The position numbers were made by a program, and so were the translations under genes. Shown here one piece after another: positions 1 through 64,000 of a stretch of 64,000 nucleotides of DNA. Positions within the stretch are counted from its first letter, which is position 1. Each line of letters begins with the position of its first letter. The DNA is taken from positions 1,860,001 through 1,924,000 of the forward strand of contig NZ_CP102602.1 of assembly GCF_024707485.1 (NCBI RefSeq), given 5' to 3'. Origin of the DNA: Thermococcus thermotolerans (GTDB lineage: Archaea > Methanobacteriota_B > Thermococci > Thermococcales > Thermococcaceae). Below the pieces are notes generated by a model, which saw nothing but the letters and a program-made list of their open reading frames with translations, was not told the origin of the DNA and searched no databases.

Positions 1-2
1 CA

Positions 3-896
3 ATCGATGTTAGCACCTACTCCACCGTTGGATGGCAGTGCGTGCTTTCGCCAACCCATTTCGGCATAGCCAAGAGGAGCGTCTCACGCTTCGCCTCGGA
101 GAACGGTCTCAGGATGAGGGAAATGGGCGAGTCCGTTAAGAACATCACCGGTGTGCAGTTCAACTTCTCGCTCTCGGCGTCGATGGTTCTGCCGGAGGTC
201 ATCTCCTCCATGGATGTTACGGACAGGGGTGTTGTGATTAGCCACAATGGCCTAAGGGTTGAGCTCACCGTTGAGAGGAAGCTCCTTGAGCGCGTCAGGC
301 TCCTCCATGCCCTCAAGGGCTACGTCCCGATGCTCCTGGCCCGCACCGGCGACTACAGCGGTGGAATACTGGCCACCGAGGGGGACTACCGTGCCGTCTA
401 CAGTTCCTTGGAGCTTGAGGCCGGTGGTGCTGGGGAGCTCTCGGTTCTCAGGGAGCTGGTTGACTGGGTTCTTAACTACGAGCCCGTTCAGATGCCGGAG
501 GTTGTTATCCTCGCCAACGACATAGACTGGGGCATCAAGGGCAACCTGCTGGCCTCACAGCTCGGTGCATTTGGCCTCTCGGTGAGGCACGTCACCGCCG
601 ACGATTTCGAGGCCTACAAGGGATCGAGGATAATCGTAATCCTCGGCGGGCCCGATGCTTACGACGGCGTTGGTGGCTACGTCAGGCAGGTTCTAACTCC
701 CGGCGAGCAGAGTGCCGTGAGAGCCGGAGAGAGGGGCATGTTCGTCAAGACCAACGTCTGGACCGAAGGGCAGGTTGTCGTAGTCCTCGCCGGGCAGGAC
801 AGGTGGGCCACCGGAGGAAAAATAAGGGACTACATGAACGGCATCGACGGCTCATATCTGAGGATCCTGGCGACCTTCAGTGTCTCGGTTTCCTGA
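3..896 (+). CDS. Partial exported or S-layer-like protein, C-terminal part
   Basis: The frame is open to the left edge of the window, so the true start lies outside; 297 residues are visible. I do not recognise a family with certainty. The visible part is rich in beta-strand-like Val, Gly, Ser and Thr. Its second half alternates hydrophobic strands with turns (for example VVILAND, RIIVILGGPDAYDG, VVVVLAGQDRW), a pattern I associate with C-terminal domains of archaeal S-layer and cell-surface proteins that bind or remodel polymers. No transmembrane anchor follows. The gene ends convergently with nurA, with a T-rich run between. A surface role is inference only. Confidence 0.6.
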   Translation: MDVSTYSTVGWQCVLSPTHFGIAKRSVSRFASENGLRMREMGESVKNITGVQFNFSLSASMVLPEVISSMDVTDRGVVISHNGLRVELTVERKLLERVRLLHALKGYVPMLLARTGDYSGGILATEGDYRAVYSSLELEAGGAGELSVLRELVDWVLNYEPVQMPEVVILANDIDWGIKGNLLASQLGAFGLSVRHVTADDFEAYKGSRIIVILGGPDAYDGVGGYVRQVLTPGEQSAVRAGERGMFVKTNVWTEGQVVVVLAGQDRWATGGKIRDYMNGIDGSYLRILATFSVSVS

Positions 897-898
897 GC

Positions 899-908
899 TT
901 TCTTTTTT
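899..908 (+). terminator. T-rich run between convergent genes
   Basis: A run of nine T broken by one C directly follows the stop of the upstream gene. T-rich tracts on the non-template strand terminate archaeal RNA polymerase. It lies against the nurA stop codon. Confidence 0.4.
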
Positions 909-2247
909 ACTCCAGCGGGCTCCTCCCGTACTTCAGGAACACCCTCAGCTCGGGGCTTTCGGCCTTTATTATGTTGAGCAGTGCCTTCAGCTCGGCCTCG
1001 AAGGCCTTCTTCTCGATTTTCACTCCCTCGTGGGCCCTCTGGAGAGGTCTGAAATAGCCGTTCCTCTCGTGCCAGAGTATCTCGGCCAGCAAGTCGTCGT
1101 CTATCTTTCTGTTGCTCTGGAGGAGGTATATGACGCCGCCCTTCATGGTGCGGATGTAGGCCATTGGAACGCCGTTTTCTATGAAGTGCTCGACCTTGGG
1201 GAACCGCTTCCTCAGAACCTTGGGCATCCTGTGGCTTATGGCCTTCCCTCCCTGGGTTATTACGTAGTAGCCCGCCCTTTCCTCACCGTAGGTCTTCCTG
1301 AGGTATGCATCGAGATATGGTACGTCAACGATGTCTATGCCGAGCTTTTGGGTCAGTTTTCTGTTGTAGAAGCTCTTCGCTACGTAAACGAGGTCGAACT
1401 GGCCACTTCCCAGAAGCTTCTCCAGGGAATACAGGTACTCCAGGTAGCCGAGAACGACGTGGACGGCGTTTCTGGCGTCGTCAAGGCTGAGCTCTCGTTC
1501 TTCTCCGTACTCGCTTAAGAGCTCTCTAAATATCTCCTCGGCACTCCGCTCGCCTTTCAGATACTCATCTATGGTTCTCCCAGAAATTTTGAGGCCCCTC
1601 GGGGTGGTTCCCGCAAAGTCCCTTACTCTGTACCCCTCCATAGAATTGTAAAACTCTTCAAACTCGCTCAGCCTTTCGTCAGCTAGAATGACCCCGCCAT
1701 TAATTTTCCCCTTTTCCCGAAGCTTCCCTTCAAGCTCTATGTAGTGTTCATCGAGCATCCCAATGAACTCCTCTATGAGCTCCTCCAGGGTTTTCCGTCC
1801 CAAGGCATTCTCTATTGTCGTCAGTCCCTTCACGCTCTCCGGATACACCGGCGGCCTTGTGAGCGAGCCGGTCAGCGTTCCGTCCATCATGACGTAGTCC
1901 ACGTTGCCAATCTTCGCCGCGAGATAGCCCAGCTTGTTCTCAAGGGTCTCCATCTGGAGGCGGATTATCTGGTCGGATATACCCTGGTTATATAACATGG
2001 CGTTGGTGTAAACCAGCCTGTACGCCGGCCCGTTGCCGAAGGCGTAACTTGAGACAGCGTAGAAGATCGTCCCGCTGAGCCTCTGCTTTCCCTGGCTCCC
2101 ATCGATGGCGTAGACCCGGCTCCCTCTCCTCTCCGGCAGCTCACGCCACTCTATGGTTTTCAGCTTTTCCTGCGCCTCGGCGTAGCCCCTCTGGAGCATC
2201 CGTTTTATCCTGTCAACGCTTTTCCTGTCTATGAGTCTGTATCCCAT
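907..2247 (-). CDS. nurA: NurA 5'-3' nuclease
   Basis: NurA nuclease works with the HerA translocase and Mre11-Rad50 to resect DNA double-strand break ends for homologous recombination. The N-terminal part carries the family's acidic motif AIDGS with Asp49, and a second acidic motif, MMDGT with Asp122, follows; these are the expected Mn2+ ligands. The length of about 446 residues is normal. I chose the ATG at 2247: the GTG two codons upstream lies inside the rad50 stop and ribosome-binding region. The start overlaps the rad50 end by a few bases, so translation is probably coupled. This is the last gene of the herA-vapBC-mre11-rad50-nurA operon. Confidence 0.95.
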
Positions 2248-2249
2248 CG

Positions 2250-4907
2250 TCACACCCCCAGCTCGACCTCTTTGACCACAGAGACGCCGTTCTCAAGGCT
2301 CACCCGTATCACCCTGTCCGCTGCGTCTTTCAGCTCCTCGTCGTGCGAAACGACTATGACCTGAGGTATCTTCCGCAGGTAGCGCTGCATTATGTCGACG
2401 AGCCTTCTCCTCCTCTCGTCGTCGAGGTAGGGCGTCGGCTCGTCTAAGATGAGAAGGCTTATCTCGCCAGCTAAGTAGAGTGAGAGCGCCAGCCGGAAGG
2501 CCAGGCCGAGGGCTATCCTCTCCCCACCGCTGAGGAAGCCAAGGCCACGCTCCTTCCCGTTGTATATTACGCCAAGCCTTATCCTGTTCTCATCCGCCTT
2601 CACTGTAACCCCGGAGTACTTCTCCTCGGTCAGCTCCTCAAATATCTCGCTGGCTATCTCGCCGACCTTCGCAAGGGCGCCTTCCTTGAGCATGGCCTTG
2701 TAGCGCCTCACCTTCTCCCTGAGCTCCTGCACCCTCTCGCGGGCCTTCTTAAGCTCCTCAAGCTCCTTTGCCCTCTTCTTTCTGCGGTCCTTCTCCTCCT
2801 TGAGCTTCCTGAGGTTTTCCATGGTCTCGTTGCGCTTCTTCTCCAGGGCCTCCAGCTGGGCCTTCTTTCCGGCCAGCTCCTCCCTGAGCGAGGCGAAGGC
2901 TTCCCGGGTCTTTTCGTGTTCCTCCCTGCTGTAAAGCTTCTCTTTCTTTGAGAGCTCATCCATCAGTGCCTTCAGGGCTCTGTTCTCGGCATCCAGGCTG
3001 CGCTTTACATCCTCAAGCTCCAGTTTGAGCTTCTCTAAGTTTTTTTTCTCCCGCTCAAACTCCTCCTCGGAGTTCCTCAGTTCCAGGTAGCGCTTGTAGG
3101 ACGGTTCGAGCTCGGCAAGCTTTTCGTCGAGCTCCCCTATCTTCAAGAAGCCCATTCCCTCAAGCTCTTCGTCGAGCTTCCTCAGCTTCTCCTCGATGAG
3201 ATTGAGCTTTTCCTTCAAGATTTCCCTCTTCTTTTCGAGTACCTTTGCCTTCTCAAGCTCGGCCTTTACACCTTCCAGCTCGCCTGTGAGCCTGCTCAGT
3301 TCGTCTTTCACTCCCTCGTATTCCTCCGCCTTCTTCCTGAGCTTCTCAAGGTCGTATCCCTTCAGTCTCTCCTCAAGCTCGGCTATCTGGTCGAGGAGTC
3401 CTTTCTGCCTTATAAGCTCGCGCTCCTTCTTCAGAACCTTCTCTATCTTGACGAGCTCGCTCCTGAGCTCCCTCTCCCTCTCGTCGAGCTCCTTCAAGGA
3501 CCGGGAGACATCTTTGAGCTCGGCCTGGTACTTCGCTATTATCTCTTTGCGGTGCTTCTCCGTCAGCTCCCTGCCGCAGACGGGACATCTGCCCTTGGCC
3601 TTTTTCAGATCCATTATGGCCCTGTTCCTCTCCTTGGCCAGGTTTTTCAGCCCGCCGCGCTCCTCGTTTATCTCGTTTAACTCAGCCTGTATCTCTTCCT
3701 TCCTCTTCTTTGCATCCTCGATCTCTTCGATGAACTTTTCTATCTCTTCCCTGGAGAGCTTGAGGCGTTTTTTGAGGTCTTCCAGTTGCGATGATAACGA
3801 TCTGGCACCTTCATACGCTTGGGCGTCCTTTTCGAGCCTCTTGAGTTTCCTTTCGAGCTTGCCCCTCTCTTTCTCCAGCTCCTTGAGGCGCTTCTCCAGT
3901 TCGCTCAGCTCCTTGAGGCGCTCCTCTATGGCCGAAATCTGCGCCCTGTAGTTCTCGGCGAGCTTCTCGTTTCTGGCCTTCTCGTCCACATAGAGCCTCC
4001 TGAAGTTCGAGAGCTTCAGGTAGAGCTCGGCTTTCTCATTAAGTCCTTGGAACTCCTTCACCCGCTCCTCCAGCTCGTGCAGTCTTTGTTTGCTCTCAGC
4101 GATGCGTTTCTCAAGCCCCTCCAGCTTCGTCTCAAGCCGCTTTCGGTTCCCTTCCCTCTCCTTGACTTCGAGTCGGAGGGAGTTTATCTCCTTCTCCAGG
4201 GCATCAAGCTCCCTGAGCCTTTCCTCCACCCGTTCCAGTTCCTTCTCCAGCTTTGGAATCTGGGGTGAGAGCTCGTTTATCTCTTTGAGGGCGTTTGAAA
4301 GCTCCCTCTCCATCTCTCCGATCAGATCGTCGAGGTTTCCCGTGCTCTTGAGGTAGTCCTCCGTCGATTTTATCCTCCGCTCGATCTCTTTCCTAACTTC
4401 GAGGAGGTTCTTGTAGGCGTTCTCGTATTTTTCAAGGCCGAGGACCTGTCTGACCACCTTCTCCCTGCTCTCGTCGCTCTCAAGGATGGCGTCGATTTCG
4501 CCCTGCCTTATGTAGATCGCGTTGAGGAAGACGTCGTACGGGACGAGCCTCTCCATCCAGTCCCTTACAGCTTTCTGGCTCGTCTCCGTGGCATGCTTCC
4601 ATGAGCTTCCGTCGTGGTACTTGGCGAAGGCCATTCCGCGGGTTATGTTCCTGTGGAGCTGATACTTGACGCCGTCCTTCTCGAAGAAGACCGTTATCTC
4701 CGTGGATTTTCCGCCCGCGCGGAGTACCTCCTCCTTTCTGAGGTCTTTGGGCTTGCTCGGCCAGTAGAGGCCGACGAGGAGCGCATCGAGGAGGGAGCTC
4801 TTTCCGGAGCCGTTCTGGCCGATTATAAGGTTTATCCCGCTCGTGAAGTTGACCTTCGTCAGTGAATGGGAGCGGAAGTCCTTGATTATGAGCTTTTCAA
4901 TTCTCAT
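2250..4907 (-). CDS. rad50: Rad50 ATPase, zinc-hook SMC-like DNA repair protein
   Basis: Rad50 is the ABC-type ATPase and long coiled-coil arm of the Mre11-Rad50 complex, which tethers and processes DNA ends. The 885-residue protein shows Walker A GQNGSGKS at residues 30-37 and two long charged coiled-coil arms around the zinc hook CPVC at residues 441-444. The ABC signature LSGGE is at 792-796, and Walker B LLILDEPT lies near 820-827. The ATG at 4907 overlaps the mre11 end by 11 bases behind a GGTGGTGGAG binding site; the upstream GTG falls inside that site. Everything needed for activity is present. Confidence 0.97.
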
Positions 4908-6240
4908 CTCCACCACCGATCCAGGCGAGAATGCTTGTGGGCTTGCCCTTCGGCCTGGATTTTTCCACCTTTCGGGCCTTTTCAGGCTTCTTCTCTTTCT
5001 TTGGGGGTTTTCCCTCCTTGGCCGGAGCAGGCTCTTCGCGCTTCACCTCTCCGGGTTCTTCCGGCTTCCCCTCCCACTCGCCCAGGAACAGCTCGACGAC
5101 GGTGTCGAGGGCATCGAACTTCTTCTCGCCGGTAAGGTCTATCGCCCTCAGCTCCGCCGGGGTGAAATACTCGGCCGGCTTGGGTACACCCTCGCCTTTA
5201 ACGGCCTTGCCCTTCCTCTCGAAACGCGTTCTCAGGTAAAGGTACTTGACCTCAAGAATCTCCTGGAAGTGGGAAACGTCGTAGGGCTTTTCCCAGCGCA
5301 GGTCGAGCCTTACGAAGGCTTCCCTTGGTATCTTGCCCCTGAGGCGCTTCAGTTCCCTCTTGGCGGTCTCCTCGTCGGCCTTCATTTTGATGTCTATGAA
5401 GGGCCTCACCTTCAGCTCGATGAACCTCGGCTTGAAGTCCTCGACTATGTAGAAGCCTTTCCTCGCGCCGGCTTCCGGGGTGAAGCTCCTCCCGTTCCAG
5501 CGGTACCTGAACTCGTAGTCCCCGAAGTCCCAGCGCTGGAGCGAGCCCGGATAGACCAGCGTCCCTATGTCGTAGCTGGTCTCAAAGTTCCTGTGGATGT
5601 GGCCGAGCGCGTAGTAGACGTAACCCTTCGGCAGGTCTTCCATCCTCAGCTCGAAGTAGTCGCGCTGGCTCTCGGGGATTACCCCCATCATCTTCTCTAT
5701 GAGCTCCTTTATCCCCTGGTGGAGCATCAGGATTGCATCGCCTTCCGGCCTGAAGATTTCCTCCAGATGGTTGCGCTCAAGCCATGCCGCGCTCATGTAC
5801 TTCAGCCCGTGAATCTCGACGGTCTTCCCGCCCCTCTCAAAGACGCCCTTAACGAGGTATTTGCCCCCAAGCCTCTCGCTCGTTAGATACTCGTTCTCGA
5901 CCTTCTCGTCCCTCAGACCGACGAGATGGAGCAGACCGAGCCCCTCAAGGAGATGATAGGCCGAGACCTTCCTCTGCGTTCTGTCGTGGTTTCCCTCTAT
6001 CGCGAAGACCGGAATTCCGGCTTTTCTGGGCTTTTCCAGCACCTCTATAGCGGTCTTTATGGTCTCCGGACTGGGCCGGCTTGAGTGGAACAGGTCGCCG
6101 GCTATGAGAATGAAGTCCACTTCCTCCGCCACGGCCCTCTCCATTGCCTCCCTGAAGGCCTGGGCAAACTCCTCGGCACGGTATGGAAGGCGGTACTGCT
6201 CGAAGCCGAGGTGGACATCTGCCATGTGGGCGAACTTCAT
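4897..6240 (-). CDS. mre11: Mre11 exo/endonuclease
   Basis: Mre11 is the Mn2+-dependent phosphodiesterase of the break-repair complex. The metal ligands are visible: Asp8 and His10 (ADVH), Asp49 (AGDLFH), Asn84 and His85 (GNHD), and a later GHIH motif. The C-terminal part, after about residue 340, is charged and Lys/Glu/Pro rich, where Rad50 binding is expected. Its ribosome binding site (GGAGGG) lies inside the last codons of vapC, four bases before the ATG, so mre11 expression depends on a message that also carries vapBC. Confidence 0.97.
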   Translation of the reverse strand: MKFAHMADVHLGFEQYRLPYRAEEFAQAFREAMERAVAEEVDFILIAGDLFHSSRPSPETIKTAIEVLEKPRKAGIPVFAIEGNHDRTQRKVSAYHLLEGLGLLHLVGLRDEKVENEYLTSERLGGKYLVKGVFERGGKTVEIHGLKYMSAAWLERNHLEEIFRPEGDAILMLHQGIKELIEKMMGVIPESQRDYFELRMEDLPKGYVYYALGHIHRNFETSYDIGTLVYPGSLQRWDFGDYEFRYRWNGRSFTPEAGARKGFYIVEDFKPRFIELKVRPFIDIKMKADEETAKRELKRLRGKIPREAFVRLDLRWEKPYDVSHFQEILEVKYLYLRTRFERKGKAVKGEGVPKPAEYFTPAELRAIDLTGEKKFDALDTVVELFLGEWEGKPEEPGEVKREEPAPAKEGKPPKKEKKPEKARKVEKSRPKGKPTSILAWIGGGDEN

Positions 6241-6244
6241 GACT

Positions 6245-6676
6245 TTACCCTCCTTTTGGCTCTCTGAGTGTGTTGATGGCTTTAAGAGCTTGTCCAGGAG
6301 TTATCCTGCCGAGTTCGGTCCCGTCGAAATCGGAGTCAAAGCTGACTATCTTCAGGTTGTACAGTTCCGCAAGCCTGTACTGATAGGCATCGTCGAAATC
6401 CAGGTTGAACCTTTTCATCACATCAACTAGCCCTCTAAACTCCAGAGGGGGCAGTCGCAGAAGTGTAAAGCCACCGTTCAGGGTTATGTCTTCGACAAAC
6501 TCCGGGAAGATCTCCTCCTTCCCTGCCCGTGTCATAATGATGCCTATTGAGTACAGTGTGAAATCAGAGAGATATATGAACTCCGACGGCGTTTTCCTGA
6601 GAAACTCCTCGGCAGTATCTGAGTTCTCCTGTTCCAGCAGAATCTCAAGGAAAACGTTGGTGTCCACCAAGAACAT
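6245..6676 (-). CDS. vapC: VapC-type PIN-domain toxin
   Basis: This is a PIN-domain ribonuclease, the likely toxin of a VapBC pair. The N-terminus FLVDTNVFLE carries the first acidic ligand, a central Glu follows, and the C-terminal part has FDDAYQ and SFDSDFDG with the remaining acidic residues. VapC toxins cleave tRNA or rRNA. I chose the ATG that overlaps the vapB stop (TGATG), giving 143 residues. An ATG four codons upstream is possible, but it sits in the GGTGG site. It lies between herA and mre11 on the same strand and carries the mre11 ribosome binding site in its tail. Confidence 0.85.
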   Translation of the reverse strand: MFLVDTNVFLEILLEQENSDTAEEFLRKTPSEFIYLSDFTLYSIGIIMTRAGKEEIFPEFVEDITLNGGFTLLRLPPLEFRGLVDVMKRFNLDFDDAYQYRLAELYNLKIVSFDSDFDGTELGRITPGQALKAINTLREPKGG

Positions 6677-6879
6677 CAGCCCCACCATTCAACTGCCTTG
6701 TGCTGGAGTTCAACTGAAGTATACTCATCCTTCAGCTCCCTGAGGGCACCTTTCCACTTCATCTTGGGCCCCTTGCCCCTCTTGGAACCCCTCCTTTCAA
6801 GGAGGAATTCGATGTAGTCCAAGACTTCTCGCTTGAGTTCATCGGGAAGCATATCAAAGAGCCTGTGTGCATCCTCCAT
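6676..6879 (-). CDS. vapB: VapB-type antitoxin, DUF2281-like
   Basis: This small acidic-basic protein of 67 residues begins with a helical segment (LPDELKREVLDYIEFLLER) typical of DUF2281 and VapB antitoxins, followed by a basic linker and a C-terminal tail that would wrap the PIN toxin. The ATG at 6879 is chosen because the GTG three codons upstream lies within a near-perfect AGGAGGTGA binding site. That site straddles the herA stop codon. VapB normally neutralises VapC and binds its own promoter. Here no separate promoter is evident, so it is probably read from the herA promoter. Confidence 0.8.
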   Translation of the reverse strand: MEDAHRLFDMLPDELKREVLDYIEFLLERRGSKRGKGPKMKWKGALRELKDEYTSVELQHKAVEWWG

Positions 6880-6894
6880 GATACTCACCTCCTG

Positions 6895-8661
6895 TTAGAA
6901 ATCAACCTCTATGCCCTCCTCCTCGTAGAGCTCCTCCTTCTTCTCCTCCGCCCTTTCGCGCTCTGCCCTTTCCCTCCAGCGCCTCACGACGCCTATGTCT
7001 TCTCCGCCGTAGTCGCCGCCGAGGGCCTTGAAGTTGTGTATCTTCACCAGCGCGGGCAGGCTTATGGCCTGGCCTACTATCACCGCCTCGCCCTTGCCGA
7101 GGCCGGCTATGTCTCCTATAAGCTCCCCGCTCAGCTGTTCGCTGGCCTTTATGACGTAGTTCTGGTCGTTCGGATTCACGATGCGCATTATAATCTTCGT
7201 GTTCGTCTGGCTCAGCACGTCCTCGTTGAGCCTGCTCGGCCTCTGGGATACGAGCCCCATACCGACGCCGAACTTTCTCCCCTCGCGTGCTATCCTCCCG
7301 AGTATCCTCACGGTTCCGCCCTTTTCGCCGTGTGGTGCGAAGATGTGTGCCTCCTCTACTATTATGAGTATAGGTTCTGAGAGGGCCGGATAGCTCGCCT
7401 CAACCGAGCGGATAAACTTCTCAAGCTCCTCCACCTCTTCCGAAACGGCCGAGATTTTGCTTCCGTACTTTCTCCTGAGGTATTCAAGTCTCTTCCTGGC
7501 CTTCTCGTAGTCCATCCTGGTTTCGAACATCTTTTCGAGGAGCTTTGCCGCGACAAGCTTCATCTGGCCCTCGTCGAGCGGTCCGAGGTCTATGACGTTC
7601 ACCATACCGGCTCTGATGGAAGCCACTATGTCCTCACTTGAGAGCAGATGGCCGTAGTTCCTCAGGAAGCGGGATATCTTCATCGTGAGCCTCGTTATCG
7701 TTTCCTTTTCGGCGGCCTTTATCTCGCCCAGGTCGCGGTACTTGCCGGCGTGGGGATCCCAATAGCTTCCGCCGGCGTTGGCCACCCAGTTCTGGAGCAG
7801 GTCGAGGACGGCCTTTACTATCTCCCTTCCACCGAGGTTGGGGTTCTCGTGGAGAACGGTGTCCCAGGCGCGGAGCAGATAGGAGCGCTGTATGGTTGCG
7901 TTGCTCCCTATCTCCATTAGGTCGGCCAGCTCCTCGCCGTCCATCGTCTCCGGCTGGATCCTTGCCTCGATGAGGTTGACGTACTTTGTGCCCGTGTTTG
8001 GAAGGCTCAGGCGCATGTAATCGCCGTGCGGGTCTAGGACTACGACCGTTCCCCTCAGGTCTTCCACCATCTTCCAGAGCATTACCGAAACGGTGTTGCT
8101 CTTGCCCGCTCCGGTAACGGCTAAAACCGCGAAGTGCCGCGAGACCAGCTCGTCGGCGTTGAGGTATATCGGCACGTCGTCCCTCAGGAGCAGGGTTCCA
8201 ACCTCGATGAAGCCCTCTCCGCCGTAGTAGATAGCCCTGAGGAGGTCGGAGCTGGCTATGTAGACCTTGTTTCCGTTGGGAACGGGAACGCGGTTGGGAA
8301 CTATCTCCGCTTTCTCGCCCCTGAACTCTACCCTCCCCAGCACGTGGACGGTAACTATAAGTGCCTCGTTCTCGCCTATGCTCTCCCCGTACTCCCTCAG
8401 ATCGAGATCGAGGCTCGCGAAAGTGCTCTTGCCCTCGCTGAGGAGCCAGTTGATATTTTTAATCCCTCTGATGGTGCCTATCACCCACTCGTCACCGTTC
8501 CAGCGGCAGTTCCTGTCCTTCGCCTCCTTGCACAGCCTTGCAACGACGAAGTCTCCAAACTTGAGGTCGCTATCGGGATGAGCGTAGAACTGGAAGGAGT
8601 TAACAGTGGCTTCACCGGTCACGATTCCAACCGGGTTGTTAAGGTCTTCGGCTATGCGCAT
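6895..8661 (-). CDS. herA: HerA hexameric DNA translocase
   Basis: HerA is an FtsK/VirB4-like ATPase that pumps DNA and, with NurA, resects ends opened by Mre11-Rad50. The 588-residue protein begins with a HAS-barrel domain ([12 protein letters not shown]), then Walker A TGAGKSNT at about residues 183-190. Walker B (LIIVEEAH) lies near 430, an arginine-finger region ([13 protein letters not shown]) follows, and the C-terminus is charged. The TAGGTGAT binding site precedes the ATG, and a TATA-like element (AAAGTTTAAAGCC on the minus strand) lies about 40 bp upstream. It is the first gene of the repair operon. Confidence 0.96.
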
Positions 8662-8694
8662 AACATCACCTATCGGTTGACTTGGTTTTCGGGG

Positions 8695-8708
8695 GCTTTA
8701 AACTTTAC
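8695..8708 (-). promoter_or_regulatory. herA operon promoter (BRE/TATA)
   Basis: On the minus strand the sequence AAAGTTTAAAGCC lies about 40 bp before the herA start, suitable for TATA/BRE with a leader of roughly 15 bases that contains the ribosome binding site. Confidence 0.5.
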
Positions 8709-8783
8709 TCCAGAAAGTAGGGGGAGAATCAGCCAGGAATCCGGTCATCATCCCGCGGTCAGGTTCGAGAGTGCTCATCACGT

Positions 8784-8797
8784 GGGGTGGCCACCCC
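8784..8797. repeat. 14-bp perfect palindrome in the herA-rimI intergenic region
   Basis: GGGGTGGCCACCCC is its own reverse complement. It lies about 20 bp upstream of the rimI TATA element, between the two divergent promoters. A few palindromes of this length are expected by chance in 64 kb, so a regulatory role is only suggested by position. Confidence 0.35.
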
Positions 8798-8846
8798 GGA
8801 TGAAGTCTTCCTCAAGTCTTAAAAGCTTTGGCGCGTAGCTTATAAC

Positions 8847-9350
8847 ATGAGCGTATCCGTTAGGGAAGCCGGTGGGAGGATTCCCCTGGCGATGGTCGTT
8901 ATAAGGCCTGCGAAGCTGTTCGACATACCCGACGTCGTCAGGATAGAACGGCTCTCATTCCGCGAGGAATATCCGAGGGGGGTTTTTCTCGTTTTTCTTG
9001 AGAACAATCCGGACACGTTTCTGGTTGCTGAATACAGGGGGAGGGTCATCGGCTACGTGATGGCCTATCTGAGGCCCGACCTGGAAGGGCATATAATGAG
9101 CATCGCCGTTGACCCCCAGTACAGGGGTAGCGGCATCGGTTCGGCCCTGCTGAGTGAGGTAATCGAAAGGCTCATAAAGAAGGGTGCCCGCTACATAGGC
9201 CTGGAGGTTCGTGTGAGCAACGAAAGGGCCATAAAGCTCTACGAGCGCTTTGGGTTCAAGCGCATAAAGCGCATAATCGGCTACTACGCCGACGGCGAGG
9301 ACGCCTACTACATGCTCCTGCCGGTGGATGAGTGGGGTGGAAGGAATTGA
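8847..9350 (+). CDS. rimI: RimI/Ard1-type N-terminal protein acetyltransferase
   Basis: This is a GNAT-fold acetyltransferase. The acetyl-CoA loop is seen in VDPQYRGSGIGSALL (Q/RxxGxG/A), followed by the NERAIKLYERFGF motif typical of RimI and archaeal Ard1/NatA enzymes, which acetylate protein N-termini. The ATG at 8847 stands about 27 bp after a TATA-like CTTAAAAG, so the mRNA may be leaderless. A second in-frame ATG 14 codons later, just before VVIRPAKLFDI, is the alternative start and gives a length closer to many relatives. It is followed by endA with an 18-base overlap. Confidence 0.88.
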   Translation: MSVSVREAGGRIPLAMVVIRPAKLFDIPDVVRIERLSFREEYPRGVFLVFLENNPDTFLVAEYRGRVIGYVMAYLRPDLEGHIMSIAVDPQYRGSGIGSALLSEVIERLIKKGARYIGLEVRVSNERAIKLYERFGFKRIKRIIGYYADGEDAYYMLLPVDEWGGRN

Positions 9351-9862
9351 AGGAGCCGATAATCTTCCAGCTCAGCGGTGACAGGGTCTTTAGCGAGCGT
9401 GAAAAGGCGATAAACCAGTTCTACAACAAGCGTTACTTCGGCGAGGTCGTGAACGGGAAGCTCTTTCTCTCGCTCATAGAGGCCGCTTACCTGATGGAGA
9501 AGGGCAAGATAAGGGTCTTCGACGGCGAAAAGGAGCTCTCTTTCAGAGAACTGGTCAAACTCGGAAGGAAAAGGGACGAGCAGTTCGACATAAAGCTCCT
9601 GGTTTACACCGACCTGCGCGATAGGGGATACACGGTAAAGTCCGCCCTCAAGTTCGGCTCCCACTTCCGCGTTTACAGGCGCGGGATGGACGAGCACTCC
9701 CAATGGTTGATATGGGTGGTTCCCGAGAACATCCGCTTTAGCCCCAATGATATAACGGCGCGCGTGAGGGTTGCCCACGGCGTGAGGAAGAACATGGTCC
9801 TGGCTGTCGTTGACGAGGACAACGACGTGGTGTACTATAAAATAGAATGGGTGAAGTTCTGA
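9332..9862 (+). CDS. endA: EndA tRNA-splicing endonuclease
   Basis: This is the archaeal splicing endonuclease that cuts bulge-helix-bulge RNA in pre-tRNA introns and rRNA processing stems. The 176-residue form matches the homotetrameric class. The C-terminal catalytic domain shows the expected Tyr, His and Lys (Tyr115 in FRVYRRG, His122 in DEHSQW, Lys153 in GVRKNM). The GTG start overlaps rimI behind a GGTGG site; a TTG at 9347 behind a second GGTGG is an alternative. Its predicted substrates, the 16S and 23S BHB stems, occur in this same window near 27.9-32.8 kb. Confidence 0.95.
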   Translation: MGWKELKEPIIFQLSGDRVFSEREKAINQFYNKRYFGEVVNGKLFLSLIEAAYLMEKGKIRVFDGEKELSFRELVKLGRKRDEQFDIKLLVYTDLRDRGYTVKSALKFGSHFRVYRRGMDEHSQWLIWVVPENIRFSPNDITARVRVAHGVRKNMVLAVVDEDNDVVYYKIEWVKF

Positions 9863-9880
9863 AAAAAAGGAAAGAGATCT

Positions 9881-11302
9881 TTAGCCTATGATATCGTTGT
9901 CAGAATTCACGCACATGCCTGTTCTTGGATCGCAGGGTGGGGACGGGGACCTGCCGTCGGTTATAACGCCAAACACAAGCGGCACGCTGACCTTCGGCCC
10001 ACTAGTCCTCACCTTCACCTCCAGAACGCTGTACATTGCGTAGCAACTCTTCTTGGGCTTGACGTCGACGCTGTATTCTGCCATTGAAGCTGCGTTCATG
10101 TACTTGTGGAACCCAAACGTCAGGCTGAGCGCGCTGGCCAGTCTTCCAAGGGTGGGATTTATGCCCGCAAGGTACTTTCCGGCGGCATAGCCTATTGGGA
10201 TACTCAGGCTGGAGCTCGATGAGAAGACCTCACTTTGAGATTGTCTAACATAGACGGCACTTTTCCAACTCCCAGCACTTATCCACTTCCTTTTCCACTC
10301 CGCTTCTTTTGAGATGCCCCAGATGTTGGGGGTTGTGGTGATCCTTGGAGGGTTGTTCCCTTGCGACTCTGTGAAGTAGATGCCCCTTGTAGGAGACTCC
10401 CATATCGTGTACTTTCCGGTGCTGTGGATTTTGATTGGGTATGTTTGTGCTATCTCTATGTCCACATACCTCCTCGTGAGCTTGTCGTACGCGGGAACCT
10501 TAGCGTGGGCCACAATGTACTCCACCTTGATGTTAAGATACCTCTCCCAAGTGTTTGAATTAACTGTTAAGGGCCCTAATGATTGATAGCTTATATCCAG
10601 TGCCCAGCCTTCGAAGCGGTGTCCCTTGGATACGCTAAGCACCGTTAAGGGCCCAACGTCAATTCCAATCGTCCAGTAGCTGTAGGTACTCCTGCTGAGC
10701 ACGAGATCCCAGTCGAAATCTATCTCTTCTGCGACTTTGTTTTCTATTTTTAGTCCCATCACTGAGACCCATTCGTTGAAGGTTTTTGATTTTGCCCTGC
10801 TTTCAAAGTACAGGTTCCATTGGGGGTTAAGGCAGTATCTGCCTCCGAAGTCTATCCAGCCCCTTGGACACGAGCCGATGACTTGAACTCCAACCCCTCC
10901 CTTCAGGTTCAATGTCTTCTCCCCGTCGAGTTTGACCCTACTGGAAGTTAGACTTTTGATCCCCAGTTTTCCGTCTTTGGTGACGTAGAGTATTAGGGGA
11001 GTTGGTGGGGCGTAGAGGGCTTCTTCGCCCGTCGAGAGCTCCCTAATCCATTCCTGCCTTGGCACCTTCACAAAGGTTGGGAAGAACCCCCCTGCTTCCC
11101 CTTTCTTGAGAACTTTAATGCTCCCATTGGGGAGAGGATAGTAGATGATGTAGTTGCCTGAGCCTTCGATTCTGTACACGTCATAGCCGAATATTCTGGT
11201 TACTGAGTCTTCGTTGCCTGCAGTGTAGTTCAAGGCCCCTGCTGCGGTTCCTCCGAGGAGGATCAACACCAAAACTATTAACAAAGGTTTCTTGCTCACC
11301 AT
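9881..11302 (-). CDS. Secreted or membrane-anchored protein of unknown function
   Basis: The 473-residue protein starts with a signal peptide or anchor (hydrophobic residues about 6-23 after MVSKK) and no lipobox Cys. The rest is rich in Tyr, Trp, Ser and Thr with many beta-strand-like stretches and no further clear membrane segment. Two Cys pairs stand out: one near residue 147 (GSCPRGW, RYCLNP) and one at the C-terminus (CDPRTGMC), plausible disulfides in an extracellular protein. I recognise no family. A GGTGG binding site precedes the ATG. Its base composition is somewhat lower in GC than its neighbours, which could mean a younger or transferred gene. Confidence 0.7.
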   Translation of the reverse strand: MVSKKPLLIVLVLILLGGTAAGALNYTAGNEDSVTRIFGYDVYRIEGSGNYIIYYPLPNGSIKVLKKGEAGGFFPTFVKVPRQEWIRELSTGEEALYAPPTPLILYVTKDGKLGIKSLTSSRVKLDGEKTLNLKGGVGVQVIGSCPRGWIDFGGRYCLNPQWNLYFESRAKSKTFNEWVSVMGLKIENKVAEEIDFDWDLVLSRSTYSYWTIGIDVGPLTVLSVSKGHRFEGWALDISYQSLGPLTVNSNTWERYLNIKVEYIVAHAKVPAYDKLTRRYVDIEIAQTYPIKIHSTGKYTIWESPTRGIYFTESQGNNPPRITTTPNIWGISKEAEWKRKWISAGSWKSAVYVRQSQSEVFSSSSSLSIPIGYAAGKYLAGINPTLGRLASALSLTFGFHKYMNAASMAEYSVDVKPKKSCYAMYSVLEVKVRTSGPKVSVPLVFGVITDGRSPSPPCDPRTGMCVNSDNDIIG

Positions 11303-11428
11303 AGTGAGCCACCATACTAATTGCTTTATATTGGCTTATAAAATTTACTATCAAAATTCAGAAAAACTGGCAGACCGTTTATTTATTTGGCGGCTGAGTA
11401 ATGGAGAAGAAAAGAACAGAGGCCAGAT

Positions 11429-12616
11429 TCACTTCAGGAAGCCGGTCTTCTTTCCGAGGTCCTCGAAGGCATCCAGGACGTACTGGAGGTCCTCCTTGCT
11501 GTGGGCCGCTGAGGGTTCGAGCCTTATTCTTGCGGTTCCGAGCGGGACGGTTGGGTAGACTATTGCCTGCGCGAAGATGTTGTACTCGTCGTATAGGCGT
11601 TTGCTGAACTCCTGGGCGGTCTTCTCGTCGTAGAGCATGACCGGCGTAATCGGGTGCTTGGTGTTGCCGAGGTCGTAGCCTAACTCGCGGAGTCCGTTCT
11701 GGAGGAAGTGGGTGTTGTCCCAGAGCTTCTTGACGAGCTCGTCGCTGTGCTGGAGTATCTCAACTGCCGCTATGGCTGCAGCGACGTCGGGCGGGTTGGG
11801 CGCGCTTGAGAAGAGGAACGGCCTGCCCCTCTGCCTGAGGTACTCTATGGCCTCCTCCGGGCCGGCGACATAGCCGCCTATGACACCGAAGGCCTTGCTG
11901 AGAGTTCCCATCTCGAAGTCGATCCTGTCGTGGAGCTTGTAGTGGTCGACTATACCCCTTCCGTGCTCACCGAGGACACCCTCACCGTGGGCGTCGTCAA
12001 CGTAGACCATCGCGTCGTACTCCTCCGCCAGGTCGGCTATCTCCGGGAGCGGGGCGAGGTCGCCGTCCATTGAGAAGACACCGTCGGTAACGATGAGCTT
12101 CTTCTTTCTGTCCTTGACCTCTTCGAGCTTCTTCTTGAGGTCGTCCATGTCGAGGTGTTTGTAGATAACCTTCGGCGCGCCGCTGAGGCGCATTCCGTCT
12201 ATGATGCTCGCGTGGTTGAGCTCCTCACTGACGAAGACGCCGTCGTCTTTCTTCGTGATGAGGGCACTTATGGCACCGAGGTTTGCGTTGTAGCCGCTCT
12301 GGAAGAGAATCGCCGCTTCCCTCTTCTTGAACTTGGCGAGCTTCTCCTCAAGCTCGACGTGGAGCTCCATCGTTCCGGCTATTGTTCTAACGGCTCCGGC
12401 ACCGACGCCGTAGTCGAGGATTGCCCTTATGGCGGCCTCCTTTATCTTGGGATGGGCGGCTAAACCAAGGTAGTTGTTCGAACACATGTTCAGAACGCGC
12501 TTTCCGTCAACGACGACCCAGGGGCCCTGGGCGCTCTCAAGCTTCCTGATGGTCACGTAAAGGCCCTTCTCCTTGAGCTCATTGAGCTCTTCCCTAATCC
12601 AGTCGAGCTTCGCCAT
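11429..12616 (-). CDS. kbl: Kbl-type alpha-oxoamine synthase (2-amino-3-ketobutyrate CoA ligase / glycine C-acetyltransferase)
   Basis: This is a PLP enzyme of the class II alpha-oxoamine synthase family (395 residues). Visible features are the N-terminal [10 protein letters not shown], the PLP-stacking [10 protein letters not shown], the DDAHGEG aspartate motif that contacts the PLP nitrogen, and GTLSKAFG with the Schiff-base Lys. The likely reaction is 2-amino-3-ketobutyrate plus CoA to glycine plus acetyl-CoA in threonine catabolism, though archaeal members can accept other amino and acyl groups. The ATG at 12616 is chosen because a GGTGG site and a TTTATA box lie just upstream; the 26-codon extension crosses that promoter. 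Confidence 0.9.
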
Positions 12617-12668
12617 GAGAACCACCGGTGATTTTTGGACATCGAGGTATAAAAGTTTTGCACATGGC

Positions 12669-12683
12669 AAAAGGCTTAATACC
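12669..12683 (+). promoter_or_regulatory. rfcS promoter (BRE/TATA)
   Basis: AAAAGGCTTAATACC lies about 40 bp before the rfcS ATG and shares the intergenic space with the divergent kbl promoter (TTTATA on the minus strand near 12650). Confidence 0.5.
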
Positions 12684-12719
12684 CCAAAGCTCATAAGCCC
12701 TTTAGGTAGGGTGATAGCT

Positions 12720-15320
12720 ATGCCGGAGGAAGTTAAGGAGGTTAAAATCCTCGAAAAGCCGTGGGTTGAGAAGTACAGGCCTCAAAAGCTCGACGACATG
12801 GTGGGTCAGGATCACATAGTCAAGAGGCTCAAGCACTACGTTAAAACCGGTTCCATGCCGCACCTCCTGTTTGCCGGGCCGCCAGGCGTTGGAAAGTGCC
12901 TCACGGGTGATGCTAAGGTTATAGTCAACGGCGAGTTGACCACCATTGGAGAGCTCGTTGAAAGAATCAGCAACGGCAGGTTCGGAGCGGTTCCTGTGAA
13001 GGGCCTGAGGGTTCTTGGCATAGACGAGGACGGAAAGCTCAGGGAGTTGCCTGTTGAGTACGTCTACAAAGATAAAACTGAGGAGCTCGTGAGAATTAGG
13101 ACGAGACTCGGAAGGGAGCTGAAGGTTACACCGTATCACCCTCTCCTCGTGAACAGGAAGAACGGAAGGACGGAGTGGATAAAAGCTGAGGAGCTTAAAC
13201 CCGGAGACAGGCTCGCGGTTCCCCGCTATCTGCCAGCCCTGCTCGAGGATGACCCATTAGCTGAATGGCTTGGCTACTTCATCGGCGACGGCCACGCCGA
13301 CTCCAAGACCAACGCCATAACCTTCACGAACACCGACGAGAAGCTTAGAAAGCGCTTCATCGAGCTGACCGAAAGGCTCTTCCCCGATGCGAGGATTAAG
13401 GAGAGACTCCACAAAGATCGTGCGCCCGACGTTTACGTCAACTCAAAAAGGGCGAAAAAGCTTGTGGAGAGCCTCGGATTGACCGGTAGGAAGGCGGACA
13501 AGGTTTACATTCCTCCTCTGGGCTGGGGGGGACTGCGCTCCTTCCTTAGGGCCTACTTTGACTGTGATGCAGGGGTTGAGCGGAACGGCATAGTCCTCTC
13601 GACCGCGAGCAGGGAGATGGCAGAGCAGGTGGCTTATGCCCTAGCTGGTCTTGGAATAACCGCAAAGCTCAGGGAAAGGCGCGTTAAGGGCAAGTCCTAT
13701 CACTACGTTGTCATCTCCGGCTCGGAAAACGTCTCCCGCTTCCTCAGGGAGATTGGCTTCTCGGTTGAGACCAAGCGCAGGAAGGCGGAGGGGTTGGTTA
13801 AAAAGCCCAACCCAAACGTTGGCTCTCTCTACGCGGACAGGGAGCTGATTTCCTACGTCAGGGACAGGCTTAAGCTGAGGTTCTACGACGACAAGGCCCG
13901 CTGGAGCCCCGAGAAGGCCAGGAGACTAGCATGGGAACTGGTGAAGGAAATCTACTACCGCCTTGACGAGCTTGAGAGGCTTGAAAAAGTTCTTACAAGG
14001 AGCCTGCTGATAGACTGGGACGAGGTCGCAGGGAGGAGGAAGGAGATAGCGGAGAAGACCGGCATAAGGTCCGACAGGCTTCTCGAATACATTAGGGGCA
14101 AGAGAAGGCCAAGCCTGAGGAACTACCTAAAGATTGCGAAGGCCCTTGGAGTTGAACTTGAGGAGACGATAAAGGCGATGAGGCTCTTCGCGAGTAGGTA
14201 TTCCAGCTACGCCGAAATCGGGAGGGCTTTAGGGACTTGGAATTCAAGCGTCAGGGTGGTTCTTGAGAGCAACACCGACAGGGTTGACCTCCTTGAGGAA
14301 ATCAGGAAGGTCGAGCTGAGAATCCTCAGGGGAATCCTAAACGACGAGAAGCTTAAACGTGGCATCGCATACATCATATTCCTCGCGCGGAATGAACTTT
14401 TCTGGGACGAGATAGTTGAGGTAGAGAAGCTCAGGGGCGATTTCGTCATATACGACCTCCACGTGCCAAACTATCACAACTTCATCGGCGGAAACCTTCC
14501 GACGGTTCTCCACAACACTACCGCCGCTCTGTGTCTCGCGAGGGAGCTCTTCGGTGAGGGCTGGCGGCACAACTTCCTTGAACTGAACGCCTCGGATGAG
14601 CGTGGAATAAACGTCATCCGCGAGAAGGTGAAGGAGTTCGCAAGGACGAAGCCGATAGGCGGGGCCAGCTTCAAGATAATCTTCCTGGATGAGGCGGACG
14701 CCCTAACCCAGGACGCCCAGCAAGCTTTGAGAAGAACGATGGAGATGTTCTCGAACAACGTTCGCTTTATACTCAGCTGCAACTATTCCTCAAAGATAAT
14801 CGAGCCGATACAGTCGAGGTGTGCCATATTCCGCTTCAGGCCGCTGAGGGACGAGGATATAGCGAGGCGCATAGAGCTAATAGCCGAGAACGAGGGCCTT
14901 GAACTGACGGAGGAAGGACTCCAGGCGCTCCTCTACGTCGCTGAAGGTGACCTCAGAAGGGCTATAAACGTTCTGCAGGCGGCAGCGGCCCTCGACACCA
15001 AGATAACCGATGAGAACGTCTTCCTCGTTGCCAGCAGAGCTCGTCCGGAGGACGTCAGACAGATGATGGCCTTGGCCTTGGAAGGCAACTTCCTCAAGGC
15101 CAGGGAGAAGCTCAGGGAGATACTCCTCAAGCAGGGCCTGAGCGGCGAGGACGTTCTCATCCAGATGCACAAGGAGGTCTTCAACCTGACGATACCGGAG
15201 GACAAAAAGGTGGCATTGGCGGATAAGATAGGCGAGTACAACTTCCGCCTCGTTGAAGGCGCCAACGAGATGATACAGCTTGAAGCTTTACTCGCCCAGT
15301 TCACCCTGATGGGTAAGTGA
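12720..15320 (+). CDS. rfcS: Replication factor C small subunit precursor with intein
   Basis: RfcS is the AAA+ subunit present in four copies in the clamp loader that opens PCNA. The precursor has 866 residues: N-extein 1-59 (PWVEKYRP motif, Walker [10 protein letters not shown]), intein 60-599, and C-extein 600-866 with Walker B ([10 protein letters not shown]), sensor 1 (FILSCNY) and the SRC motif (QSRCAIFRF). After splicing the protein has 326 residues, the usual length, with the P-loop restored as GPPGVGKTT. The ATG at 12720 follows GGTGAT; the longer frame runs back across the promoter and is not used. It overlaps or abuts rfcL, so the two subunits are co-expressed. Confidence 0.97.
12897..14516 (+). 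mobile_element. LAGLIDADG intein in the RfcS P-loop
   Basis: The intein spans 540 residues. It starts at Cys (CLTGDAKV) directly after GPPGVGK and ends at VLHN before Thr, so the junction residues Cys1, His-Asn at the end and Thr +1 support self-splicing. A block B TxxH-like motif (TPYHPLL) and two LAGLIDADG motifs (LGYFIGDGH and [11 protein letters not shown]) indicate a homing endonuclease. After it comes a helix-turn-helix-like stretch ([21 protein letters not shown]) that may aid DNA recognition. Inteins at this P-loop site are known in RFC genes of Pyrococcus and Methanocaldococcus. Confidence 0.95.
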
Positions 15321-15325
15321 TGGCC

Positions 15326-16807
15326 ATGACGGAGATGCCCTGGGTTGAGAAGTACCGGCCGAGGCGCCTGGCGGAGCTGATAAACCAGACCAAGGCCCTG
15401 GGGCAGGTGAAGGCATGGATAGAGGCGTGGCTCCAGGGCAGTCCGCCGAAGAAGAAGGCGCTGATTCTGGCCGGCCCTCCTGGAACTGGCAAGACGGCGA
15501 CGGTTTACGCTATAGCCAGGGAGTACGGCTTCGAAATAATCGAGCTCAACGCCAGCGACGAGAGAACCTTTGAGAAGGTGGAGCGCTACGTTCAGGCGGC
15601 TTATACCCTCGACATCCTGGGGAAGCGGAGGAAACTCATATTCCTTGATGAGGCCGACAACATGGAGCCGAGCGGCGCTCGCGAAATAGCGAAGCTGATA
15701 GACCGGGCAAGGAACCCGATAATCATGAGCGCCAACCACTACTGGGAGGTTCCGAGGGAGGTAAGGAACAAGGCCCAGATCGTTGAATACAAGCGCCTGA
15801 CCCAGAGGGACATCATAAAGGGGCTCGTGAGGATCCTCCACGCGGAGGGCTTAACCGTTCCGAAGGAGGTTCTCTACGAGATAGTCAAGCGCGCCAACGG
15901 TGACCTTAGGGCCGCTATCAACGACCTCCAGACGGTTGTGTCCGGCGGGATAGAGGATGCCGCCGACGTTCTCGCCTACCGCGACACGGAAAAGAGCGTC
16001 TTCCAGGCTCTGGCTCAGCTCTTCGCAACGGACAACGCCAAGAAGGCCAAGCTGGTCGTTCTCGGAGTTGACATGTTCCCCCACGAGCTCCTCCAGTGGA
16101 TAGACGAGAACCTTCCCTACGTCTACTACAAGCCCGAGGACATAGCAAGGGCCTACGAGGCTCTCAGCAGGGCTGACATATACCTCGGCAGGGCGCAGAG
16201 AACCGGAAACTACGGCCTCTGGAAGTACGCCACGGACATGATGACTGCCGGAGTTGCCGTTGCGGGCGTTAAGAGGAAGGGTTTCGTGAGGATTTACCCG
16301 CCCAAGACCATAAAGCTCCTCACGGAGAGCAAGGCCGAAAGGGGAGTGAGGGACTCGGTGCTCAAGAAGATAATGAAGGAGATGCACATGGCGAAGCTCG
16401 AAGCCCTGGAGACCCTCAACGTCCTGAAGGCGATATTCGAGTACAACCCGGACATGGCCGCCCACTTCGTCGTCTACCTCGACCTTGACCTCAAGGAGGT
16501 CGAGTTCATAGCCGGGGACAGGGAGAAGGCTAAGACCATATGGGGCAAGAGCATGAACATCGAGAAGAAGCTCAAGGAGCGCGGGGAGCTTGAGGAGCAC
16601 GTGAGGGTCGCCGCTGAAAAGGAACCCGAGGAAGAAATTGAGCAGGAGAAAGAAGCCGAAGAAGAGGTGGAGGAAGAGATAAGCGAGGAGGAGCTCCAGA
16701 AGGCCGAAGAGGAAATGGAAGCCGTTGAGGAAAGCGGGGGGAAGATAGACAAGCCCAAGAAGAAGGGCAAGCAGGCGACGCTGTTCGACTTCCTGGGGAA
16801 GAAGTGA
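15326..16807 (+). CDS. rfcL: Replication factor C large subunit
   Basis: RfcL is the single large subunit of the archaeal clamp loader. The 493-residue protein has the RFC box PWVEKYRP, Walker A GPPGTGKT near residue 49, Walker [10 protein letters not shown] and a lid domain. A Glu/Lys-rich acidic linker leads to a C-terminal PCNA-interacting peptide QATLFDFL. No intein interrupts it. Two ATG codons at 15320 and 15326 are candidates; I prefer 15326 because GTGAT lies at proper distance and the product begins MTEMPWVEK as in relatives. The first candidate overlaps the rfcS stop codon. Confidence 0.96.
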
Positions 16808-16937
16808 TGGCTATTTTGTATCCTCCATAATATCAATTTTTGCGATTTTTATATTCTGCGGAATATAAGATTTGGCTCTCCGGTGAGAAACGGTAAAGTT
16901 CGTTCCGCTGTGGAGGTTTTTGCTGGATTTGAGCGGT
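16808..16937. other. Short non-coding gap with AT-rich inverted repeat
   Basis: An 8-bp perfect inverted repeat, TTATATTC-TGCG-GAATATAA, lies at 16849-16868. No gene starts next to it: rfcL ends on its left, and the original 3' end of hepT lies on its right. It may act as a transcript end structure or be a relic operator. Confidence 0.4.
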
Positions 16938-17273
16938 TCAAAGCTCCTCCAATAGCTTTTCCATTTTAATCTTCAGTTCCGGTAGCTTGTTCTCCACTAT
17001 GTCTCAGATGAGCTCAACATCCACACCAAAATATTGATGAATGAGAATGTTCCTGAGGCCAATTATCTTGCGCCACTCTATCTCAGGGTGTCTCTTCTGT
17101 ATCCTCACAGGGATTGCTCTGCAGGCCTCGCCTATTATCTCAAGGTTCCTTATGACTGCGTCAATTACTATTCTCTCTGCTTTGAACTCCTCAAGGCTCA
17201 TTCCTTCGGTGTATTCCTCAATTCGAGAAATGGCTTCAAGTATGTCTTCAACGTACAGCTTATAGTCCCTCAA
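16938..17273 (-). pseudogene. hepT: HepT-type HEPN ribonuclease toxin, truncated by a nonsense codon
   Basis: This is a DUF86/HepT toxin of the HepT-MntA class. The present reading frame stops after 89 residues at 17004. The catalytic HEPN motif RX4HXY (RNILIHQY) is intact just before the stop. Directly after the TGA the same frame continues DIVENKLPELKIKMEKLLEEL and then stops at 16938. Relatives read V-W-DIVENKLPEL at this place, so a TGG Trp codon has most simply become TGA. The start is a TTG behind GGTGAG, overlapping mntA by 14 bases. The lost tail is a C-terminal helix, so the product may be inactive or weakened. Confidence 0.75.
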
Positions 17274-17559
17274 CGCTCACCGCCTCACTCCACACGTATT
17301 TTCTGACCCTCGGCTTTAGGGCCCCGACAGTTATCAAATCAACCTCAACACCGAGGAGCTCCTCAAGGAAGAATTTGAGTTCCATGTAGTTGTCGAAGGT
17401 CTTCTTTCCCTCTTCGAACTCCACGAGAACGTCAAGGTCGCTGCCTTTTCCTGCTTCTCCCCGGACGTAGGAGCCGAAGAGCCAGAGATGCCTAACCTCA
17501 AACTTCCGGAGTTCCCGAGCATGGGAATGTAGAACTCTTAGTATCTGCTCCAATTCCAT
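17260..17559 (-). CDS. mntA: MntA-type minimal nucleotidyltransferase antitoxin
   Basis: The 99-residue protein has the polymerase-beta nucleotidyltransferase signature GSX10DXD (GSYVRGEAGKGSDLD) followed by the third acidic strand (EVDLITVG). MntA antitoxins block HepT by transferring AMP groups to the Tyr of the RX4HXY motif. It sits directly upstream of hepT with overlapping ends, the usual operon order for many such pairs. Unlike its partner it appears intact. No strong ribosome binding site precedes the ATG, and a TATA-like ATTAT element lies near, so the message could be leaderless. Confidence 0.88.
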   Translation of the reverse strand: MELEQILRVLHSHARELRKFEVRHLWLFGSYVRGEAGKGSDLDVLVEFEEGKKTFDNYMELKFFLEELLGVEVDLITVGALKPRVRKYVWSEAVSVEGL

Positions 17560-17605
17560 GTGACTCTACATCAAATGGGATAATGTGATTGGGGTTAATA
17601 AGGAT

Positions 17606-18646
<1,041 letters not shown>

Positions 18647-18656
18647 TTAAAAACGC

Positions 18657-19583
18657 TTACCTCCAGTACGGCTGGCGCATGAGAACGGCCCCTTTGAGTA
18701 TCTCGACGAGCTCTCCATCGCTCGCCCCGTTTCTTAGGGCGGTGGCGAAGTCTATCAGGTCGTTCTTCCTCAGCAGGCAGGTCTTGAACTTGCCGTCGGA
18801 GGTGACCCTCAGCCTTGTGCAGTTGGCGCAGAAGACCGTGTTGTGCATCGCCCTGACTACCTCGACCTCAGCGATACCGTAGTCGGTTGGGACGAAGTAC
18901 TTCTTTCGCCTGTGCATCCTCCTCTCGCGGATTTCAACGGCCATCTCCTCAAGCTTTCTCTCAACCGGTTTGAGGGGGTAGAAGTACTTTTTAAAAAAGC
19001 GCGTCTCCGTGAACTCCCTTGGGGCCTCAAGCTCAATGAGCTGGAGGATCGTGCCGGTCCTTGCCGCAAAATCAATCATGTCCCATATCTCACCGTCGTT
19101 TAGGCCCTTCATCACCGTCATGTTGAGCTTTACCGGAGACAGGTACCTGACGGCTTCGTCAATGCCCTCCAGGACGGTGTCCAGCATATCGGCGCCGGTT
19201 ATCTTCTTGTAAACCTCTGGCCTGAGGCTGTGGAGCGAGACGTTGACCCTGTCCAGGCCGGCCTCCGCCAGCGGTCTGGCCAGCTCCTTCAATCTGCTTC
19301 CGTTGGTCGTCATGGACAGGTCTCTAAGGTAGGGTTTTATCCGCCTCACAATTTCGATGATGTCCCTCCTCACCGTTGGCTCGCCGCCGGTGAGCTTGAC
19401 CTTCTTTATTCCGAGCCTTGAGGCTATGCGGACGAGTCTCTCTATCTCCGCGGGCGTCAGCTCTAGCCTAGCGTTGAAGTGCTGTCCCTCCCTGTGGCAG
19501 AAGAAGCACGCATAGTTGCAGTCCTGGGTGAGCGAAATCCTCAGGTTCGTTACTGGCCTGCCGAAGCGGTCGTAGAGGGTCAT
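18657..19583 (-). CDS. moaA: MoaA GTP 3',8-cyclase, radical SAM
   Basis: MoaA performs the first step of molybdopterin (here probably tungstopterin) synthesis, GTP to 3',8-cyclo-GTP. The 308-residue protein begins with [14 protein letters not shown] and the radical SAM motif CX3CX2C (CNYACFFC). The C-terminal second [4Fe-4S] site is seen as [18 protein letters not shown], which binds GTP. Tungstopterin enzymes (aldehyde:ferredoxin oxidoreductases) are central to Thermococcales metabolism. A GGTGATC site precedes the ATG, and a TTTTAAGC TATA-like box lies upstream. Confidence 0.94.
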
Positions 19584-19710
19584 TTGATCACCAGAATGAT
19601 TAGCCTACCAGCTTAAAAAAAGGTTTTGGGTAAGCTCTATTGTTTAACATGTCCCCATCGAAAACTACAAGTAGGTGGAAGCGCAAGATTAAGGCCAGGG
19701 GGTTTTCCGC

Positions 19711-20457
19711 ATGAACGTTGAGGAGGTTAAGGCCCAACTTTCCCGCCTTGAGTCGCTTCACTCGGCTTTTGAGCGCCAGTTTTCAGCCATCTACGAGGAA
19801 AGAGATGGAGAGGCTCTTCTGGAGATGGTGAAGTCCCTATACAACATATCGAGGGAGAAGCTTGAGATAGCGTCGTCTCTGTACCGCGAGATGGGGAGCT
19901 TCGGCGGTCGCGTGGAGGAGCAGGCGAAAGAGCTGTACCGCAACGAGCACCAGATGAAGTTCCGCCTTGAGGAGATGCTCTCGCTCCTCGTCAAGGGGCA
20001 TGACTACGAGGCAAAGATAAAGCTCTCGACGGCCTTAGACAGGCTCGTCCAGTTCCACAGGGTTTACGACTACGCCGTTAGGAAAGCACTGGGTGAGATG
20101 CTCCGGGAGGTCGAGGGGCTGAGCCTTTTGGCCGGGGGCGAAAAGGAGAAAAAGGTGCCGGTTGGTATAATGGAGGAGCTCAGAAAAATTAAGAAACTTG
20201 AGTCCGAGCTTGAGACCCTTAAAGTCTTCCTCTTCAGGCTCTACACCCATCCGGGGGATGTTCACAAGGTTGAAGAGGCTCTGCGAGACTGGCACTCCAG
20301 AGGACTGCTCTGGGTCGAGGCGAGAAACGTTGAGAAGCTCAGCGGCGTCGAGAACGCCGGGGCTATACTTGAAGGACTCACGCTCATCGGAGTGGTGGAA
20401 AAGAAGATGAGGGGTGGTGAAGGTGTCTACAGACACAGGAGTTTCAGTTCGGGTTAG
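19711..20457 (+). CDS. Coiled-coil protein with C-terminal winged-helix-like region, next to fau-1
   Basis: The 248-residue protein is almost wholly alpha-helical and charged up to residue 180, with heptad-like spacing (coiled coil around 5-130 and 150-180). The last 70 residues look like a small winged helix ([31 protein letters not shown]). I do not recognise a named family. It overlaps fau-1 by 44 bases, so the two are translationally linked; a role in RNA metabolism is inference from that neighbour. The ribosome binding site is weak (AGGGGG, 8 bases before the ATG). Confidence 0.75.
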
Positions 20458-21838
20458 GGGCATCTACTCAACGGCCCTTACAAAGCTCTTCCTCGATAGG
20501 GGCTTTGGCATTTCACAGCCCAGCAACAGGATCGTCGAGAGACTCGGGCTTGAAAAGACCTACGACGAGTTCGACGTCGACGTTTACGACAAGAAGGACC
20601 ACCACGGAGTGATCCTCGTCGGGACGAAGGTTGAGGAGGTTAAGGCTGTCCTTGAGGACGAGCTCATAGACGTTTTCTTTAGGAAGCTCCCCTACCAGCT
20701 CTATGGAATCTACAAGGGAATGGTCGTCAAGAGGGACGAGCGCTACGTATACGTTGACATAGGAAGTGCAATCGGGACTATCCCGGTGAAAGACATTCCG
20801 CGCGCTATGGAGGGCGACGAGGTTCTTGTTCAGGTTAAGAAGCACAACCTCCTCCCCCAGCTGAGCGTTGTCCTAACTATCCCGGGCGACTACGCGGTTC
20901 TCATTCCGAAGCCGGTAGGTGCACAGAGGCACGTCAAAATATCCAGGAAGATAAGGGAGCAGAGCGAGCGCGAGAGGCTCAGGATACTGGGTCTCAGCAT
21001 AGACCTGGGCGAATGGGGAATCCTCTGGAGGACGGCAGCTGCCTATAAGGACTGGAACACCCTCCGTGACGAGATAATAAACCTCTCCAAGCTTGCCGAC
21101 CGGCTCAAGAAAGCTGATTCATACACGGCTCCAGCTCTCATAATCGAGGGGAGGAACATATACGAGGTCGAGTTTGGGGGCGGTGCCAAGAAGAAGCTCG
21201 ACGAGATACGGAACAGGGTCGTTCCGACCGTTGAGGGCCACCACCAGCTGAAGGCCTACGACCCGGAGCTGAGCTTCGCGGTGGAGATAGCGGAGGGGAT
21301 TCTCTCAAAGGTTCCTGCACAGAGGGAGAAGGTAAAGGCCGGCTTCTGGGAGGCTCTGATAACCAACAAGGGGCCGAAGAAGGGCTGGCTCTTCAGCCTT
21401 GAGCATTACAAGCCCGACGGTCAGAGGATAAAGATAGGGCCCGGTGAGATACTTGAGGTCTCAATGAACCCGCTGAGGGTAACATTTAAACGCCACCTGA
21501 AGCCGGGGAAGTTCTACGACGGACTGGACATACCCATAGAGTTCGGTGACTACGTCATAACGGAGATTGAAGCCGGAAAGTGGTGGTTCGTGCACCGCTA
21601 CTACGACCGCAACGGCAACCTCAAGGGTGAGTACTACAACATCAACACGCCTGTAGAGATTTACCCGGACAGGGCGCGCTACATCGACCTTGAAGTGGAC
21701 ATCGTTAAATGGCCGGACGGCAAAAAGGAGATAATAGACAAGGAGAAGCTCACCGAACACTACGAGGAGGGCATCATCACCGAGAAGCTCTACCGGGCGG
21801 TGCTCAGAATAGTGCAGGAGGTCTATGAGAGGGTTTGA
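20414..21838 (+). CDS. fau-1: FAU-1 RNA-binding protein / ribonuclease E/G-like
   Basis: FAU-1 is an archaeal AU-rich RNA-binding protein with reported RNase E/G-like activity on rRNA precursors. The 474-residue protein has the N-terminal RNase E/G-like S1 region ([21 protein letters not shown], residues about 96-116), a central helical region, and a C-terminal DUF402 domain ([21 protein letters not shown]). The start is a GTG inside the upstream gene; a GTG three codons later is equally possible. Given the rRNA operon in this window, pre-5S or pre-16S trimming is a likely job. Confidence 0.9.
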
Positions 21839-21959
21839 AGGCCTGGCGGTCTTTTGTTATCCTCTCTTTTATCTCGTTTTCAACGTCCGAACCTTGGCCG
21901 AGGTCTATTAGCCTTTCAATGTCCTCCGGGGGCAGGTCCTGGAGACTGGAATCATCTGG
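21804..21959 (-). pseudogene. Possible remnant reading frame upstream of the ATPase gene
   Basis: The minus strand has an open frame of 51 codons with coding-like composition (LPPEDIERLIDLGQGS, then VENEIKERITKDRQ) but no start codon, and it runs into the 3' end of fau-1. It may be the decayed tail of a small acidic protein such as an antitoxin. Evidence is weak. Confidence 0.25.
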
Positions 21960-22028
21960 CTATATAGAGACAAAGGGAGCTTGAAAAGATTGAACCGAAG
22001 TTTTAATTTTCTCTTCCGCAAGTCTTAA

Positions 22029-22049
22029 ATATTACAAATTTGGTAATAT
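22029..22049. promoter_or_regulatory. Dyad-symmetric operator candidate at the ATPase promoter
   Basis: ATATTAC and GTAATAT are perfect inverted arms separated by 7 bases. The dyad overlaps the end of the TATA-like CTTAAATATT and reaches the expected transcription start, with the gene start at 22064. This is a classic position for a repressor operator in archaea. Confidence 0.5.
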
Positions 22050-22063
22050 ACTTGGTGGGTAAT

Positions 22064-23449
22064 ATGTTTTACGACAGGGAGCGTGAGCTGGGGAAGCTCA
22101 AGGAAGTTTACTCCTATCCGGGTTCAAGCTTTATTGTCATCTATGGCAGGCGAAGGGTTGGAAAGACCGCCCTCGTCAGGGAGTTTCTCAAAGACAAGCT
22201 CGGCCTCTACTTCTTCGTCGGCGAAAAGGACGAGACGCTTCTCCTTGAGGAATGGGTAGGTGAGGTTGAGGAGAAGCTTTCCGGCCACCTTCCCTCATAC
22301 GTGAAGCCAAAATTTGGCTCCCTCGAAGAGCTTGTAGAGTTCCTGCTTGACTTCTCGCGGGAGAGAAAGCTGGTCCTCGTCTTCGACGAGTTCCAGAACT
22401 TCAGGGCGGTTAAGCCCTCCTTCTTCTCCTCCCTGCAGAGGCTCTGGGATGAGAAAAAAGACGGCTCAAACATGATGCTCATCGCGGTAGGATCATACGT
22501 CGGCATGATTAAGCGCATCTTCATGGATCAGAAGGAGCCTCTCTTCGGCAGGGCTGACGAGTGGATGAAGCTCAAGCCCTTCGACTTCTGGACTGCCTGG
22601 GGCCTTGTCCGCTCGCTGGTTGAGATAAACCCCAGACACTTCGTTGAGCTGTATTCAGCCCTGGGGGGAATGCCGAGGTATCTTCTCTACGTCCCGCGCT
22701 ACTACCGCAGGGACTCGATTGAGGCAATTAGGGGGCTTTTCTTCGACGAGTTCGCCCCACTCAGGGAAGAGGGTCTAAACGTTCTCAAACTTGAGTTCGG
22801 TCGCTATTACCGCTCCTACTTCTCAATCCTCGAAGCGGTCAGCCTCGGTCGCGTCACCCCCAAGGAGATAAGCGACGGAACGGGATTGAAGCCCCTGACG
22901 GTGGGCAAATACCTCAGCGAGCTGACCAACCACTACGAGTACCTGGTCAGGGAGGTGCCCGTCACGGAGAACCCACTGAAGACGAGGAAAGTGGCCTACA
23001 GGATAAGCGATGAGTTCTTCAACTTCTGGTTCCGCTTCGTTTATCACAACTACACGGGTCTTGAGGAAGATCCTGGAAAGGTTTTCGAGCGCTTCAAAGC
23101 TGAATTTCCTGCCTTCGTTGGTGCGACCTACGAGAGAATCGCGAGAGAATTCGTGAAAGGGCTAAACCTTGGCTTTAAGCCGGAGCGCGTTGGCAGGTGG
23201 TGGCACAAGGGTGAGGAGATTGACGTGGTGGCGTACGACCGGAAAAACGTCATCCTCTTCGAGGTGAAGTGGAGGGACCTGAGCACGAAAGATGCAAAGA
23301 GGGTGCTGAAAGGCCTTGAGGAAAAGGCCGAACTCCTACCTCTGCGGGGAAGCTACAGGTTCGGCATCATAGCGAGGGAGCTTGAGGGGAAGGATGAGCT
23401 TAGAGAAGAGGGCTTCTTAGCTTTTGACCTTGATGACATCATTCGTTAG
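22064..23449 (+). CDS. Archaeal AAA+ ATPase with C-terminal nuclease-like domain (DUF234 type)
   Basis: The 461-residue protein belongs to the archaeal ATPase family often found in many copies in Thermococcales. Walker A is GRRRVGKT at 28-35, Walker B is VLVFDEFQ, and an arginine-rich sensor region follows. A winged helix (TPKEISDGTGLKPLTVGKYLSEL) leads to a C-terminal DUF234 domain with a PD-(D/E)XK-like pattern (EEIDVVAYD, then LFEVKW). Such proteins are thought to act as STAND-like or mobile-element ATPases, but the function is unknown. I chose the ATG at 22064 behind GGTGGG; the longer frame crosses the promoter dyad. Confidence 0.88.
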   Translation: MFYDRERELGKLKEVYSYPGSSFIVIYGRRRVGKTALVREFLKDKLGLYFFVGEKDETLLLEEWVGEVEEKLSGHLPSYVKPKFGSLEELVEFLLDFSRERKLVLVFDEFQNFRAVKPSFFSSLQRLWDEKKDGSNMMLIAVGSYVGMIKRIFMDQKEPLFGRADEWMKLKPFDFWTAWGLVRSLVEINPRHFVELYSALGGMPRYLLYVPRYYRRDSIEAIRGLFFDEFAPLREEGLNVLKLEFGRYYRSYFSILEAVSLGRVTPKEISDGTGLKPLTVGKYLSELTNHYEYLVREVPVTENPLKTRKVAYRISDEFFNFWFRFVYHNYTGLEEDPGKVFERFKAEFPAFVGATYERIAREFVKGLNLGFKPERVGRWWHKGEEIDVVAYDRKNVILFEVKWRDLSTKDAKRVLKGLEEKAELLPLRGSYRFGIIARELEGKDELREEGFLAFDLDDIIR

Positions 23450-24104
23450 CCTCCTCGATTCCCTTCTCCGTTATCCTGAAGTAGGTCATTCCTCCCTCGG
23501 GCCTTAGCCTGTGTCTTTCCAGGATTGCCACCCTCATTCCGGGCGTGTTGAGCTTGTCGAGCCTGAGGATGTCCTTGGTGCGGTAGTTGAGGGTGTGCTC
23601 GGCGACGGGCTTCATTCTATCAGCCCTGCTGTCGAAGTGAACCTGGTTTATGACTATCACCGGAATGCGATTTCTCCGGGCTATCCACAGGAGAACCTGG
23701 AGCTGTTTGCCGAGCTCAGCGGTGAGGTTCCTTCTGTGCTCCTCTACGCGGTAGTGAGCCGTTATGGAGTCAACGACCACGAGGGAAAAAGACCCGTCAA
23801 CGATCTTCTTCAGGCTTCCGATGGTGCGCCTCTGCTCCTTGAAGTCGGAGGGCGTGAAAAGGATGAACCTCTGGAGGGCCTCCTCCGGATTCAGTCCCCG
23901 CGATTCGGCCATCTGGCTCAGCCTTTCCGGGGAGAAGCCACCTTCCGTGTCAACGTAGGCGACCTTCCCTCCGCTCAGGAGCCCCACCTGGACTGCCAGG
24001 GTTGTCTTCCCCGTTGCGAAGTCCCCATAGACCTGGGTTAAGACTCCGGGAGCGATACCGCCCCCTAGAAGCTCGTCGAGTGATTTTACCCCGGTGGTGA
24101 GCAT
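23439..24104 (-). CDS. radB: RadB recombinase paralogue
   Basis: RadB is the short RecA/RadA-like ATPase that aids recombination in euryarchaea. The 221-residue protein has Walker A GDFATGKTT at about 27-35, Walker B VVVDSIT and the L2-region INQVHFD. It lacks the N-terminal helix-hairpin-helix domain of RadA, as expected. The ATG at 24104 is chosen because the upstream GTG lies in its GGTGGG site. It overlaps the convergent ATPase gene by 11 bases. Confidence 0.94.
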   Translation of the reverse strand: MLTTGVKSLDELLGGGIAPGVLTQVYGDFATGKTTLAVQVGLLSGGKVAYVDTEGGFSPERLSQMAESRGLNPEEALQRFILFTPSDFKEQRRTIGSLKKIVDGSFSLVVVDSITAHYRVEEHRRNLTAELGKQLQVLLWIARRNRIPVIVINQVHFDSRADRMKPVAEHTLNYRTKDILRLDKLNTPGMRVAILERHRLRPEGGMTYFRITEKGIEEANE

Positions 24105-24115
24105 CAGTCCCACCG

Positions 24116-24751
24116 CTAAAGGGTGAGCTCCTCGTAAAGCTCCATGGGGCGAACCATGACCCAGATGCGTCTCTTCTTCAGCTCGTTCTGGAGCTTTTCG
24201 ACACTTCCCTGCCCGTAAGTCCCGTAGTGCATCGGGATAACGATTCTGGGCCTTATGTCCTCTATTATCTGCGCCGCCTCGCGTTCGTTGGCAGTTGAGC
24301 GCCCGCTGATGGGCACCAGGAGAATGTCCACCTTTCCTCGGAGCTTCTGGAGGGCAGGGGTTGAATAGGTATCTCCGGTGTGGAAGAGGGTCTTGTCCCC
24401 CTCTATGAGATAACCGACAGGATACTGGCTTGACGGGTGCTCCATGTACACTGCGGTAACTTTGACGCCGTTCTCAAGCTCCAGCGTCTGTCCTTCCTCT
24501 ATTTCCCTGACCCTGGTCACACCGTCGCTTATGGCCATCATATAGACTGGCTTTGGCCCTATGACCTCGGCGTTCCTCAGCCTTGAGAGCAGTTCCACCT
24601 TGCCGTAGTGGTCAACGTGCTCGTGGGTTATCAGTATGTAGTCCACTTCGCCTATCCTGTCGTCGTCAACCTCCGGATACGGGTCGATGAGCAGTCTCAC
24701 ACCATTCGTCTCGACCCAAAAGCACGCGTGTCCGTACCAGATAATCTTCAT
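24116..24751 (-). CDS. UPF0173 metal-dependent hydrolase (metallo-beta-lactamase fold)
   Basis: The 211-residue protein has the metallo-beta-lactamase motifs WYGHACF at the start, [10 protein letters not shown] (HxHxDH, residues about 49-58), a later Asp/His pair (FHTGDT), and PMHYGTY near the end. The UPF0173 family resembles L-ascorbate-6-phosphate lactonase-like hydrolases, but the archaeal substrate is unknown. The ATG at 24751 follows a strong GAGGAGGT site; the longer frame is rejected. It lies 11 bases before radB on the same strand and is probably co-transcribed with it. Confidence 0.88.
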
Positions 24752-24852
24752 CGGTGATACCTCCTCTGGTAGGTTCGGTGAGGTGGACTTAAAGTTTTTC
24801 ATCGGCGGTTCTTTTTGAAACCCTGCAGTGCTTCGGAGAGTCTGGCGTAGAT

Positions 24853-24860
24853 TTTATATA
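24853..24860 (+). promoter_or_regulatory. TATA box for the ASCH gene
   Basis: TTTATATA lies only about 25 bp before the ATG at 24883, so transcription should begin at or next to the start codon. Confidence 0.55.
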
Positions 24861-24882
24861 CTTCGTTTTCGTCAACATACTG

Positions 24883-25260
24883 ATGTGCACCGGGAATCCA
24901 AACCGCAAAAAGGGCTTAATAGTACGCGAACCCTTCGCAACGCTCATAGCCGAGGGAAAGAAGGTCTGGGAGATAAGAAAATCCCGGACCAACGTTAGGG
25001 GAAGGGTCCTCATAATCAGTGGCGGCAAGGCCGTTGGAAGTGCGGAGCTGGTTGACGTTCTCGGCCCGTTTACACCCGAGGAGCTAGGTCAGCATACCGA
25101 TAAACACCTGGCCGATGTGGATTTTCTCAGGCAGTACTCGGGGGGAAAGCCCCTTTACGCCTGGGTCTTCCGCAACGCGGAGAAGTTCAAGGTTCCCCGA
25201 AGAGTTCGCATCTCCAGAGGGGCCCAGGTCTGGGCCAACGTGGTGGTGGAGGATGAATAA
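24883..25260 (+). CDS. ASCH-domain protein
   Basis: The 125-residue protein has the ASCH fold: an N-terminal strand with IVREPFATLIAEGKKVWEIRKSRTN, the GRVLIISGGKAVGSAELV barrel strands, and the PLYAWVFRN C-terminal strand. ASCH proteins bind RNA or modified nucleosides; some hydrolyse N4-acetylcytidine. Lys and Glu of the EGKKVWEIR segment occupy the place of the known catalytic or binding residues. The TATA spacing predicts a leaderless mRNA. It overlaps the next gene by 8 bases. Confidence 0.85.
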   Translation: MCTGNPNRKKGLIVREPFATLIAEGKKVWEIRKSRTNVRGRVLIISGGKAVGSAELVDVLGPFTPEELGQHTDKHLADVDFLRQYSGGKPLYAWVFRNAEKFKVPRRVRISRGAQVWANVVVEDE

Positions 25261-25957
25261 GAGGCGCTTCATAATCCCTCCCGTCTCGCTTCCGGTTCTC
25301 CTCATGATATTCCTCATCTTCCTGGCGGTCTTCGTTATATTTTCGAGCATAGTCATGGCCGCCTTTGAGAAGCTCGGGATACCCCCCGAGGTCGCGTACG
25401 CCCTCTTTATTTTCGCACTTTTCGGGAGCTTCATCAACATCCCCATAGCGGAGGAGGTCTCCTACGAGCCGGTCATCGGCCTGAGGGAGGTTCGCTTTTT
25501 CGGCATCTCATATCCCGTCCCCTACTTTGACTGGGCTGAGAAGAGGGTGATAATAGCGATAAACGTCGGCGGAGCACTGGTGCCACTGAGTATCGTCCTC
25601 TACGAAGTATTCAGACTGCTATACCTTGGCCAGTTTTCCCTGCTCTTCAACACGGCACTTGCGACTGTGATAGCGGCCCTCTTCAGCCACGCCTTCGCCA
25701 GGCCCGTCAGGGGTCTGGGGATAGCAATGCCAATGTTCCTCCCCCCGCTGATAGCCATGACCCTAGGCTGGCTTCTGGGGGATGGCAATCCCAACCTGGT
25801 CGCCTACGTCAGCGGGACGATGGGAGTGCTTATAGGGGCGGACGTTATGAACTGGGGAAAGATCAAGAACCTCGGTGCGCCGATGGTCAGCATAGGTGGG
25901 GCTGGCACCTTCGACGGAATCTTCCTCGCGGGTGTTATTGCCGTTCTTCTGGTATAA
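25253..25957 (+). CDS. DUF1614 multispanning membrane protein
   Basis: The 234-residue protein is strongly hydrophobic with about six membrane segments (residues about 10-32, 41-60, 97-118, 124-145, 152-172 and 215-233) and the Gly-rich segment MVSIGGAGTFDGIF near the end that marks DUF1614. Function is unknown. The ATG overlaps the ASCH stop, with GGTGGTGG as ribosome binding site inside that gene, so the two are probably co-translated. The longer frame starting within the ASCH gene is a shadow. Confidence 0.85.
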   Translation: MNKRRFIIPPVSLPVLLMIFLIFLAVFVIFSSIVMAAFEKLGIPPEVAYALFIFALFGSFINIPIAEEVSYEPVIGLREVRFFGISYPVPYFDWAEKRVIIAINVGGALVPLSIVLYEVFRLLYLGQFSLLFNTALATVIAALFSHAFARPVRGLGIAMPMFLPPLIAMTLGWLLGDGNPNLVAYVSGTMGVLIGADVMNWGKIKNLGAPMVSIGGAGTFDGIFLAGVIAVLLV

Positions 25958-26013
25958 CGGTGGGTTTATAAGCTCCCGATTGAACACTTCAACGGCAAAA
26001 CGGGGTGATGCTC

Positions 26014-26853
26014 ATGTTCGTGGTTGGGAGCGGTGCCAGGCATCTGGAGGATGAGCTGAGGGCTCTCGGCGGTGAGGTTCTCAACGTTGAGATAAAGAGA
26101 TTCCCCGACGGTGAGAAGTACGTCAGGGTTCTGGGTTCCTCGGAGGAGGTTACGGTTGTTCAGTCCACTTTTGCCCCCCAGGACGAGCATCTGGTCGAAC
26201 TCATCCTGCTCGCCGATGCGCTGCGCGAGAGGGGTGTTCAAAAGCTCAGGGCGGTTGTTCCTTATCTGGCATACTCCAGACAGGACAGGGTTACAAAGGA
26301 CGGGGAGCCCGTGAGCGTTAGGGCGATACTCAGGGCCATCGCCGTTTACTACGATGAACTATATGTCTTCGACCTCCACAACCCTGAAACGCTGAGGTTC
26401 TTCCCTGGCAAGGCGGTCAACCTTTCACCGGCGGGGGCCATAGCGGACTATTTCGGGGAGAAGCTCGGTGAGGGTGTTGTTCTAGCCCCCGACAAGGGGG
26501 CTCTCATGAGGGCAAAGGCCGTTGCCGAAAAGCTGGGCCTTGAGTACAGCCACTTCCACAAGGTTCGCATCTCCCCGACGGAGGTGCAGATGAGGCCGGT
26601 TGACGTTGACGTCAGGGGAAAGAACGTGCTCATAGTTGACGACATCATAAGCACCGGTGGGACTATGATACGGGCCGCAAACCTGCTCAGAGAGATGGGC
26701 GCGGAGAAAGTTTTCGTCGCTGCAACCCACGGAGTTTTTGCGGAAGGAGCAATAGAGAGGGTGAGCAAAGCCGTTGACGAGCTCGCCGTCACGAACACCA
26801 TTCCAACTCCGGTTTCGAGGATAAGCGTGGTTCCGGATATACTCAAGCTGTGA
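26014..26853 (+). CDS. prs: Ribose-phosphate diphosphokinase (PRPP synthase)
   Basis: The enzyme makes PRPP from ribose 5-phosphate and ATP for nucleotide, histidine and NAD synthesis. The 279-residue protein has [10 protein letters not shown], the ATP loop YSRQDRV, the [12 protein letters not shown] segment and the PRPP loop [13 protein letters not shown]. It is the short class III-like archaeal form. I chose the ATG at 26014 because GGTGAT lies 4 bases upstream; two earlier codons (GTG and ATG) fall in that site. PRPP from it could feed the nicotinate phosphoribosyltransferase at 61.3 kb. Confidence 0.95.
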
Positions 26854-26896
26854 TGTTCAGAGATAACGTTATATTGTTTTGCTCCCTACTTCTTTT

Positions 26897-27604
26897 ATGG
26901 TGAGTGCAGATGGTTATGCCGAGCTTGAAAGGTGTTTTGAAAAAGTGCGCCTTCTCTGGAACTTCATTGAAAAGAACCCAGAGGTCTACACAGAGGCTTT
27001 AGAAGCTGGAATGAAAGTTAGAGGTGGAGATACTTCAGGTATTGGCAAGTTAGTCGAATTTTTAAGGAGCTGGAACAAGGCGAGGGGATATAACGAAAAT
27101 AAATTGAATGAATTGTTGGAGGGAAATCTGAAGAGCATTGTGTCAGAGTTTGAGAAGGAACACAATGAGGAGGAATTCATAAGAAAGCTCCGGAATATTT
27201 TGGGAGATGCCGTAAAGAAGAAAACTAACGAGATAATAGGGGCAATAAAACTGGCTCACGTTCTTTATCCTGAAATTTTCCCCTTGATTGACAACCCAAT
27301 TTCTGAGGGCCTTGAGTTGAAACCAGAGTGGAGAACGTTAAAGCTCAGCGAATACTTTGCGTTTAAGCATGCTGTAGATCATGCTGTAGATGAGGTTATT
27401 AAAAAATTTGGCTTGAATTTCTCAGAAAGGGAGAAGTACAAGAGAGTCGATGAGTTGCTCTACTTGTGGTATACTTGGAAGGGGAATAATGGGGAGAGCC
27501 TGAAAGAACTGTTTGAGGGTCTTGAGTGGAAGGAATGCATAGAAGTTTTTGAAAAGTTCATCGAAACCATAAAGGAGGAGATAATGAAATCACGGCAATC
27601 ATGA
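26897..27604 (+). CDS. AT-rich orphan gene before the rRNA operon
   Basis: The 235-residue protein is helical and highly charged. I do not recognise it with confidence. The segment IGAIKLAHVLYPEIFPLIDNPI resembles a motif in poorly known proteins, including some OGG-like or DUF6308-like proteins, in which a helix is followed by H-x-L-x-P-x-x-x-P-x-x-D. Codon choice favours A/T at third positions, unlike all neighbours, which suggests recent transfer. A TATA-like GTTATATTG lies 25-30 bp before the ATG, so the mRNA is probably leaderless; no ribosome binding site is visible. Confidence 0.65.
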   Translation: MVSADGYAELERCFEKVRLLWNFIEKNPEVYTEALEAGMKVRGGDTSGIGKLVEFLRSWNKARGYNENKLNELLEGNLKSIVSEFEKEHNEEEFIRKLRNILGDAVKKKTNEIIGAIKLAHVLYPEIFPLIDNPISEGLELKPEWRTLKLSEYFAFKHAVDHAVDEVIKKFGLNFSEREKYKRVDELLYLWYTWKGNNGESLKELFEGLEWKECIEVFEKFIETIKEEIMKSRQS

Positions 27605-27906
27605 TGGTTGCCATGCAAAAAGTTTTGCCATTTTCATGTCTAAAATTGTGTATTTTAACGGCGTCTTTTGACGGTTTCTTTTTCAAAAATCTGGCCTCGG
27701 AAGGATTTTGCAAAAATTTTTCACTGCTGGGGTTCACCCCTATTGGGTGGAGCGCCCGAATAGGGCGCGACAAAACCCGGGCGCCAAGACGGCGGCGTCG
27801 GGGGGACAGGGTGCAAAGCACCCACTCATGAACCCCGCCCTCCAGCCCGGGTCACAAAAAGGTGCGCTCCCGAGGAAACGCCGAAAGGCGGACCCCTCGG
27901 GGGTAA
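27605..27906 (+). other. rRNA operon upstream region and leader
   Basis: About 300 bases without a gene. A small hairpin (GCAAAA-AG-TTTTGC, near 27616-27629) could end the preceding transcript. An AT-rich GCAAAAATTTTTC near 27709 is the best TATA-like candidate for the rRNA promoter. After it the sequence becomes GC rich, with local hairpins, and enters the 16S processing stem. I see no clear consensus TATA box. Confidence 0.4.
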
Positions 27907-27942
27907 GGCAGGCCCGACATCCCGACTAAACCCCGGACGGAT
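27907..27942 (+). other. 16S processing stem, left arm with BHB
   Basis: Bases 27907-27923 and 27931-27942 are fully complementary to 29509-29525 and 29490-29501. Between them GACT (27924-27927) pairs with GGTC (29502-29505, one G-U pair). The 3-base bulges are AAA (27928-27930) and TAA (29506-29508). This is a canonical 3-4-3 bulge-helix-bulge, the EndA cleavage site. Confidence 0.85.
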
Positions 27943-27992
27943 ATTTGGTACTTCCCCTTGAGGGAAGTCCCACCGGCCGTACTCCTTGCTCA

Positions 27993-29478
<1,486 letters not shown>

Positions 29479-29489
29479 ATCGCCGGAAA

Positions 29490-29525
29490 ATCCGTCCGGG
29501 GGGTCTAAGGGATGTCGGGCCTGCC
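29490..29525 (+). other. 16S processing stem, right arm with BHB
   Basis: This is the complementary arm to 27907-27942. The 17-bp outer helix and 12-bp inner helix are both perfect. EndA cutting in both bulges would release the 16S precursor and, after ligation, a circular pre-16S as known for archaea. Confidence 0.85.
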
Positions 29526-29531
29526 ATCCGT

Positions 29532-29608
29532 GGGCCGGTAGCTCAGCCTGGGAGAGCGTCGGCTTTGCAAGCCGAAGGCCCCGGGTTCGAATCCCGGCCG
29601 GTCCACCA
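29532..29608 (+). tRNA. tRNA-Ala(TGC)
   Basis: The cloverleaf is complete: the 7-bp acceptor GGGCCGG/CCGGTCC has one G-U pair, the anticodon TGC sits in the loop of GGCTT-TGC-AAGCC, the T-loop is GGTTCGAATCC, and the CCA end is encoded. Its place between 16S and 23S is the normal euryarchaeal arrangement. There is no intron. Confidence 0.97.
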
Positions 29609-29677
29609 CGAAGAGGTGCACATCCCGAGCACGGCTCGGGGTGGAAGGGTCCTAGGCCCCGAACAGGGGTCACGATG

Positions 29678-29714
29678 AGGACCGTGCACAGGCCGATTGA
29701 CCCAAAAAATGCCC
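29678..29714 (+). other. 23S processing stem, left arm with BHB
   Basis: Bases 29678-29702 pair perfectly (25 bp) with 32785-32809. CAAA (29703-29706) pairs with TTTG (32778-32781), and the 3-base bulges are AAA (29707-29709) and ATA (32782-32784). TGCCC then continues the inner stem with GGGCA. Confidence 0.85.
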
Positions 29715-29727
29715 AGCCCCCTGAGTA

Positions 29728-32762
<3,035 letters not shown>

Positions 32763-32773
32763 AAGGGGGGCTG

Positions 32774-32809
32774 GGCATTTGATAGGTCAATCGGCCTGTG
32801 CACGGTCCT
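32774..32809 (+). other. 23S processing stem, right arm with BHB
   Basis: This is the complement of 29678-29714. It follows the 23S 3' end directly and closes the operon; no gene or tRNA follows before 32919. Confidence 0.85.
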
Positions 32810-32918
32810 GGCCCTAAATCACGTTTCTGTCTTGATTTCATCGCACTATTGAGCTTCCAGTCATGATGCTTTTCCGCAACCGTTAAAACCCCCCAGCGGA
32901 GCTTTTCTTGGTGGTTGA

Positions 32919-33395
32919 ATGAAGCTCCTAGTTCTTGACCTAGACGGCACACTCTGGGATCACGAGGATGCATCCAGGCTTACGCCTCCCTACGAGTTTC
33001 ACGACGATTATCTAATTGATTCCAACGGAGGGGAACTTCACCTTTTCCCGGGAGTCAGGGAGTTTCTCGAATGGGCAAGAGATAGGTTCGTTCTGAGCAT
33101 AGCGAGCTGGAACGTTGAGGAGAGGGTCAGGCCGATCCTTGAGGGCTTTGGACTCTGGGACTACTTCGTTTCTCCAAAGATAGAGTTTCATCCGCATAAG
33201 GCTGACATGACAAGGAGAACGCTTGAAGAGATGAAGTCCGCGGGATATGAAATTGACCGTGTAATTTACATCGACGACAGGGACATACACCTCGATGAAA
33301 TCAAGATGGAGCTTCCGGGGGTTCACTTCGTCCATATGTGGGTGGACGTAAAGTCTTTTGAGGAGCTGAGGAAACTTTTGGAAAGGATGGGGTGA
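32919..33395 (+). CDS. HAD-superfamily magnesium-dependent phosphatase-1 (MDP-1) like
   Basis: The 158-residue protein is a small HAD phosphatase of the MDP-1/HAD-IIIC type. Motif I is LDLDGTLWD (Asp8 as nucleophile and Asp10 as acid/base), motif II is SIASWN, and the later motif IV is YIDDRDIH. No cap domain is present. MDP-1 enzymes act on protein-bound sugars or phosphotyrosine in vitro; the archaeal substrate is unknown. A GGTGG site precedes the ATG. It is followed five bases later by the DUF366 gene. Confidence 0.87.
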   Translation: MKLLVLDLDGTLWDHEDASRLTPPYEFHDDYLIDSNGGELHLFPGVREFLEWARDRFVLSIASWNVEERVRPILEGFGLWDYFVSPKIEFHPHKADMTRRTLEEMKSAGYEIDRVIYIDDRDIHLDEIKMELPGVHFVHMWVDVKSFEELRKLLERMG

Positions 33396-33399
33396 TATC

Positions 33400-33966
33400 A
33401 TGGAGCTGCTCATCGTGAAGGATAGGGATATAGACTACGATGGTTCCGCGATAGGAAGCCACTGGGCCTACAGGAACTTTGGAATACTCGGGAACTCGCT
33501 GGTCGTTTTTCGTGGAAAGTGCGACGTTAAAGTGGAGGAGATGATCGACATCGAAGATTTGAGGGCGAGCAAGGAGATCAAGAGCGACGACATGGTGCAC
33601 TACATCATTGAAGTCTTTGATCTCGTCAACGCCCTCTTCGCCTCAGCACTCCAGAAGCTCTTCATAGCCAAGCTCTGCGAAGTTCTGGCTGAATATGGAA
33701 TAAAAACGACGAGAAAGGGCGACGACATCTACGTGAACGGAAAGAAGCTCAGCATCTCTATAGCCACCGTTTCACCCGTCAGCGTCAAGATTCACATCGG
33801 GATAAACGTGGAAGCAAAGGGAATCCCGGAGGGCGTTGATGCCATCGGCCTCAAGGAGCTCGGCATCACCGATGTGGAGGGCTTCATGGAGAGGACCGGA
33901 AAGGCCCTCGTCGAGGAGTTCGACAAGGTAAAGAAGGACAGCCTGAAGGTTCGGTGGGCTCAGTAG
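33400..33966 (+). CDS. DUF366 family protein
   Basis: This 188-residue conserved archaeal protein of unknown function has the DUF366 start (YDGSAIGSHWAYRNFG) and a central helix LVNALFASALQKLFIAKLCEVLAEYGI. It has a C-terminal strand-rich half with SISIATVSPVSVKIHIGINV, which resembles a lipoate-ligase or biotin-ligase-like sheet. No catalytic residue can be assigned. A GGTGATATC site precedes the ATG. It is in an operon with the MDP-1-like gene and overlaps the convergent kinase-like gene by 7 bases. Confidence 0.85.
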   Translation: MELLIVKDRDIDYDGSAIGSHWAYRNFGILGNSLVVFRGKCDVKVEEMIDIEDLRASKEIKSDDMVHYIIEVFDLVNALFASALQKLFIAKLCEVLAEYGIKTTRKGDDIYVNGKKLSISIATVSPVSVKIHIGINVEAKGIPEGVDAIGLKELGITDVEGFMERTGKALVEEFDKVKKDSLKVRWAQ

Positions 33967-34571
33967 ATGAGGGAGAGAACGCCTCCAACCACCGGAACCG
34001 CCAGGTTATCATCGACCCAGCCCTGGTATTCTGCCAGTGTCAAGATGACTGCCCACCCTATTTTTCCTATCGCTGCCGTGTCGAGCAACAGAAACGCTAT
34101 AACGAGAGCCGTTAGGAAGTATCCAGCGCTTCCCGTCCAGTGCTTCTTCAGCTTGACGTTGAAGCCGTGCCGTTTGAAGTAGAAGTGCCTGATTATTCCG
34201 GTTACCCCGTCGCTTATTGCCATCGCCAGTAGCAGGGCGGTGGCGTATTCCTTCGGCAGAACCATCGGCACGAGAGAGGCGGAGAATGCAAAGAAGACCT
34301 CGCCGTAGTTGTGCTCTATCTGATACCACGAGAACTCCCTCTTTTTGAGGTGCGGCCAGAGCTGAAATAGGCCGAAGACGAACGCCGCAGCGCTGAAGAC
34401 CTCGGGAGGTATTTTTCCGTAGTGGAACATCAGAACTGCAGGGACGATGCTGAAGTGGATTATCTTCCTGTTCACCCAGGCCCATTCCGGCCCGAGCCTT
34501 TTCGTGAGCCCTATGGCGAGGAGTATGAAGGCAGCGGCGATGCCGGCATAGGGTATCCAGCCGGGGAGCAT
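33960..34571 (-). CDS. Dolichol kinase / SEC59-DGK1-VTE5-like membrane protein
   Basis: The 203-residue protein has about six or seven membrane segments. Conserved features are RKIIHFSIVP near residue 35, AISDGVTGIIRHF near 122 and the KKHWTGSAGYFLT motif near 143, which match the CTP-dependent polyprenol/diacylglycerol kinase superfamily. In archaea such proteins may phosphorylate dolichol or geranylgeraniol-type lipids for membrane or N-glycan synthesis. The precise substrate cannot be seen. Confidence 0.78.
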   Translation of the reverse strand: MLPGWIPYAGIAAAFILLAIGLTKRLGPEWAWVNRKIIHFSIVPAVLMFHYGKIPPEVFSAAAFVFGLFQLWPHLKKREFSWYQIEHNYGEVFFAFSASLVPMVLPKEYATALLLAMAISDGVTGIIRHFYFKRHGFNVKLKKHWTGSAGYFLTALVIAFLLLDTAAIGKIGWAVILTLAEYQGWVDDNLAVPVVGGVLSLIY

Positions 34572-34604
34572 TTATTCCCACCAAAAAAGAAGAGGGGGTT
34601 GGGG

Positions 34605-35489
34605 TTAATATGAGTTGCCCCCGAAGGCCTTTCCAACGGCCTCCAGGGCGGTGATGAAATCGCTCGCGTGGACGATGATATACCAGTCATCCGTTCTCAC
34701 GAGTTCTCCCCGGGACTTTCCGACGAGCTCGCCATAAAGTCCTTGAATCCTGATTCTGGGTTCGGTCGTCGAGAGCTTGAGCGTTATCTCGACAGGCCTC
34801 CCGTTTTCCCAGACGATTCCCACCTTGAGGCCGGCTTTTGTTTCTCTCCCCTTTTTCAGGCCGAGCTTGAGGTAGCGGAGTCTCTCCTTCGGAACGTCAT
34901 TTTCCTCGGCCTTTTCTCCCAGGTACTCCTCGAACAGCATCAGTCCGTGAAGCCCTAGTGAATACCCGAAAACCGGAATTCCCAGGTCTCTCCTGCTTCT
35001 CCCCTTGTAAGCGTAGACCTCTATCCTTCCGCCCGAGCCCCGGGAGGCTGTGTAGAGTCCGTTTCCGTTATCGTCCCTGAAATCGCCCAGGAAATCAACC
35101 AGTTCACCGTACGCCGAAAATGGGAGCGAAAAGCTTGCCCACGTTCCCCACACCCTCGGAGGAATCGAGGTGAATCCGATTTCTTCGAGGTGGTACTCGA
35201 TCGGCTTTGGTCTCAGTATCAGGAATCCCCTATCCGTGGGCTCCAGTTCCAGCAGTGCCCTTTCACCTTGCACCAATGCAAACTTCCCATCGCTTTCGAA
35301 GTCTTTGGCCTTCAGGAGCCGGCTCCGTCGTATTCTCCTCTCTCCCAGCGAACTCACCACTACCGGGATCGGTGTTTTCCTTCCGCTTCCCTTATCGTAG
35401 GGTACCTTGAAGCCAGCTTTGAGAAGTTCCTCCTGTATCTCAAGCGATGCCGGGAAGAATACCTGCATTCTCTCCAGCTCAACCTCCAT
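34605..35489 (-). CDS. Thermococcales protein of unknown function
   Basis: The 294-residue protein is soluble, with no signal or membrane segment, and mixes short strands and helices. I recognise no domain. Noticeable parts are the basic RRIRRSRLLKAKDF segment near residue 55, the Gly-rich YTASRGSGGRIEVYAYKGRSRR near 147, and an aromatic C-terminal strand DDWYIIVHASDF. A TATA box (AAAGTTTATAAGC on the minus strand, 35537-35549) lies upstream. A second in-frame ATG seven codons in is an alternative start. Confidence 0.65.
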   Translation of the reverse strand: MEVELERMQVFFPASLEIQEELLKAGFKVPYDKGSGRKTPIPVVVSSLGERRIRRSRLLKAKDFESDGKFALVQGERALLELEPTDRGFLILRPKPIEYHLEEIGFTSIPPRVWGTWASFSLPFSAYGELVDFLGDFRDDNGNGLYTASRGSGGRIEVYAYKGRSRRDLGIPVFGYSLGLHGLMLFEEYLGEKAEENDVPKERLRYLKLGLKKGRETKAGLKVGIVWENGRPVEITLKLSTTEPRIRIQGLYGELVGKSRGELVRTDDWYIIVHASDFITALEAVGKAFGGNSY

Positions 35490-35617
35490 TGGTGGCCCTC
35501 CTTACTCTTTATGGTGGTTTTACTTTAGTTGCTTATAAACTTTTCCTTTTTTGAGTTGTCCTAAGTGCCGAGCTTAAGCTTAAAAGGCCCTCGTCAGAGC
35601 TAAGCGCGGTGGTGAGA

Positions 35618-37198
35618 ATGGTTCACTGGGCGGATTACATGGCTGAAAAGATAATTCGGGAAAGGGGCGATAAGGATGAATACGTCGTCGAGAGTGGTAT
35701 AACCCCGAGCGGTTACGTTCACATAGGGAACTTCAGGGAGTTCTTTACGGCCTATATAGTCGGCCACGCCTTGAGGGACAGGGGAAAGAAGGTCAGGCAC
35801 ATCCACATGTGGGATGACTACGACCGCTTTAGGAAGGTCCCAAAGAACGTTCCACCGGAGTGGAAGGAGCACCTTACGAGGCCGGTTAGGGAAGTTCCCG
35901 ATCCCTGGGGCTGCCACGACAGCTACGCGGAGCACTTCATGGAGCTCTTCGAGAGCGAGGTTGAGAAGCTCGGCATAGAGGTAGACTTCCTCCATGCCTA
36001 CGAGCTGTACAAGTCCGGTGAATACGCCGAAGAGATAAAGCTAGCTCTCCAAAAGCGCGATGAGATAAAGGCCGTCCTCGACAAGTACCGTGAGAGGGCC
36101 AAGCAGCCGCCCCTCGAAGAGGACTGGCAGCCGGTCATGGTTTACTGCCCGAAGTGCAGGAGAGAAGCTGAGTTCGTTTCCTGGGACGGCGAGTGGAAGG
36201 TCTCCTACAAGTGTCTCCACTGCGGCAGTGAGGGCGAGACCGACATAAGGGAAGGCAACGTCAAGCTCCGCTGGCGCGTTGACTGGCCGATGCGCTGGGC
36301 ACATTTCAGGGTGGACTTCGAGCCGGCCGGAAAGGACCACCTGGCAGCTGGTGGCTCGTACGACACCGGCAGGGAGATAGTGGAGAAAGCCTTTGGCTGG
36401 CCCGCGCCTATAACGCTCATGTATGAGTTCGTCGGAATAAAGGGTCAGAAGGGCAAGATGAGCGGTTCAAAGGGCAACGTTATACTCCTCAGCGACCTCT
36501 ACAAGGTTCTTGAGCCGGGAATAATACGCTTCATATACGCCAAGGCGAGGCCGAACAAAGAGCTCAAGATAGACCTAGGTCTCGGCCTTCTCAACCTCTA
36601 CGACGAGTTCGATAAGGTTGAGAGGATTTACTTCGGCCTTGAGCGGGCGAAGAACCCGGAGGAGGAAGAGGAGCTCAAGAGGACCTACGAGCTCTCGATG
36701 CCGAAGGTTCCCGCCAGGCTGACCGCACAGGCCCCCTTCAGGTTCCTTGTTACGCTCGTTCAGATGCCCCACCTCGACGAGAATGGAATAATCCGCGTCC
36801 TTCAGGAGCAGGGTCACGTTCCGAGAGAGCTGAGTGAAGATGACGTCGAGCGGGTAAGGCTCCGCATAAGGCTCGCCAAGAACTGGGTTGAGAAGTACGC
36901 CCCGGACAACGTGAAGTTCAGCATCCTGGAGGCGCCACCAGACATTGAACTGAGGCCCGAGGTAAGGGAGGCCATGCTTGAGGTCGCTGAGTGGCTCGGC
37001 TCTCACGGGAGCTTCACCGTTGACGAACTCAACAACGCGCTCTTTGATATCGCAAAGAAGCGTGGAATTTTGAGCAAAGAGTGGTTCAAAGCTTTGTACA
37101 ACGTCTTCATCGGCAAGGACCGTGGGCCAAGGCTGGCGCCTTTTCTGGCCTCCCTCAACAGGGACTTCGTGATAAGGCGCCTCCGCATGGAGGGCTGA
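35618..37198 (+). CDS. lysS: Class I lysyl-tRNA synthetase
   Basis: This is the archaeal class I LysRS, unrelated to the bacterial class II enzyme. The 526-residue protein has the HIGH-like GYVHIGN near residue 33, a zinc ribbon (CPKC and CLHC, about residues 174-209) and the KMSKS-like KMSGSKGN near 284. A C-terminal helical cage for the anticodon follows. The start is the ATG at 35618 behind GGTGGTGA; two upstream GTGs are inside the site. Promoter AAGCTTAAAAGG lies about 40 bp upstream. Confidence 0.96.
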
Positions 37199-37199
37199 T

Positions 37200-37231
37200 T
37201 TCGATTTTTCAACCTTTCTTGTCTTTTTCTC
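37200..37231 (+). terminator. T-rich terminator tract after lysS
   Basis: Several T-runs (TTTTTC, CTTTCTT, CTTTTTCTC) directly follow the lysS stop and suit archaeal termination. Confidence 0.4.
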
Positions 37232-37258
37232 GTGGTATTTTCGGAGCTTTTCACAGCA

Positions 37259-37276
37259 TGTCGAATTTTCTCGACA
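37259..37276. promoter_or_regulatory. Inverted repeat beside the iorB-like promoter
   Basis: TGTCGA-ATTTTC-TCGACA is a perfect 6-bp dyad immediately upstream of the BRE/TATA region (GATTTTTATCG, 37279-37290). Its position could suit an activator or repressor. Confidence 0.35.
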
Positions 37277-37320
37277 ACAGATTTTTATCGTCTCCATCTC
37301 AAGGCCTTCTGGTGATGTCG

Positions 37321-37905
37321 ATGGAGTTCAACCTCATAATCACCGGTGTCGGCGGGCAGGGCGGTTTGACCCTCTCAAGGATAGTGGGAAACGCCGCCAT
37401 GCACGAAGGCTACAACGTGAGAATAGGTGAAACCCTTGGAATGAGCCAGCGCTATGGAAGCGTTCTGAGCTACCTCCGCTTCGGCGATGAGGTTTACTCA
37501 CCCCTCATCGAGGAAGGCAGAGCAAACCTCATGCTCGCCCTTGAACCCGCCGAGGCGCTGAGGAACGCTCGGTTTTTGGGGAAGAATAGTCACGCAGTGG
37601 TCAACGCCTACCCGATCCACACGGCAACGACCCTCGTCGGGAAGGAGAAGTATCCAGAGCTGGAGGAGATAAGGAATGCCATCGGTAGGATCTGTCCTGT
37701 CGACATGCTCAACTTCCAGCGCGAGGCAGAGGGGATAAACCCCAGAACCCTCGGCGTCCTCATGCTCGGCTACGCGTTTGGTAAAGGTCTGGTGCCCCTC
37801 AGGAAGGAGTCATTGCTGGAGGGGATAAGGCTCACCCTCCGGGAGAAGCTATGGGAGGTCAACTTCAGAGCCCTTGAGCGGGGAATAGAGCTTTCCAAGG
37901 CATGA
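37321..37905 (+). CDS. 2-oxoacid:ferredoxin oxidoreductase gamma/beta-type subunit, IorB-like, unpaired
   Basis: The 194-residue protein has the hallmark ITGVGGQGGLTLSRIVGNAAM and the GETLGMSQRYGSVLSYLRFG segment of the gamma domain of pyruvate:ferredoxin oxidoreductase (POR) / indolepyruvate:ferredoxin oxidoreductase (IOR) enzymes. IorB normally works with a large IorA subunit carrying TPP and FeS clusters, but no such gene is adjacent. It may serve a distant partner or be a paralogue of the true IorB. The ATG at 37321 follows GGTGAT; an ATG two codons upstream overlaps that site. Confidence 0.82.
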   Translation: MEFNLIITGVGGQGGLTLSRIVGNAAMHEGYNVRIGETLGMSQRYGSVLSYLRFGDEVYSPLIEEGRANLMLALEPAEALRNARFLGKNSHAVVNAYPIHTATTLVGKEKYPELEEIRNAIGRICPVDMLNFQREAEGINPRTLGVLMLGYAFGKGLVPLRKESLLEGIRLTLREKLWEVNFRALERGIELSKA

Positions 37906-37914
37906 TTTTTCTTT

Positions 37915-39081
37915 TCACTCGTTGTGCTTTATGAAGAAGGCGTAGAATATCGCCGTCGCTATAACGTAAAGCAGAGCGGTCGCGTAGAACGGATAGCTCA
38001 GGGACATGCCGAAGAGCAGACCGCCGACGTAGTTCCCTCCTCCTCTCATAAAGGTCGAGAAGGCCCTCCTTATTCCAGCGGCCGTTGCCTTCTCCTCGGT
38101 CGAGAAGAAGCCCATCATAAAGGAGTCGTTTATGGGCCAGACTATGTTCATGAGAATGGAGCGGACGACGTATAGCAGTGCCGCTAACAGGAAGGTCTCT
38201 ATCGAGGGGAATATCGCGAAGAGAAAGGCCGCTATGCTCTGGAAGGACGTTATCACCTTCACAGGCCCTATCCTGTGAACCAGCCTTGGAAGGCCGAAGG
38301 AGCCGAGACCCATGGCCAGTTGCTGGAAAAAGAATATCCCGCTTATTGCCGCGAGCGTCTGTCCGAACTGGAGCTTAAAGTAGAGGCTCATGTACGGTAT
38401 GGTTATCCCTGCGCCAAAGCCTATCAGCGCACTTGGAAGGGAGAACTTGAGTATCTTGACGACCAGCTCGCGGTTCCAGTTTATCCTTGGATTCTTCACG
38501 GGAACATCGCGGATTATGAGTAAGGCAGGAATCACTAGGGCAAACTGGAGGAGCGCCAGCGAGATGACCAGCCTGTAGGCTATCCCCTCGCTCAGCCCGA
38601 GGCCCACGAAAAGGCCCGGGGCAAAGCCGGCTATGAGGACCCCCAGGGCGTTGAATATTGTCCCTATGCCGAAGCTTATCGAGAACGCGTGATGTCTCTG
38701 CTCCTCGCCGACTTCCTCACTGAGCAGTGCAGTAAAGTTTGGCTGTCTCAGACCCATATTTGCTCCAACCAGAAAGAAGCCTAAAGCGAGTACGTAGTCG
38801 TTTATCGCGGCCACCTGGAGGAGCCTCCCGGCCAGCCCGAGAAGGGCGGAGATGATGAGGGTTCTTCTATAACCCAGCCTCAGTGAGACCTGACCGGCTA
38901 TCAGGAAGAACAGTCCCCCCGTGAACGTCTGTATTGAAAAGAACGTCCCCATGGCGGCCATATTGTATCCCAGAACGGTCAGATAGAACGGCATGATGAA
39001 TATTGAGAACTGGAGGAACAGCTGGCCGGCTGCGTTTGCCGCTATGAGTATCTTTGCGTCTCTGCCGTAGCCCTGGAACAT
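37915..39081 (-). CDS. MFS transporter, 12 membrane segments
   Basis: The 388-residue protein has about 12 hydrophobic helices in two halves and an MFS loop 2-3 motif in the form GQVSLRLGYRRTLI. The loop between helices 6 and 7 is short and basic (RDVPVKNPRINWNRELVVK). Substrate is unknown. No ribosome binding site precedes the ATG, while a TATA box (CTTATAAACG on the minus strand, 39101-39110) stands about 25 bp away, so a leaderless mRNA is expected. It is divergent from the AbrB-PhoU regulator gene. Confidence 0.85.
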   Translation of the reverse strand: MFQGYGRDAKILIAANAAGQLFLQFSIFIMPFYLTVLGYNMAAMGTFFSIQTFTGGLFFLIAGQVSLRLGYRRTLIISALLGLAGRLLQVAAINDYVLALGFFLVGANMGLRQPNFTALLSEEVGEEQRHHAFSISFGIGTIFNALGVLIAGFAPGLFVGLGLSEGIAYRLVISLALLQFALVIPALLIIRDVPVKNPRINWNRELVVKILKFSLPSALIGFGAGITIPYMSLYFKLQFGQTLAAISGIFFFQQLAMGLGSFGLPRLVHRIGPVKVITSFQSIAAFLFAIFPSIETFLLAALLYVVRSILMNIVWPINDSFMMGFFSTEEKATAAGIRRAFSTFMRGGGNYVGGLLFGMSLSYPFYATALLYVIATAIFYAFFIKHNE

Positions 39082-39083
39082 GT

Positions 39084-39101
39084 GCTAACGTTAATCTTAG
39101 C
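39084..39101. promoter_or_regulatory. Short inverted repeat between TATA box and MFS start
   Basis: GCTAA and TTAGC are inverted arms separated by 8 bases, placed between the minus-strand TATA box and the leaderless start at 39081. It could be an operator, but 5-bp arms are weak evidence. Confidence 0.3.
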
Positions 39102-39169
39102 GTTTATAAGTCTGTCGAATTGAAGCCTTTTATACCGCGTCGGTTTTCTATATATTGGCGGTGATATCT

Positions 39170-40084
39170 ATGGAGTTCAGGAAAATCCAATTTACCGGCA
39201 GGAGTTCATACATAATATCCCTGCCCAAAAAGTGGGTTCGGGAACACAACCTCACCCAGGGCGACGTGGTTCCGCTCTCAATAAACCCCGATGGCAGCAT
39301 AACCATATTCCCAAAGGAGCCCAAAGATGTGAGTGAGAAAAAGATCCTCCGCATCTCCAGGGAGTACTCGCCCGACATGGCGGTCAGGCTCGTTATCTCT
39401 GCCTACATTCAGGGTTACGACGTCCTTGAGATTCACCTCGCTGAGGAGATGCCGATATACAAGGTCAAGATAAGGAAGATTCTCCAGAGCCTTCCGGGGG
39501 TTGAGATAATACTTGACGAGCCCCAGAGAATAGTTGCCAAGAGCCTCCTCGATGAGGAGGAGGTTAACCTGGCCGAGCTCCTCAACAGGATTCGCTCGCT
39601 CATCATATCGATGCTCGGCGACCTTGAGCTTCTCATTGCCTCTCCCGGGGACGGGGAGATCCTCCGCGACATAAACGACCTTGAGAACGAGCTGGACAGG
39701 TTCTACTTCCTCATAATCCGTGCAGTCAACCGGCTCCTCAACAAGCGTGGCGTTACGGAGGAGAGCGGCATAATAAAGAGGACTTTTGACCTTCTCGGGA
39801 TACTGTTCATAGTGCGCAACATAGAGCGCATAGGGGATCACATAATGAGGATAGCCGAAAACCCGGGGGCTGTGAACATCCAGTACCTCAAGGAAAAGTT
39901 TGGTCATGTGATGGCCCAGATAGAGGAGAGGGACCTTGGCAAGATAGACAGGCTCATGCTTGAGCTGAAGGAGGAGATACGCTCCATCGACTACCGGCAG
40001 TCAATAGCCCTTGAGAGCTACCGGAGAATCCTGGAGTACCTTGAGAACATTGGGGAAACAATAATCAACATGGCTCTGAGCTGA
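39170..40084 (+). CDS. AbrB-PhoU domain regulator, phosphate-uptake-like
   Basis: The 304-residue protein has an N-terminal SpoVT/AbrB-like fold (MEFRKIQFTGRSSYIISLPKKW, cut here to its key parts KIQFTG and SLPKKWV) and two PhoU helical repeats with the metal-binding-like LENELDRFYFLIIRAVNR and VRNIERIGDHIMRIAE. Archaeal relatives are annotated as phosphate uptake regulators, though no phosphate transport genes are adjacent. The ATG at 39170 follows GGTGAT; the promoter is CCTTTTATACC near 39130. Confidence 0.86.
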   Translation: MEFRKIQFTGRSSYIISLPKKWVREHNLTQGDVVPLSINPDGSITIFPKEPKDVSEKKILRISREYSPDMAVRLVISAYIQGYDVLEIHLAEEMPIYKVKIRKILQSLPGVEIILDEPQRIVAKSLLDEEEVNLAELLNRIRSLIISMLGDLELLIASPGDGEILRDINDLENELDRFYFLIIRAVNRLLNKRGVTEESGIIKRTFDLLGILFIVRNIERIGDHIMRIAENPGAVNIQYLKEKFGHVMAQIEERDLGKIDRLMLELKEEIRSIDYRQSIALESYRRILEYLENIGETIINMALS

Positions 40085-40149
40085 AGTTCTTATCTTCCCG
40101 TTTCCATAACCCTTTTAACCGTTCGAACGTTCTTTTCTCCGGTGGTTCT

Positions 40150-41070
40150 ATGCCAGCGATAATAGTCCACGGCGGTGCCGGTACTATACGGAAAGAGGAG
40201 CGCATTCCAAAGGTCATCGAGGGTGTCAAGGAGGCAGTTCTGGCCGGATGGCGCGAACTCAAGAGGGGCTCTGCTTTGGATGCGGTTGAGGAGGCAGTCA
40301 AGGCCCTGGAAGACAACCCACTCTTCAACGCTGGAACCGGGAGCGTTTTGACACTCGACGGAAAGGTCGAGATGGACGCGGCAATAATGCGCGGCAAAAC
40401 GCTTGAAGCGGGCGCCGTCGCCGGGATCTGGGGGGTCAAGAATCCGATAAGCGTCGCTCGAAAGGTCATGGAGAAGACCGACCACGTGCTCCTCAACGGT
40501 GAGGGAGCGGTAAAGTTCGCCAGGCTCATGGGCTTCGAGGAGTACAATCCCATAACAGACGAGAGGCTGAAGCAGTGGGAGGAGCTCAGGAGGAAGCTCA
40601 TCGAGAGGGGCGAAACGAAGCACTGGAAGAAGCTCAACGAGCTTATCAAGGAGTATCCCGAAGTCCTCAGGAGCACCGTTGGTGCGGTCGCCTTTGACGG
40701 CGAGGAGGTCGTTGCCGGAACGTCCACCGGAGGGGTCTTCCTCAAGATGTTCGGCAGGGTCGGCGACACGCCGATAATCGGAGGCGGAACCTACGCCAAT
40801 GAAGTGGCAGGGGCCTCCTGCACGGGCCTGGGGGAGGTGGCCATAAAGCTTGCCCTTGCCAAGAGCGCCACCGACTTTGTCCGCCTCGGAATGGACGCTC
40901 AGGCTGCAAGCGACGCAGCCATAAGCCTCGCAACGCGCTACTTCGGCAGGGACACGATGGGCATCATCATGGTTGACTCTAAAGGCAACGTCGGCTTCGC
41001 CAAGAACACGAAGCATATGAGCTATGCCTTCATGCAGGACGGTATGGAAGGGCCGGAGGCGGGTGTTTAG
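40150..41070 (+). CDS. Plant-type L-asparaginase / isoaspartyl peptidase, Ntn hydrolase
   Basis: The 306-residue precursor should cleave itself before Thr in RSTVGAVAFDG (near residue 179) to give alpha and beta chains, with Thr as nucleophile. The N-terminal IIVHGGAGTI and the NAGTGSVLTLDG loop, and the C-terminal GGGTYANEVAGASCTGLGE, fit the family. Such enzymes hydrolyse L-asparagine or isoaspartyl dipeptides; a related Thermococcus kodakarensis enzyme is, as I recall, TK2246. It is followed by an MFS gene whose GTG overlaps the stop codon. Confidence 0.92.
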   Translation: MPAIIVHGGAGTIRKEERIPKVIEGVKEAVLAGWRELKRGSALDAVEEAVKALEDNPLFNAGTGSVLTLDGKVEMDAAIMRGKTLEAGAVAGIWGVKNPISVARKVMEKTDHVLLNGEGAVKFARLMGFEEYNPITDERLKQWEELRRKLIERGETKHWKKLNELIKEYPEVLRSTVGAVAFDGEEVVAGTSTGGVFLKMFGRVGDTPIIGGGTYANEVAGASCTGLGEVAIKLALAKSATDFVRLGMDAQAASDAAISLATRYFGRDTMGIIMVDSKGNVGFAKNTKHMSYAFMQDGMEGPEAGV

Positions 41071-42242
41071 TGGGGGGCCGCCTTAGGGACGTCTGGCTGC
41101 TCAACCTGTCCACGTTTTTCTTCTTCCTGGGGATAAGCGTAGTGAACCCCATAATCTCGCCATTTGCGATCACGCTCCGTGCGACGCCGTTTCTCGTTGG
41201 CCTGGTAGCGGGCATAGCATCGATCATATCCTTGATTTCGAAGCCCCTCGGCGGCCTGATCGGGGACAGGGGCTACCGGTTCCAGGCCATGATACTGGGG
41301 AACGTCCTTGGGATGGTTGCGGGCCTCCTCTACGTGTCGTCCGCACTCATGGGGAACCTGTGGGTGTTTGCGGCGGCCAGGGCGATTCACGGGTTCTCAA
41401 TGGGGATATTCTTCCCCTCCAGTCTCTCCACCGCCGTTGACCTCGCACCTGAGGGAAGGGTGGGGGAGACCCTCGGCTGGCGCGGCATGATGTTCTCCCT
41501 GGGCAACATCGTAGGGCCTGCCCTTGGCGGCTACCTCTCGGACATTCTGGGCTTTGTTGGGGCGTTCACCTTTACGCTCATATTTGCCCTCATCGGTGCC
41601 GCCTTCGTGATACCCGTTTGGATGGGTGAGCGGGGACTCCAGCACAAACGTGTTCACACGGAACATGTGGGTTACTCTGAACTTCTCCGCCCCTACTTCA
41701 TAGCCGCCTCACTGGCCCTGTTTTTCTTTGCCTTCTCATACGCGGGCGTTATCACGTACCTACCGGCGTTTTACAAGACCATTGGCCTTCCCCAGAGGGT
41801 GTTCGGCCTCTACATGATGGTCATAGGGGTGGCGAGCTTTATAATGAGACTGATCGGGGGCAAGACTGCCGATAGGGTCGGTCCTATACCCGTTATAAGG
41901 ACGGGGGTTTTCCTTGTCATTGCGGGGTACGTGGTTCTCATATACCACAGGCTTCCTTACCTGTCCTACATAAGCGCCCTTCTGATAGGTTGGGGGTTCG
42001 GCCTTTCGGTTCCGGCGATGCAGCTCATGGCCCTCGCCCCCCTGCCGGGGAGGATACGGACGATGGGTTCGAGTGTGTACACGATGTTCTTTGACCTCGG
42101 GATGCTTGGGGGACAGGTTGTCCTCGGCTACGTCGCAGGTGTGAGGGGGTACACTGGCGTCTTTCCACTGCTCCCCTTCATAGCGGCCGCATCACTTATA
42201 ATAGTCCACGCGCCTCTCATCATGGGAGGTAGGGAGAAATGA
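41070..42242 (+). CDS. MFS transporter, operon with asparaginase and radical SAM gene
   Basis: The 390-residue protein has 12 predicted membrane segments and the MFS loop motif GGLIGDRGYRFQ between helices 2 and 3. It starts with GTG overlapping the asparaginase stop (TAGTG) and itself overlaps the radical SAM gene by 4 bases. The close packing suggests joint expression, though the transported substrate cannot be deduced. Amino acid or peptide exchange would fit the first gene, but that is inference. Confidence 0.85.
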   Translation: MGGRLRDVWLLNLSTFFFFLGISVVNPIISPFAITLRATPFLVGLVAGIASIISLISKPLGGLIGDRGYRFQAMILGNVLGMVAGLLYVSSALMGNLWVFAAARAIHGFSMGIFFPSSLSTAVDLAPEGRVGETLGWRGMMFSLGNIVGPALGGYLSDILGFVGAFTFTLIFALIGAAFVIPVWMGERGLQHKRVHTEHVGYSELLRPYFIAASLALFFFAFSYAGVITYLPAFYKTIGLPQRVFGLYMMVIGVASFIMRLIGGKTADRVGPIPVIRTGVFLVIAGYVVLIYHRLPYLSYISALLIGWGFGLSVPAMQLMALAPLPGRIRTMGSSVYTMFFDLGMLGGQVVLGYVAGVRGYTGVFPLLPFIAAASLIIVHAPLIMGGREK

Positions 42243-43186
42243 AGATCAGGGTCTCCTATGGAACCGCCATAGAGATGGGGCTGATAAAGGCCCGGATGCT
42301 GGCCAGGCCAACAACGGCGTATCTCATGACGTACCATGACGGCCGGTGCAGAAACAACTGTGCCTTCTGCCCCCAGGCTAGGGGAAGCGAGGCGGATCTC
42401 AGGCGGCTGTCCCGCATAACCTGGCCCGCCTTTGATGTTGAGGAAGTTGTTAAAAACCTTCCAGCGGGCGGTTTTGCGAGGATATGCCTCCAGACGGTTG
42501 ACTACCCCAGCCTAGTCTCCGACGTTATTGAACTCCTCGATCTTTTCCAGCCCCTGGGCATTCCGGTCTCGGTCTCGATAACCCCTGTGGACAGGGGCAC
42601 TCTAATGGAGTTCAAATCAAGGGGAGTTGACTACATAGGCGTCGGCCTCGACGTGGCCAGTGAGAGGCTCTATCCGGAAATCAAGGAGTCCCTTTACTCC
42701 TGGGACGACATGTGGCGCTTTACTAAAGATGTCATCGACGTCTTCGGCGATGGAAAAGCCCTCGTGCACGTGATAGTCGGGCTCGGAGAGACGGATAAGG
42801 AGCTCATTGGAACCATTGAGCGGGCATACTCAATGGGCGCCTGGGTTTCCCTCTTCGCGTTCACACCCATAAGGGGAACCCGCCTTGAGAACGCGGAACC
42901 CCCGAGCCTTGCCCGGTACAGGAGAATCCAGGTGGCCCACTACCTCATAAAGGAAGGACTCGCCGCGCCGGAGGACTTTGAGTTCGATGAGAAAGGTTCC
43001 CTCGTCGGGTTTGGGATCGATGTTGATGAGCTTGCCTCGGTGATTCCACCTGAGATATTCGCCACCCATGGCTGTCCGGGCTGTAACAGGCCGTACTACA
43101 ATGAAAGGCCAAAGAAAGAGCCTTACAACTTCCCCAAAAGTCCGGGGAAAGACTACGTGAGGCGCGTCCTTCAGTCTATCCTTTGA
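42239..43186 (+). CDS. Radical SAM protein, biotin-synthase-related (possible LipS-type lipoyl synthase subunit)
   Basis: The 315-residue protein has the radical SAM triad CX3CX2C (CRNNCAFC near residue 37), a TIM-barrel pattern (SVSITPVDRG, VDYIGVGLDVASERL, VHVIVGLGETDKELI) and a C-terminal CPGC near residue 280 that may bind a second FeS cluster. This matches the biotin-synthase-related COG that includes the two-component lipoyl synthase LipS1/LipS2 of T. kodakarensis (as I recall TK2109 and TK2248; the latter stands near an asparaginase gene). The lipoyl assignment is therefore plausible, not proven. Confidence 0.75.
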   Translation: MKIRVSYGTAIEMGLIKARMLARPTTAYLMTYHDGRCRNNCAFCPQARGSEADLRRLSRITWPAFDVEEVVKNLPAGGFARICLQTVDYPSLVSDVIELLDLFQPLGIPVSVSITPVDRGTLMEFKSRGVDYIGVGLDVASERLYPEIKESLYSWDDMWRFTKDVIDVFGDGKALVHVIVGLGETDKELIGTIERAYSMGAWVSLFAFTPIRGTRLENAEPPSLARYRRIQVAHYLIKEGLAAPEDFEFDEKGSLVGFGIDVDELASVIPPEIFATHGCPGCNRPYYNERPKKEPYNFPKSPGKDYVRRVLQSIL

Positions 43187-43667
43187 GGAGTTCCAGTATC
43201 TCGTTGAACTCTTCCAGGGTGAACATCTCTTCGACCTTTTCTCCCCTCGCTATTTTCATGAGCGCCATGACGAAGCGGTAAAGCTCCTCGTTGTCCTTCA
43301 CCAGACCCAGCGTAACGTCCATGCCCTCGGAAACCTCCCCGAGCCTGCCCTCCTCCTTCATTATGAACAGAATGTCCCCGAGCCTCTTTATTCCCAGCCT
43401 GTAGAGGTCTTCATTGGGGGCGCGGTGGATCGCCCGGAGGGCACACTTCACCGCCCCGCTGTAGTTGTCCTCCTGGAGAAAAATCTCCGCGAGCCTGAAG
43501 CATGCCTCGAAGTAGAACTCCGGTTCCTCATCTTTGGCCAGCTCCATTATCTCGTCGAGCTTTTTCTTTGCCCTCTCAAGGTCTCTGGCGTTTTCGGCCT
43601 CTATGGCCTCTCGAAAGAGCCTCATTATCTTTTCTCGTCCCTTCGGAGGTTCGTATTTTATCCCCAT
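43176..43667 (-). CDS. Small helical TPR-like protein, operon with rio2
   Basis: The 163-residue protein is all helical with repeat-like 34-residue spacing ([66 protein letters not shown]), typical of tetratricopeptide-like repeats. Function is unknown; its role may be protein binding. The start overlaps the rio2 stop, so it is probably co-translated with the kinase; an ATG one codon upstream is possible. It overlaps the radical SAM gene tail to tail by 11 bases. Confidence 0.78.
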   Translation of the reverse strand: MGIKYEPPKGREKIMRLFREAIEAENARDLERAKKKLDEIMELAKDEEPEFYFEACFRLAEIFLQEDNYSGAVKCALRAIHRAPNEDLYRLGIKRLGDILFIMKEEGRLGEVSEGMDVTLGLVKDNEELYRFVMALMKIARGEKVEEMFTLEEFNEILELLKG

Positions 43668-44593
43668 CATCCCTCACCCCGGCTCTCAAGCCAGGCCTTT
43701 TCAAAGCCGGGCCACACATCTTCAAACCTCTTCTCCACGCGCCATCTTCTCCTGAAGGCATTGAGGAGCACTGTTATATCCCTTTTGAGAAGCTCATAGC
43801 TGTCCGGGTGGGCGGTTGTAACGTACTGGGCCCAGTCGATTATGAGAACGCCACCGTCGTGGGTTAGAACGACGTTGAACTCGCTCATATCCGAGTGAAC
43901 GATGCCGAAGCGGACTATCTTGATGTACTCGTCCAGGACCATGTCGAGTATCTCCCTCGCTTCCTCCCTGGAGAGGTCGGTGTCGCGAAGCTCCGCCAGC
44001 TCGGTTCCGTCTATGAACTCCATGACGACCACGTGCCTGTTCCATGCTATCGGCCTCGGAACGCTGGCTATAGGGCTGAGAAGCGTCAGCGCTTCATACT
44101 CCTTCTTTGCTATCAGCCTCGAAACGTAGAGCCAGCTCGTGTGCCTTTTGTTGGCGAACACATCCCCGTGATAGGCAGCCTTTCTTGAGGCGGTTCTGCC
44201 GCCTATGCGGTTGAACTTGACGGCGACCTTCTCCCCGGCCGGCGTTACTCCCACGTACACATCTGCGTCCTTTCCAACGCCTATCTGTGCCGTGCTTATG
44301 GCCTCTACAACGCCCTTCTTCGCCAGCGCCCTTATTGCCAGAACGTCGTAGCCGTGTATCGTGAGCTGGTAGCCGATGTAGCCTATATCGCTCCGCCGCC
44401 TGACGAGGGACATGTCGTCGAGCTTGCCAAGTCTGAAGGATGCCGTTTCAACGTCAACCCTCGCGAATCTGGCTATGTCCTCCAGGGGAACCCATCTGTG
44501 GTGGCGCATGTTCAGCTCTACTCCCCTGAGTATCCTGAAGTCCAGGTCCCGCAGATTTGGGTACGCCTCCAGTGCCAGCAGCTTGCTTACCAT
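43667..44593 (-). CDS. rio2: RIO2 serine/threonine kinase/ATPase
   Basis: Rio2 acts in final maturation of the small ribosomal subunit. The 308-residue protein has the N-terminal winged helix (residues about 1-90) and the Rio kinase domain. The nucleotide loop is STAQIGVGKDADVYVG, the ATP Lys is in VAVKFNRIG, the hinge is MEFIDGTEL, the catalytic loop is VHSDMSEFNVV and the metal motif is IIDWAQ. All catalytic residues appear present. It pairs with a TPR-like protein gene downstream. Confidence 0.95.
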   Translation of the reverse strand: MVSKLLALEAYPNLRDLDFRILRGVELNMRHHRWVPLEDIARFARVDVETASFRLGKLDDMSLVRRRSDIGYIGYQLTIHGYDVLAIRALAKKGVVEAISTAQIGVGKDADVYVGVTPAGEKVAVKFNRIGGRTASRKAAYHGDVFANKRHTSWLYVSRLIAKKEYEALTLLSPIASVPRPIAWNRHVVVMEFIDGTELAELRDTDLSREEAREILDMVLDEYIKIVRFGIVHSDMSEFNVVLTHDGGVLIIDWAQYVTTAHPDSYELLKRDITVLLNAFRRRWRVEKRFEDVWPGFEKAWLESRGEG

Positions 44594-44685
44594 CGCTCCC
44601 TCCCTGAAGTCCGTTCCGGGCCGGGACTTATAAACCTAGTTGGCTTGGCGACATACTTTTAAACGCGTAGCCCTTTATCGAAACC

Positions 44686-45810
44686 ATGCGGAAGAGGCTT
44701 TTGCTGTTAGTCTCGCTCGGCTGGATATTCAACTACGCCCACAGGATGGCAATCCCTCCCCTCATTCCGATGATAAAGGCCGAGCTGGGAATAAACAACG
44801 CCGAGGCCGGGCTTTTGATGACCGCCCTTCTGCTCCCCTACGCCATCATTCAGGTTCCGGCCGGATACATCGGCGACCGCTTTGGGAGGAAGAGGCTCCT
44901 TGTTCTCAGCATAATCGGCTACTCGCTCTCGTCCGCACTCATAATCTTTGCCCGGGAATACTGGGAGCTTCTCGCTGTTAGGGCTCTTTACGGCCTTTTC
45001 TCGGGTCTGTATTATGCCCCTGCAACAGCGCTGATAAGCGAGGTCTATCGGGAGAGAAAGGGCTCCGCTTTGGGTGTCTTTATGGTCGGCCCACCAGTCG
45101 GGAGCGGGATAGCGCCCATCATAGCCGTCCCCATCGCCCTGAGACTTGAATGGCGCTACGCCTTTCTGGCGCTCTCGGCAATGAGCCTGGCGACTGGAAT
45201 AACCCTTGCCTTCGCGGTCAGGGGCGAGGTCTCAAAGCCGTCTCGCGTTAGGTTCTCGATTCCCCGGAACGTTTTTCTGCTCAGTGCGGCGAACTTCATA
45301 GTCCTTGCCGCGTTCTTTGGGCTTCTCACCTTCCTGGTCTCTTTCCTGGTGAACGCAGGCGTTTCCTTCGAAACGGCCTCTTGGCTGTTCTCCCTTCTCT
45401 CAGTCATAGGGATCGCAGGTTCTCTCTTCGGCGGCGGCCTCTACGACAGAATCGGGAGGAGAAGTATAGCGGTGGTCTTCGGTCTAAACGCATTCCTCAC
45501 GCTGATCCTTGCCCTAACGGCCTCTCCGTGGGTGATAATTCCCCTGGGGCTGACGTTCTACTCCGTGGGGGCAATAGTTACGGCCTACACGTCGGAAAAG
45601 GCCACCGGAGAGAACCTCGGTTCGGTTATGGGTTTCGTCAACATGGTTGGGTTCTTTGGCGCAACCGTCGGTCCGTACTTCGTTGGACTCCTCATCGACG
45701 GCTTTGGTTATGAGAGGGCGTTTCTATCGATACCCCTGATGTACCTGATGGCGTGGGGGATAATCCGGGTGGAAGAAAAGCTGGAAAAGAGAGAGATCAG
45801 CCGTACATGA
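44686..45810 (+). CDS. MFS transporter, probably leaderless
   Basis: The 374-residue protein has about 12 membrane helices and the MFS motif [13 protein letters not shown] between helices 2 and 3, with a second [12 protein letters not shown] in the other half. Substrate is unknown. A TATA-like ACTTTTAAACG stands 26 bp before the ATG, and no ribosome binding site is present, so a leaderless mRNA is expected. It overlaps pan tail to tail by 14 bases. Confidence 0.87.
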
Positions 45811-46993
45811 CCTCATGCATGGCTATCTGCTGGGCAAGCCTTTGCTCTGCCCCGAAAACTTTCTCTATTGCCTTGAGGAAGTCGTCCTGGGTGATGTACT
45901 CACGCCTCGCCCTTATGGCGAACATCCCTGCCTCGGTGGCTATGGCCTTCAGGTCTGCTCCGCTGGCCCCCTCCGTCATCTCGGCTATGACGCGCAGGTC
46001 GACGTCCCTGAGGTTCATCTTCCTCGTGTGGACCTTTAGTATCTCCAGCCTGCCCTTGAAGTCCGGAAGCGGAACCTCAATAAGTCTGTCGAAGCGTCCG
46101 GGCCTGAGCAGTGCCGGGTCAAGGATGTCCGGCCTGTTGGTGGCGGCTATTACCTTAACGTTGCCCCTTGGATCGAAGCCGTCCATTTCCGCTAAAAGTT
46201 GCATCAGCGTTCTGTTGACTTCCCTCTCCCCACCGGTCGTCTCGTCCATTCTCTTCGCCCCGATGGCGTCTATCTCGTCAATGAATATTATGGTGGGTGC
46301 CTTCTCCTTGGCCAGCTCGAAGAGCTCGTGAACCAGCCTTGCCCCTTCGCCTATGAACTTCCTCACCAGCTCGCTGCCGACGACCTTTATGAACGTGGCG
46401 TTGACCTCGTGGGCGAGGGCCTTCGCCATGAGTGTCTTTCCACATCCAGGAGGACCGTAGAGGAGAACTCCCTTCGGCGGTTCAATCCCCACCTTTTCAA
46501 AGAGCTCTGGGTGCCTGAGCGGAAGCTCGACAGCCTCTCTCAACTCCTGGAGCTGCTTGTCTAGGCCGCCAATATCTTTGTAGCTGACCTCGGGTCTCTC
46601 GATGACTTCAAAGCCCAGAACACTCGGGTCCTTCTCGCTGGGAAGGAGTTCAACTATGGCCATGGTTCTCTGATCGAGGGCAACCCTCGAACCTGGTTTC
46701 AGTCTGTCCCTCTCTATCCAGGGTGCAATCCGGACTACAAAGCGCGGTCCGTTGTAGTTCTGGACTATCGCCCTGTCCTCGTCGAGTATCTCAAGGAGCA
46801 TACCCGCAAAGGCTGGCGGCTGTCTCAGCCGGGACATCTCCATTCTCATGCGTGAGAGTTCCCTCTCCAGTCTCTCCTTGTCGGCTTCCAGGGTCCTCAC
46901 CTGGAGTTCAAGCTGCCTGATCCTCCTCTTGAGGTACAGGATGTAATCATCGTACTCGTTCGATGGTTTAACGCCAACATCTTCAACGCTCAT
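45797..46993 (-). CDS. pan: PAN proteasome-activating nucleotidase
   Basis: PAN is the hexameric AAA ATPase that unfolds substrates for the archaeal 20S proteasome. The 398-residue protein has an N-terminal coiled coil (residues about 12-60), an OB domain, Walker A GPPGCGKT, Walker B IIFIDEID, the second region of homology with arginine fingers (RPGRFDR), and the C-terminal gate-opening HbYX-like tail MYG. The ATG at 46993 follows GAGGTGA; the upstream GTG is inside this site. Promoter GAGTTAAAAAGG lies about 45 bp upstream. Confidence 0.96.
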
Positions 46994-47212
46994 AATTTTC
47001 ACCTCTCACAATCCAGACTGTGTAGAAGGGCCTTTTTAACTCTATCTTTTCCATGTATTCTTTGGGGCACCCAGCTTTATATACCTTTGGTACGAGATGT
47101 GCGGATTTTTTCTGACTTAACTTTGAAGTAATGGATGCGTGGTTTATTTGCGAAATTCTTATTAACTTCGAGTACCAATTATAAGGGGGTTATAGCACAG
47201 GGGTGGGATGTA

Positions 47213-47962
47213 ATGAGAGTCGAGATAAAGTTCAGGCCCGCGAAGGAGGGCACAATTCTTCCCTTCAATTATAACTACGATGTTTACGTTCAGCTTCTTG
47301 AGAAAATGGCCATAGTATCTCCTGAGATTGCCCACGAGGCTGAGGTAAGTCACGTTGACTACTTTACCTTCTCCCGTATAATGGTCAGAAAGCGTGAGCT
47401 GATTCCGGATAGGGGGATAAGGGTTCTCTCCGATGACGTTTCCCTCTATGTCTCTTCATCTTCCAGCGAGCTCATAAAGGCCGTTGTGGAGGGATTCATA
47501 GACAGCCCTGTTCTCCAGCTGGGTGATTCGGCTTTCATAGCGGACGATATAAAGATACTCAAGGAACCCCGCATAAAGGACGGGGCGCTCTTCTCAACGC
47601 TTAGTCCGATAATGGTCAGGACGGTCAAGCTCAGCGGCAACCGGATGAAGATATGGGATCTCTACCCAAGCGAGGAGGCCTTCTTTGACAAGCTACGCAA
47701 GGTAATGCTGATGAGATATTCGGCAATAATGGGCACGATGCCCGAGGAGAAGGACTTTGCCATTGACGTTATCAAGTTTAAGCCCGTCAGGATTCTCGTC
47801 AGAGACACCTACTACCGCGGCTCCCTCATGATATTCCGCTATCACGGCTCTCCGGAGATAGCCCGCTTCGGCTACGAGAACGGCTTTGGAGAAAAGACCC
47901 GCTACGGCTTTGGAATGGTCAAAGTAATTGATGAAGAGCCCAAACGAGAAGGCCAAGAGTGA
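47213..47962 (+). CDS. cas6: Cas6-family CRISPR RNA endoribonuclease, unlinked
   Basis: Cas6 cuts CRISPR repeat RNA. The 249-residue protein has two ferredoxin-like halves and the diagnostic C-terminal Gly-rich loop GFGEKTRYGFGMVKV. Compared from memory with P. furiosus Cas6, the His of AHEAEV matches the catalytic His position, while the general-base Tyr and Lys positions are not clearly kept, so activity is uncertain. No other cas gene and no repeat array lie within this window. The ATG at 47213 follows GGTGGG, with a TTATAAGGG box upstream. It overlaps the next gene tail to tail by 44 bases. Confidence 0.88.
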   Translation: MRVEIKFRPAKEGTILPFNYNYDVYVQLLEKMAIVSPEIAHEAEVSHVDYFTFSRIMVRKRELIPDRGIRVLSDDVSLYVSSSSSELIKAVVEGFIDSPVLQLGDSAFIADDIKILKEPRIKDGALFSTLSPIMVRTVKLSGNRMKIWDLYPSEEAFFDKLRKVMLMRYSAIMGTMPEEKDFAIDVIKFKPVRILVRDTYYRGSLMIFRYHGSPEIARFGYENGFGEKTRYGFGMVKVIDEEPKREGQE

Positions 47963-48827
47963 GTTCGATCAGCCATACAATAGCCACAAGCTTGGGCTCG
48001 GTAACCCTGACTTTTCTCATTATTGTCCCCAAGAAGCTGGGATACGGTGGCGCCTGAAGCGTTCCGTCGGGCAGGATCCTCGTTCTTCCGTGCCTCCTCA
48101 CGCCGAAACGAACACCCGTTGCCTTTATGGTAAAATCAAGGAAATGGGGGAGTAATAGAAGCGCCGCATAGGCCTCTACCTTTCCGGTAATGGCAACTAG
48201 CCCTATGAGGGCGCCGAGACCGAGGGTTCCAGTATCGCCCGGAAAGACCCTCGCGGGATACCTGTTCCACCACAGAAAGCCCAACGCAGTTCCCATCCCG
48301 GTCAACGCAATGAGCCTGGCATTTCCATCGGTTATCAGGGCAAGGATTCCAAGGATTATAGCGGAAGTCCCTATCTCAAGTCCGTTGAATCCGGCAAGCA
48401 TGTTCACCAGGTTTGCCGAGCCGGTAACGAAGAGCACCGCGAAAACTGGATACAAAACCCCCAGGTTGAGGGTGTATCCGAAGATATCCACCTCCGGTGC
48501 GATGCCGAAAAACGCCACCGGGACTGAGACCAAGAGCGATAGAACGACCTTGTGGAGCTGTCTCAGGTTCGTCAGGTCGTCTATGATTCCAACGACTCCG
48601 AAGAGCAGGAAGACCGTTAGAACCCCCACGATTTTCTCATCCATGAAGGGTGAGAGCGCCAGGGGGATGGCGAGAAGAATCGCTATACCCCCCATCTCAG
48701 CCACTTCCGGCTGGTTCATCTTGTGGATGTCTCTCCCGATGATTCCAGCCCTTTTCATTCTTGTGGCGACGTAAGGGGTAAGGATGAGCGTTAGGGTTAA
48801 ACCTATAAGCGGAGCGGCCGCTATCAT
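47919..48827 (-). CDS. MraY/WecA/AglH-like phospho-sugar transferase
   Basis: The 302-residue membrane protein of about ten helices belongs to the UDP-HexNAc:polyprenol-phosphate HexNAc-1-phosphate transferase family. Visible motifs are GGIAILLAI near residue 46, GIIDDLTNLRQ (the DDxxN metal site, near 80), NLVNMLAGFNGLE near 140, FPGDTGTLGLGA near 195 and HFLDFTIK near 225. In archaea it starts the N-glycan by placing a HexNAc phosphate on dolichol phosphate. The neighbouring GT2 gene suggests a lipid-linked sugar locus. Confidence 0.88.
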   Translation of the reverse strand: MIAAAPLIGLTLTLILTPYVATRMKRAGIIGRDIHKMNQPEVAEMGGIAILLAIPLALSPFMDEKIVGVLTVFLLFGVVGIIDDLTNLRQLHKVVLSLLVSVPVAFFGIAPEVDIFGYTLNLGVLYPVFAVLFVTGSANLVNMLAGFNGLEIGTSAIILGILALITDGNARLIALTGMGTALGFLWWNRYPARVFPGDTGTLGLGALIGLVAITGKVEAYAALLLLPHFLDFTIKATGVRFGVRRHGRTRILPDGTLQAPPYPSFLGTIMRKVRVTEPKLVAIVWLIELTLGLLVWALHQLL

Positions 48828-48883
48828 ATCTTAGACACCCAATCCCCTTATAACTGACCAAAAATAAACCCTTCGGTGAGAAC

Positions 48884-50206
48884 ATGGACGTGAAACTGGT
48901 GGTCTTTGACCTTGACGGAACGCTGGTCGGTGCACCCAGACCCTTTGCCGAAATTAAGGAGGAGCTCAAATCCCGGCTCATTGAGATGGGAATATCCAAG
49001 GAAATAATCGGTGACATGACGCCGATGTACGAGAACCTGTTGAGGATATCCCGCGAGACGGGAAGGGACTTCGAGGAGCTATACTCTATCCTTGTCGAAC
49101 TTGAGGCTGAGAGAATTGGGGATAGTTTTCTTTTTGAGGGCGTCTTGGAAGTTCTGGACTTTCTGAGGGAACAGAACGTCAAAATGGCGATAATGACCCG
49201 GAGCTCCCGGAAGGCAACGCTGAAGGCTTTAGAGATGCAAGGAATAGGTGACTATTTTGATATTGTCTCCACCCGTGACGATGTTCCGCCGGATGACCTC
49301 AAGCCTAATCCCGGGCAGCTTCGGCGGATAATCGAGGCCTTTGGCCTTGAACCGACCAAGGTTCTGGTGGTTGGTGACCACGGCTACGACATACTCCCTG
49401 CCAGGGAGCTCGGTGCGTTGAGCGTTATGATAACGGGCCACACCGCCGGGAGGATGAGCTTTTCGGTTGACTCAACCCCAGATTTTGAGGTTGAAGACAT
49501 GAGAGAACTCCTTAGACTCCTGGAAAACCTTCTAAGTACTTACGTCGTTGTGCCGGCCTACAATGAGGAGATGACCATCGGTGCCGTCCTCGATGACCTG
49601 CTCAGGTATTTTAGACGGGATGAGATAGTCGTCGTCAACGACGGCTCCCGTGACAGAACCCGGGAGATAGCCCGTTCAAAGGGCGTCCATGTCCTCACGC
49701 ACCTGGTCAACCGCGGTCTCGGCGGTGCCCTTGGCACCGGCATAACCTATTCCCTCAGAAGGAACGCCCGGCTTATCCTCACCTTCGATGCCGACGGTCA
49801 GCACCTCGTGAGCGACGCCCTGAGGGTTATGAAGCCCGTCGCCGAGGGAAAGGCGGACTTTGCCGTTGGTTCGAGGCTCAAGGGCGACACCAGCCAGATG
49901 CCCTTTGTGAAGCGCTTTGGAAACTTCGTCCTTGATGCCATAACGGCTGTTTTTGCGAGAAAATACGTCAGCGACAGTCAGAGCGGGCTGAGATGCTTTA
50001 GCAGGGATTGTGCCGCCAAAATAAGGATAACCTGCGACCGCTACGCGGTTTCGAGCGAGATAATCATTGAAGCCTCCAGAAACCGCTGTCGCATTGTTGA
50101 AGTGCCAATCCGCGCCGTGTACACCGAGTACTCCATGAAAAAGGGAACGAACATCCTGGAGGGTGTTAAAATAGCTCTCAACCTGCTGTTTGATAAGTTG
50201 AGGTGA
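48884..50206 (+). CDS. HAD phosphatase fused to a family 2 glycosyltransferase
   Basis: The 440-residue protein joins two enzymes. Residues 1-215 form a HAD phosphatase with motif I VVFDLDGTLV, motif II MTRSSRK, a Lys at the KPNPGQ step and motif IV VVGDHGYDI. Residues about 220-440 form a GT2 dolichyl-phosphate sugar transferase-like domain with VVVPAYNEEMTIGAV, VVNDGSRD, and FDADGQH (DXD-like). The GT2 part resembles dolichol-phosphate mannosyl/glucosyl synthases. The ATG start has GGTGAG upstream. DUF2304 follows at once. The fusion may couple sugar-phosphate removal to transfer. Confidence 0.88.
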   Translation: MDVKLVVFDLDGTLVGAPRPFAEIKEELKSRLIEMGISKEIIGDMTPMYENLLRISRETGRDFEELYSILVELEAERIGDSFLFEGVLEVLDFLREQNVKMAIMTRSSRKATLKALEMQGIGDYFDIVSTRDDVPPDDLKPNPGQLRRIIEAFGLEPTKVLVVGDHGYDILPARELGALSVMITGHTAGRMSFSVDSTPDFEVEDMRELLRLLENLLSTYVVVPAYNEEMTIGAVLDDLLRYFRRDEIVVVNDGSRDRTREIARSKGVHVLTHLVNRGLGGALGTGITYSLRRNARLILTFDADGQHLVSDALRVMKPVAEGKADFAVGSRLKGDTSQMPFVKRFGNFVLDAITAVFARKYVSDSQSGLRCFSRDCAAKIRITCDRYAVSSEIIIEASRNRCRIVEVPIRAVYTEYSMKKGTNILEGVKIALNLLFDKLR

Positions 50207-50211
50207 TGACC

Positions 50212-50577
50212 ATGTATGCGGTTCAGTACATGGCTATAGTTGTTGTACTGGCCCTGATGCTCTACGTGCTGGGCAAGTACGGGAAGAAGGAGTTTGAGTG
50301 GGGTGATTTCCTCTTTTGGGAGGTTATCCTACTGGGTCTCCTGATAGTGGCGATATTCCCCCTGGAAATAGCCAACGAGATTCGAAAACTCCTCGGCCTT
50401 GGTAGGGGCCTTGATGCGCTGTTCGTTATTGCGATAGGCCTGTCGTACCTCCTGATATTGAAGGTCTACGTTGCGGTGGACAGAACCGAGAGGGAGATAA
50501 CGGAGCTGACTAGAAAAATCGCAATCGAGATGGAGGAGATAAACAGAAGGCTAGAGGAGATAGACGAGAAACTCTAA
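50212..50577 (+). CDS. DUF2304 small membrane protein, partner of GT2
   Basis: The 121-residue protein has three predicted membrane helices (residues about 3-19, 34-52 and 66-88) and a charged coiled-coil C-terminal tail (TEREITELTRKIAIEMEEI). DUF2304 proteins commonly follow GT2 genes for lipid-linked sugars and may help them sit in the membrane. The ATG at 50212 follows GAGGTGA, overlapping the end of the GT2 gene; two earlier codons are in the site. It ends against the deaminase gene with a 4-base overlap. Confidence 0.85.
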   Translation: MYAVQYMAIVVVLALMLYVLGKYGKKEFEWGDFLFWEVILLGLLIVAIFPLEIANEIRKLLGLGRGLDALFVIAIGLSYLLILKVYVAVDRTEREITELTRKIAIEMEEINRRLEEIDEKL

Positions 50578-51110
50578 TCCACGAATTCACCGAAAAGCTC
50601 CTCCAGGAATGCCTGTACCCTTTCCTTTGAAAGCTTGAACTGTCTTATCTTGACTATTCCCTTCTCCTGCGCCTCTCTGAGCAGAATCTCCGTTGCCTCG
50701 TTGGGATACATCTCCTCGTAGACTATCTCCTTTATTCCGGCGTTTATGACTATCTTGAAGCAGATGTCGCAGGGGAAGTGGGTGACGTAGAGCGTCGCTC
50801 CTTCGAGGCTTATGCCCTTTCTAGCCGCCATCGCTATGACGTTCTGCTCGGCGTGGACGGCTCTGTGACAGTGGCCGTCGACGATGAGGCACCCCACGTC
50901 AATGCAGTGCTCCATGCCCCTAGGTGCACCGTTGTAACCGGTAGCGAGGATGTAGCCGTCTTTGACAGCGACGGCACCTACCCTGAGACGGGGACAGGTT
51001 GCCCTGAGGGAGACGAGCTTTGCGATAAGCATGAAATACTCGTCTTTAGTCGGCCTTATGCGCTTTATCCTCTCGGCCTTTTCCCTGTCGAGTACTATCT
51101 CAATCCCCAT
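50574..51110 (-). CDS. dCMP deaminase family cytidine deaminase
   Basis: The 178-residue protein has the zinc motifs HAEQN (His and catalytic Glu) and PCDIC (two Cys), typical of dCMP deaminases (dCMP to dUMP for dTTP synthesis). An additional CPRLRVGAV and a GCLIVDGHCHRAVHAE stretch with extra Cys/His match the dCMP deaminase/ComE-like family. It is 6 bases downstream of htpX on the same strand, with GGG and an AT-rich stretch before the ATG. Confidence 0.9.
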   Translation of the reverse strand: MGIEIVLDREKAERIKRIRPTKDEYFMLIAKLVSLRATCPRLRVGAVAVKDGYILATGYNGAPRGMEHCIDVGCLIVDGHCHRAVHAEQNVIAMAARKGISLEGATLYVTHFPCDICFKIVINAGIKEIVYEEMYPNEATEILLREAQEKGIVKIRQFKLSKERVQAFLEELFGEFVD

Positions 51111-51116
51111 AGGGCA

Positions 51117-51899
51117 TCACTGCATACGCTGGTTGAACATGTTGTTGCCGTTAATCTCCACGAGTATCCTAAATATCCTTTCGTCGTAGCTTGGGTGGGT
51201 CTCTATTATCGCCGGCTTCTGCTTCCTCTCTATCGCGGGTTCTATGCTCGGCAGGGCACTAAGTCTGACGCCAACCCTCAGGTCTTCGTAGTACTTGAGT
51301 TCTTCGAGGGCGTGTTTGAGGTTCATCGGCACGTCCAGCAGTCTGAGCGCCGTTTCATCCGCCTGGAACTCTCTGCTCTTAAGGAAATTGGCCCTGGCGA
51401 CCTCGTAGAGGGCGTAGAGGAAGAGGGCCGCTACTGTAACGGCCGATGTATGGGCGAGAAGTATGAGCACTCCAGTGAACACCATCATAAGGAATCTGCC
51501 GTAGGCGAGCACGGGGAATATCTTTGTGTCTCCGTTCTTTATGTGGCCGAGCTCATGGGCGGCAACGGCAAGTATCTCATCGCTGTCGAGCACCTCAAAG
51601 AGCCCCAGGGAAAGGACTATCGTGTTCTTGAAGGAGTATGCGTTGGGTATGTAGTCGTCCAGGATGTATACCCTGGGCATTGGGAGCCCTGCCTTTTTGG
51701 CCATCTCCGCTATGCCGTCGTAGAGCCATGGAATCTCGCTCCTCTGAAGCGTCAGGTAGCTGCCCTTAACGTCCTTGGTTGAGACCCAGAAGTACAGGAG
51801 AACTATGGAGCCGAAGGCAGCCAAAGCTATCCTGAGGCCCAGCTCTTTAAGGGCTATCACGGCCAGTATGACTTCGAGGGCCATGATAATGAACAGCAT
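51117..51899 (-). CDS. htpX: M48 family zinc metalloprotease, HtpX-like
   Basis: The 260-residue membrane protease has two N-terminal membrane helices (residues about 2-18 and 22-43), the zinc motif HELGHIKNG near 141 and a second helix pair near 160-190. A downstream Glu is in SREFQADETAL, the third ligand of M48 enzymes. HtpX degrades damaged membrane proteins. It lies just after a BlaI/MecI-type regulator gene on the same strand (6-base gap), so the two form an operon; this recalls the BlaI-BlaR1 pairs, in which the protease is M56. Confidence 0.92.
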   Translation of the reverse strand: MLFIIMALEVILAVIALKELGLRIALAAFGSIVLLYFWVSTKDVKGSYLTLQRSEIPWLYDGIAEMAKKAGLPMPRVYILDDYIPNAYSFKNTIVLSLGLFEVLDSDEILAVAAHELGHIKNGDTKIFPVLAYGRFLMMVFTGVLILLAHTSAVTVAALFLYALYEVARANFLKSREFQADETALRLLDVPMNLKHALEELKYYEDLRVGVRLSALPSIEPAIERKQKPAIIETHPSYDERIFRILVEINGNNMFNQRMQ

Positions 51900-51905
51900 T
51901 TCTCA

Positions 51906-52271
51906 TCACTTCTTAATTCTGGAGAGGTAGGCGTAGGTCGCCTCCTTGAAGTTTGTCATGAGAGCGTCCAAGATGCTCTGGACGACCCTCTCTTCGAACT
52001 CTTCGCGGGTCGTTGTTATGGAGTACACGTATCTCATTCCACCCCTTCCCTTCTCAACGCTCCTCTTGAGAAGTCCGCGCTCGCACAGGCGGTTCATGAG
52101 GATGCTTATGGTGGAGCGCCTTATGTCCGGGTGTTTCACCTTCATGTACTCATATACTTGTCCCGCCGTTGCCACCTTGACCCTCCACATGTGTTCCATT
52201 ATCTCAGCCTCAAGGGGCGGAAGAACAGCCTTTATACCCTCCTCGGTGAGCTTGAATTCGTGGGGCCGCAT
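51906..52271 (-). CDS. BlaI/MecI-like winged-helix regulator
   Basis: The 121-residue protein fits the penicillinase-repressor family: an N-terminal winged helix (PLEAEIMEHMWRVKVATAGQVYEYM, then RRSTISILMNRLCERGLLKR) and a C-terminal dimerisation helix (EEFEERVVQSILDALMTNF). In bacteria such repressors are cleaved by a co-encoded membrane protease. The ATG at 52271 follows GGAGGAGTGA. The longer frame is rejected because it runs through the tRNA-Arg gene. A dyad upstream (52333-52368) may be its operator. Confidence 0.87.
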   Translation of the reverse strand: MRPHEFKLTEEGIKAVLPPLEAEIMEHMWRVKVATAGQVYEYMKVKHPDIRRSTISILMNRLCERGLLKRSVEKGRGGMRYVYSITTTREEFEERVVQSILDALMTNFKEATYAYLSRIKK

Positions 52272-52332
52272 GGTATCACTCCTCCTCTTCCTTGTTCTAT
52301 GTAGGGCGCCTAAGCTAAAAAGTTTTTGTGCT

Positions 52333-52368
52333 TTTTGATGCTTTAATGTATATTTTGGCACATCAAAA
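52333..52368. promoter_or_regulatory. Dyad flanking the blaI-like promoter
   Basis: TTTTGATG (52333-52340) and CATCAAAA (52361-52368) are perfect inverted arms around a TATA-like AATATACATT (minus strand). The regulator start is about 65-95 bp away. It is a good candidate for autoregulation. Confidence 0.45.
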
Positions 52369-52377
52369 GCAGTGATT

Positions 52378-52390
52378 AGGTTTTTAAATT
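52378..52390 (+). promoter_or_regulatory. tRNA-Arg promoter TATA box
   Basis: AGGTTTTTAAATT lies about 30 bp before the tRNA-Arg gene, the normal archaeal promoter distance. Confidence 0.55.
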
Positions 52391-52414
52391 CACCCAGGGA
52401 ATACCTATGGGCGT

Positions 52415-52492
52415 GGGCCGGTGGCCTAGTCGGGACAGGGCGTCGGCCTCCGGAGCCGAAGGTCGCGGGTTCAAATCCCGCCCGGCCCGCCA
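52415..52492 (+). tRNA. tRNA-Arg(CCG)
   Basis: The cloverleaf is full: acceptor GGGCCGG/CCGGCCC, anticodon CCG in the loop CTCCGGA, T-loop GGTTCAAATCC and an encoded CCA end. No intron is present. The downstream spacer is unusual (see 52493-52806). Confidence 0.96.
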
Positions 52493-52806
52493 GTAATACA
52501 AACTTTTGTAGGGCAAAAGTTTGATCAAAAGCTTGTGATTCCTTTTGAGTGGTCAGATTTTTAGTGGGTTTTTGTTTAGTGGTGAATTTATATAGGGGAT
52601 TCATCGCCAAAAGGACGCTTTTTAACGCGTTCAACTTCAACTCGCGCTCCAAAGGAGCGCTAAAACCCTTGAACCTTTTAAACAAGCCATATGAAACAGA
52701 ATCCCATTTGGTCAAAGGGATACTATCTAGAGAAAACCCATCCTAAACAGACAGTACAAGGGGAATCACGAACTTTGATGAAACTTTGCTTGCGCAAAGT
52801 TTCTTG
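52493..52806. other. AT-rich hairpin-bearing spacer between tRNA-Arg and tRNA-Val
   Basis: The spacer holds 314 bases without a convincing gene. It contains ACTTTTG-TAGGG-CAAAAGT (52501-52519), GCGCTCC-AAA-GGAGCGC (52644-52660) and GAAACTTTGC-TTGC-GCAAAGTTTC (52780-52803). A strong TATA-like AATTTATATAGGGG near 52585 has no gene after it on the plus strand. Imperfect repeats of an ACTTTTG/CAAAAGT theme recur. Possible explanations are a dispersed Thermococcales repeat, a small RNA, or the trace of an element integrated at a tRNA gene. Confidence 0.5.
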
Positions 52807-52884
52807 TGGTGGGCCCGCGGGGATTCGAACCCCGGACCTCCGCCGTGTGAGGGCGGCGTCATAACCAGGCTAGACCACGGGCCC
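52807..52884 (-). tRNA. tRNA-Val(CAC)
   Basis: On the minus strand there is a complete cloverleaf: acceptor GGGCCCG/CGGGCCC, anticodon CAC in the loop CTCACAC, T-loop GGTTCGAATCC and an encoded CCA. No intron is visible. The gene lies 42 bases from the 3' end of dphB on the same strand. Confidence 0.96.
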
Positions 52885-52926
52885 TTCCCGGAATTAGTGG
52901 GCGGAGGGGAAAATATAAAGCTTTCG

Positions 52927-53721
52927 CTAAGTTTCGTCGAGTATCTCTTTAGGAGCCCCTGCGAAGGCCACCAGATACTCCGCCTCGACTACGTGGAGCC
53001 TGCCCGGAACGACCATAACGTGGGGCTGTCTCCCGAAGTCCTCACTGATCATGTCCCGAACGTAGCCGGCTTTAAGCGTCGGGTTCAGCGAGCCCGCCCT
53101 CGCAAGAACCACTACCAGCGTGTCCGGGGTGAAGACGTTTTCCTTCTTCATATCTTCCACCTGGAGGAGTATCTCCATCGCCTCGTTTGCCGTCATGTAG
53201 CGGTTCTGCTCGGCCTTTATGTCGAGGAAGAGCATTGTGTGGAGGTTTCTCTCCATGTTCTCCTTTATCACATCGTAGTGGCTCGTGGGGAACCAGTTCT
53301 TCTCCGGATAGGCGACGGTTGCGCTCTTGCCAAACTTGTATATCTGCAGTCCGGTTATCGCTATCGCCGAGTAGATGCTTGGGGCGTGGATGACGTAGCT
53401 CTCGATTCCGAGCTCCTTGGCCCGTATCCTGAGGTCGGAGTGCGTCGTCGCCACCATCGGGTCACCTGCGGTCAGAAAGGCCACATCCTTATCTCTGGCT
53501 TCGCTCAGGACGATGCGCTCGAAGTAAAGTTCGACTTCCTCCCTGCTGAGTCTTCTGATGGGCTTTCCAATGAGCTCCTCAACTCTGTCCAGTGTTGTTC
53601 CGGCCAGCAATGACGTATAGAACTCGGCAAAGACGAGGTCGCACTTTCTGGCCACCTCAAGGCCTTTGAGCGTGATGTCCTTCTCATCGTAAAGACCAAG
53701 TCCTATGAAGTATATCGCCAT
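52927..53721 (-). CDS. dphB: Diphthine synthase
   Basis: DphB methylates the modified histidine of elongation factor 2 in diphthamide synthesis, using SAM. The 264-residue protein is a tetrapyrrole-methylase-fold enzyme: FIGLGLYDEKDITLKG near the start, TAGDPMVATTH in the middle, APSIYSAIAITGLQIYKFG, and VVVLARAGS near the C-terminus. The ATG at 53721 follows GGTGAGG; the upstream GTG is within that site. The gene is single and convergent with nothing. Confidence 0.95.
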   Translation of the reverse strand: MAIYFIGLGLYDEKDITLKGLEVARKCDLVFAEFYTSLLAGTTLDRVEELIGKPIRRLSREEVELYFERIVLSEARDKDVAFLTAGDPMVATTHSDLRIRAKELGIESYVIHAPSIYSAIAITGLQIYKFGKSATVAYPEKNWFPTSHYDVIKENMERNLHTMLFLDIKAEQNRYMTANEAMEILLQVEDMKKENVFTPDTLVVVLARAGSLNPTLKAGYVRDMISEDFGRQPHVMVVPGRLHVVEAEYLVAFAGAPKEILDET

Positions 53722-53778
53722 GAGCCTCACCGGGGAGCGTAGGGCGGGGAGTTTTTAAGCTTGAGGGCGGTGATGTTA

Positions 53779-53788
53779 GGCAATTGCC
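53779..53788. promoter_or_regulatory. Palindrome upstream of the XRE regulator TATA box
   Basis: GGCAATTGCC abuts the BRE/TATA region (GCTTATAACG, 53794-53803). A 10-bp palindrome is frequent by chance, so only its place beside a regulator gene gives it weight. Confidence 0.25.
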
Positions 53789-53824
53789 GAAAAGCTTATA
53801 ACGATTGACGAACACTTTACCAAC

Positions 53825-54556
53825 ATGCTTGAAAAGGAGAAAGAAGCCCTAGCCAAGAGAATAGCGGGGGAAATAACCCTCTCCTCCGACCCCGGCAAGA
53901 CCATGCGTAAATGGCGCGAGATATTCGGAATCAGCCAGACTGAGCTGGCGGAATACCTCGGTGTCTCTTCTTCCGTCATAAGCGACTATGAGGGCGGCAG
54001 AAGAAAGAGCCCGGGAGCGTCAACTATAAGGAAGTTTGTTGAGGCCCTGCTTGAAATAGATGAGCGTCGTGGTGGAAACGTCATAAAGGCGTTCAGCAAG
54101 ACCATCGGGAGCGAGCTTCCGACGAGCGCCATCCTTGACATAAGGGAGTTCGCCCTGCCCCTCACGATTAAAGATCTGGTGGGCGCCGTAAAGGGGGACG
54201 TGGTAGCCAACATGCACCTCCTTGACAGGCGCATCTACGGCTATACCGTCGTTGACAGCATAAAGGCGATCCTTGAGATGAGCAGCGAGGAGTTTCTCAA
54301 GCTCTACGGCTGGACGACTGAGAGGGCCCTCATCTTCACCAAGGTGACAACTGGGAGGAGCCCAATGATAGCGGTTCGCGTTCAGGGGCTCAAGCCGGCA
54401 GTTGTCGTCCTTCACGGCGTTAAAAAACTCGACGAGCTCGCGGTCAAGCTGGCCGAGCGCGAGAGGGTGCCCCTGGTGGTTTCTCATGCATCCAGCGAGG
54501 CCGAGCTTATAACCGGCCTCAGAAGGCTCGTCGAAAAAACTGAGAGAGAGCTCTAA
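53825..54556 (+). CDS. XRE-family HTH regulator with C-terminal conserved domain
   Basis: The 243-residue protein has an N-terminal XRE/Cro helix-turn-helix (TMRKWREIFGISQTELAEYL, then SSSVISDYEGGRR; residues about 27-60) and an unnamed archaeal C-terminal domain (SPMIAVRVQGLKPAVVVLHGVKKLDE). Its target is unknown. A TATA box stands about 27 bp before the ATG, so the message is probably leaderless. It overlaps phosphopantothenate synthetase tail to tail by 4 bases. Confidence 0.85.
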   Translation: MLEKEKEALAKRIAGEITLSSDPGKTMRKWREIFGISQTELAEYLGVSSSVISDYEGGRRKSPGASTIRKFVEALLEIDERRGGNVIKAFSKTIGSELPTSAILDIREFALPLTIKDLVGAVKGDVVANMHLLDRRIYGYTVVDSIKAILEMSSEEFLKLYGWTTERALIFTKVTTGRSPMIAVRVQGLKPAVVVLHGVKKLDELAVKLAERERVPLVVSHASSEAELITGLRRLVEKTEREL

Positions 54557-55341
54557 GTCTCCAGCTTTTCCTTCCTCCATACTCCTCCATGGGCTAGCCT
54601 GGTTAGTCTATCTCGTATGTGGAGGAGCACGTCATTAAGCACTTCTCCGTTGTCGTACTCTTCTATTATCCGAAGAAGCTCCTCCCTGCTGTAGTCCTTC
54701 ATCTCCCTCGCCAGCTCCGTCATTCTGGGATACGCGCGGACTATATTGTCGACGATGGTTATGTCGGCCATTCTGGCACTCCTTGAAAGCGGGTTGAGGT
54801 CAACTGTGATCACAAACTTGCCCATCCTGACGAGGGCCTCCGTCCTGTCGCCATCCTCCAGCGGAACAACGACAACATCTGCCTTCCATATTCCCTTTTC
54901 ATCGACCTTTCCCCTCTCGTGCTCCAGGCCCGGAATGCGCTTCGTGGGGTTTATCCCGAGGAGTTCTATCTCCGGGTCGTACTTTCTCAGCTCCTCCGCT
55001 ATCGCCTTAACGCGCTCCTCCGTGCGATAGAAGAGGTTTATTTCAAGCTTGGCGTTCAGCGCTTTTGCCAGCTCTATCGTTTCCTTTGGAACGAGTGCCG
55101 CGACGTTGCCGTTGACTGAGATGACAGGGTGCTCCGCGAGGAGCAGTTTGGCCACTGCGGCCTTCATTGCCCTCTCTGCTGGTTCTATGGTTCTTTCGCC
55201 GATAAGGTAGTCGAAGGCCTCGCCCCGGCCGTGCGCTATGAGACCCGCTTTGGCCGTCATGCCCTTCTCCATTCCCTCGATGATCTTTTCCCGGTAGTAC
55301 AGGCTCCAGTACCTGGGATGACTCCTTGGGATCTCCACCAT
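54553..55341 (-). CDS. 4-phosphopantoate--beta-alanine ligase (phosphopantothenate synthetase)
   Basis: This is the archaeal enzyme that joins 4-phosphopantoate to beta-alanine in coenzyme A synthesis, replacing the bacterial PanC/CoaA route. The 262-residue protein shows the IPRSHPRYWSLYYREKI start, SVNGNVAALVPKETIEL and LEINLFYRTEERV (substrate site), GINPTKRIPGLEHERGKV and VVPLEDGDRTEALV. The ATG at 55341 follows GGTGGTGG; the upstream GTG is in that site. The gene is divergent from nfnB. Confidence 0.93.
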   Translation of the reverse strand: MVEIPRSHPRYWSLYYREKIIEGMEKGMTAKAGLIAHGRGEAFDYLIGERTIEPAERAMKAAVAKLLLAEHPVISVNGNVAALVPKETIELAKALNAKLEINLFYRTEERVKAIAEELRKYDPEIELLGINPTKRIPGLEHERGKVDEKGIWKADVVVVPLEDGDRTEALVRMGKFVITVDLNPLSRSARMADITIVDNIVRAYPRMTELAREMKDYSREELLRIIEEYDNGEVLNDVLLHIRDRLTRLAHGGVWRKEKLET

Positions 55342-55398
55342 CTTGGCCACCACCGGTAGTTGGTGCCCCCGGGTAAAAGCCTTTCCTATGGTTCGGTA

Positions 55399-55415
55399 GT
55401 TCTGAACCTTTGGTT
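55399..55415 (+). promoter_or_regulatory. Extended SurR-type site upstream of the nfnBA TATA box
   Basis: GTTCTGAAC-CTTTG-GTT fits GTTn3AACn5GTT, the extended SurR consensus known from Pyrococcus furiosus. It is directly upstream of the BRE/TATA element (CATATAAAAT, 55425-55434), the place of SurR activation at hydrogenase promoters. Confidence 0.55.
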
Positions 55416-55424
55416 TTAAAAACG

Positions 55425-55434
55425 CATATAAAAT
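55425..55434 (+). promoter_or_regulatory. nfnBA TATA box
   Basis: CATATAAAAT lies about 60 bp before the nfnB ATG, leaving a leader of roughly 30 bases with GGTGGTG as ribosome binding site. Confidence 0.6.
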
Positions 55435-55440
55435 CCAAAC

Positions 55441-55449
55441 GTTCTAAAC
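55441..55449 (+). promoter_or_regulatory. Second SurR-type half site downstream of the TATA box
   Basis: GTTCTAAAC fits GTTn3AAC and lies between the TATA box and the expected transcription start, a position suited to repression. Confidence 0.45.
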
Positions 55450-55491
55450 TAAGCGTGGACAACTTTGAGCACGTGATCAAGGTGGTGCATC

Positions 55492-56340
55492 ATGGGGTAC
55501 GTCATAACGAAAAAGGAAAACCTGAGCGCCATCGACTTCTTCATGGAGGTCGAGGCGCCCCATATCGCCCGCTCATGGAAGGTGGGGCAGTTCGTGGTTC
55601 TGATTCCCGATGAAAAAGGTGAGAGGGTCCCTATGTCTGTTTACTATGCCAAAGACGGGAGAATAGGCATGTTCATAAGGCGGCACGGGAAGACGACACT
55701 CAAGCTCTGGTACGAGTTTGAGGTTGGGGACGAGCTCCTCAGCGTTACGGGCCCCCTTGGAAAGCCCATAGAGGTGAAGCACTACGGAAACGTTGTTTTC
55801 GTGTCGGACGCTGTCTGTGCCCAGGCCGAGAGCTACGCCACACTCAAGGCGATGAAGGAGGCCGGCAACTACACCATAGCCATCCAGACCTTCGAGAACG
55901 AGGCCAACGTTTACCCCGAGAGGTACCTGGCGAAGCCCGTTGCCGACGAGCATTACCTTACCACGGAGGACGGGAGTGTTGGGATAAAGGGACACTACCT
56001 GGACGTTCTGAGGGAGCTTATAGAGAAGGATAAGGTTGATATCGTCTTCGGCGGCGGAAAGCTGGGCTCCCTTAAGAAGCTCGCCGAGCTCACAAGGCCC
56101 TATGGAATCCCGACCATCGTAACGGTCAGACAGATAATGGTGGACGGAACCGGGATGTGTGGCTCGTGCAGGGTTCTCTACGGTGGGGAGATAAAGTTCG
56201 CCTGCAGGGACGGGCCGATGATGGACGCCCACAAAATAGACTGGGATGACGCGATAAAGAGGAACGCACGCTTCGCCGAACAGGAGAAGATTGCAAGGGA
56301 GAGGTACATGGCGGAGCTTAGAGCCAGGGGGGTGGTTTGA
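55492..56340 (+). CDS. nfnB: NADH-dependent ferredoxin:NADP oxidoreductase / sulfide dehydrogenase, small subunit
   Basis: This is the FAD- and [2Fe-2S]-binding beta subunit (282 residues) of the Nfn/sulfide dehydrogenase complex, which bifurcates electrons from NADPH to ferredoxin and NAD. The FAD/NAD-binding domain starts near WKVGQFVVLIPDEKGERVPMS; NAD contact lies at VFGGGKLGSLKKLAEL. The C-terminal cluster ligands are DGTGMCGSC and KFACRDGPMMD. It overlaps no gene but lies one base before nfnA. Promoter SurR-type sites suggest control by sulfur state. Confidence 0.92.
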   Translation: MGYVITKKENLSAIDFFMEVEAPHIARSWKVGQFVVLIPDEKGERVPMSVYYAKDGRIGMFIRRHGKTTLKLWYEFEVGDELLSVTGPLGKPIEVKHYGNVVFVSDAVCAQAESYATLKAMKEAGNYTIAIQTFENEANVYPERYLAKPVADEHYLTTEDGSVGIKGHYLDVLRELIEKDKVDIVFGGGKLGSLKKLAELTRPYGIPTIVTVRQIMVDGTGMCGSCRVLYGGEIKFACRDGPMMDAHKIDWDDAIKRNARFAEQEKIARERYMAELRARGVV

Positions 56341-57786
<1,446 letters not shown>

Positions 57787-57826
57787 TGACTGGCTTGCCT
57801 GTTTTCTGTCTTTCTATTTCTAATGT

Positions 57827-58291
57827 CTACCACTGCCTCTTTCTGTCGCCGAAGAAGAACTTCATGAAGCCCGAGAAGTCCTCGCCGCGGAAGGCCGCGT
57901 AGAGCTCCTGGGTTTCCTCTGGAGTGAGCCACTCGATGTGCTCCGGGACTCCCTCCTCAAATATGTAAAGAATCTCGTCGTCCTTTCTGGCCACGTCGAG
58001 GGTGTATATTTTCTTTCCGTGCTTTCTGGCTATCTCGATCTCCCTGACGACGAGGGAGGTGAACTTGCCGACTATTGCTATCGCCACGAATATCTCCGCC
58101 TCGGGAATCAGGTGGTCGGTGGTTCTGAGGCCGTAGTCTGAGGGTATTACAAAGTTGTTCGAGCCGAGCTTTTCCTCCAGGAGCTGGAGGATGGCCCTTT
58201 CCGTGTGGGTGTGGTAGAGTATCGTGGGCTCGCTCAGGTACACGAGCGGCCCGTAGGTTTCCTTCTTCTTTCTCCTGAAGAATCCGAGCAT
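57827..58291 (-). CDS. Small Rossmann-like protein of unknown function
   Basis: The 154-residue protein starts with a basic stretch (MLGFFRRKKKE) and has an alpha/beta pattern: VYLSEPTILYHTHTERAIL, NNFVIPSDYGLRTTDHLI, AEIFVAIAIVGKFTSLVVREIEIARKHGKKIYTLDV. The AEIFVAIAIVG... VVREIEIARKHGK part resembles the nucleoside-deoxyribosyltransferase/TIR-like flavodoxin-type sheet, but the catalytic residues are not evident. A good binding site (AGGTGG, 5 bases before the ATG) supports the start. Function unknown. Confidence 0.7.
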   Translation of the reverse strand: MLGFFRRKKKETYGPLVYLSEPTILYHTHTERAILQLLEEKLGSNNFVIPSDYGLRTTDHLIPEAEIFVAIAIVGKFTSLVVREIEIARKHGKKIYTLDVARKDDEILYIFEEGVPEHIEWLTPEETQELYAAFRGEDFSGFMKFFFGDRKRQW

Positions 58292-58420
58292 GGAACCACC
58301 TCAGGTGGGGATAATGTCATCATCTTGGCATCAGGAGGGATGACATTCTTCATCGGTCAACTTCCACTAACGGGCAGGGCTTATTAAGGTTTGGCCTGAA
58401 AATTCCATGTGGTGGGGGAT

Positions 58421-59317
58421 ATGAGAATCATTCCACTCGCCTCCGAGAGCCTCGGCGTGAGGAGCCTGGCAGTCTTCGTTGAAGCTGGTGGAAAGAAAAT
58501 CCTCATAGACCCAGGCGTCGCCCTCGGGCCAAAGCGGTACGGTCTTCCTCCCGCGAAGATTGAGATAGAGACGCTCCACAGAATGCGCCGCAAGCTCCAG
58601 GGCTACGCGAAAAGGGCCGATGTCGTTACGATTTCCCACTACCACTACGACCACCATACGCCCTTCTTCGAAGGTCTCTACGAGAGCTCCAGTGAGGAGT
58701 ACGCGAGGGAGATATACGAGGGAAAGCTCCTCCTAATAAAGCACCCAAGGGAGAACATCAACTTCAGCCAGAGGAAGCGCGCCTGGGCCTTCATGAAGAA
58801 CGCCGAGCCGATAGCGGAGAAAATAGAGTTCGCAGACGGCAGAAGCTTCGACCTCGGCGGCGTTACGCTGGAGTTCTCCCCTGCAGTGCCGCACGGAAGT
58901 GAGGGCTCGAAGCTCGGCTTCGTCGTGATGACGCTCATCGACGACGGCTTCCGCTTAATCCACGCCAGCGACATCCAGCTCCTCAACAGAAAAGCCGTTG
59001 AGTGGATAATCGAGAAGGTTCCAGATTTGCTCATAACCGGGGGGCCGCCGACCTACCTCGGAAAGCGTGCCGAGGGCAGCTGGGAGGAAGGGATTAAAAA
59101 CCTCAACGAGATAATCCGCGAAACTGGTGCCGAGATAGTACTTGACCACCACATCATCAGGGACAAACGCTATCCGGAGTTCTTCGGTGAGCTGGAGAAA
59201 AGCCCCAAAACGTTCGCAGGTTATCTAAGGGTGAAGGACAGACCGCTGGAGGCCTATAGGGAGGAGCTTCACAGGAAGGAAAGGGGTGAGGAGGTAGAGC
59301 TTCCCTTTGAACTCTAA
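58421..59317 (+). CDS. UPF0282 metallo-beta-lactamase-fold protein
   Basis: The 298-residue protein has the HxHxDH motif SHYHYDHH near residue 70, PHGSEG with a second-shell His, IHASDIQLL for the bridging Asp, and a late DHHIIRD. The fold resembles RNase Z and glyoxalase II types, but the family is uncharacterised. The ATG at 58421 follows GGTGGGGG; the upstream GTG-type start is in the site. Promoter-like TTATTAAGG lies at 58380-58388. Confidence 0.88.
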   Translation: MRIIPLASESLGVRSLAVFVEAGGKKILIDPGVALGPKRYGLPPAKIEIETLHRMRRKLQGYAKRADVVTISHYHYDHHTPFFEGLYESSSEEYAREIYEGKLLLIKHPRENINFSQRKRAWAFMKNAEPIAEKIEFADGRSFDLGGVTLEFSPAVPHGSEGSKLGFVVMTLIDDGFRLIHASDIQLLNRKAVEWIIEKVPDLLITGGPPTYLGKRAEGSWEEGIKNLNEIIRETGAEIVLDHHIIRDKRYPEFFGELEKSPKTFAGYLRVKDRPLEAYREELHRKERGEEVELPFEL

Positions 59318-59318
59318 A

Positions 59319-60014
59319 CTACTCCAGCCTCTCAGCCGGCACAATCGTCTGGAACATCCTCTGGGAGAATCCCGGGGCTAGGCTCTTTAAAAGAACCGTG
59401 TTCTCTATCAGGCTCGTTCTGTCCATTATGCCCTCCGTAAGGATAACGTAGTCGCTGACGCTGACTATCCAGGAGTGAAGCTCGCTGGGTATCGTGTCCC
59501 TGTTGACGATGAGTATAGTCCAGTGGGAATAACCTTCCTTCAAGCGCCTTTCCGACCTAATCATATACTGGAGCATCATGCTCCTCAGGAACTTTTCTCC
59601 GAACAGCTCATAGAGTCCATCAAGGGTCGCTATTGTTCCCACTACAGTCCTTTCCTTCAGGCTATATTCTTTCCGTATCTCTTCCATTGCCTTTTCGACC
59701 ATGGGTATCACGAGGGTTCTGTCTGCAGTTTCGATTGGATAAACGAAGTCAAAATCCGTTCCTTCTTTGAAAAGGTCAATCACTGCTAGTTCTCCCTGTC
59801 TCCCCGCCTTAACCATGTCGAACCCTGCCGACTTAGCCCTTTCGAAGAGCTTTCTGACTGGAACGGTTGTGTTAAGGACGATGCCAAATGCTTCCCTCTC
59901 CACTTCCCTCTTGAGGTACTCCACACCAATTTTCCATCCGAGGCTGTACTGGCCGTAAGAGACCAGAAGAACCCCGCCGGGGATTATCTCGCCGACATCA
60001 AAATCCTTACGCAT
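59319..60014 (-). CDS. DUF257 family protein
   Basis: This 231-residue protein matches DUF257, a family seen in Pyrococcus and Thermococcus. It looks like a RecA-type or KaiC-type core without a clear Walker A: the strand-loop VLLVSYGQYSLGWKIGVEYL, the switch VVGTIATLDGLYELFG, and VSDYVILTEGIMDRTS. Function is unknown. The ATG at 60014 follows GGTGGAG; the longer 29-codon extension has no such site and is rejected. It overlaps no neighbour. Confidence 0.82.
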   Translation of the reverse strand: MRKDFDVGEIIPGGVLLVSYGQYSLGWKIGVEYLKREVEREAFGIVLNTTVPVRKLFERAKSAGFDMVKAGRQGELAVIDLFKEGTDFDFVYPIETADRTLVIPMVEKAMEEIRKEYSLKERTVVGTIATLDGLYELFGEKFLRSMMLQYMIRSERRLKEGYSHWTILIVNRDTIPSELHSWIVSVSDYVILTEGIMDRTSLIENTVLLKSLAPGFSQRMFQTIVPAERLE

Positions 60015-60138
60015 CGGCTCCACCGGATAAAACTCGGAAACCTGCGTTAATAATGTACTGGTACAACGCTCTAACTGGTTACGTCGATAGGAACCCGTCA
60101 TCCACTGGAATCACCGCCCCGTTCACGTGGCATCATGC

Positions 60139-60687
60139 TCATCCCCCCATAATTCTCAAAACTTCCCTCTTCATGTCCTCGACGTTGAACAGTTTGCCGT
60201 CCGAGAGAAGGTGATGCAGCGCGAGGCCATCAATCAATGCCCCTAGAAGAAGTGCCTTCTTTTCCGGTTCCTCCACCCCGGCTTCCCTGAGCACGCTGGA
60301 AACCGAGCCTATGTACCTCTCGTAGAACTCATCCCAGTCGGTGGTTCTGTTCAGTCTCAGGCTCTCTTCGTACAGCTCCAGAAAGAAGCGCGACAGCTTC
60401 GGACTGGTCATTATCAGTTCGAAAGCTGCATCCACGAGGGTTTTGAGCTTCTCCCTGCCCGAAAGCTCATCCAGCCTCTCTGTGAGGTTCTCCAGCCATT
60501 CATCGAGAAGCGTAAACAGAACCACCCTTGCGAGCTCATACTTGCTCGGAAAGTGGTGGAAAAGCCCTCCCTTTGAAATCCCGGCCTTTCTTGCTATCTC
60601 CTCCATAGAGACGTCGCGGTAGGACTTCTCACTGAACAGCTCAAAGGCGGCATTTATTATTCTTTTTTTGGTCTCTAGTTTTCCCAT
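60139..60687 (-). CDS. TetR-family transcriptional regulator
   Basis: The 182-residue protein has an N-terminal TetR helix-turn-helix (AFELFSEKSYRDVSMEEIARKAGISKGGLFHHFPSK at about residues 13-48; key part AGISKGGLFHHF) and a helical ligand-binding C-terminal half. The start overlaps the flavodoxin stop; an ATG one codon upstream is possible. It is the second gene of the flavodoxin-TetR operon. The palindrome at 61177-61190 in its promoter is a good candidate for its own operator. Confidence 0.9.
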   Translation of the reverse strand: MGKLETKKRIINAAFELFSEKSYRDVSMEEIARKAGISKGGLFHHFPSKYELARVVLFTLLDEWLENLTERLDELSGREKLKTLVDAAFELIMTSPKLSRFFLELYEESLRLNRTTDWDEFYERYIGSVSSVLREAGVEEPEKKALLLGALIDGLALHHLLSDGKLFNVEDMKREVLRIMGG

Positions 60688-61166
60688 CATTCACCCTCCG
60701 GATGCTCTATTCCAAGCTCCTTTCCTGATTCAAATGCATCGAGAACTCGTTTTATCCAGTCCTTAGCTTCTTCTATCGTCTCTTCGTTTTCACCCAGTAT
60801 CCAGCCATCGAAAACCTTGATGGCTATTATCCTGCCCCTGATGTGCTCGGTCATCATTCTCAGATACCGCCGTTCGGTGTACTTTTTTCCTAGTTTTCCA
60901 AACCTGTCTGCTATGCAGAGTATGAAAACGGCTACCGTCTTCCCCTCCAGGCCGTTCCTTGACAGCAGGAACTCTTTGACTTCTGGAAGGGGGCGCTCGT
61001 AGTATATGGGTGCTCCGACGATTATGAGGTCGCAGTCTTCAATATTTGGGTTTTCAGAGGCTCTAACGGTTCTAACTTCTGCCCTCTCGCCGACGGCTTC
61101 AAGCATCGCCCTCGCCACTTTCTCCGTGGAGCCCCTTCTGGACTCATAGACGATGCAGACCTTCAT
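60687..61166 (-). CDS. Flavodoxin-like protein
   Basis: The 159-residue protein has the FMN phosphate loop YESRRGSTEKVARAM at its start, SENPNIEDCDLIIVGAPIYYERPLPEV in the middle and a late EEAKDWIKRVL. It fits the flavodoxin/protoporphyrinogen-oxidase-like flavodoxin family. The likely role is electron transfer or a quinone/oxidative response. The ATG at 61166 follows GGTGG; an adjacent ATG three bases upstream is the other candidate. It is followed by a TetR gene that overlaps its stop codon. Confidence 0.88.
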   Translation of the reverse strand: MKVCIVYESRRGSTEKVARAMLEAVGERAEVRTVRASENPNIEDCDLIIVGAPIYYERPLPEVKEFLLSRNGLEGKTVAVFILCIADRFGKLGKKYTERRYLRMMTEHIRGRIIAIKVFDGWILGENEETIEEAKDWIKRVLDAFESGKELGIEHPEGE

Positions 61167-61176
61167 CATTCCACCT

Positions 61177-61190
61177 ACCGACCGGTCGGT
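61177..61190. promoter_or_regulatory. Palindromic TetR-type operator at the flavodoxin-tetR promoter
   Basis: ACCGACCGGTCGGT is a perfect 14-bp palindrome and closely resembles known TetR-family operators. It lies between the minus-strand TATA box (TTATAAGG, 61197-61204) and the start codon, over the expected transcription start. Binding would block the operon encoding the regulator itself. Confidence 0.6.
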
Positions 61191-61196
61191 TTTTAA

Positions 61197-61204
61197 CCTT
61201 ATAA
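61197..61204 (-). promoter_or_regulatory. TATA box of flavodoxin-tetR operon
   Basis: TTATAAGG on the minus strand lies about 35 bp before the flavodoxin start and just upstream of the palindromic operator. Confidence 0.5.
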
Positions 61205-61262
61205 CCCTTTCCCCGGAAAGCCTTAAATCGGATGGCGAGAACTCCCTATCAGGTGAGGAGAA

Positions 61263-62435
61263 ATGAGAGACTTCTACATCGCCCACGAGGACGATATCAA
61301 AGCCGGAAAGACGACCGATGTCTACTTCATCAGGACGAGGAAGATACTCGTTGAGAAGGGCATCCACAGGAAGGTTTTTGCCGACGTGACGACGACTTCT
61401 CTCCCGAAGGGCTGGAAGTGGGGGGTTCTGGCGGGAATCGAAGAGGTCGCAAAGCTCCTTGAGGGGCTCCCCGTGAACGTCTACGCGATGCCGGAGGGGA
61501 CTATATTCCACCCCTACGAGCCCGTTCTCCAGATTGAAGGCTTTTACGAGGAGTTTGGAATCTACGAGACGGCTTTACTGGGAATGCTCAGCCAGGCAAG
61601 CGGTATAGCCACCGCCGCGCTCAGGACGAAGATAGCCGCGAACTTCAAGCCCGTCTACTCCTTCGGCATAAGGCACATGCATCCTGCCATAGCGCCTATG
61701 ATAGACCGCTCGGCATTCATAGGTGGCTGTGACGGTGTTTCCGGAGTTTTGGGGGCGGAGATGATGGGGGAGAATCCCGTCGGCACGATGCCCCACGCGC
61801 TTATCCTGGTGGTTGGCGACCAGGTTAAGGCCTGGAGGTACTTCGACGAGGTCGTTGAGCCTGAGGTTCCAAGAACGGCTTTGGTCGATACGCTCTGTGA
61901 CGAGAAGTTCGAGGCCTTGATGGCGGCCGAGGCCCTCGGCGAGAGGCTCACCGCGGTAAGGCTCGACACCCCGAGCTCCAGAAGGGGCAACTTCAGGAGG
62001 ATAATCGAGGAGGTCCGCTGGGAGCTCGACCTGAGGGGCTACGGGCACGTCAAAATCTTCGTGAGCGGAGGCCTAAACGAGGAGAGCATAAGGGAGATAG
62101 TCGATATAGTGGATGCCTTCGGTGTTGGAGGCTCGATAGCGAGCGCAAAGCCGGTTGACTTTTCCCTTGACATAGTGGAGATCGGGGGGAAGCCGGTAAC
62201 GAAGAGGGGGAAGCTCAGCGGGAGGAAACAGATATACCGCTGTGAGAAGGGCCACTACCACCGCGTTCCAGCTGAGAAGAAGCTCGAACGTTGCCCGGTC
62301 TGCGGTGCAGAGGTTGAGCCGCTCATCAAGCCGCTCATCGAGAACGGGGAGATAGTGGCAGAGCTGCCGAAGGCCAGGGAGATAAGGGAGTACGTGCTTG
62401 AGCAGGCCGAGAAGTTCGGACTGGGCCTGGAGTGA
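61263..62435 (+). CDS. pncB: Nicotinate phosphoribosyltransferase
   Basis: The enzyme joins nicotinate and PRPP to nicotinate mononucleotide in NAD salvage. The 390-residue protein has the type II PRTase barrel pattern (TDVYFIRTRKIL, PEGTIFHPYEPVLQIEG, SFGIRHMHPAIAPMIDR, GGCDGVSGVLGAEM, KIFVSGGLNEESI, FGVGGSIASAK) and the archaeal C-terminal zinc ribbon (CEKGHYHRVPAEKKLERCPVC near residue 326). An AGGTGAGGAG site precedes the ATG, with a TATA-like CCTTAAATCG about 35 bp upstream. Confidence 0.94.
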   Translation: MRDFYIAHEDDIKAGKTTDVYFIRTRKILVEKGIHRKVFADVTTTSLPKGWKWGVLAGIEEVAKLLEGLPVNVYAMPEGTIFHPYEPVLQIEGFYEEFGIYETALLGMLSQASGIATAALRTKIAANFKPVYSFGIRHMHPAIAPMIDRSAFIGGCDGVSGVLGAEMMGENPVGTMPHALILVVGDQVKAWRYFDEVVEPEVPRTALVDTLCDEKFEALMAAEALGERLTAVRLDTPSSRRGNFRRIIEEVRWELDLRGYGHVKIFVSGGLNEESIREIVDIVDAFGVGGSIASAKPVDFSLDIVEIGGKPVTKRGKLSGRKQIYRCEKGHYHRVPAEKKLERCPVCGAEVEPLIKPLIENGEIVAELPKAREIREYVLEQAEKFGLGLE

Positions 62436-62503
62436 TATCTTTTCTATATTCTTTCGAGAATAAATCATAGGGCCAACTTAAGGAATTAGAAAAAGAAGAG
62501 GCT

Positions 62504-62713
<210 letters not shown>

Positions 62714-62738
62714 TCACCGGATTTAGATGAACTCCGGG

Positions 62739-62753
62739 GAATATAAACTTTTC
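62739..62753 (-). promoter_or_regulatory. Ferredoxin promoter
   Basis: On the minus strand AAAAGTTTATATTCC combines BRE and TATA and lies about 38 bp before the start codon, giving a short leader. The strength fits an abundant protein. Confidence 0.6.
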
Positions 62754-62837
62754 GTCGAAAAATGGACTGCTGAAGGCGAAGATCCGTAGAAAAAGGGAGA
62801 AAACGGCTCTTCGATGAACAAAAATTGGCAGGGTGGG

Positions 62838-63368
62838 TCAGAAAAGCCCCAACCTCTTTTTGTACTCCTCGCTTATCATCTCCGGGCTCCAGGGCGGGTC
62901 GAAGGTGAGTTCAATTTCGGCGTCCTTGACGCCGGGTATCTCCAGTATCTTGTCCTCTACAGCCCGGAGGATCCACATGGTGAGCGGACAGCCCGGAGTG
63001 GTCATCGTCATCTTGACGTAGACGGTGTTGTCCGGCCTTATGTCCAGCTGGTATATAAGGCCCAGGTTAACGATGTCCACGCCTATCTCGGGGTCTATGA
63101 CCTCTTTGAGCTTTTCCAGTATCACATCCTTGTTCAGCTCGACGTTTTCTTCTGTCTTCTTCTCCCTCTCGCGGTTTATCGTTATGGTGCCAACCCCCTC
63201 GATCTTCCCCAGTTCCGTGTTGAGCTTTATGAGCACATCGTCAATGTTCGGGGTGTCCTTCGCGAGGGTGACAGTCACGTTGCCCTTTTCATCAACCTCT
63301 ATGGATTTTACGAAATCCTCATCAACTATTCCCTTGATGATATTTTCAACTTCCTCTTTTGTGACCAT
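62838..63368 (-). CDS. DUF59/MIP18-type iron-sulfur assembly protein with duplicated N-terminal half
   Basis: The 176-residue protein ends with a full DUF59 domain (KEVIDPEIGVDIVNLGLIYQLDI; MTMTTPGCPLTMWILRAVEDKI; ELTFDPPWSPEMISEE), the SufT/PaaD-type family that helps Fe-S cluster assembly. Residues about 1-70 look like a decayed second copy (EDFVKSIEVDEKGNVTVTLAKDTPNIDDVLIKLNTELGKIEGV) without the PEIG and CP motifs. The ATG at 63368 follows GGTGGTGA. It is 130 bases from the ferredoxin gene on the same strand; co-expression would fit. Confidence 0.85.
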   Translation of the reverse strand: MVTKEEVENIIKGIVDEDFVKSIEVDEKGNVTVTLAKDTPNIDDVLIKLNTELGKIEGVGTITINREREKKTEENVELNKDVILEKLKEVIDPEIGVDIVNLGLIYQLDIRPDNTVYVKMTMTTPGCPLTMWILRAVEDKILEIPGVKDAEIELTFDPPWSPEMISEEYKKRLGLF

Positions 63369-63430
63369 ATTCACCACCTGGGTGAAGTTCAGAGAGACAC
63401 ATTTAAACCTTTTGGGTCAGAAATGGGTAA

Positions 63431-64000
63431 CTATTGGGATAGGATGTCGAATATCAGCCTCTCCGCCATCTCGGGGGTAAGTGCCCTGGCCCGGAGCTCC
63501 CTCAGGACCCTCTGGATGCCGAGCCTCTTGAGCACGGGAGAGTTCTTCGCGGCCGACTTCCAGAGCGTGCATCCGAAGCCGAGGGCGTATTTCCGTCCAA
63601 GGGTCGCTATCGCCTCGCCCTTGTCGAGGGCCAGAAAGGCCGGAAGGTTCAGAACCACTACGTCTCCTTTGCTGTATATGGATATCAGGCCCGAGCTCAG
63701 CAGGTCTCCGCTCGCCACTATCTTTATCCCGTTCTCCCTGGCGTACTCCTCGATGGCGTCCATGACCATCGCGTGACAGCGGCCGCAGACAGGTGCCCTC
63801 TTCCTTATCTGCTCCTTCATCTCGTCCATGTATCCCGGAACCTCAACGAAGACTGCACCTTGCGTCATGGCGTTGAGGAGAACCGGCTCCCTCATCTGCG
63901 GGAGCTTTGCCATAACCGGGACAACGTCGAAGCCGGCCCAGCGGAGTATTTTGAGGGACGCCGTGCTGTCCGAACCGGCGGAAAAAGCGAGGGCTATCTT
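63431..64000 (-). CDS. PP-loop ATPase, partial at window edge
   Basis: The frame runs off the right edge. Visible is the C-terminal 189 codons of a PP-loop ATP pyrophosphatase: KIALAFSAGSDSTASL with the SGGxDS-like loop near the visible start, then APVCGRCHAMVMDAI with a CxxC, and KIVASGDLLSSGLISIY. Such enzymes adenylate tRNA or small substrates (thiolation or 7-deazapurine chemistry). The exact type cannot be named without the N-terminus. The T-run-like region downstream separates it from the DUF59 gene. Confidence 0.8.
   Translation of the reverse strand, partial: KIALAFSAGSDSTASLKILRWAGFDVVPVMAKLPQMREPVLLNAMTQGAVFVEVPGYMDEMKEQIRKRAPVCGRCHAMVMDAIEEYARENGIKIVASGDLLSSGLISIYSKGDVVVLNLPAFLALDKGEAIATLGRKYALGFGCTLWKSAAKNSPVLKRLGIQRVLRELRARALTPEMAERLIFDILSQ

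Follow-up and report, generated by a model that had tools for sequence, protein, structure and literature searches.

Between herA and mre11 of Thermococcus thermotolerans lies a pair of small genes that resembles a VapBC toxin-antitoxin module. Does this pair belong to the work of the repair operon, or has it merely settled at a joint of that operon? We analysed a window of 64,000 nucleotides (contig NZ_CP102602.1, positions 1,860,001-1,924,000, assembly GCF_024707485.1), to which all coordinates below refer. The genes follow each other on the minus strand in the close-packed order herA-vapB-vapC-mre11-rad50-nurA, with the following features:

8695-8708, minus strand: candidate promoter of the operon, the highest-scoring BRE/TATA-like site upstream of herA (9.9, at quantile 0.9996 of the window)
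8661-6895, minus strand: herA, directly upstream of the pair (974.9 bits with the NCBIfam HerA equivalog, cut-off 970)
6893-6885, minus strand: putative Shine-Dalgarno sequence of vapB, AGGAGGTGA, starting one base past the herA stop (from the sequence and the junction listing)
6879-6676, minus strand: vapB-like antitoxin gene, DUF2281 (Pfam PF10047, E = 2.4e-15)
6676-6245, minus strand: vapC-like PIN-domain gene (Pfam PIN PF01850, E = 7e-16)
6253-6248, minus strand: putative Shine-Dalgarno sequence of mre11, GGAGGG, in the final vapC codons (from the sequence and the junction listing)
6240-4897, minus strand: mre11, downstream neighbour of the pair (NCBIfam Mre11_Pyroc, 767.7 bits, cut-off 600)
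4916-2250, minus strand: rad50 (NCBIfam PRK03918, 1108.7 bits, cut-off 700)
2253-907, minus strand: nurA (NCBIfam NurA_Pyro, 714.3 bits, cut-off 650)

The four repair genes are thus on one strand and each scores above its NCBIfam equivalog cut-off, as expected of a HerA-Mre11-Rad50-NurA operon. The strength of the DUF2281 and PIN matches indicates that the two small open reading frames are not chance ones. With the TA_VapB model, vapB gives 1.7e-6 and stays under the cut-off. The position of the pair between herA and mre11 and on the same strand, as the initial annotation had it, is therefore confirmed by gene order and by profile matches. The vapB stop and the vapC ATG have one base in common (TGATG). 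We observed that the listed GTG start of vapB (6888) falls within the vapB Shine-Dalgarno sequence, which makes the ATG at 6879 more likely as the start. It had also been proposed that the vapB ribosome binding site straddles the herA stop; this is not the case, since AGGAGGTGA begins one base after it, and what straddles the herA stop is the Shine-Dalgarno sequence of mre11 in the empty joints of relatives (TGAGGTG..ATG). The mre11 ribosome binding site, in turn, is indeed found in the vapC tail.

Promoters were sought with a BRE/TATA matrix trained on 35 upstream regions of the window (median score of the training regions 9.7). With this matrix no convincing promoter was found before vapB, the best score being 5.7 against 9.9 before herA, in agreement with the earlier remark that the pair has no visible promoter of its own; it is thus probably read from the herA transcript. 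A candidate site inside vapC, 54 nt before mre11, reaches 8.5, a score to be read against a window-wide density of about 1.6 sites per kb at 8 or above. Near the same place of vapC, comparable scores were obtained in another occupied genome (8.1 in G050) and a weaker one in a third (6.0 in G043), both on conserved Gln-Ala-x-Lys codons, and a weak internal mre11 promoter within vapC is conceivable from the sequence. The main-text passages concerned of the transcription-start papers on T. kodakarensis and T. onnurineus (PMC4247193, PMC5316973) state nothing on the repair operon. A joint transcript of herA, vapBC and mre11 is what these data would predict. The toxin had been described as co-translated with break-repair enzymes; the tight packing and the insertion within the operon speak for this, and co-translation itself is probable.

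We then surveyed 94 Thermococcales genomes; mre11 is present in 91 of them, and herA and mre11 stand in one piece in 89. An intact pair occupies the herA-mre11 joint in four of these 89 (T. thermotolerans, G043, G050 and G069) and a decayed one in four others. In the remaining 81 the joint is empty, herA and mre11 abutting, overlapping by a few bases or leaving a gap of 0-16 nt; these joints often read TGA-GGTGTTAGC-ATG or nearly so, and the mre11 ribosome site spans the herA stop. The wrecks differ from each other. G061 retains an intact vapB and has a large deletion inside vapC; G057 has vapB only, the stop of which abuts the mre11 ATG; G024 has a stub of the vapB end with its stop overlapping the mre11 ATG; G072 has a decayed vapC reading without catalytic motif. 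Often, therefore, vapC has gone first, as in G061, G057 and G024. In the nearest relative, G071, the flanks are mostly 95-98% identical to those of T. thermotolerans and the joint is empty, with a clean 9 nt. Four intact copies, four wrecks and 81 empty joints, that of the nearest relative included, suggest that the pair has been gained and lost. The possibility that the same pair is a fixed one in nearly all relatives, which would have spoken against the initial annotation, is not borne out by these counts. The same survey weakens the proposal that loss of the pair would disturb mre11, since clean and decayed joints both retain a Shine-Dalgarno sequence and a start for this gene.

Is the second gene of the pair a toxin? 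Its architecture is that of VapBC: a PIN toxin-like gene with a small antitoxin gene directly upstream and overlapping it. The acidic residues D5, D96 and D114 are present and invariant in relatives, but the Asp-Glu-Asp-Asp tetrad is incomplete, the position of the catalytic Glu being occupied by Ser43, which is invariant in 11 aligned relatives. By alignment, the 26 PIN paralogues of T. thermotolerans have Glu (24) or Gln (2) at this position. For this reason we class the genes as a VapBC-like PIN/DUF2281 pair rather than as a proven canonical VapBC, and VapC as a putative toxin whose sequence departs from canonical VapC chemistry. A sequence search of the PDB with VapC gave nothing at E 0.01; a VapC profile gave weak PIN matches, among them PAE2754 of Pyrobaculum (1v8p/1v8o, E = 0.22), a match that implies a common PIN fold. 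PAE2754 has the canonical Glu (..TIYEAG..), in contrast to the Ser of the family at the herA-mre11 joint (..TLYSIG..). A single-sequence structure prediction had a mean pLDDT of 40, too low for use. The Glu-to-Ser active site appears to mark a deep VapC-like subfamily of putative toxins. Ser at this position was also seen in other families of the class Thermococci.

Other operons harbour such pairs at their joints as well. The joint between the 5-oxoprolinase subunit genes pxpA and pxpB was measured in 82 genomes: it is of at most 60 nt in 49, of 61-300 nt in 12, of 301-700 nt in 20 and longer in one, thus above 60 nt in 33 of the 82. Another VapBC is intact there in about 19 genomes, T. thermotolerans included, where the gaps are long, and scraps are found in about 13, the shorter gaps containing mostly vapB alone or the vapB end, reaching the next start. 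In several genomes the vapC end stands where the original joint read CGGTGA-GACC-ATG, and the pxpA stop is followed by a TATA-like GTTTATA. Relatives of the subfamily at the herA-mre11 joint stand directly before rfbC in six genomes, G057 among them, and scraps of vapBC in three others. These copies, from Thermococcus and Pyrococcus, have 56-62% VapC identity and are likewise tightly coupled to the gene that follows (at 5 nt in Thermococcus); they differ in lying in a rhamnose operon, at another joint, and in being common to several species. Upstream of rfbC in two further genomes, the sequence reads like the tails of other PIN genes (..FDKTDIG.., ..LATLDEDF..), so that pairs of different VapBC families may have used the joint before rfbC. 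In T. thermotolerans itself, the joint between the dTDP-rhamnose genes rfbC and rfbD holds a further VapBC, of another family.

Among the approximately 26 VapC-type genes of T. thermotolerans, at least six (about a quarter) are flanked on either side by a gene of the same strand no more than 60 nt away, a count made on genes with readable neighbourhoods and varying with the mechanical choice of open reading frames. As a rough estimate of our own for the chance level, if the 6-7 pairs so placed were spread over the approximately 450 tight same-strand joints of the genome, one of them would fall on any of the three repair-operon joints in a few percent of genomes, close to the observed frequency (4 of 89). 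The repair operon is not special as a site for vapBC.

These observations bear directly on the proposal that break repair is linked to growth arrest, the toxin being produced together with the repair enzymes so that arrest accompanies repair. The common strand, the tight packing and the lack of a separate visible promoter are what one would expect of such a coupling, and the pair is intact and constrained where it occurs, the dN/dS of vapC being about 0.1. Such purifying selection means that the pair does something, a point against reading it as a pure hitchhiker. However, a link to repair is hard to reconcile with a pair that is missing from 81 of 89 joints, even in the nearest relative, and decayed in four, with VapBC placed likewise in the unrelated 5-oxoprolinase and rhamnose operons, and with Ser in place of the catalytic Glu in this subfamily. 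We regard the coupling as very improbable, and the proposal is not supported. The alternative offered with it, a neutral addiction insertion, is nearer to the evidence.

The pair is probably, rather, a hitchhiker, since in relatives modules of this kind have come into close-packed joints of several unrelated operons again and again and decayed there. With a probability of about 0.72 we hold it to be a mobile module, co-translated with its hosts, that occupies operon joints. A promoterless VapBC-like pair would settle at the stop-start joint of herA and mre11; ribosomes ending herA would start vapB at the Shine-Dalgarno sequence that the pair brings along and pass through the overlap into vapC, the end of which would be both ribosome site and coupling point for mre11. 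As the vapC tail supplies this site, downstream translation would be preserved and the host operon would keep working. During decay, vapC would often be lost first, leaving an antitoxin stub coupled to the next gene, until finally everything is gone. The herA-mre11 joint would then be one of several that VapBC pairs enter, hold for a time and decay at, and the pair would not have been recruited for repair. A bolder extension, which we put forward tentatively and with some doubt, is that Thermococcales VapBC are specialised for entry where the stop of one gene in a co-translated operon meets the start of the next: the final codons of vapC would form the ribosome site of the following gene (GGTGA-N4-ATG, GGAGGGTAA-N4-ATG), the orphan antitoxin would stay coupled after toxin loss, and the herA-mre11, pxpA-pxpB, pre-rfbC and rfbC-rfbD joints would stand out as hot spots in a general remodelling of operons.

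The stubs also bring to mind a regulatory spacer, in which the antitoxin, or the translation of the pair, tunes the level of mre11 and the PIN protein is no toxin. Antitoxin stubs still coupled to mre11 and to pxpB after loss of the toxin would fit such a role, as would the missing catalytic Glu; yet most genomes do without any spacer and the other acidic residues, D5, D96 and D114, do not vary, which makes this explanation highly unlikely.

How the pair reached the joint was approached through its history. The occupied genomes fall into three subclades of the trees of the type-A operon, one of two operon types in the genus. The pair may have entered once, long ago, in the ancestor from which the type-A operons of the genus descend, to be inherited and then lost many times, or it may go back to several independent insertions or recombination imports. 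A single clade of all on-site copies is not rejected (AU test, p = 0.36), which leaves room for one old insertion followed by many losses, and the groupings in the VapBC tree, G000 (T. thermotolerans) with G043 (and G050) and G061 with G057, partly match the operon tree. Such a history requires, however, 7-8 state changes, and the empty joints retain an ancestral GGTGTTA motif, which is also present in type-B operons and in Pyrococcus and would not come back through deletions. In addition, T. thermotolerans and G043 differ at synonymous sites by 0.77 in vapB and 0.49 in vapC, compared with 0.28-0.29 in herA and mre11, suggesting that the history of the pair is unlike that of its flanks. We consider the single insertion a serious candidate at somewhat less than even odds. 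The G+C content of the pair is 43-52%, that of the flanks 53-58%. As for a vehicle, we found no match among plasmids, phages and viral contigs. The insert consists of vapB and vapC only, and neither transposase, integrase, inverted ends nor target duplication was found at it; no target duplication was visible by eye at the joints. No recombination tract was detected around the joint, where the mismatch density is not clearly unlike that of pairs of empty joints.

Insertions of this kind are already known. According to the passages concerned of Makarova et al. 2009 (PMC2701414), the lysine biosynthesis operon of Thermus thermophilus contains an inserted HEPN-MNT module in strain HB8 and none in strain HB27. 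As here, a two-gene toxin-antitoxin module lies in a conserved operon of one relative and not of another; the toxin family and the operon are different, and those passages do not describe recurrent occupation or remnants. The PIN-DUF2281 pairs of Synechocystis, such as sll0205/ssl0385 and sll1092/ssl2138 (PMC4963859), are alike in architecture, with the same antitoxin-toxin order; location in a conserved operon is a feature of the herA-mre11 pair and not an established one of the Synechocystis pairs. In the literature, searched mostly outside subscription journals, we found no paper on vapBC in the repair operon or on repeated settlement of such pairs at operon joints in Thermococcales. Taken alone, the herA-mre11 case adds one to the toxin-antitoxin pairs that lie in operons. 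Together with the pxpA-pxpB and rfb joints, it becomes a countable natural experiment, with the same joints empty, occupied or wrecked across about 90 genomes, which permits one to ask how selfish modules enter conserved operons with translation unbroken. It is also a warning that operon neighbourhood is a poor guide to the function of toxin-antitoxin genes.

The genus has two versions of the four-gene repair operon: relative to T. thermotolerans, herA and mre11 of one are about 66-98% identical at the amino acid level, and the other version is about 30-45% identical. All four genes switch together, which suggests replacement of the whole operon between lineages. One could then imagine that the pair acts by addiction, poisoning cells that lose the region and so keeping the divergent second type from taking the place of the operon. 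That two types with about 40% identity coexist and apparently displace one another, the pair being found in one of them only, would suit this role; against it, the pair itself is repeatedly lost while the operon stays, and 18 of the 26 type-A joints in the closest group of the same genus lack it. We find this explanation unlikely. In G071, G048 and G037, nurA is only about 65% identical to that of T. thermotolerans (907-2253) whereas herA is 94-98% identical, which suggests an exchange of nurA by itself in these three genomes.

Follow-up and report, generated by a model that had tools for sequence, protein, structure and literature searches.

A Cas6nc-type paralog of Cas6 in Thermococcus thermotolerans, inherited vertically across the Thermococcaceae with loss of the known catalytic residues

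The stretch of DNA analyzed here (the window) comprises 64,000 nucleotides, positions 1,860,001-1,924,000 of the single-contig 2.07 Mb genome of Thermococcus thermotolerans. On its forward strand, a real open reading frame runs from the ATG at window position 47213 through the stop codon at 47962 and encodes a 249-residue protein of the Cas6nc type. A Shine-Dalgarno-like GGGGTGG lies at 47200-47206, and 62 nt upstream of the ATG stands CGAAATTCTTATTAAC (47151-47166, forward strand), a BRE/TATA-like element whose sequence suggests a promoter role. Within the reading frame, codons 29-61 (47297-47395) correspond to the active-site region of Pyrococcus furiosus Cas6, the catalytic residues of which we take to be numbered Tyr31, His46, and Lys52, consistent with the PDB chain numbering, and codons 224-235 (47882-47917) encode the Gly-rich loop GFGEKTRYGFGM. 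Both neighbors lie on the reverse strand. The divergent one (45797-47002) is a PAN-like AAA ATPase with Pfam AAA and proteasomal ATPase OB domains, presumably the proteasome-activating nucleotidase (PAN), and the convergent one (47919-48827) is a family 4 glycosyltransferase, the 3' end of which overlaps that of the paralog over 47919-47962. Elsewhere in the window, a single rRNA operon occupies 27752-32759, with a tRNA-Ala between the 16S and 23S genes and the Pab19 H/ACA RNA directly upstream of the 16S gene.

Cas6 models from NCBIfam, Pfam, and PADLOC match the protein far above chance (TIGR01877, E 1.3e-42; PF01881, E 1.2e-27; PF21350, E 8.4e-15; PADLOC Cas6, E 1.1e-81), and the two RAMP domains and C-terminal Gly-rich loop that mark the Cas6 endoribonucleases are both present. 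The curated single-domain Pfam model PF10040, which describes a different Cas6 type, has no match in the Thermococcus genome. A chance match or a pseudogene is ruled out by these E-values together with the 89 intact orthologs described below. The nearest solved structures by sequence are 3ufc from P. furiosus (E 9.8e-97) and 3qjj/3qjp, the PH0350 protein of P. horikoshii (E 3.8e-90), with canonical Cas6 structures ranking well behind (E 2.7e-35 to 2.7e-29). An AlphaFold model built from 48 orthologs (mean pLDDT 93.1, pTM 0.88) gives the same order, with Z 36 against 3qjj and 3ufc and Z 29.4-29.9 against the canonical 3i4h, 5yi6, and 3pkm. On the strength of this gap in E-values and of Z 36 versus 29.5, the window protein is the Thermococcus ortholog of PfuCas6nc (3UFC) and PhCas6nc (3QJJ, PH0350), and not of canonical Cas6.

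The Cas6nc family itself is already known, and this gene is one more member of it. PfuCas6nc, the Cas6 paralogous protein of P. furiosus and presumably locus tag PF0393, matches the window protein at 58% identity (rmsd 1.5 A, Z 36) and shows the identical loss of catalytic residues; it differs in species and gene neighborhood. PhCas6nc (3QJJ/3QJL/3QJP) is 56% identical, with an rmsd of 1.4-1.6 A. Crystal structures of Cas6nc proteins reportedly date from 2012. Canonical P. furiosus Cas6 (3I4H/3PKM) has two RAMP domains and the Gly-rich loop in common with the window protein, at ~31% identity and Z ~29.5, but it possesses Tyr31, His46, and Lys52, sits with CRISPR-cas genes, and cleaves repeats. 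Earlier publications name 3UFC the non-catalytic PfuCas6nc and call PhCas6nc an inactive Cas6 homolog, and PhCas6nc is there described as binding the 5' end of the CRISPR repeat in the cleft between its domains (PMC3727216), while RNA binding by the window protein is a prediction. No cellular role for Cas6nc is given in the accessible portions of the papers searched (PMC3727216, PMC3652601, PMC3150331, PMC5965380, PMC8616872, PMC12934983, PMC7694759).

The loss of the known catalytic residues is plain from a MAFFT alignment of 89 intact paralogs with 59 canonical Thermococcaceae Cas6 copies. All 59 canonical copies carry Y, H, and K in the columns of Tyr31, His46, and Lys52, whereas none of the 89 paralogs has the respective residue in any of them. 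The paralogs have L (47), V (21), I (19), or M (2) in the Tyr31 column, E (61), Q (13), S (9), K (3), D (2), or R (1) in the His46 column, and D (80) or G (9) in the Lys52 column. Gaps may be placed otherwise: phmmer sets K31 and A43 opposite Tyr31 and His46, and BLASTP sets H41, present in 13 of 89 paralogs, opposite the catalytic His. H47 is found in 63 of 89, but in a column other than that of the catalytic His. The original prediction had read the Gly-rich loop as the mark of Cas6, the Tyr and Lys positions as changed, and a non-catalytic form like that of P. horikoshii as one possible identity, all of which is borne out; its further supposition that a His is kept fails in the His46 column of every paralog, H41 being confined to a small minority.

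The window holds no direct-repeat family of at least 22 bases within 400 bases, TRF returns one row of 1.9 copies, and PADLOC finds no Cas match among the 10 neighboring proteins. Whole-genome matches for Cas1, DevR/Cas7, a second Cas6, and the CRISPR repeat all fall outside. This second Cas6, canonical in type and ~31% identical to the window protein, lies at 909,628-910,356 of the host genome, where it heads a type I-B set (Cas8b, Cas7b, Cas5b, Cas3b, and Cas1 by PADLOC) with which the DevR/Cas7 and Cas1 matches coincide; 29 repeats follow at 919,874-921,771. The locus is ~985 kb from the window gene. The sole repeats of the host type (919.9-921.8 kb) stand beside their own Cas6, and a CRISPR locus near the window is rejected on the whole-genome Cas and repeat positions; none was found just outside the window either, which is where one could have refuted the original prediction. 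An unlinked, diverged Cas6 with neither repeats nor other cas genes in 64 kb was what had been predicted. The lack of linkage is confirmed; the gene is not a lone Cas6, however, being a family-wide paralog with a canonical Cas6 elsewhere in the genome. That observation is therefore partly confirmed, and the interpretation placed on it partly supported.

Here, too, the relatives agree: among 95 paralog loci queried with the host genome's type I-B proteins (flanks of median ~3.5 kb, the shortest 88 nt), none has a Cas1, 3, 4, 5, 7, or 8 homolog or the repeat 5' motif near the paralog. The glycosyltransferase is convergent with the paralog at 78 of 89 loci, and the PAN-like ATPase is divergent at 55, codirectional downstream at 8, and out of reach or absent at 26. 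Judged by eye, the divergent neighbor in genus g4 resembles ribosomal protein S15, and the genes upstream of the paralog in genus g3 resemble an aconitase-X type pair.

The promoter-like element is a property of the family as well. CGAAANNCTTATTAA occurs 56-87 nt upstream of the paralogs, without mismatch at 62 of 89 loci and with at most one mismatch at 76, and is missing at the nine g3 loci and some others. Across the 2.07 Mb of the host genome it matches perfectly only upstream of the paralog itself, with 13 further matches at one mismatch versus 2 for a reversed control, figures that leave a shared regulon unsupported. An unbiased 15-mer scan, in which genome sets differ and the blocks of divergent gene pairs may overlap, finds the best upstream block kept in 75/89 cases for the paralog, 57/65 for PAN, 57/79 for the glycosyltransferase, 54/71 for the next gene, 18/21 for MFS, 14/32 for RIO, and 24/58 for canonical cas6. 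The element upstream of the paralog is therefore conserved about as well as that of a housekeeping neighbor, and not exceptionally.

A survey of 94 Thermococcaceae genomes located the paralog in 90. Its frame is intact in 89 of these, and in 72 of the 74 high-quality genomes. It went unseen in four assemblies, G054 (53% complete), G059 (90%), G088 (75%), and G091 (80%). The genome with a broken copy, G026, carries it in two pieces on opposite strands ~23 kb apart (L091, C1:1258622-1259065; L092, C1:1235386-1235694), as an inversion would leave it, and has another Cas6 and ~100 repeats; the break suggests that the paralog may be dispensable. A further distant Cas6 heads a type III-like gene set in G026 and G031 (L208 and L209; PF01881, 58-60 bits). 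Outside the family, a search of 115 genomes of the phylum gave matches in five, all weaker than the family's own paralogs. Copies in G114, G105, and G102 are canonical in type, standing beside cas-like genes with Tyr, His, and Lys judged by eye to be in their proper positions, so that on these three spread beyond the family is rejected; the remaining weaker matches are in G095 and G101. All 25 loci from a scan of genome contigs carry the name Thermococcus or Thermococcales/Thermococci/Thermococcaceae, and the viral collection searched holds no copy.

Inheritance of the paralog in the Thermococcaceae is vertical and family-wide. A 62-row tree, built without the 3UFC and 3QJJ chains, resolves two clades, that of the paralogs with a support of 100/100 and that of the canonical copies with 99/100, with the exact root of the split unsure since long branches meet there. 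In Mantel tests, paralog distances follow those of the neighboring glycosyltransferase (rho 0.888, n=78) and of PAN (0.717, n=62), and those of canonical Cas6 follow them somewhat more weakly (0.775, n=49, and 0.483, n=41, respectively); no permutation out of 199 reached the observed value in any of the four comparisons. Slower protein evolution than in canonical Cas6 is not borne out: across the same 49 genomes the protein distances of paralog and canonical Cas6 are equal (0.294 and 0.294). What is new here is evidence that the Cas6nc family is ancient in the Thermococcaceae, has been kept vertically, and is not linked to a CRISPR locus.

Genomes poor in CRISPR genes offer a view of the paralog without its canonical relative. 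In eight of the high-quality genomes, just one protein matches as Cas6-type (G015, G020, G031, G039, G057, G058, G079, and G090). G031 proves with PF01881 to have a second, type-III-linked Cas6. G057 has Cas1 and Cas7, so that its canonical Cas6 probably lies in an assembly gap. G015 retains Cas1 and other remnants; there, Cas1 adjoins Cas2-, Cas4-, and HD-protein-like genes and repeats of another type, with no Cas6 nearby (L210, C1:524000-538000). The other five, G020, G039, G058, G079, and G090, gave no match to Cas1, DevR/Cas7, type III RAMP, or Cas10 in a search that left Cas3 aside, and the paralog is their sole PF01881 match. It is intact in all five, with 73 of 73 conserved positions in G039, G058, G079, and G090 and 70 of 73 in G020, two of whose three changes are common to its relative G072; comparison with the nearest relatives gives, where computable, a dN/dS of 0.011-0.085. 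Counted over all high-quality genomes, another Cas6 is missing in seven and the paralog is intact in 7/7, and each of the two without an intact copy of the paralog, G026 and G059, carries another Cas6.

These absences must be read with some care. Three of the five assemblies are drafts of many contigs, at most 99% complete, G020 being a single contig. Repeat-like sites are left in all (6 in G020, 11 in G058, 5 in G090, and 1 each in G039 and G079). They are array remnants rather than a conserved repeat-like RNA, and the solitary relics are degenerate in G039 (L188, C2:110849) and interrupted by an insertion in G079 (L190, C14:26338). Near-identical sisters of G079 and G090 have canonical Cas6, so the losses in the five may be recent; as they are undated, the intact paralogs support constraint after CRISPR loss without proving it. 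Survival of the paralog in these genomes nonetheless weakens, without excluding, the earlier idea that it serves distant arrays, and suggests that it may have an RNA-binding job outside CRISPR immunity. The original prediction's further option, processing of some other RNA, may still hold.

We therefore favor, at a rough probability of 55%, a reading in which Cas6 was duplicated, the split between paralog and canonical Cas6 predating the radiation of the family, and in which the duplicate lost its Tyr/His/Lys catalytic residues, kept the two-domain RAMP fold, the Gly-rich loop, and the platform for binding single-stranded RNA, and took up a role independent of CRISPR. The conserved use would then probably be the binding of cellular RNA, as chaperone or regulator, rather than CRISPR immunity. 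Fold, orthology, residue loss, vertical inheritance, the conserved gene-specific promoter-like element, and maintenance in CRISPR-poor genomes all speak for this account. Against it stand repeat binding by PhCas6nc, repeat matches in 88 of the 94 genomes, the possibly recent losses and residual repeat-like sites, the three draft assemblies, the G026 break, the equal protein distances, and a lower net charge than in canonical Cas6.

CRISPR-independent binding of single-stranded RNA is, on this evidence, the most likely role, and its main rival is that of a CRISPR accessory, which would act in trans on the repeats of pre-crRNA or crRNA, binding them and regulating, protecting, or competing with canonical Cas6 without cutting. 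The cleft of PhCas6nc, with its reported hold on the repeat 5' end (PMC3727216), the prevalence of repeats in the family, and the RNA-binding platform residues common to canonical Cas6 (both groups have the same fixed residue at 39 positions) would all suit such a partner. Against this role, the paralog persists intact in the five genomes without detected cas genes and in 7/7 without other Cas6, with G026 and G059 showing the opposite pattern; it is also unlinked to cas genes at all 95 loci under the type I-B queries, and its promoter-like conservation differs from that of canonical cas6 (75/89 vs 24/58). We regard the accessory role as possible, at well under even odds.

A nuclease with a remodeled active site is unlikely. 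K31, R55, R59, and R61, all inside the active-site region and invariant in 89/89 paralogs, would in that case cut non-repeat RNA, after the manner of two active Cas6 proteins of Sulfolobus solfataricus that PMC3727216 describes as lacking both general acid and general base. The Sulfolobus structures (4ILL, 3ZFV) do resemble the window protein in having a Cas6 fold without the canonical acid/base residues, but at a Z of only 13-14, and the Sulfolobus enzyme is active and dimeric; PhCas6nc and PfuCas6nc, by contrast, are described as inactive or non-catalytic. Moreover, R61 and K/R31 occur in canonical copies too, so that just R55 and R59 are new. These two belong, with R136 and K163, to the main contributors to a charge of +8 that the 21 differently fixed positions give the paralog. 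This is not an overall gain of positive charge, as the mean net charge of the whole protein is 3.3 for the paralog vs 8.5 for canonical Cas6, a lower value that does not favor stronger RNA binding. A relic persisting by chance under weak constraint, which the broken G026 copy and the unseen one in G059 (90% complete) might suggest, is very improbable given 89 intact ORFs, 59 columns that do not vary across 48 diverse sequences, and a median dN/dS of 0.093 (783 pairs), below the 0.135 (522 pairs) of canonical Cas6.

Taken to its full extent, the preferred reading of a CRISPR-independent RNA binder would have a CRISPR RNA-processing enzyme duplicated in the Thermococcaceae ancestor and domesticated as a housekeeping, non-cutting binder of single-stranded RNA, with its own conserved promoter and maintained independently of CRISPR; for this fuller account we would offer slightly less than even odds. 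Its CRISPR-free maintenance is testable in the genetically tractable Thermococcus kodakarensis. If the paralog is indeed maintained without CRISPR, it would represent a Cas protein that an entire family of archaea has turned to housekeeping RNA binding.
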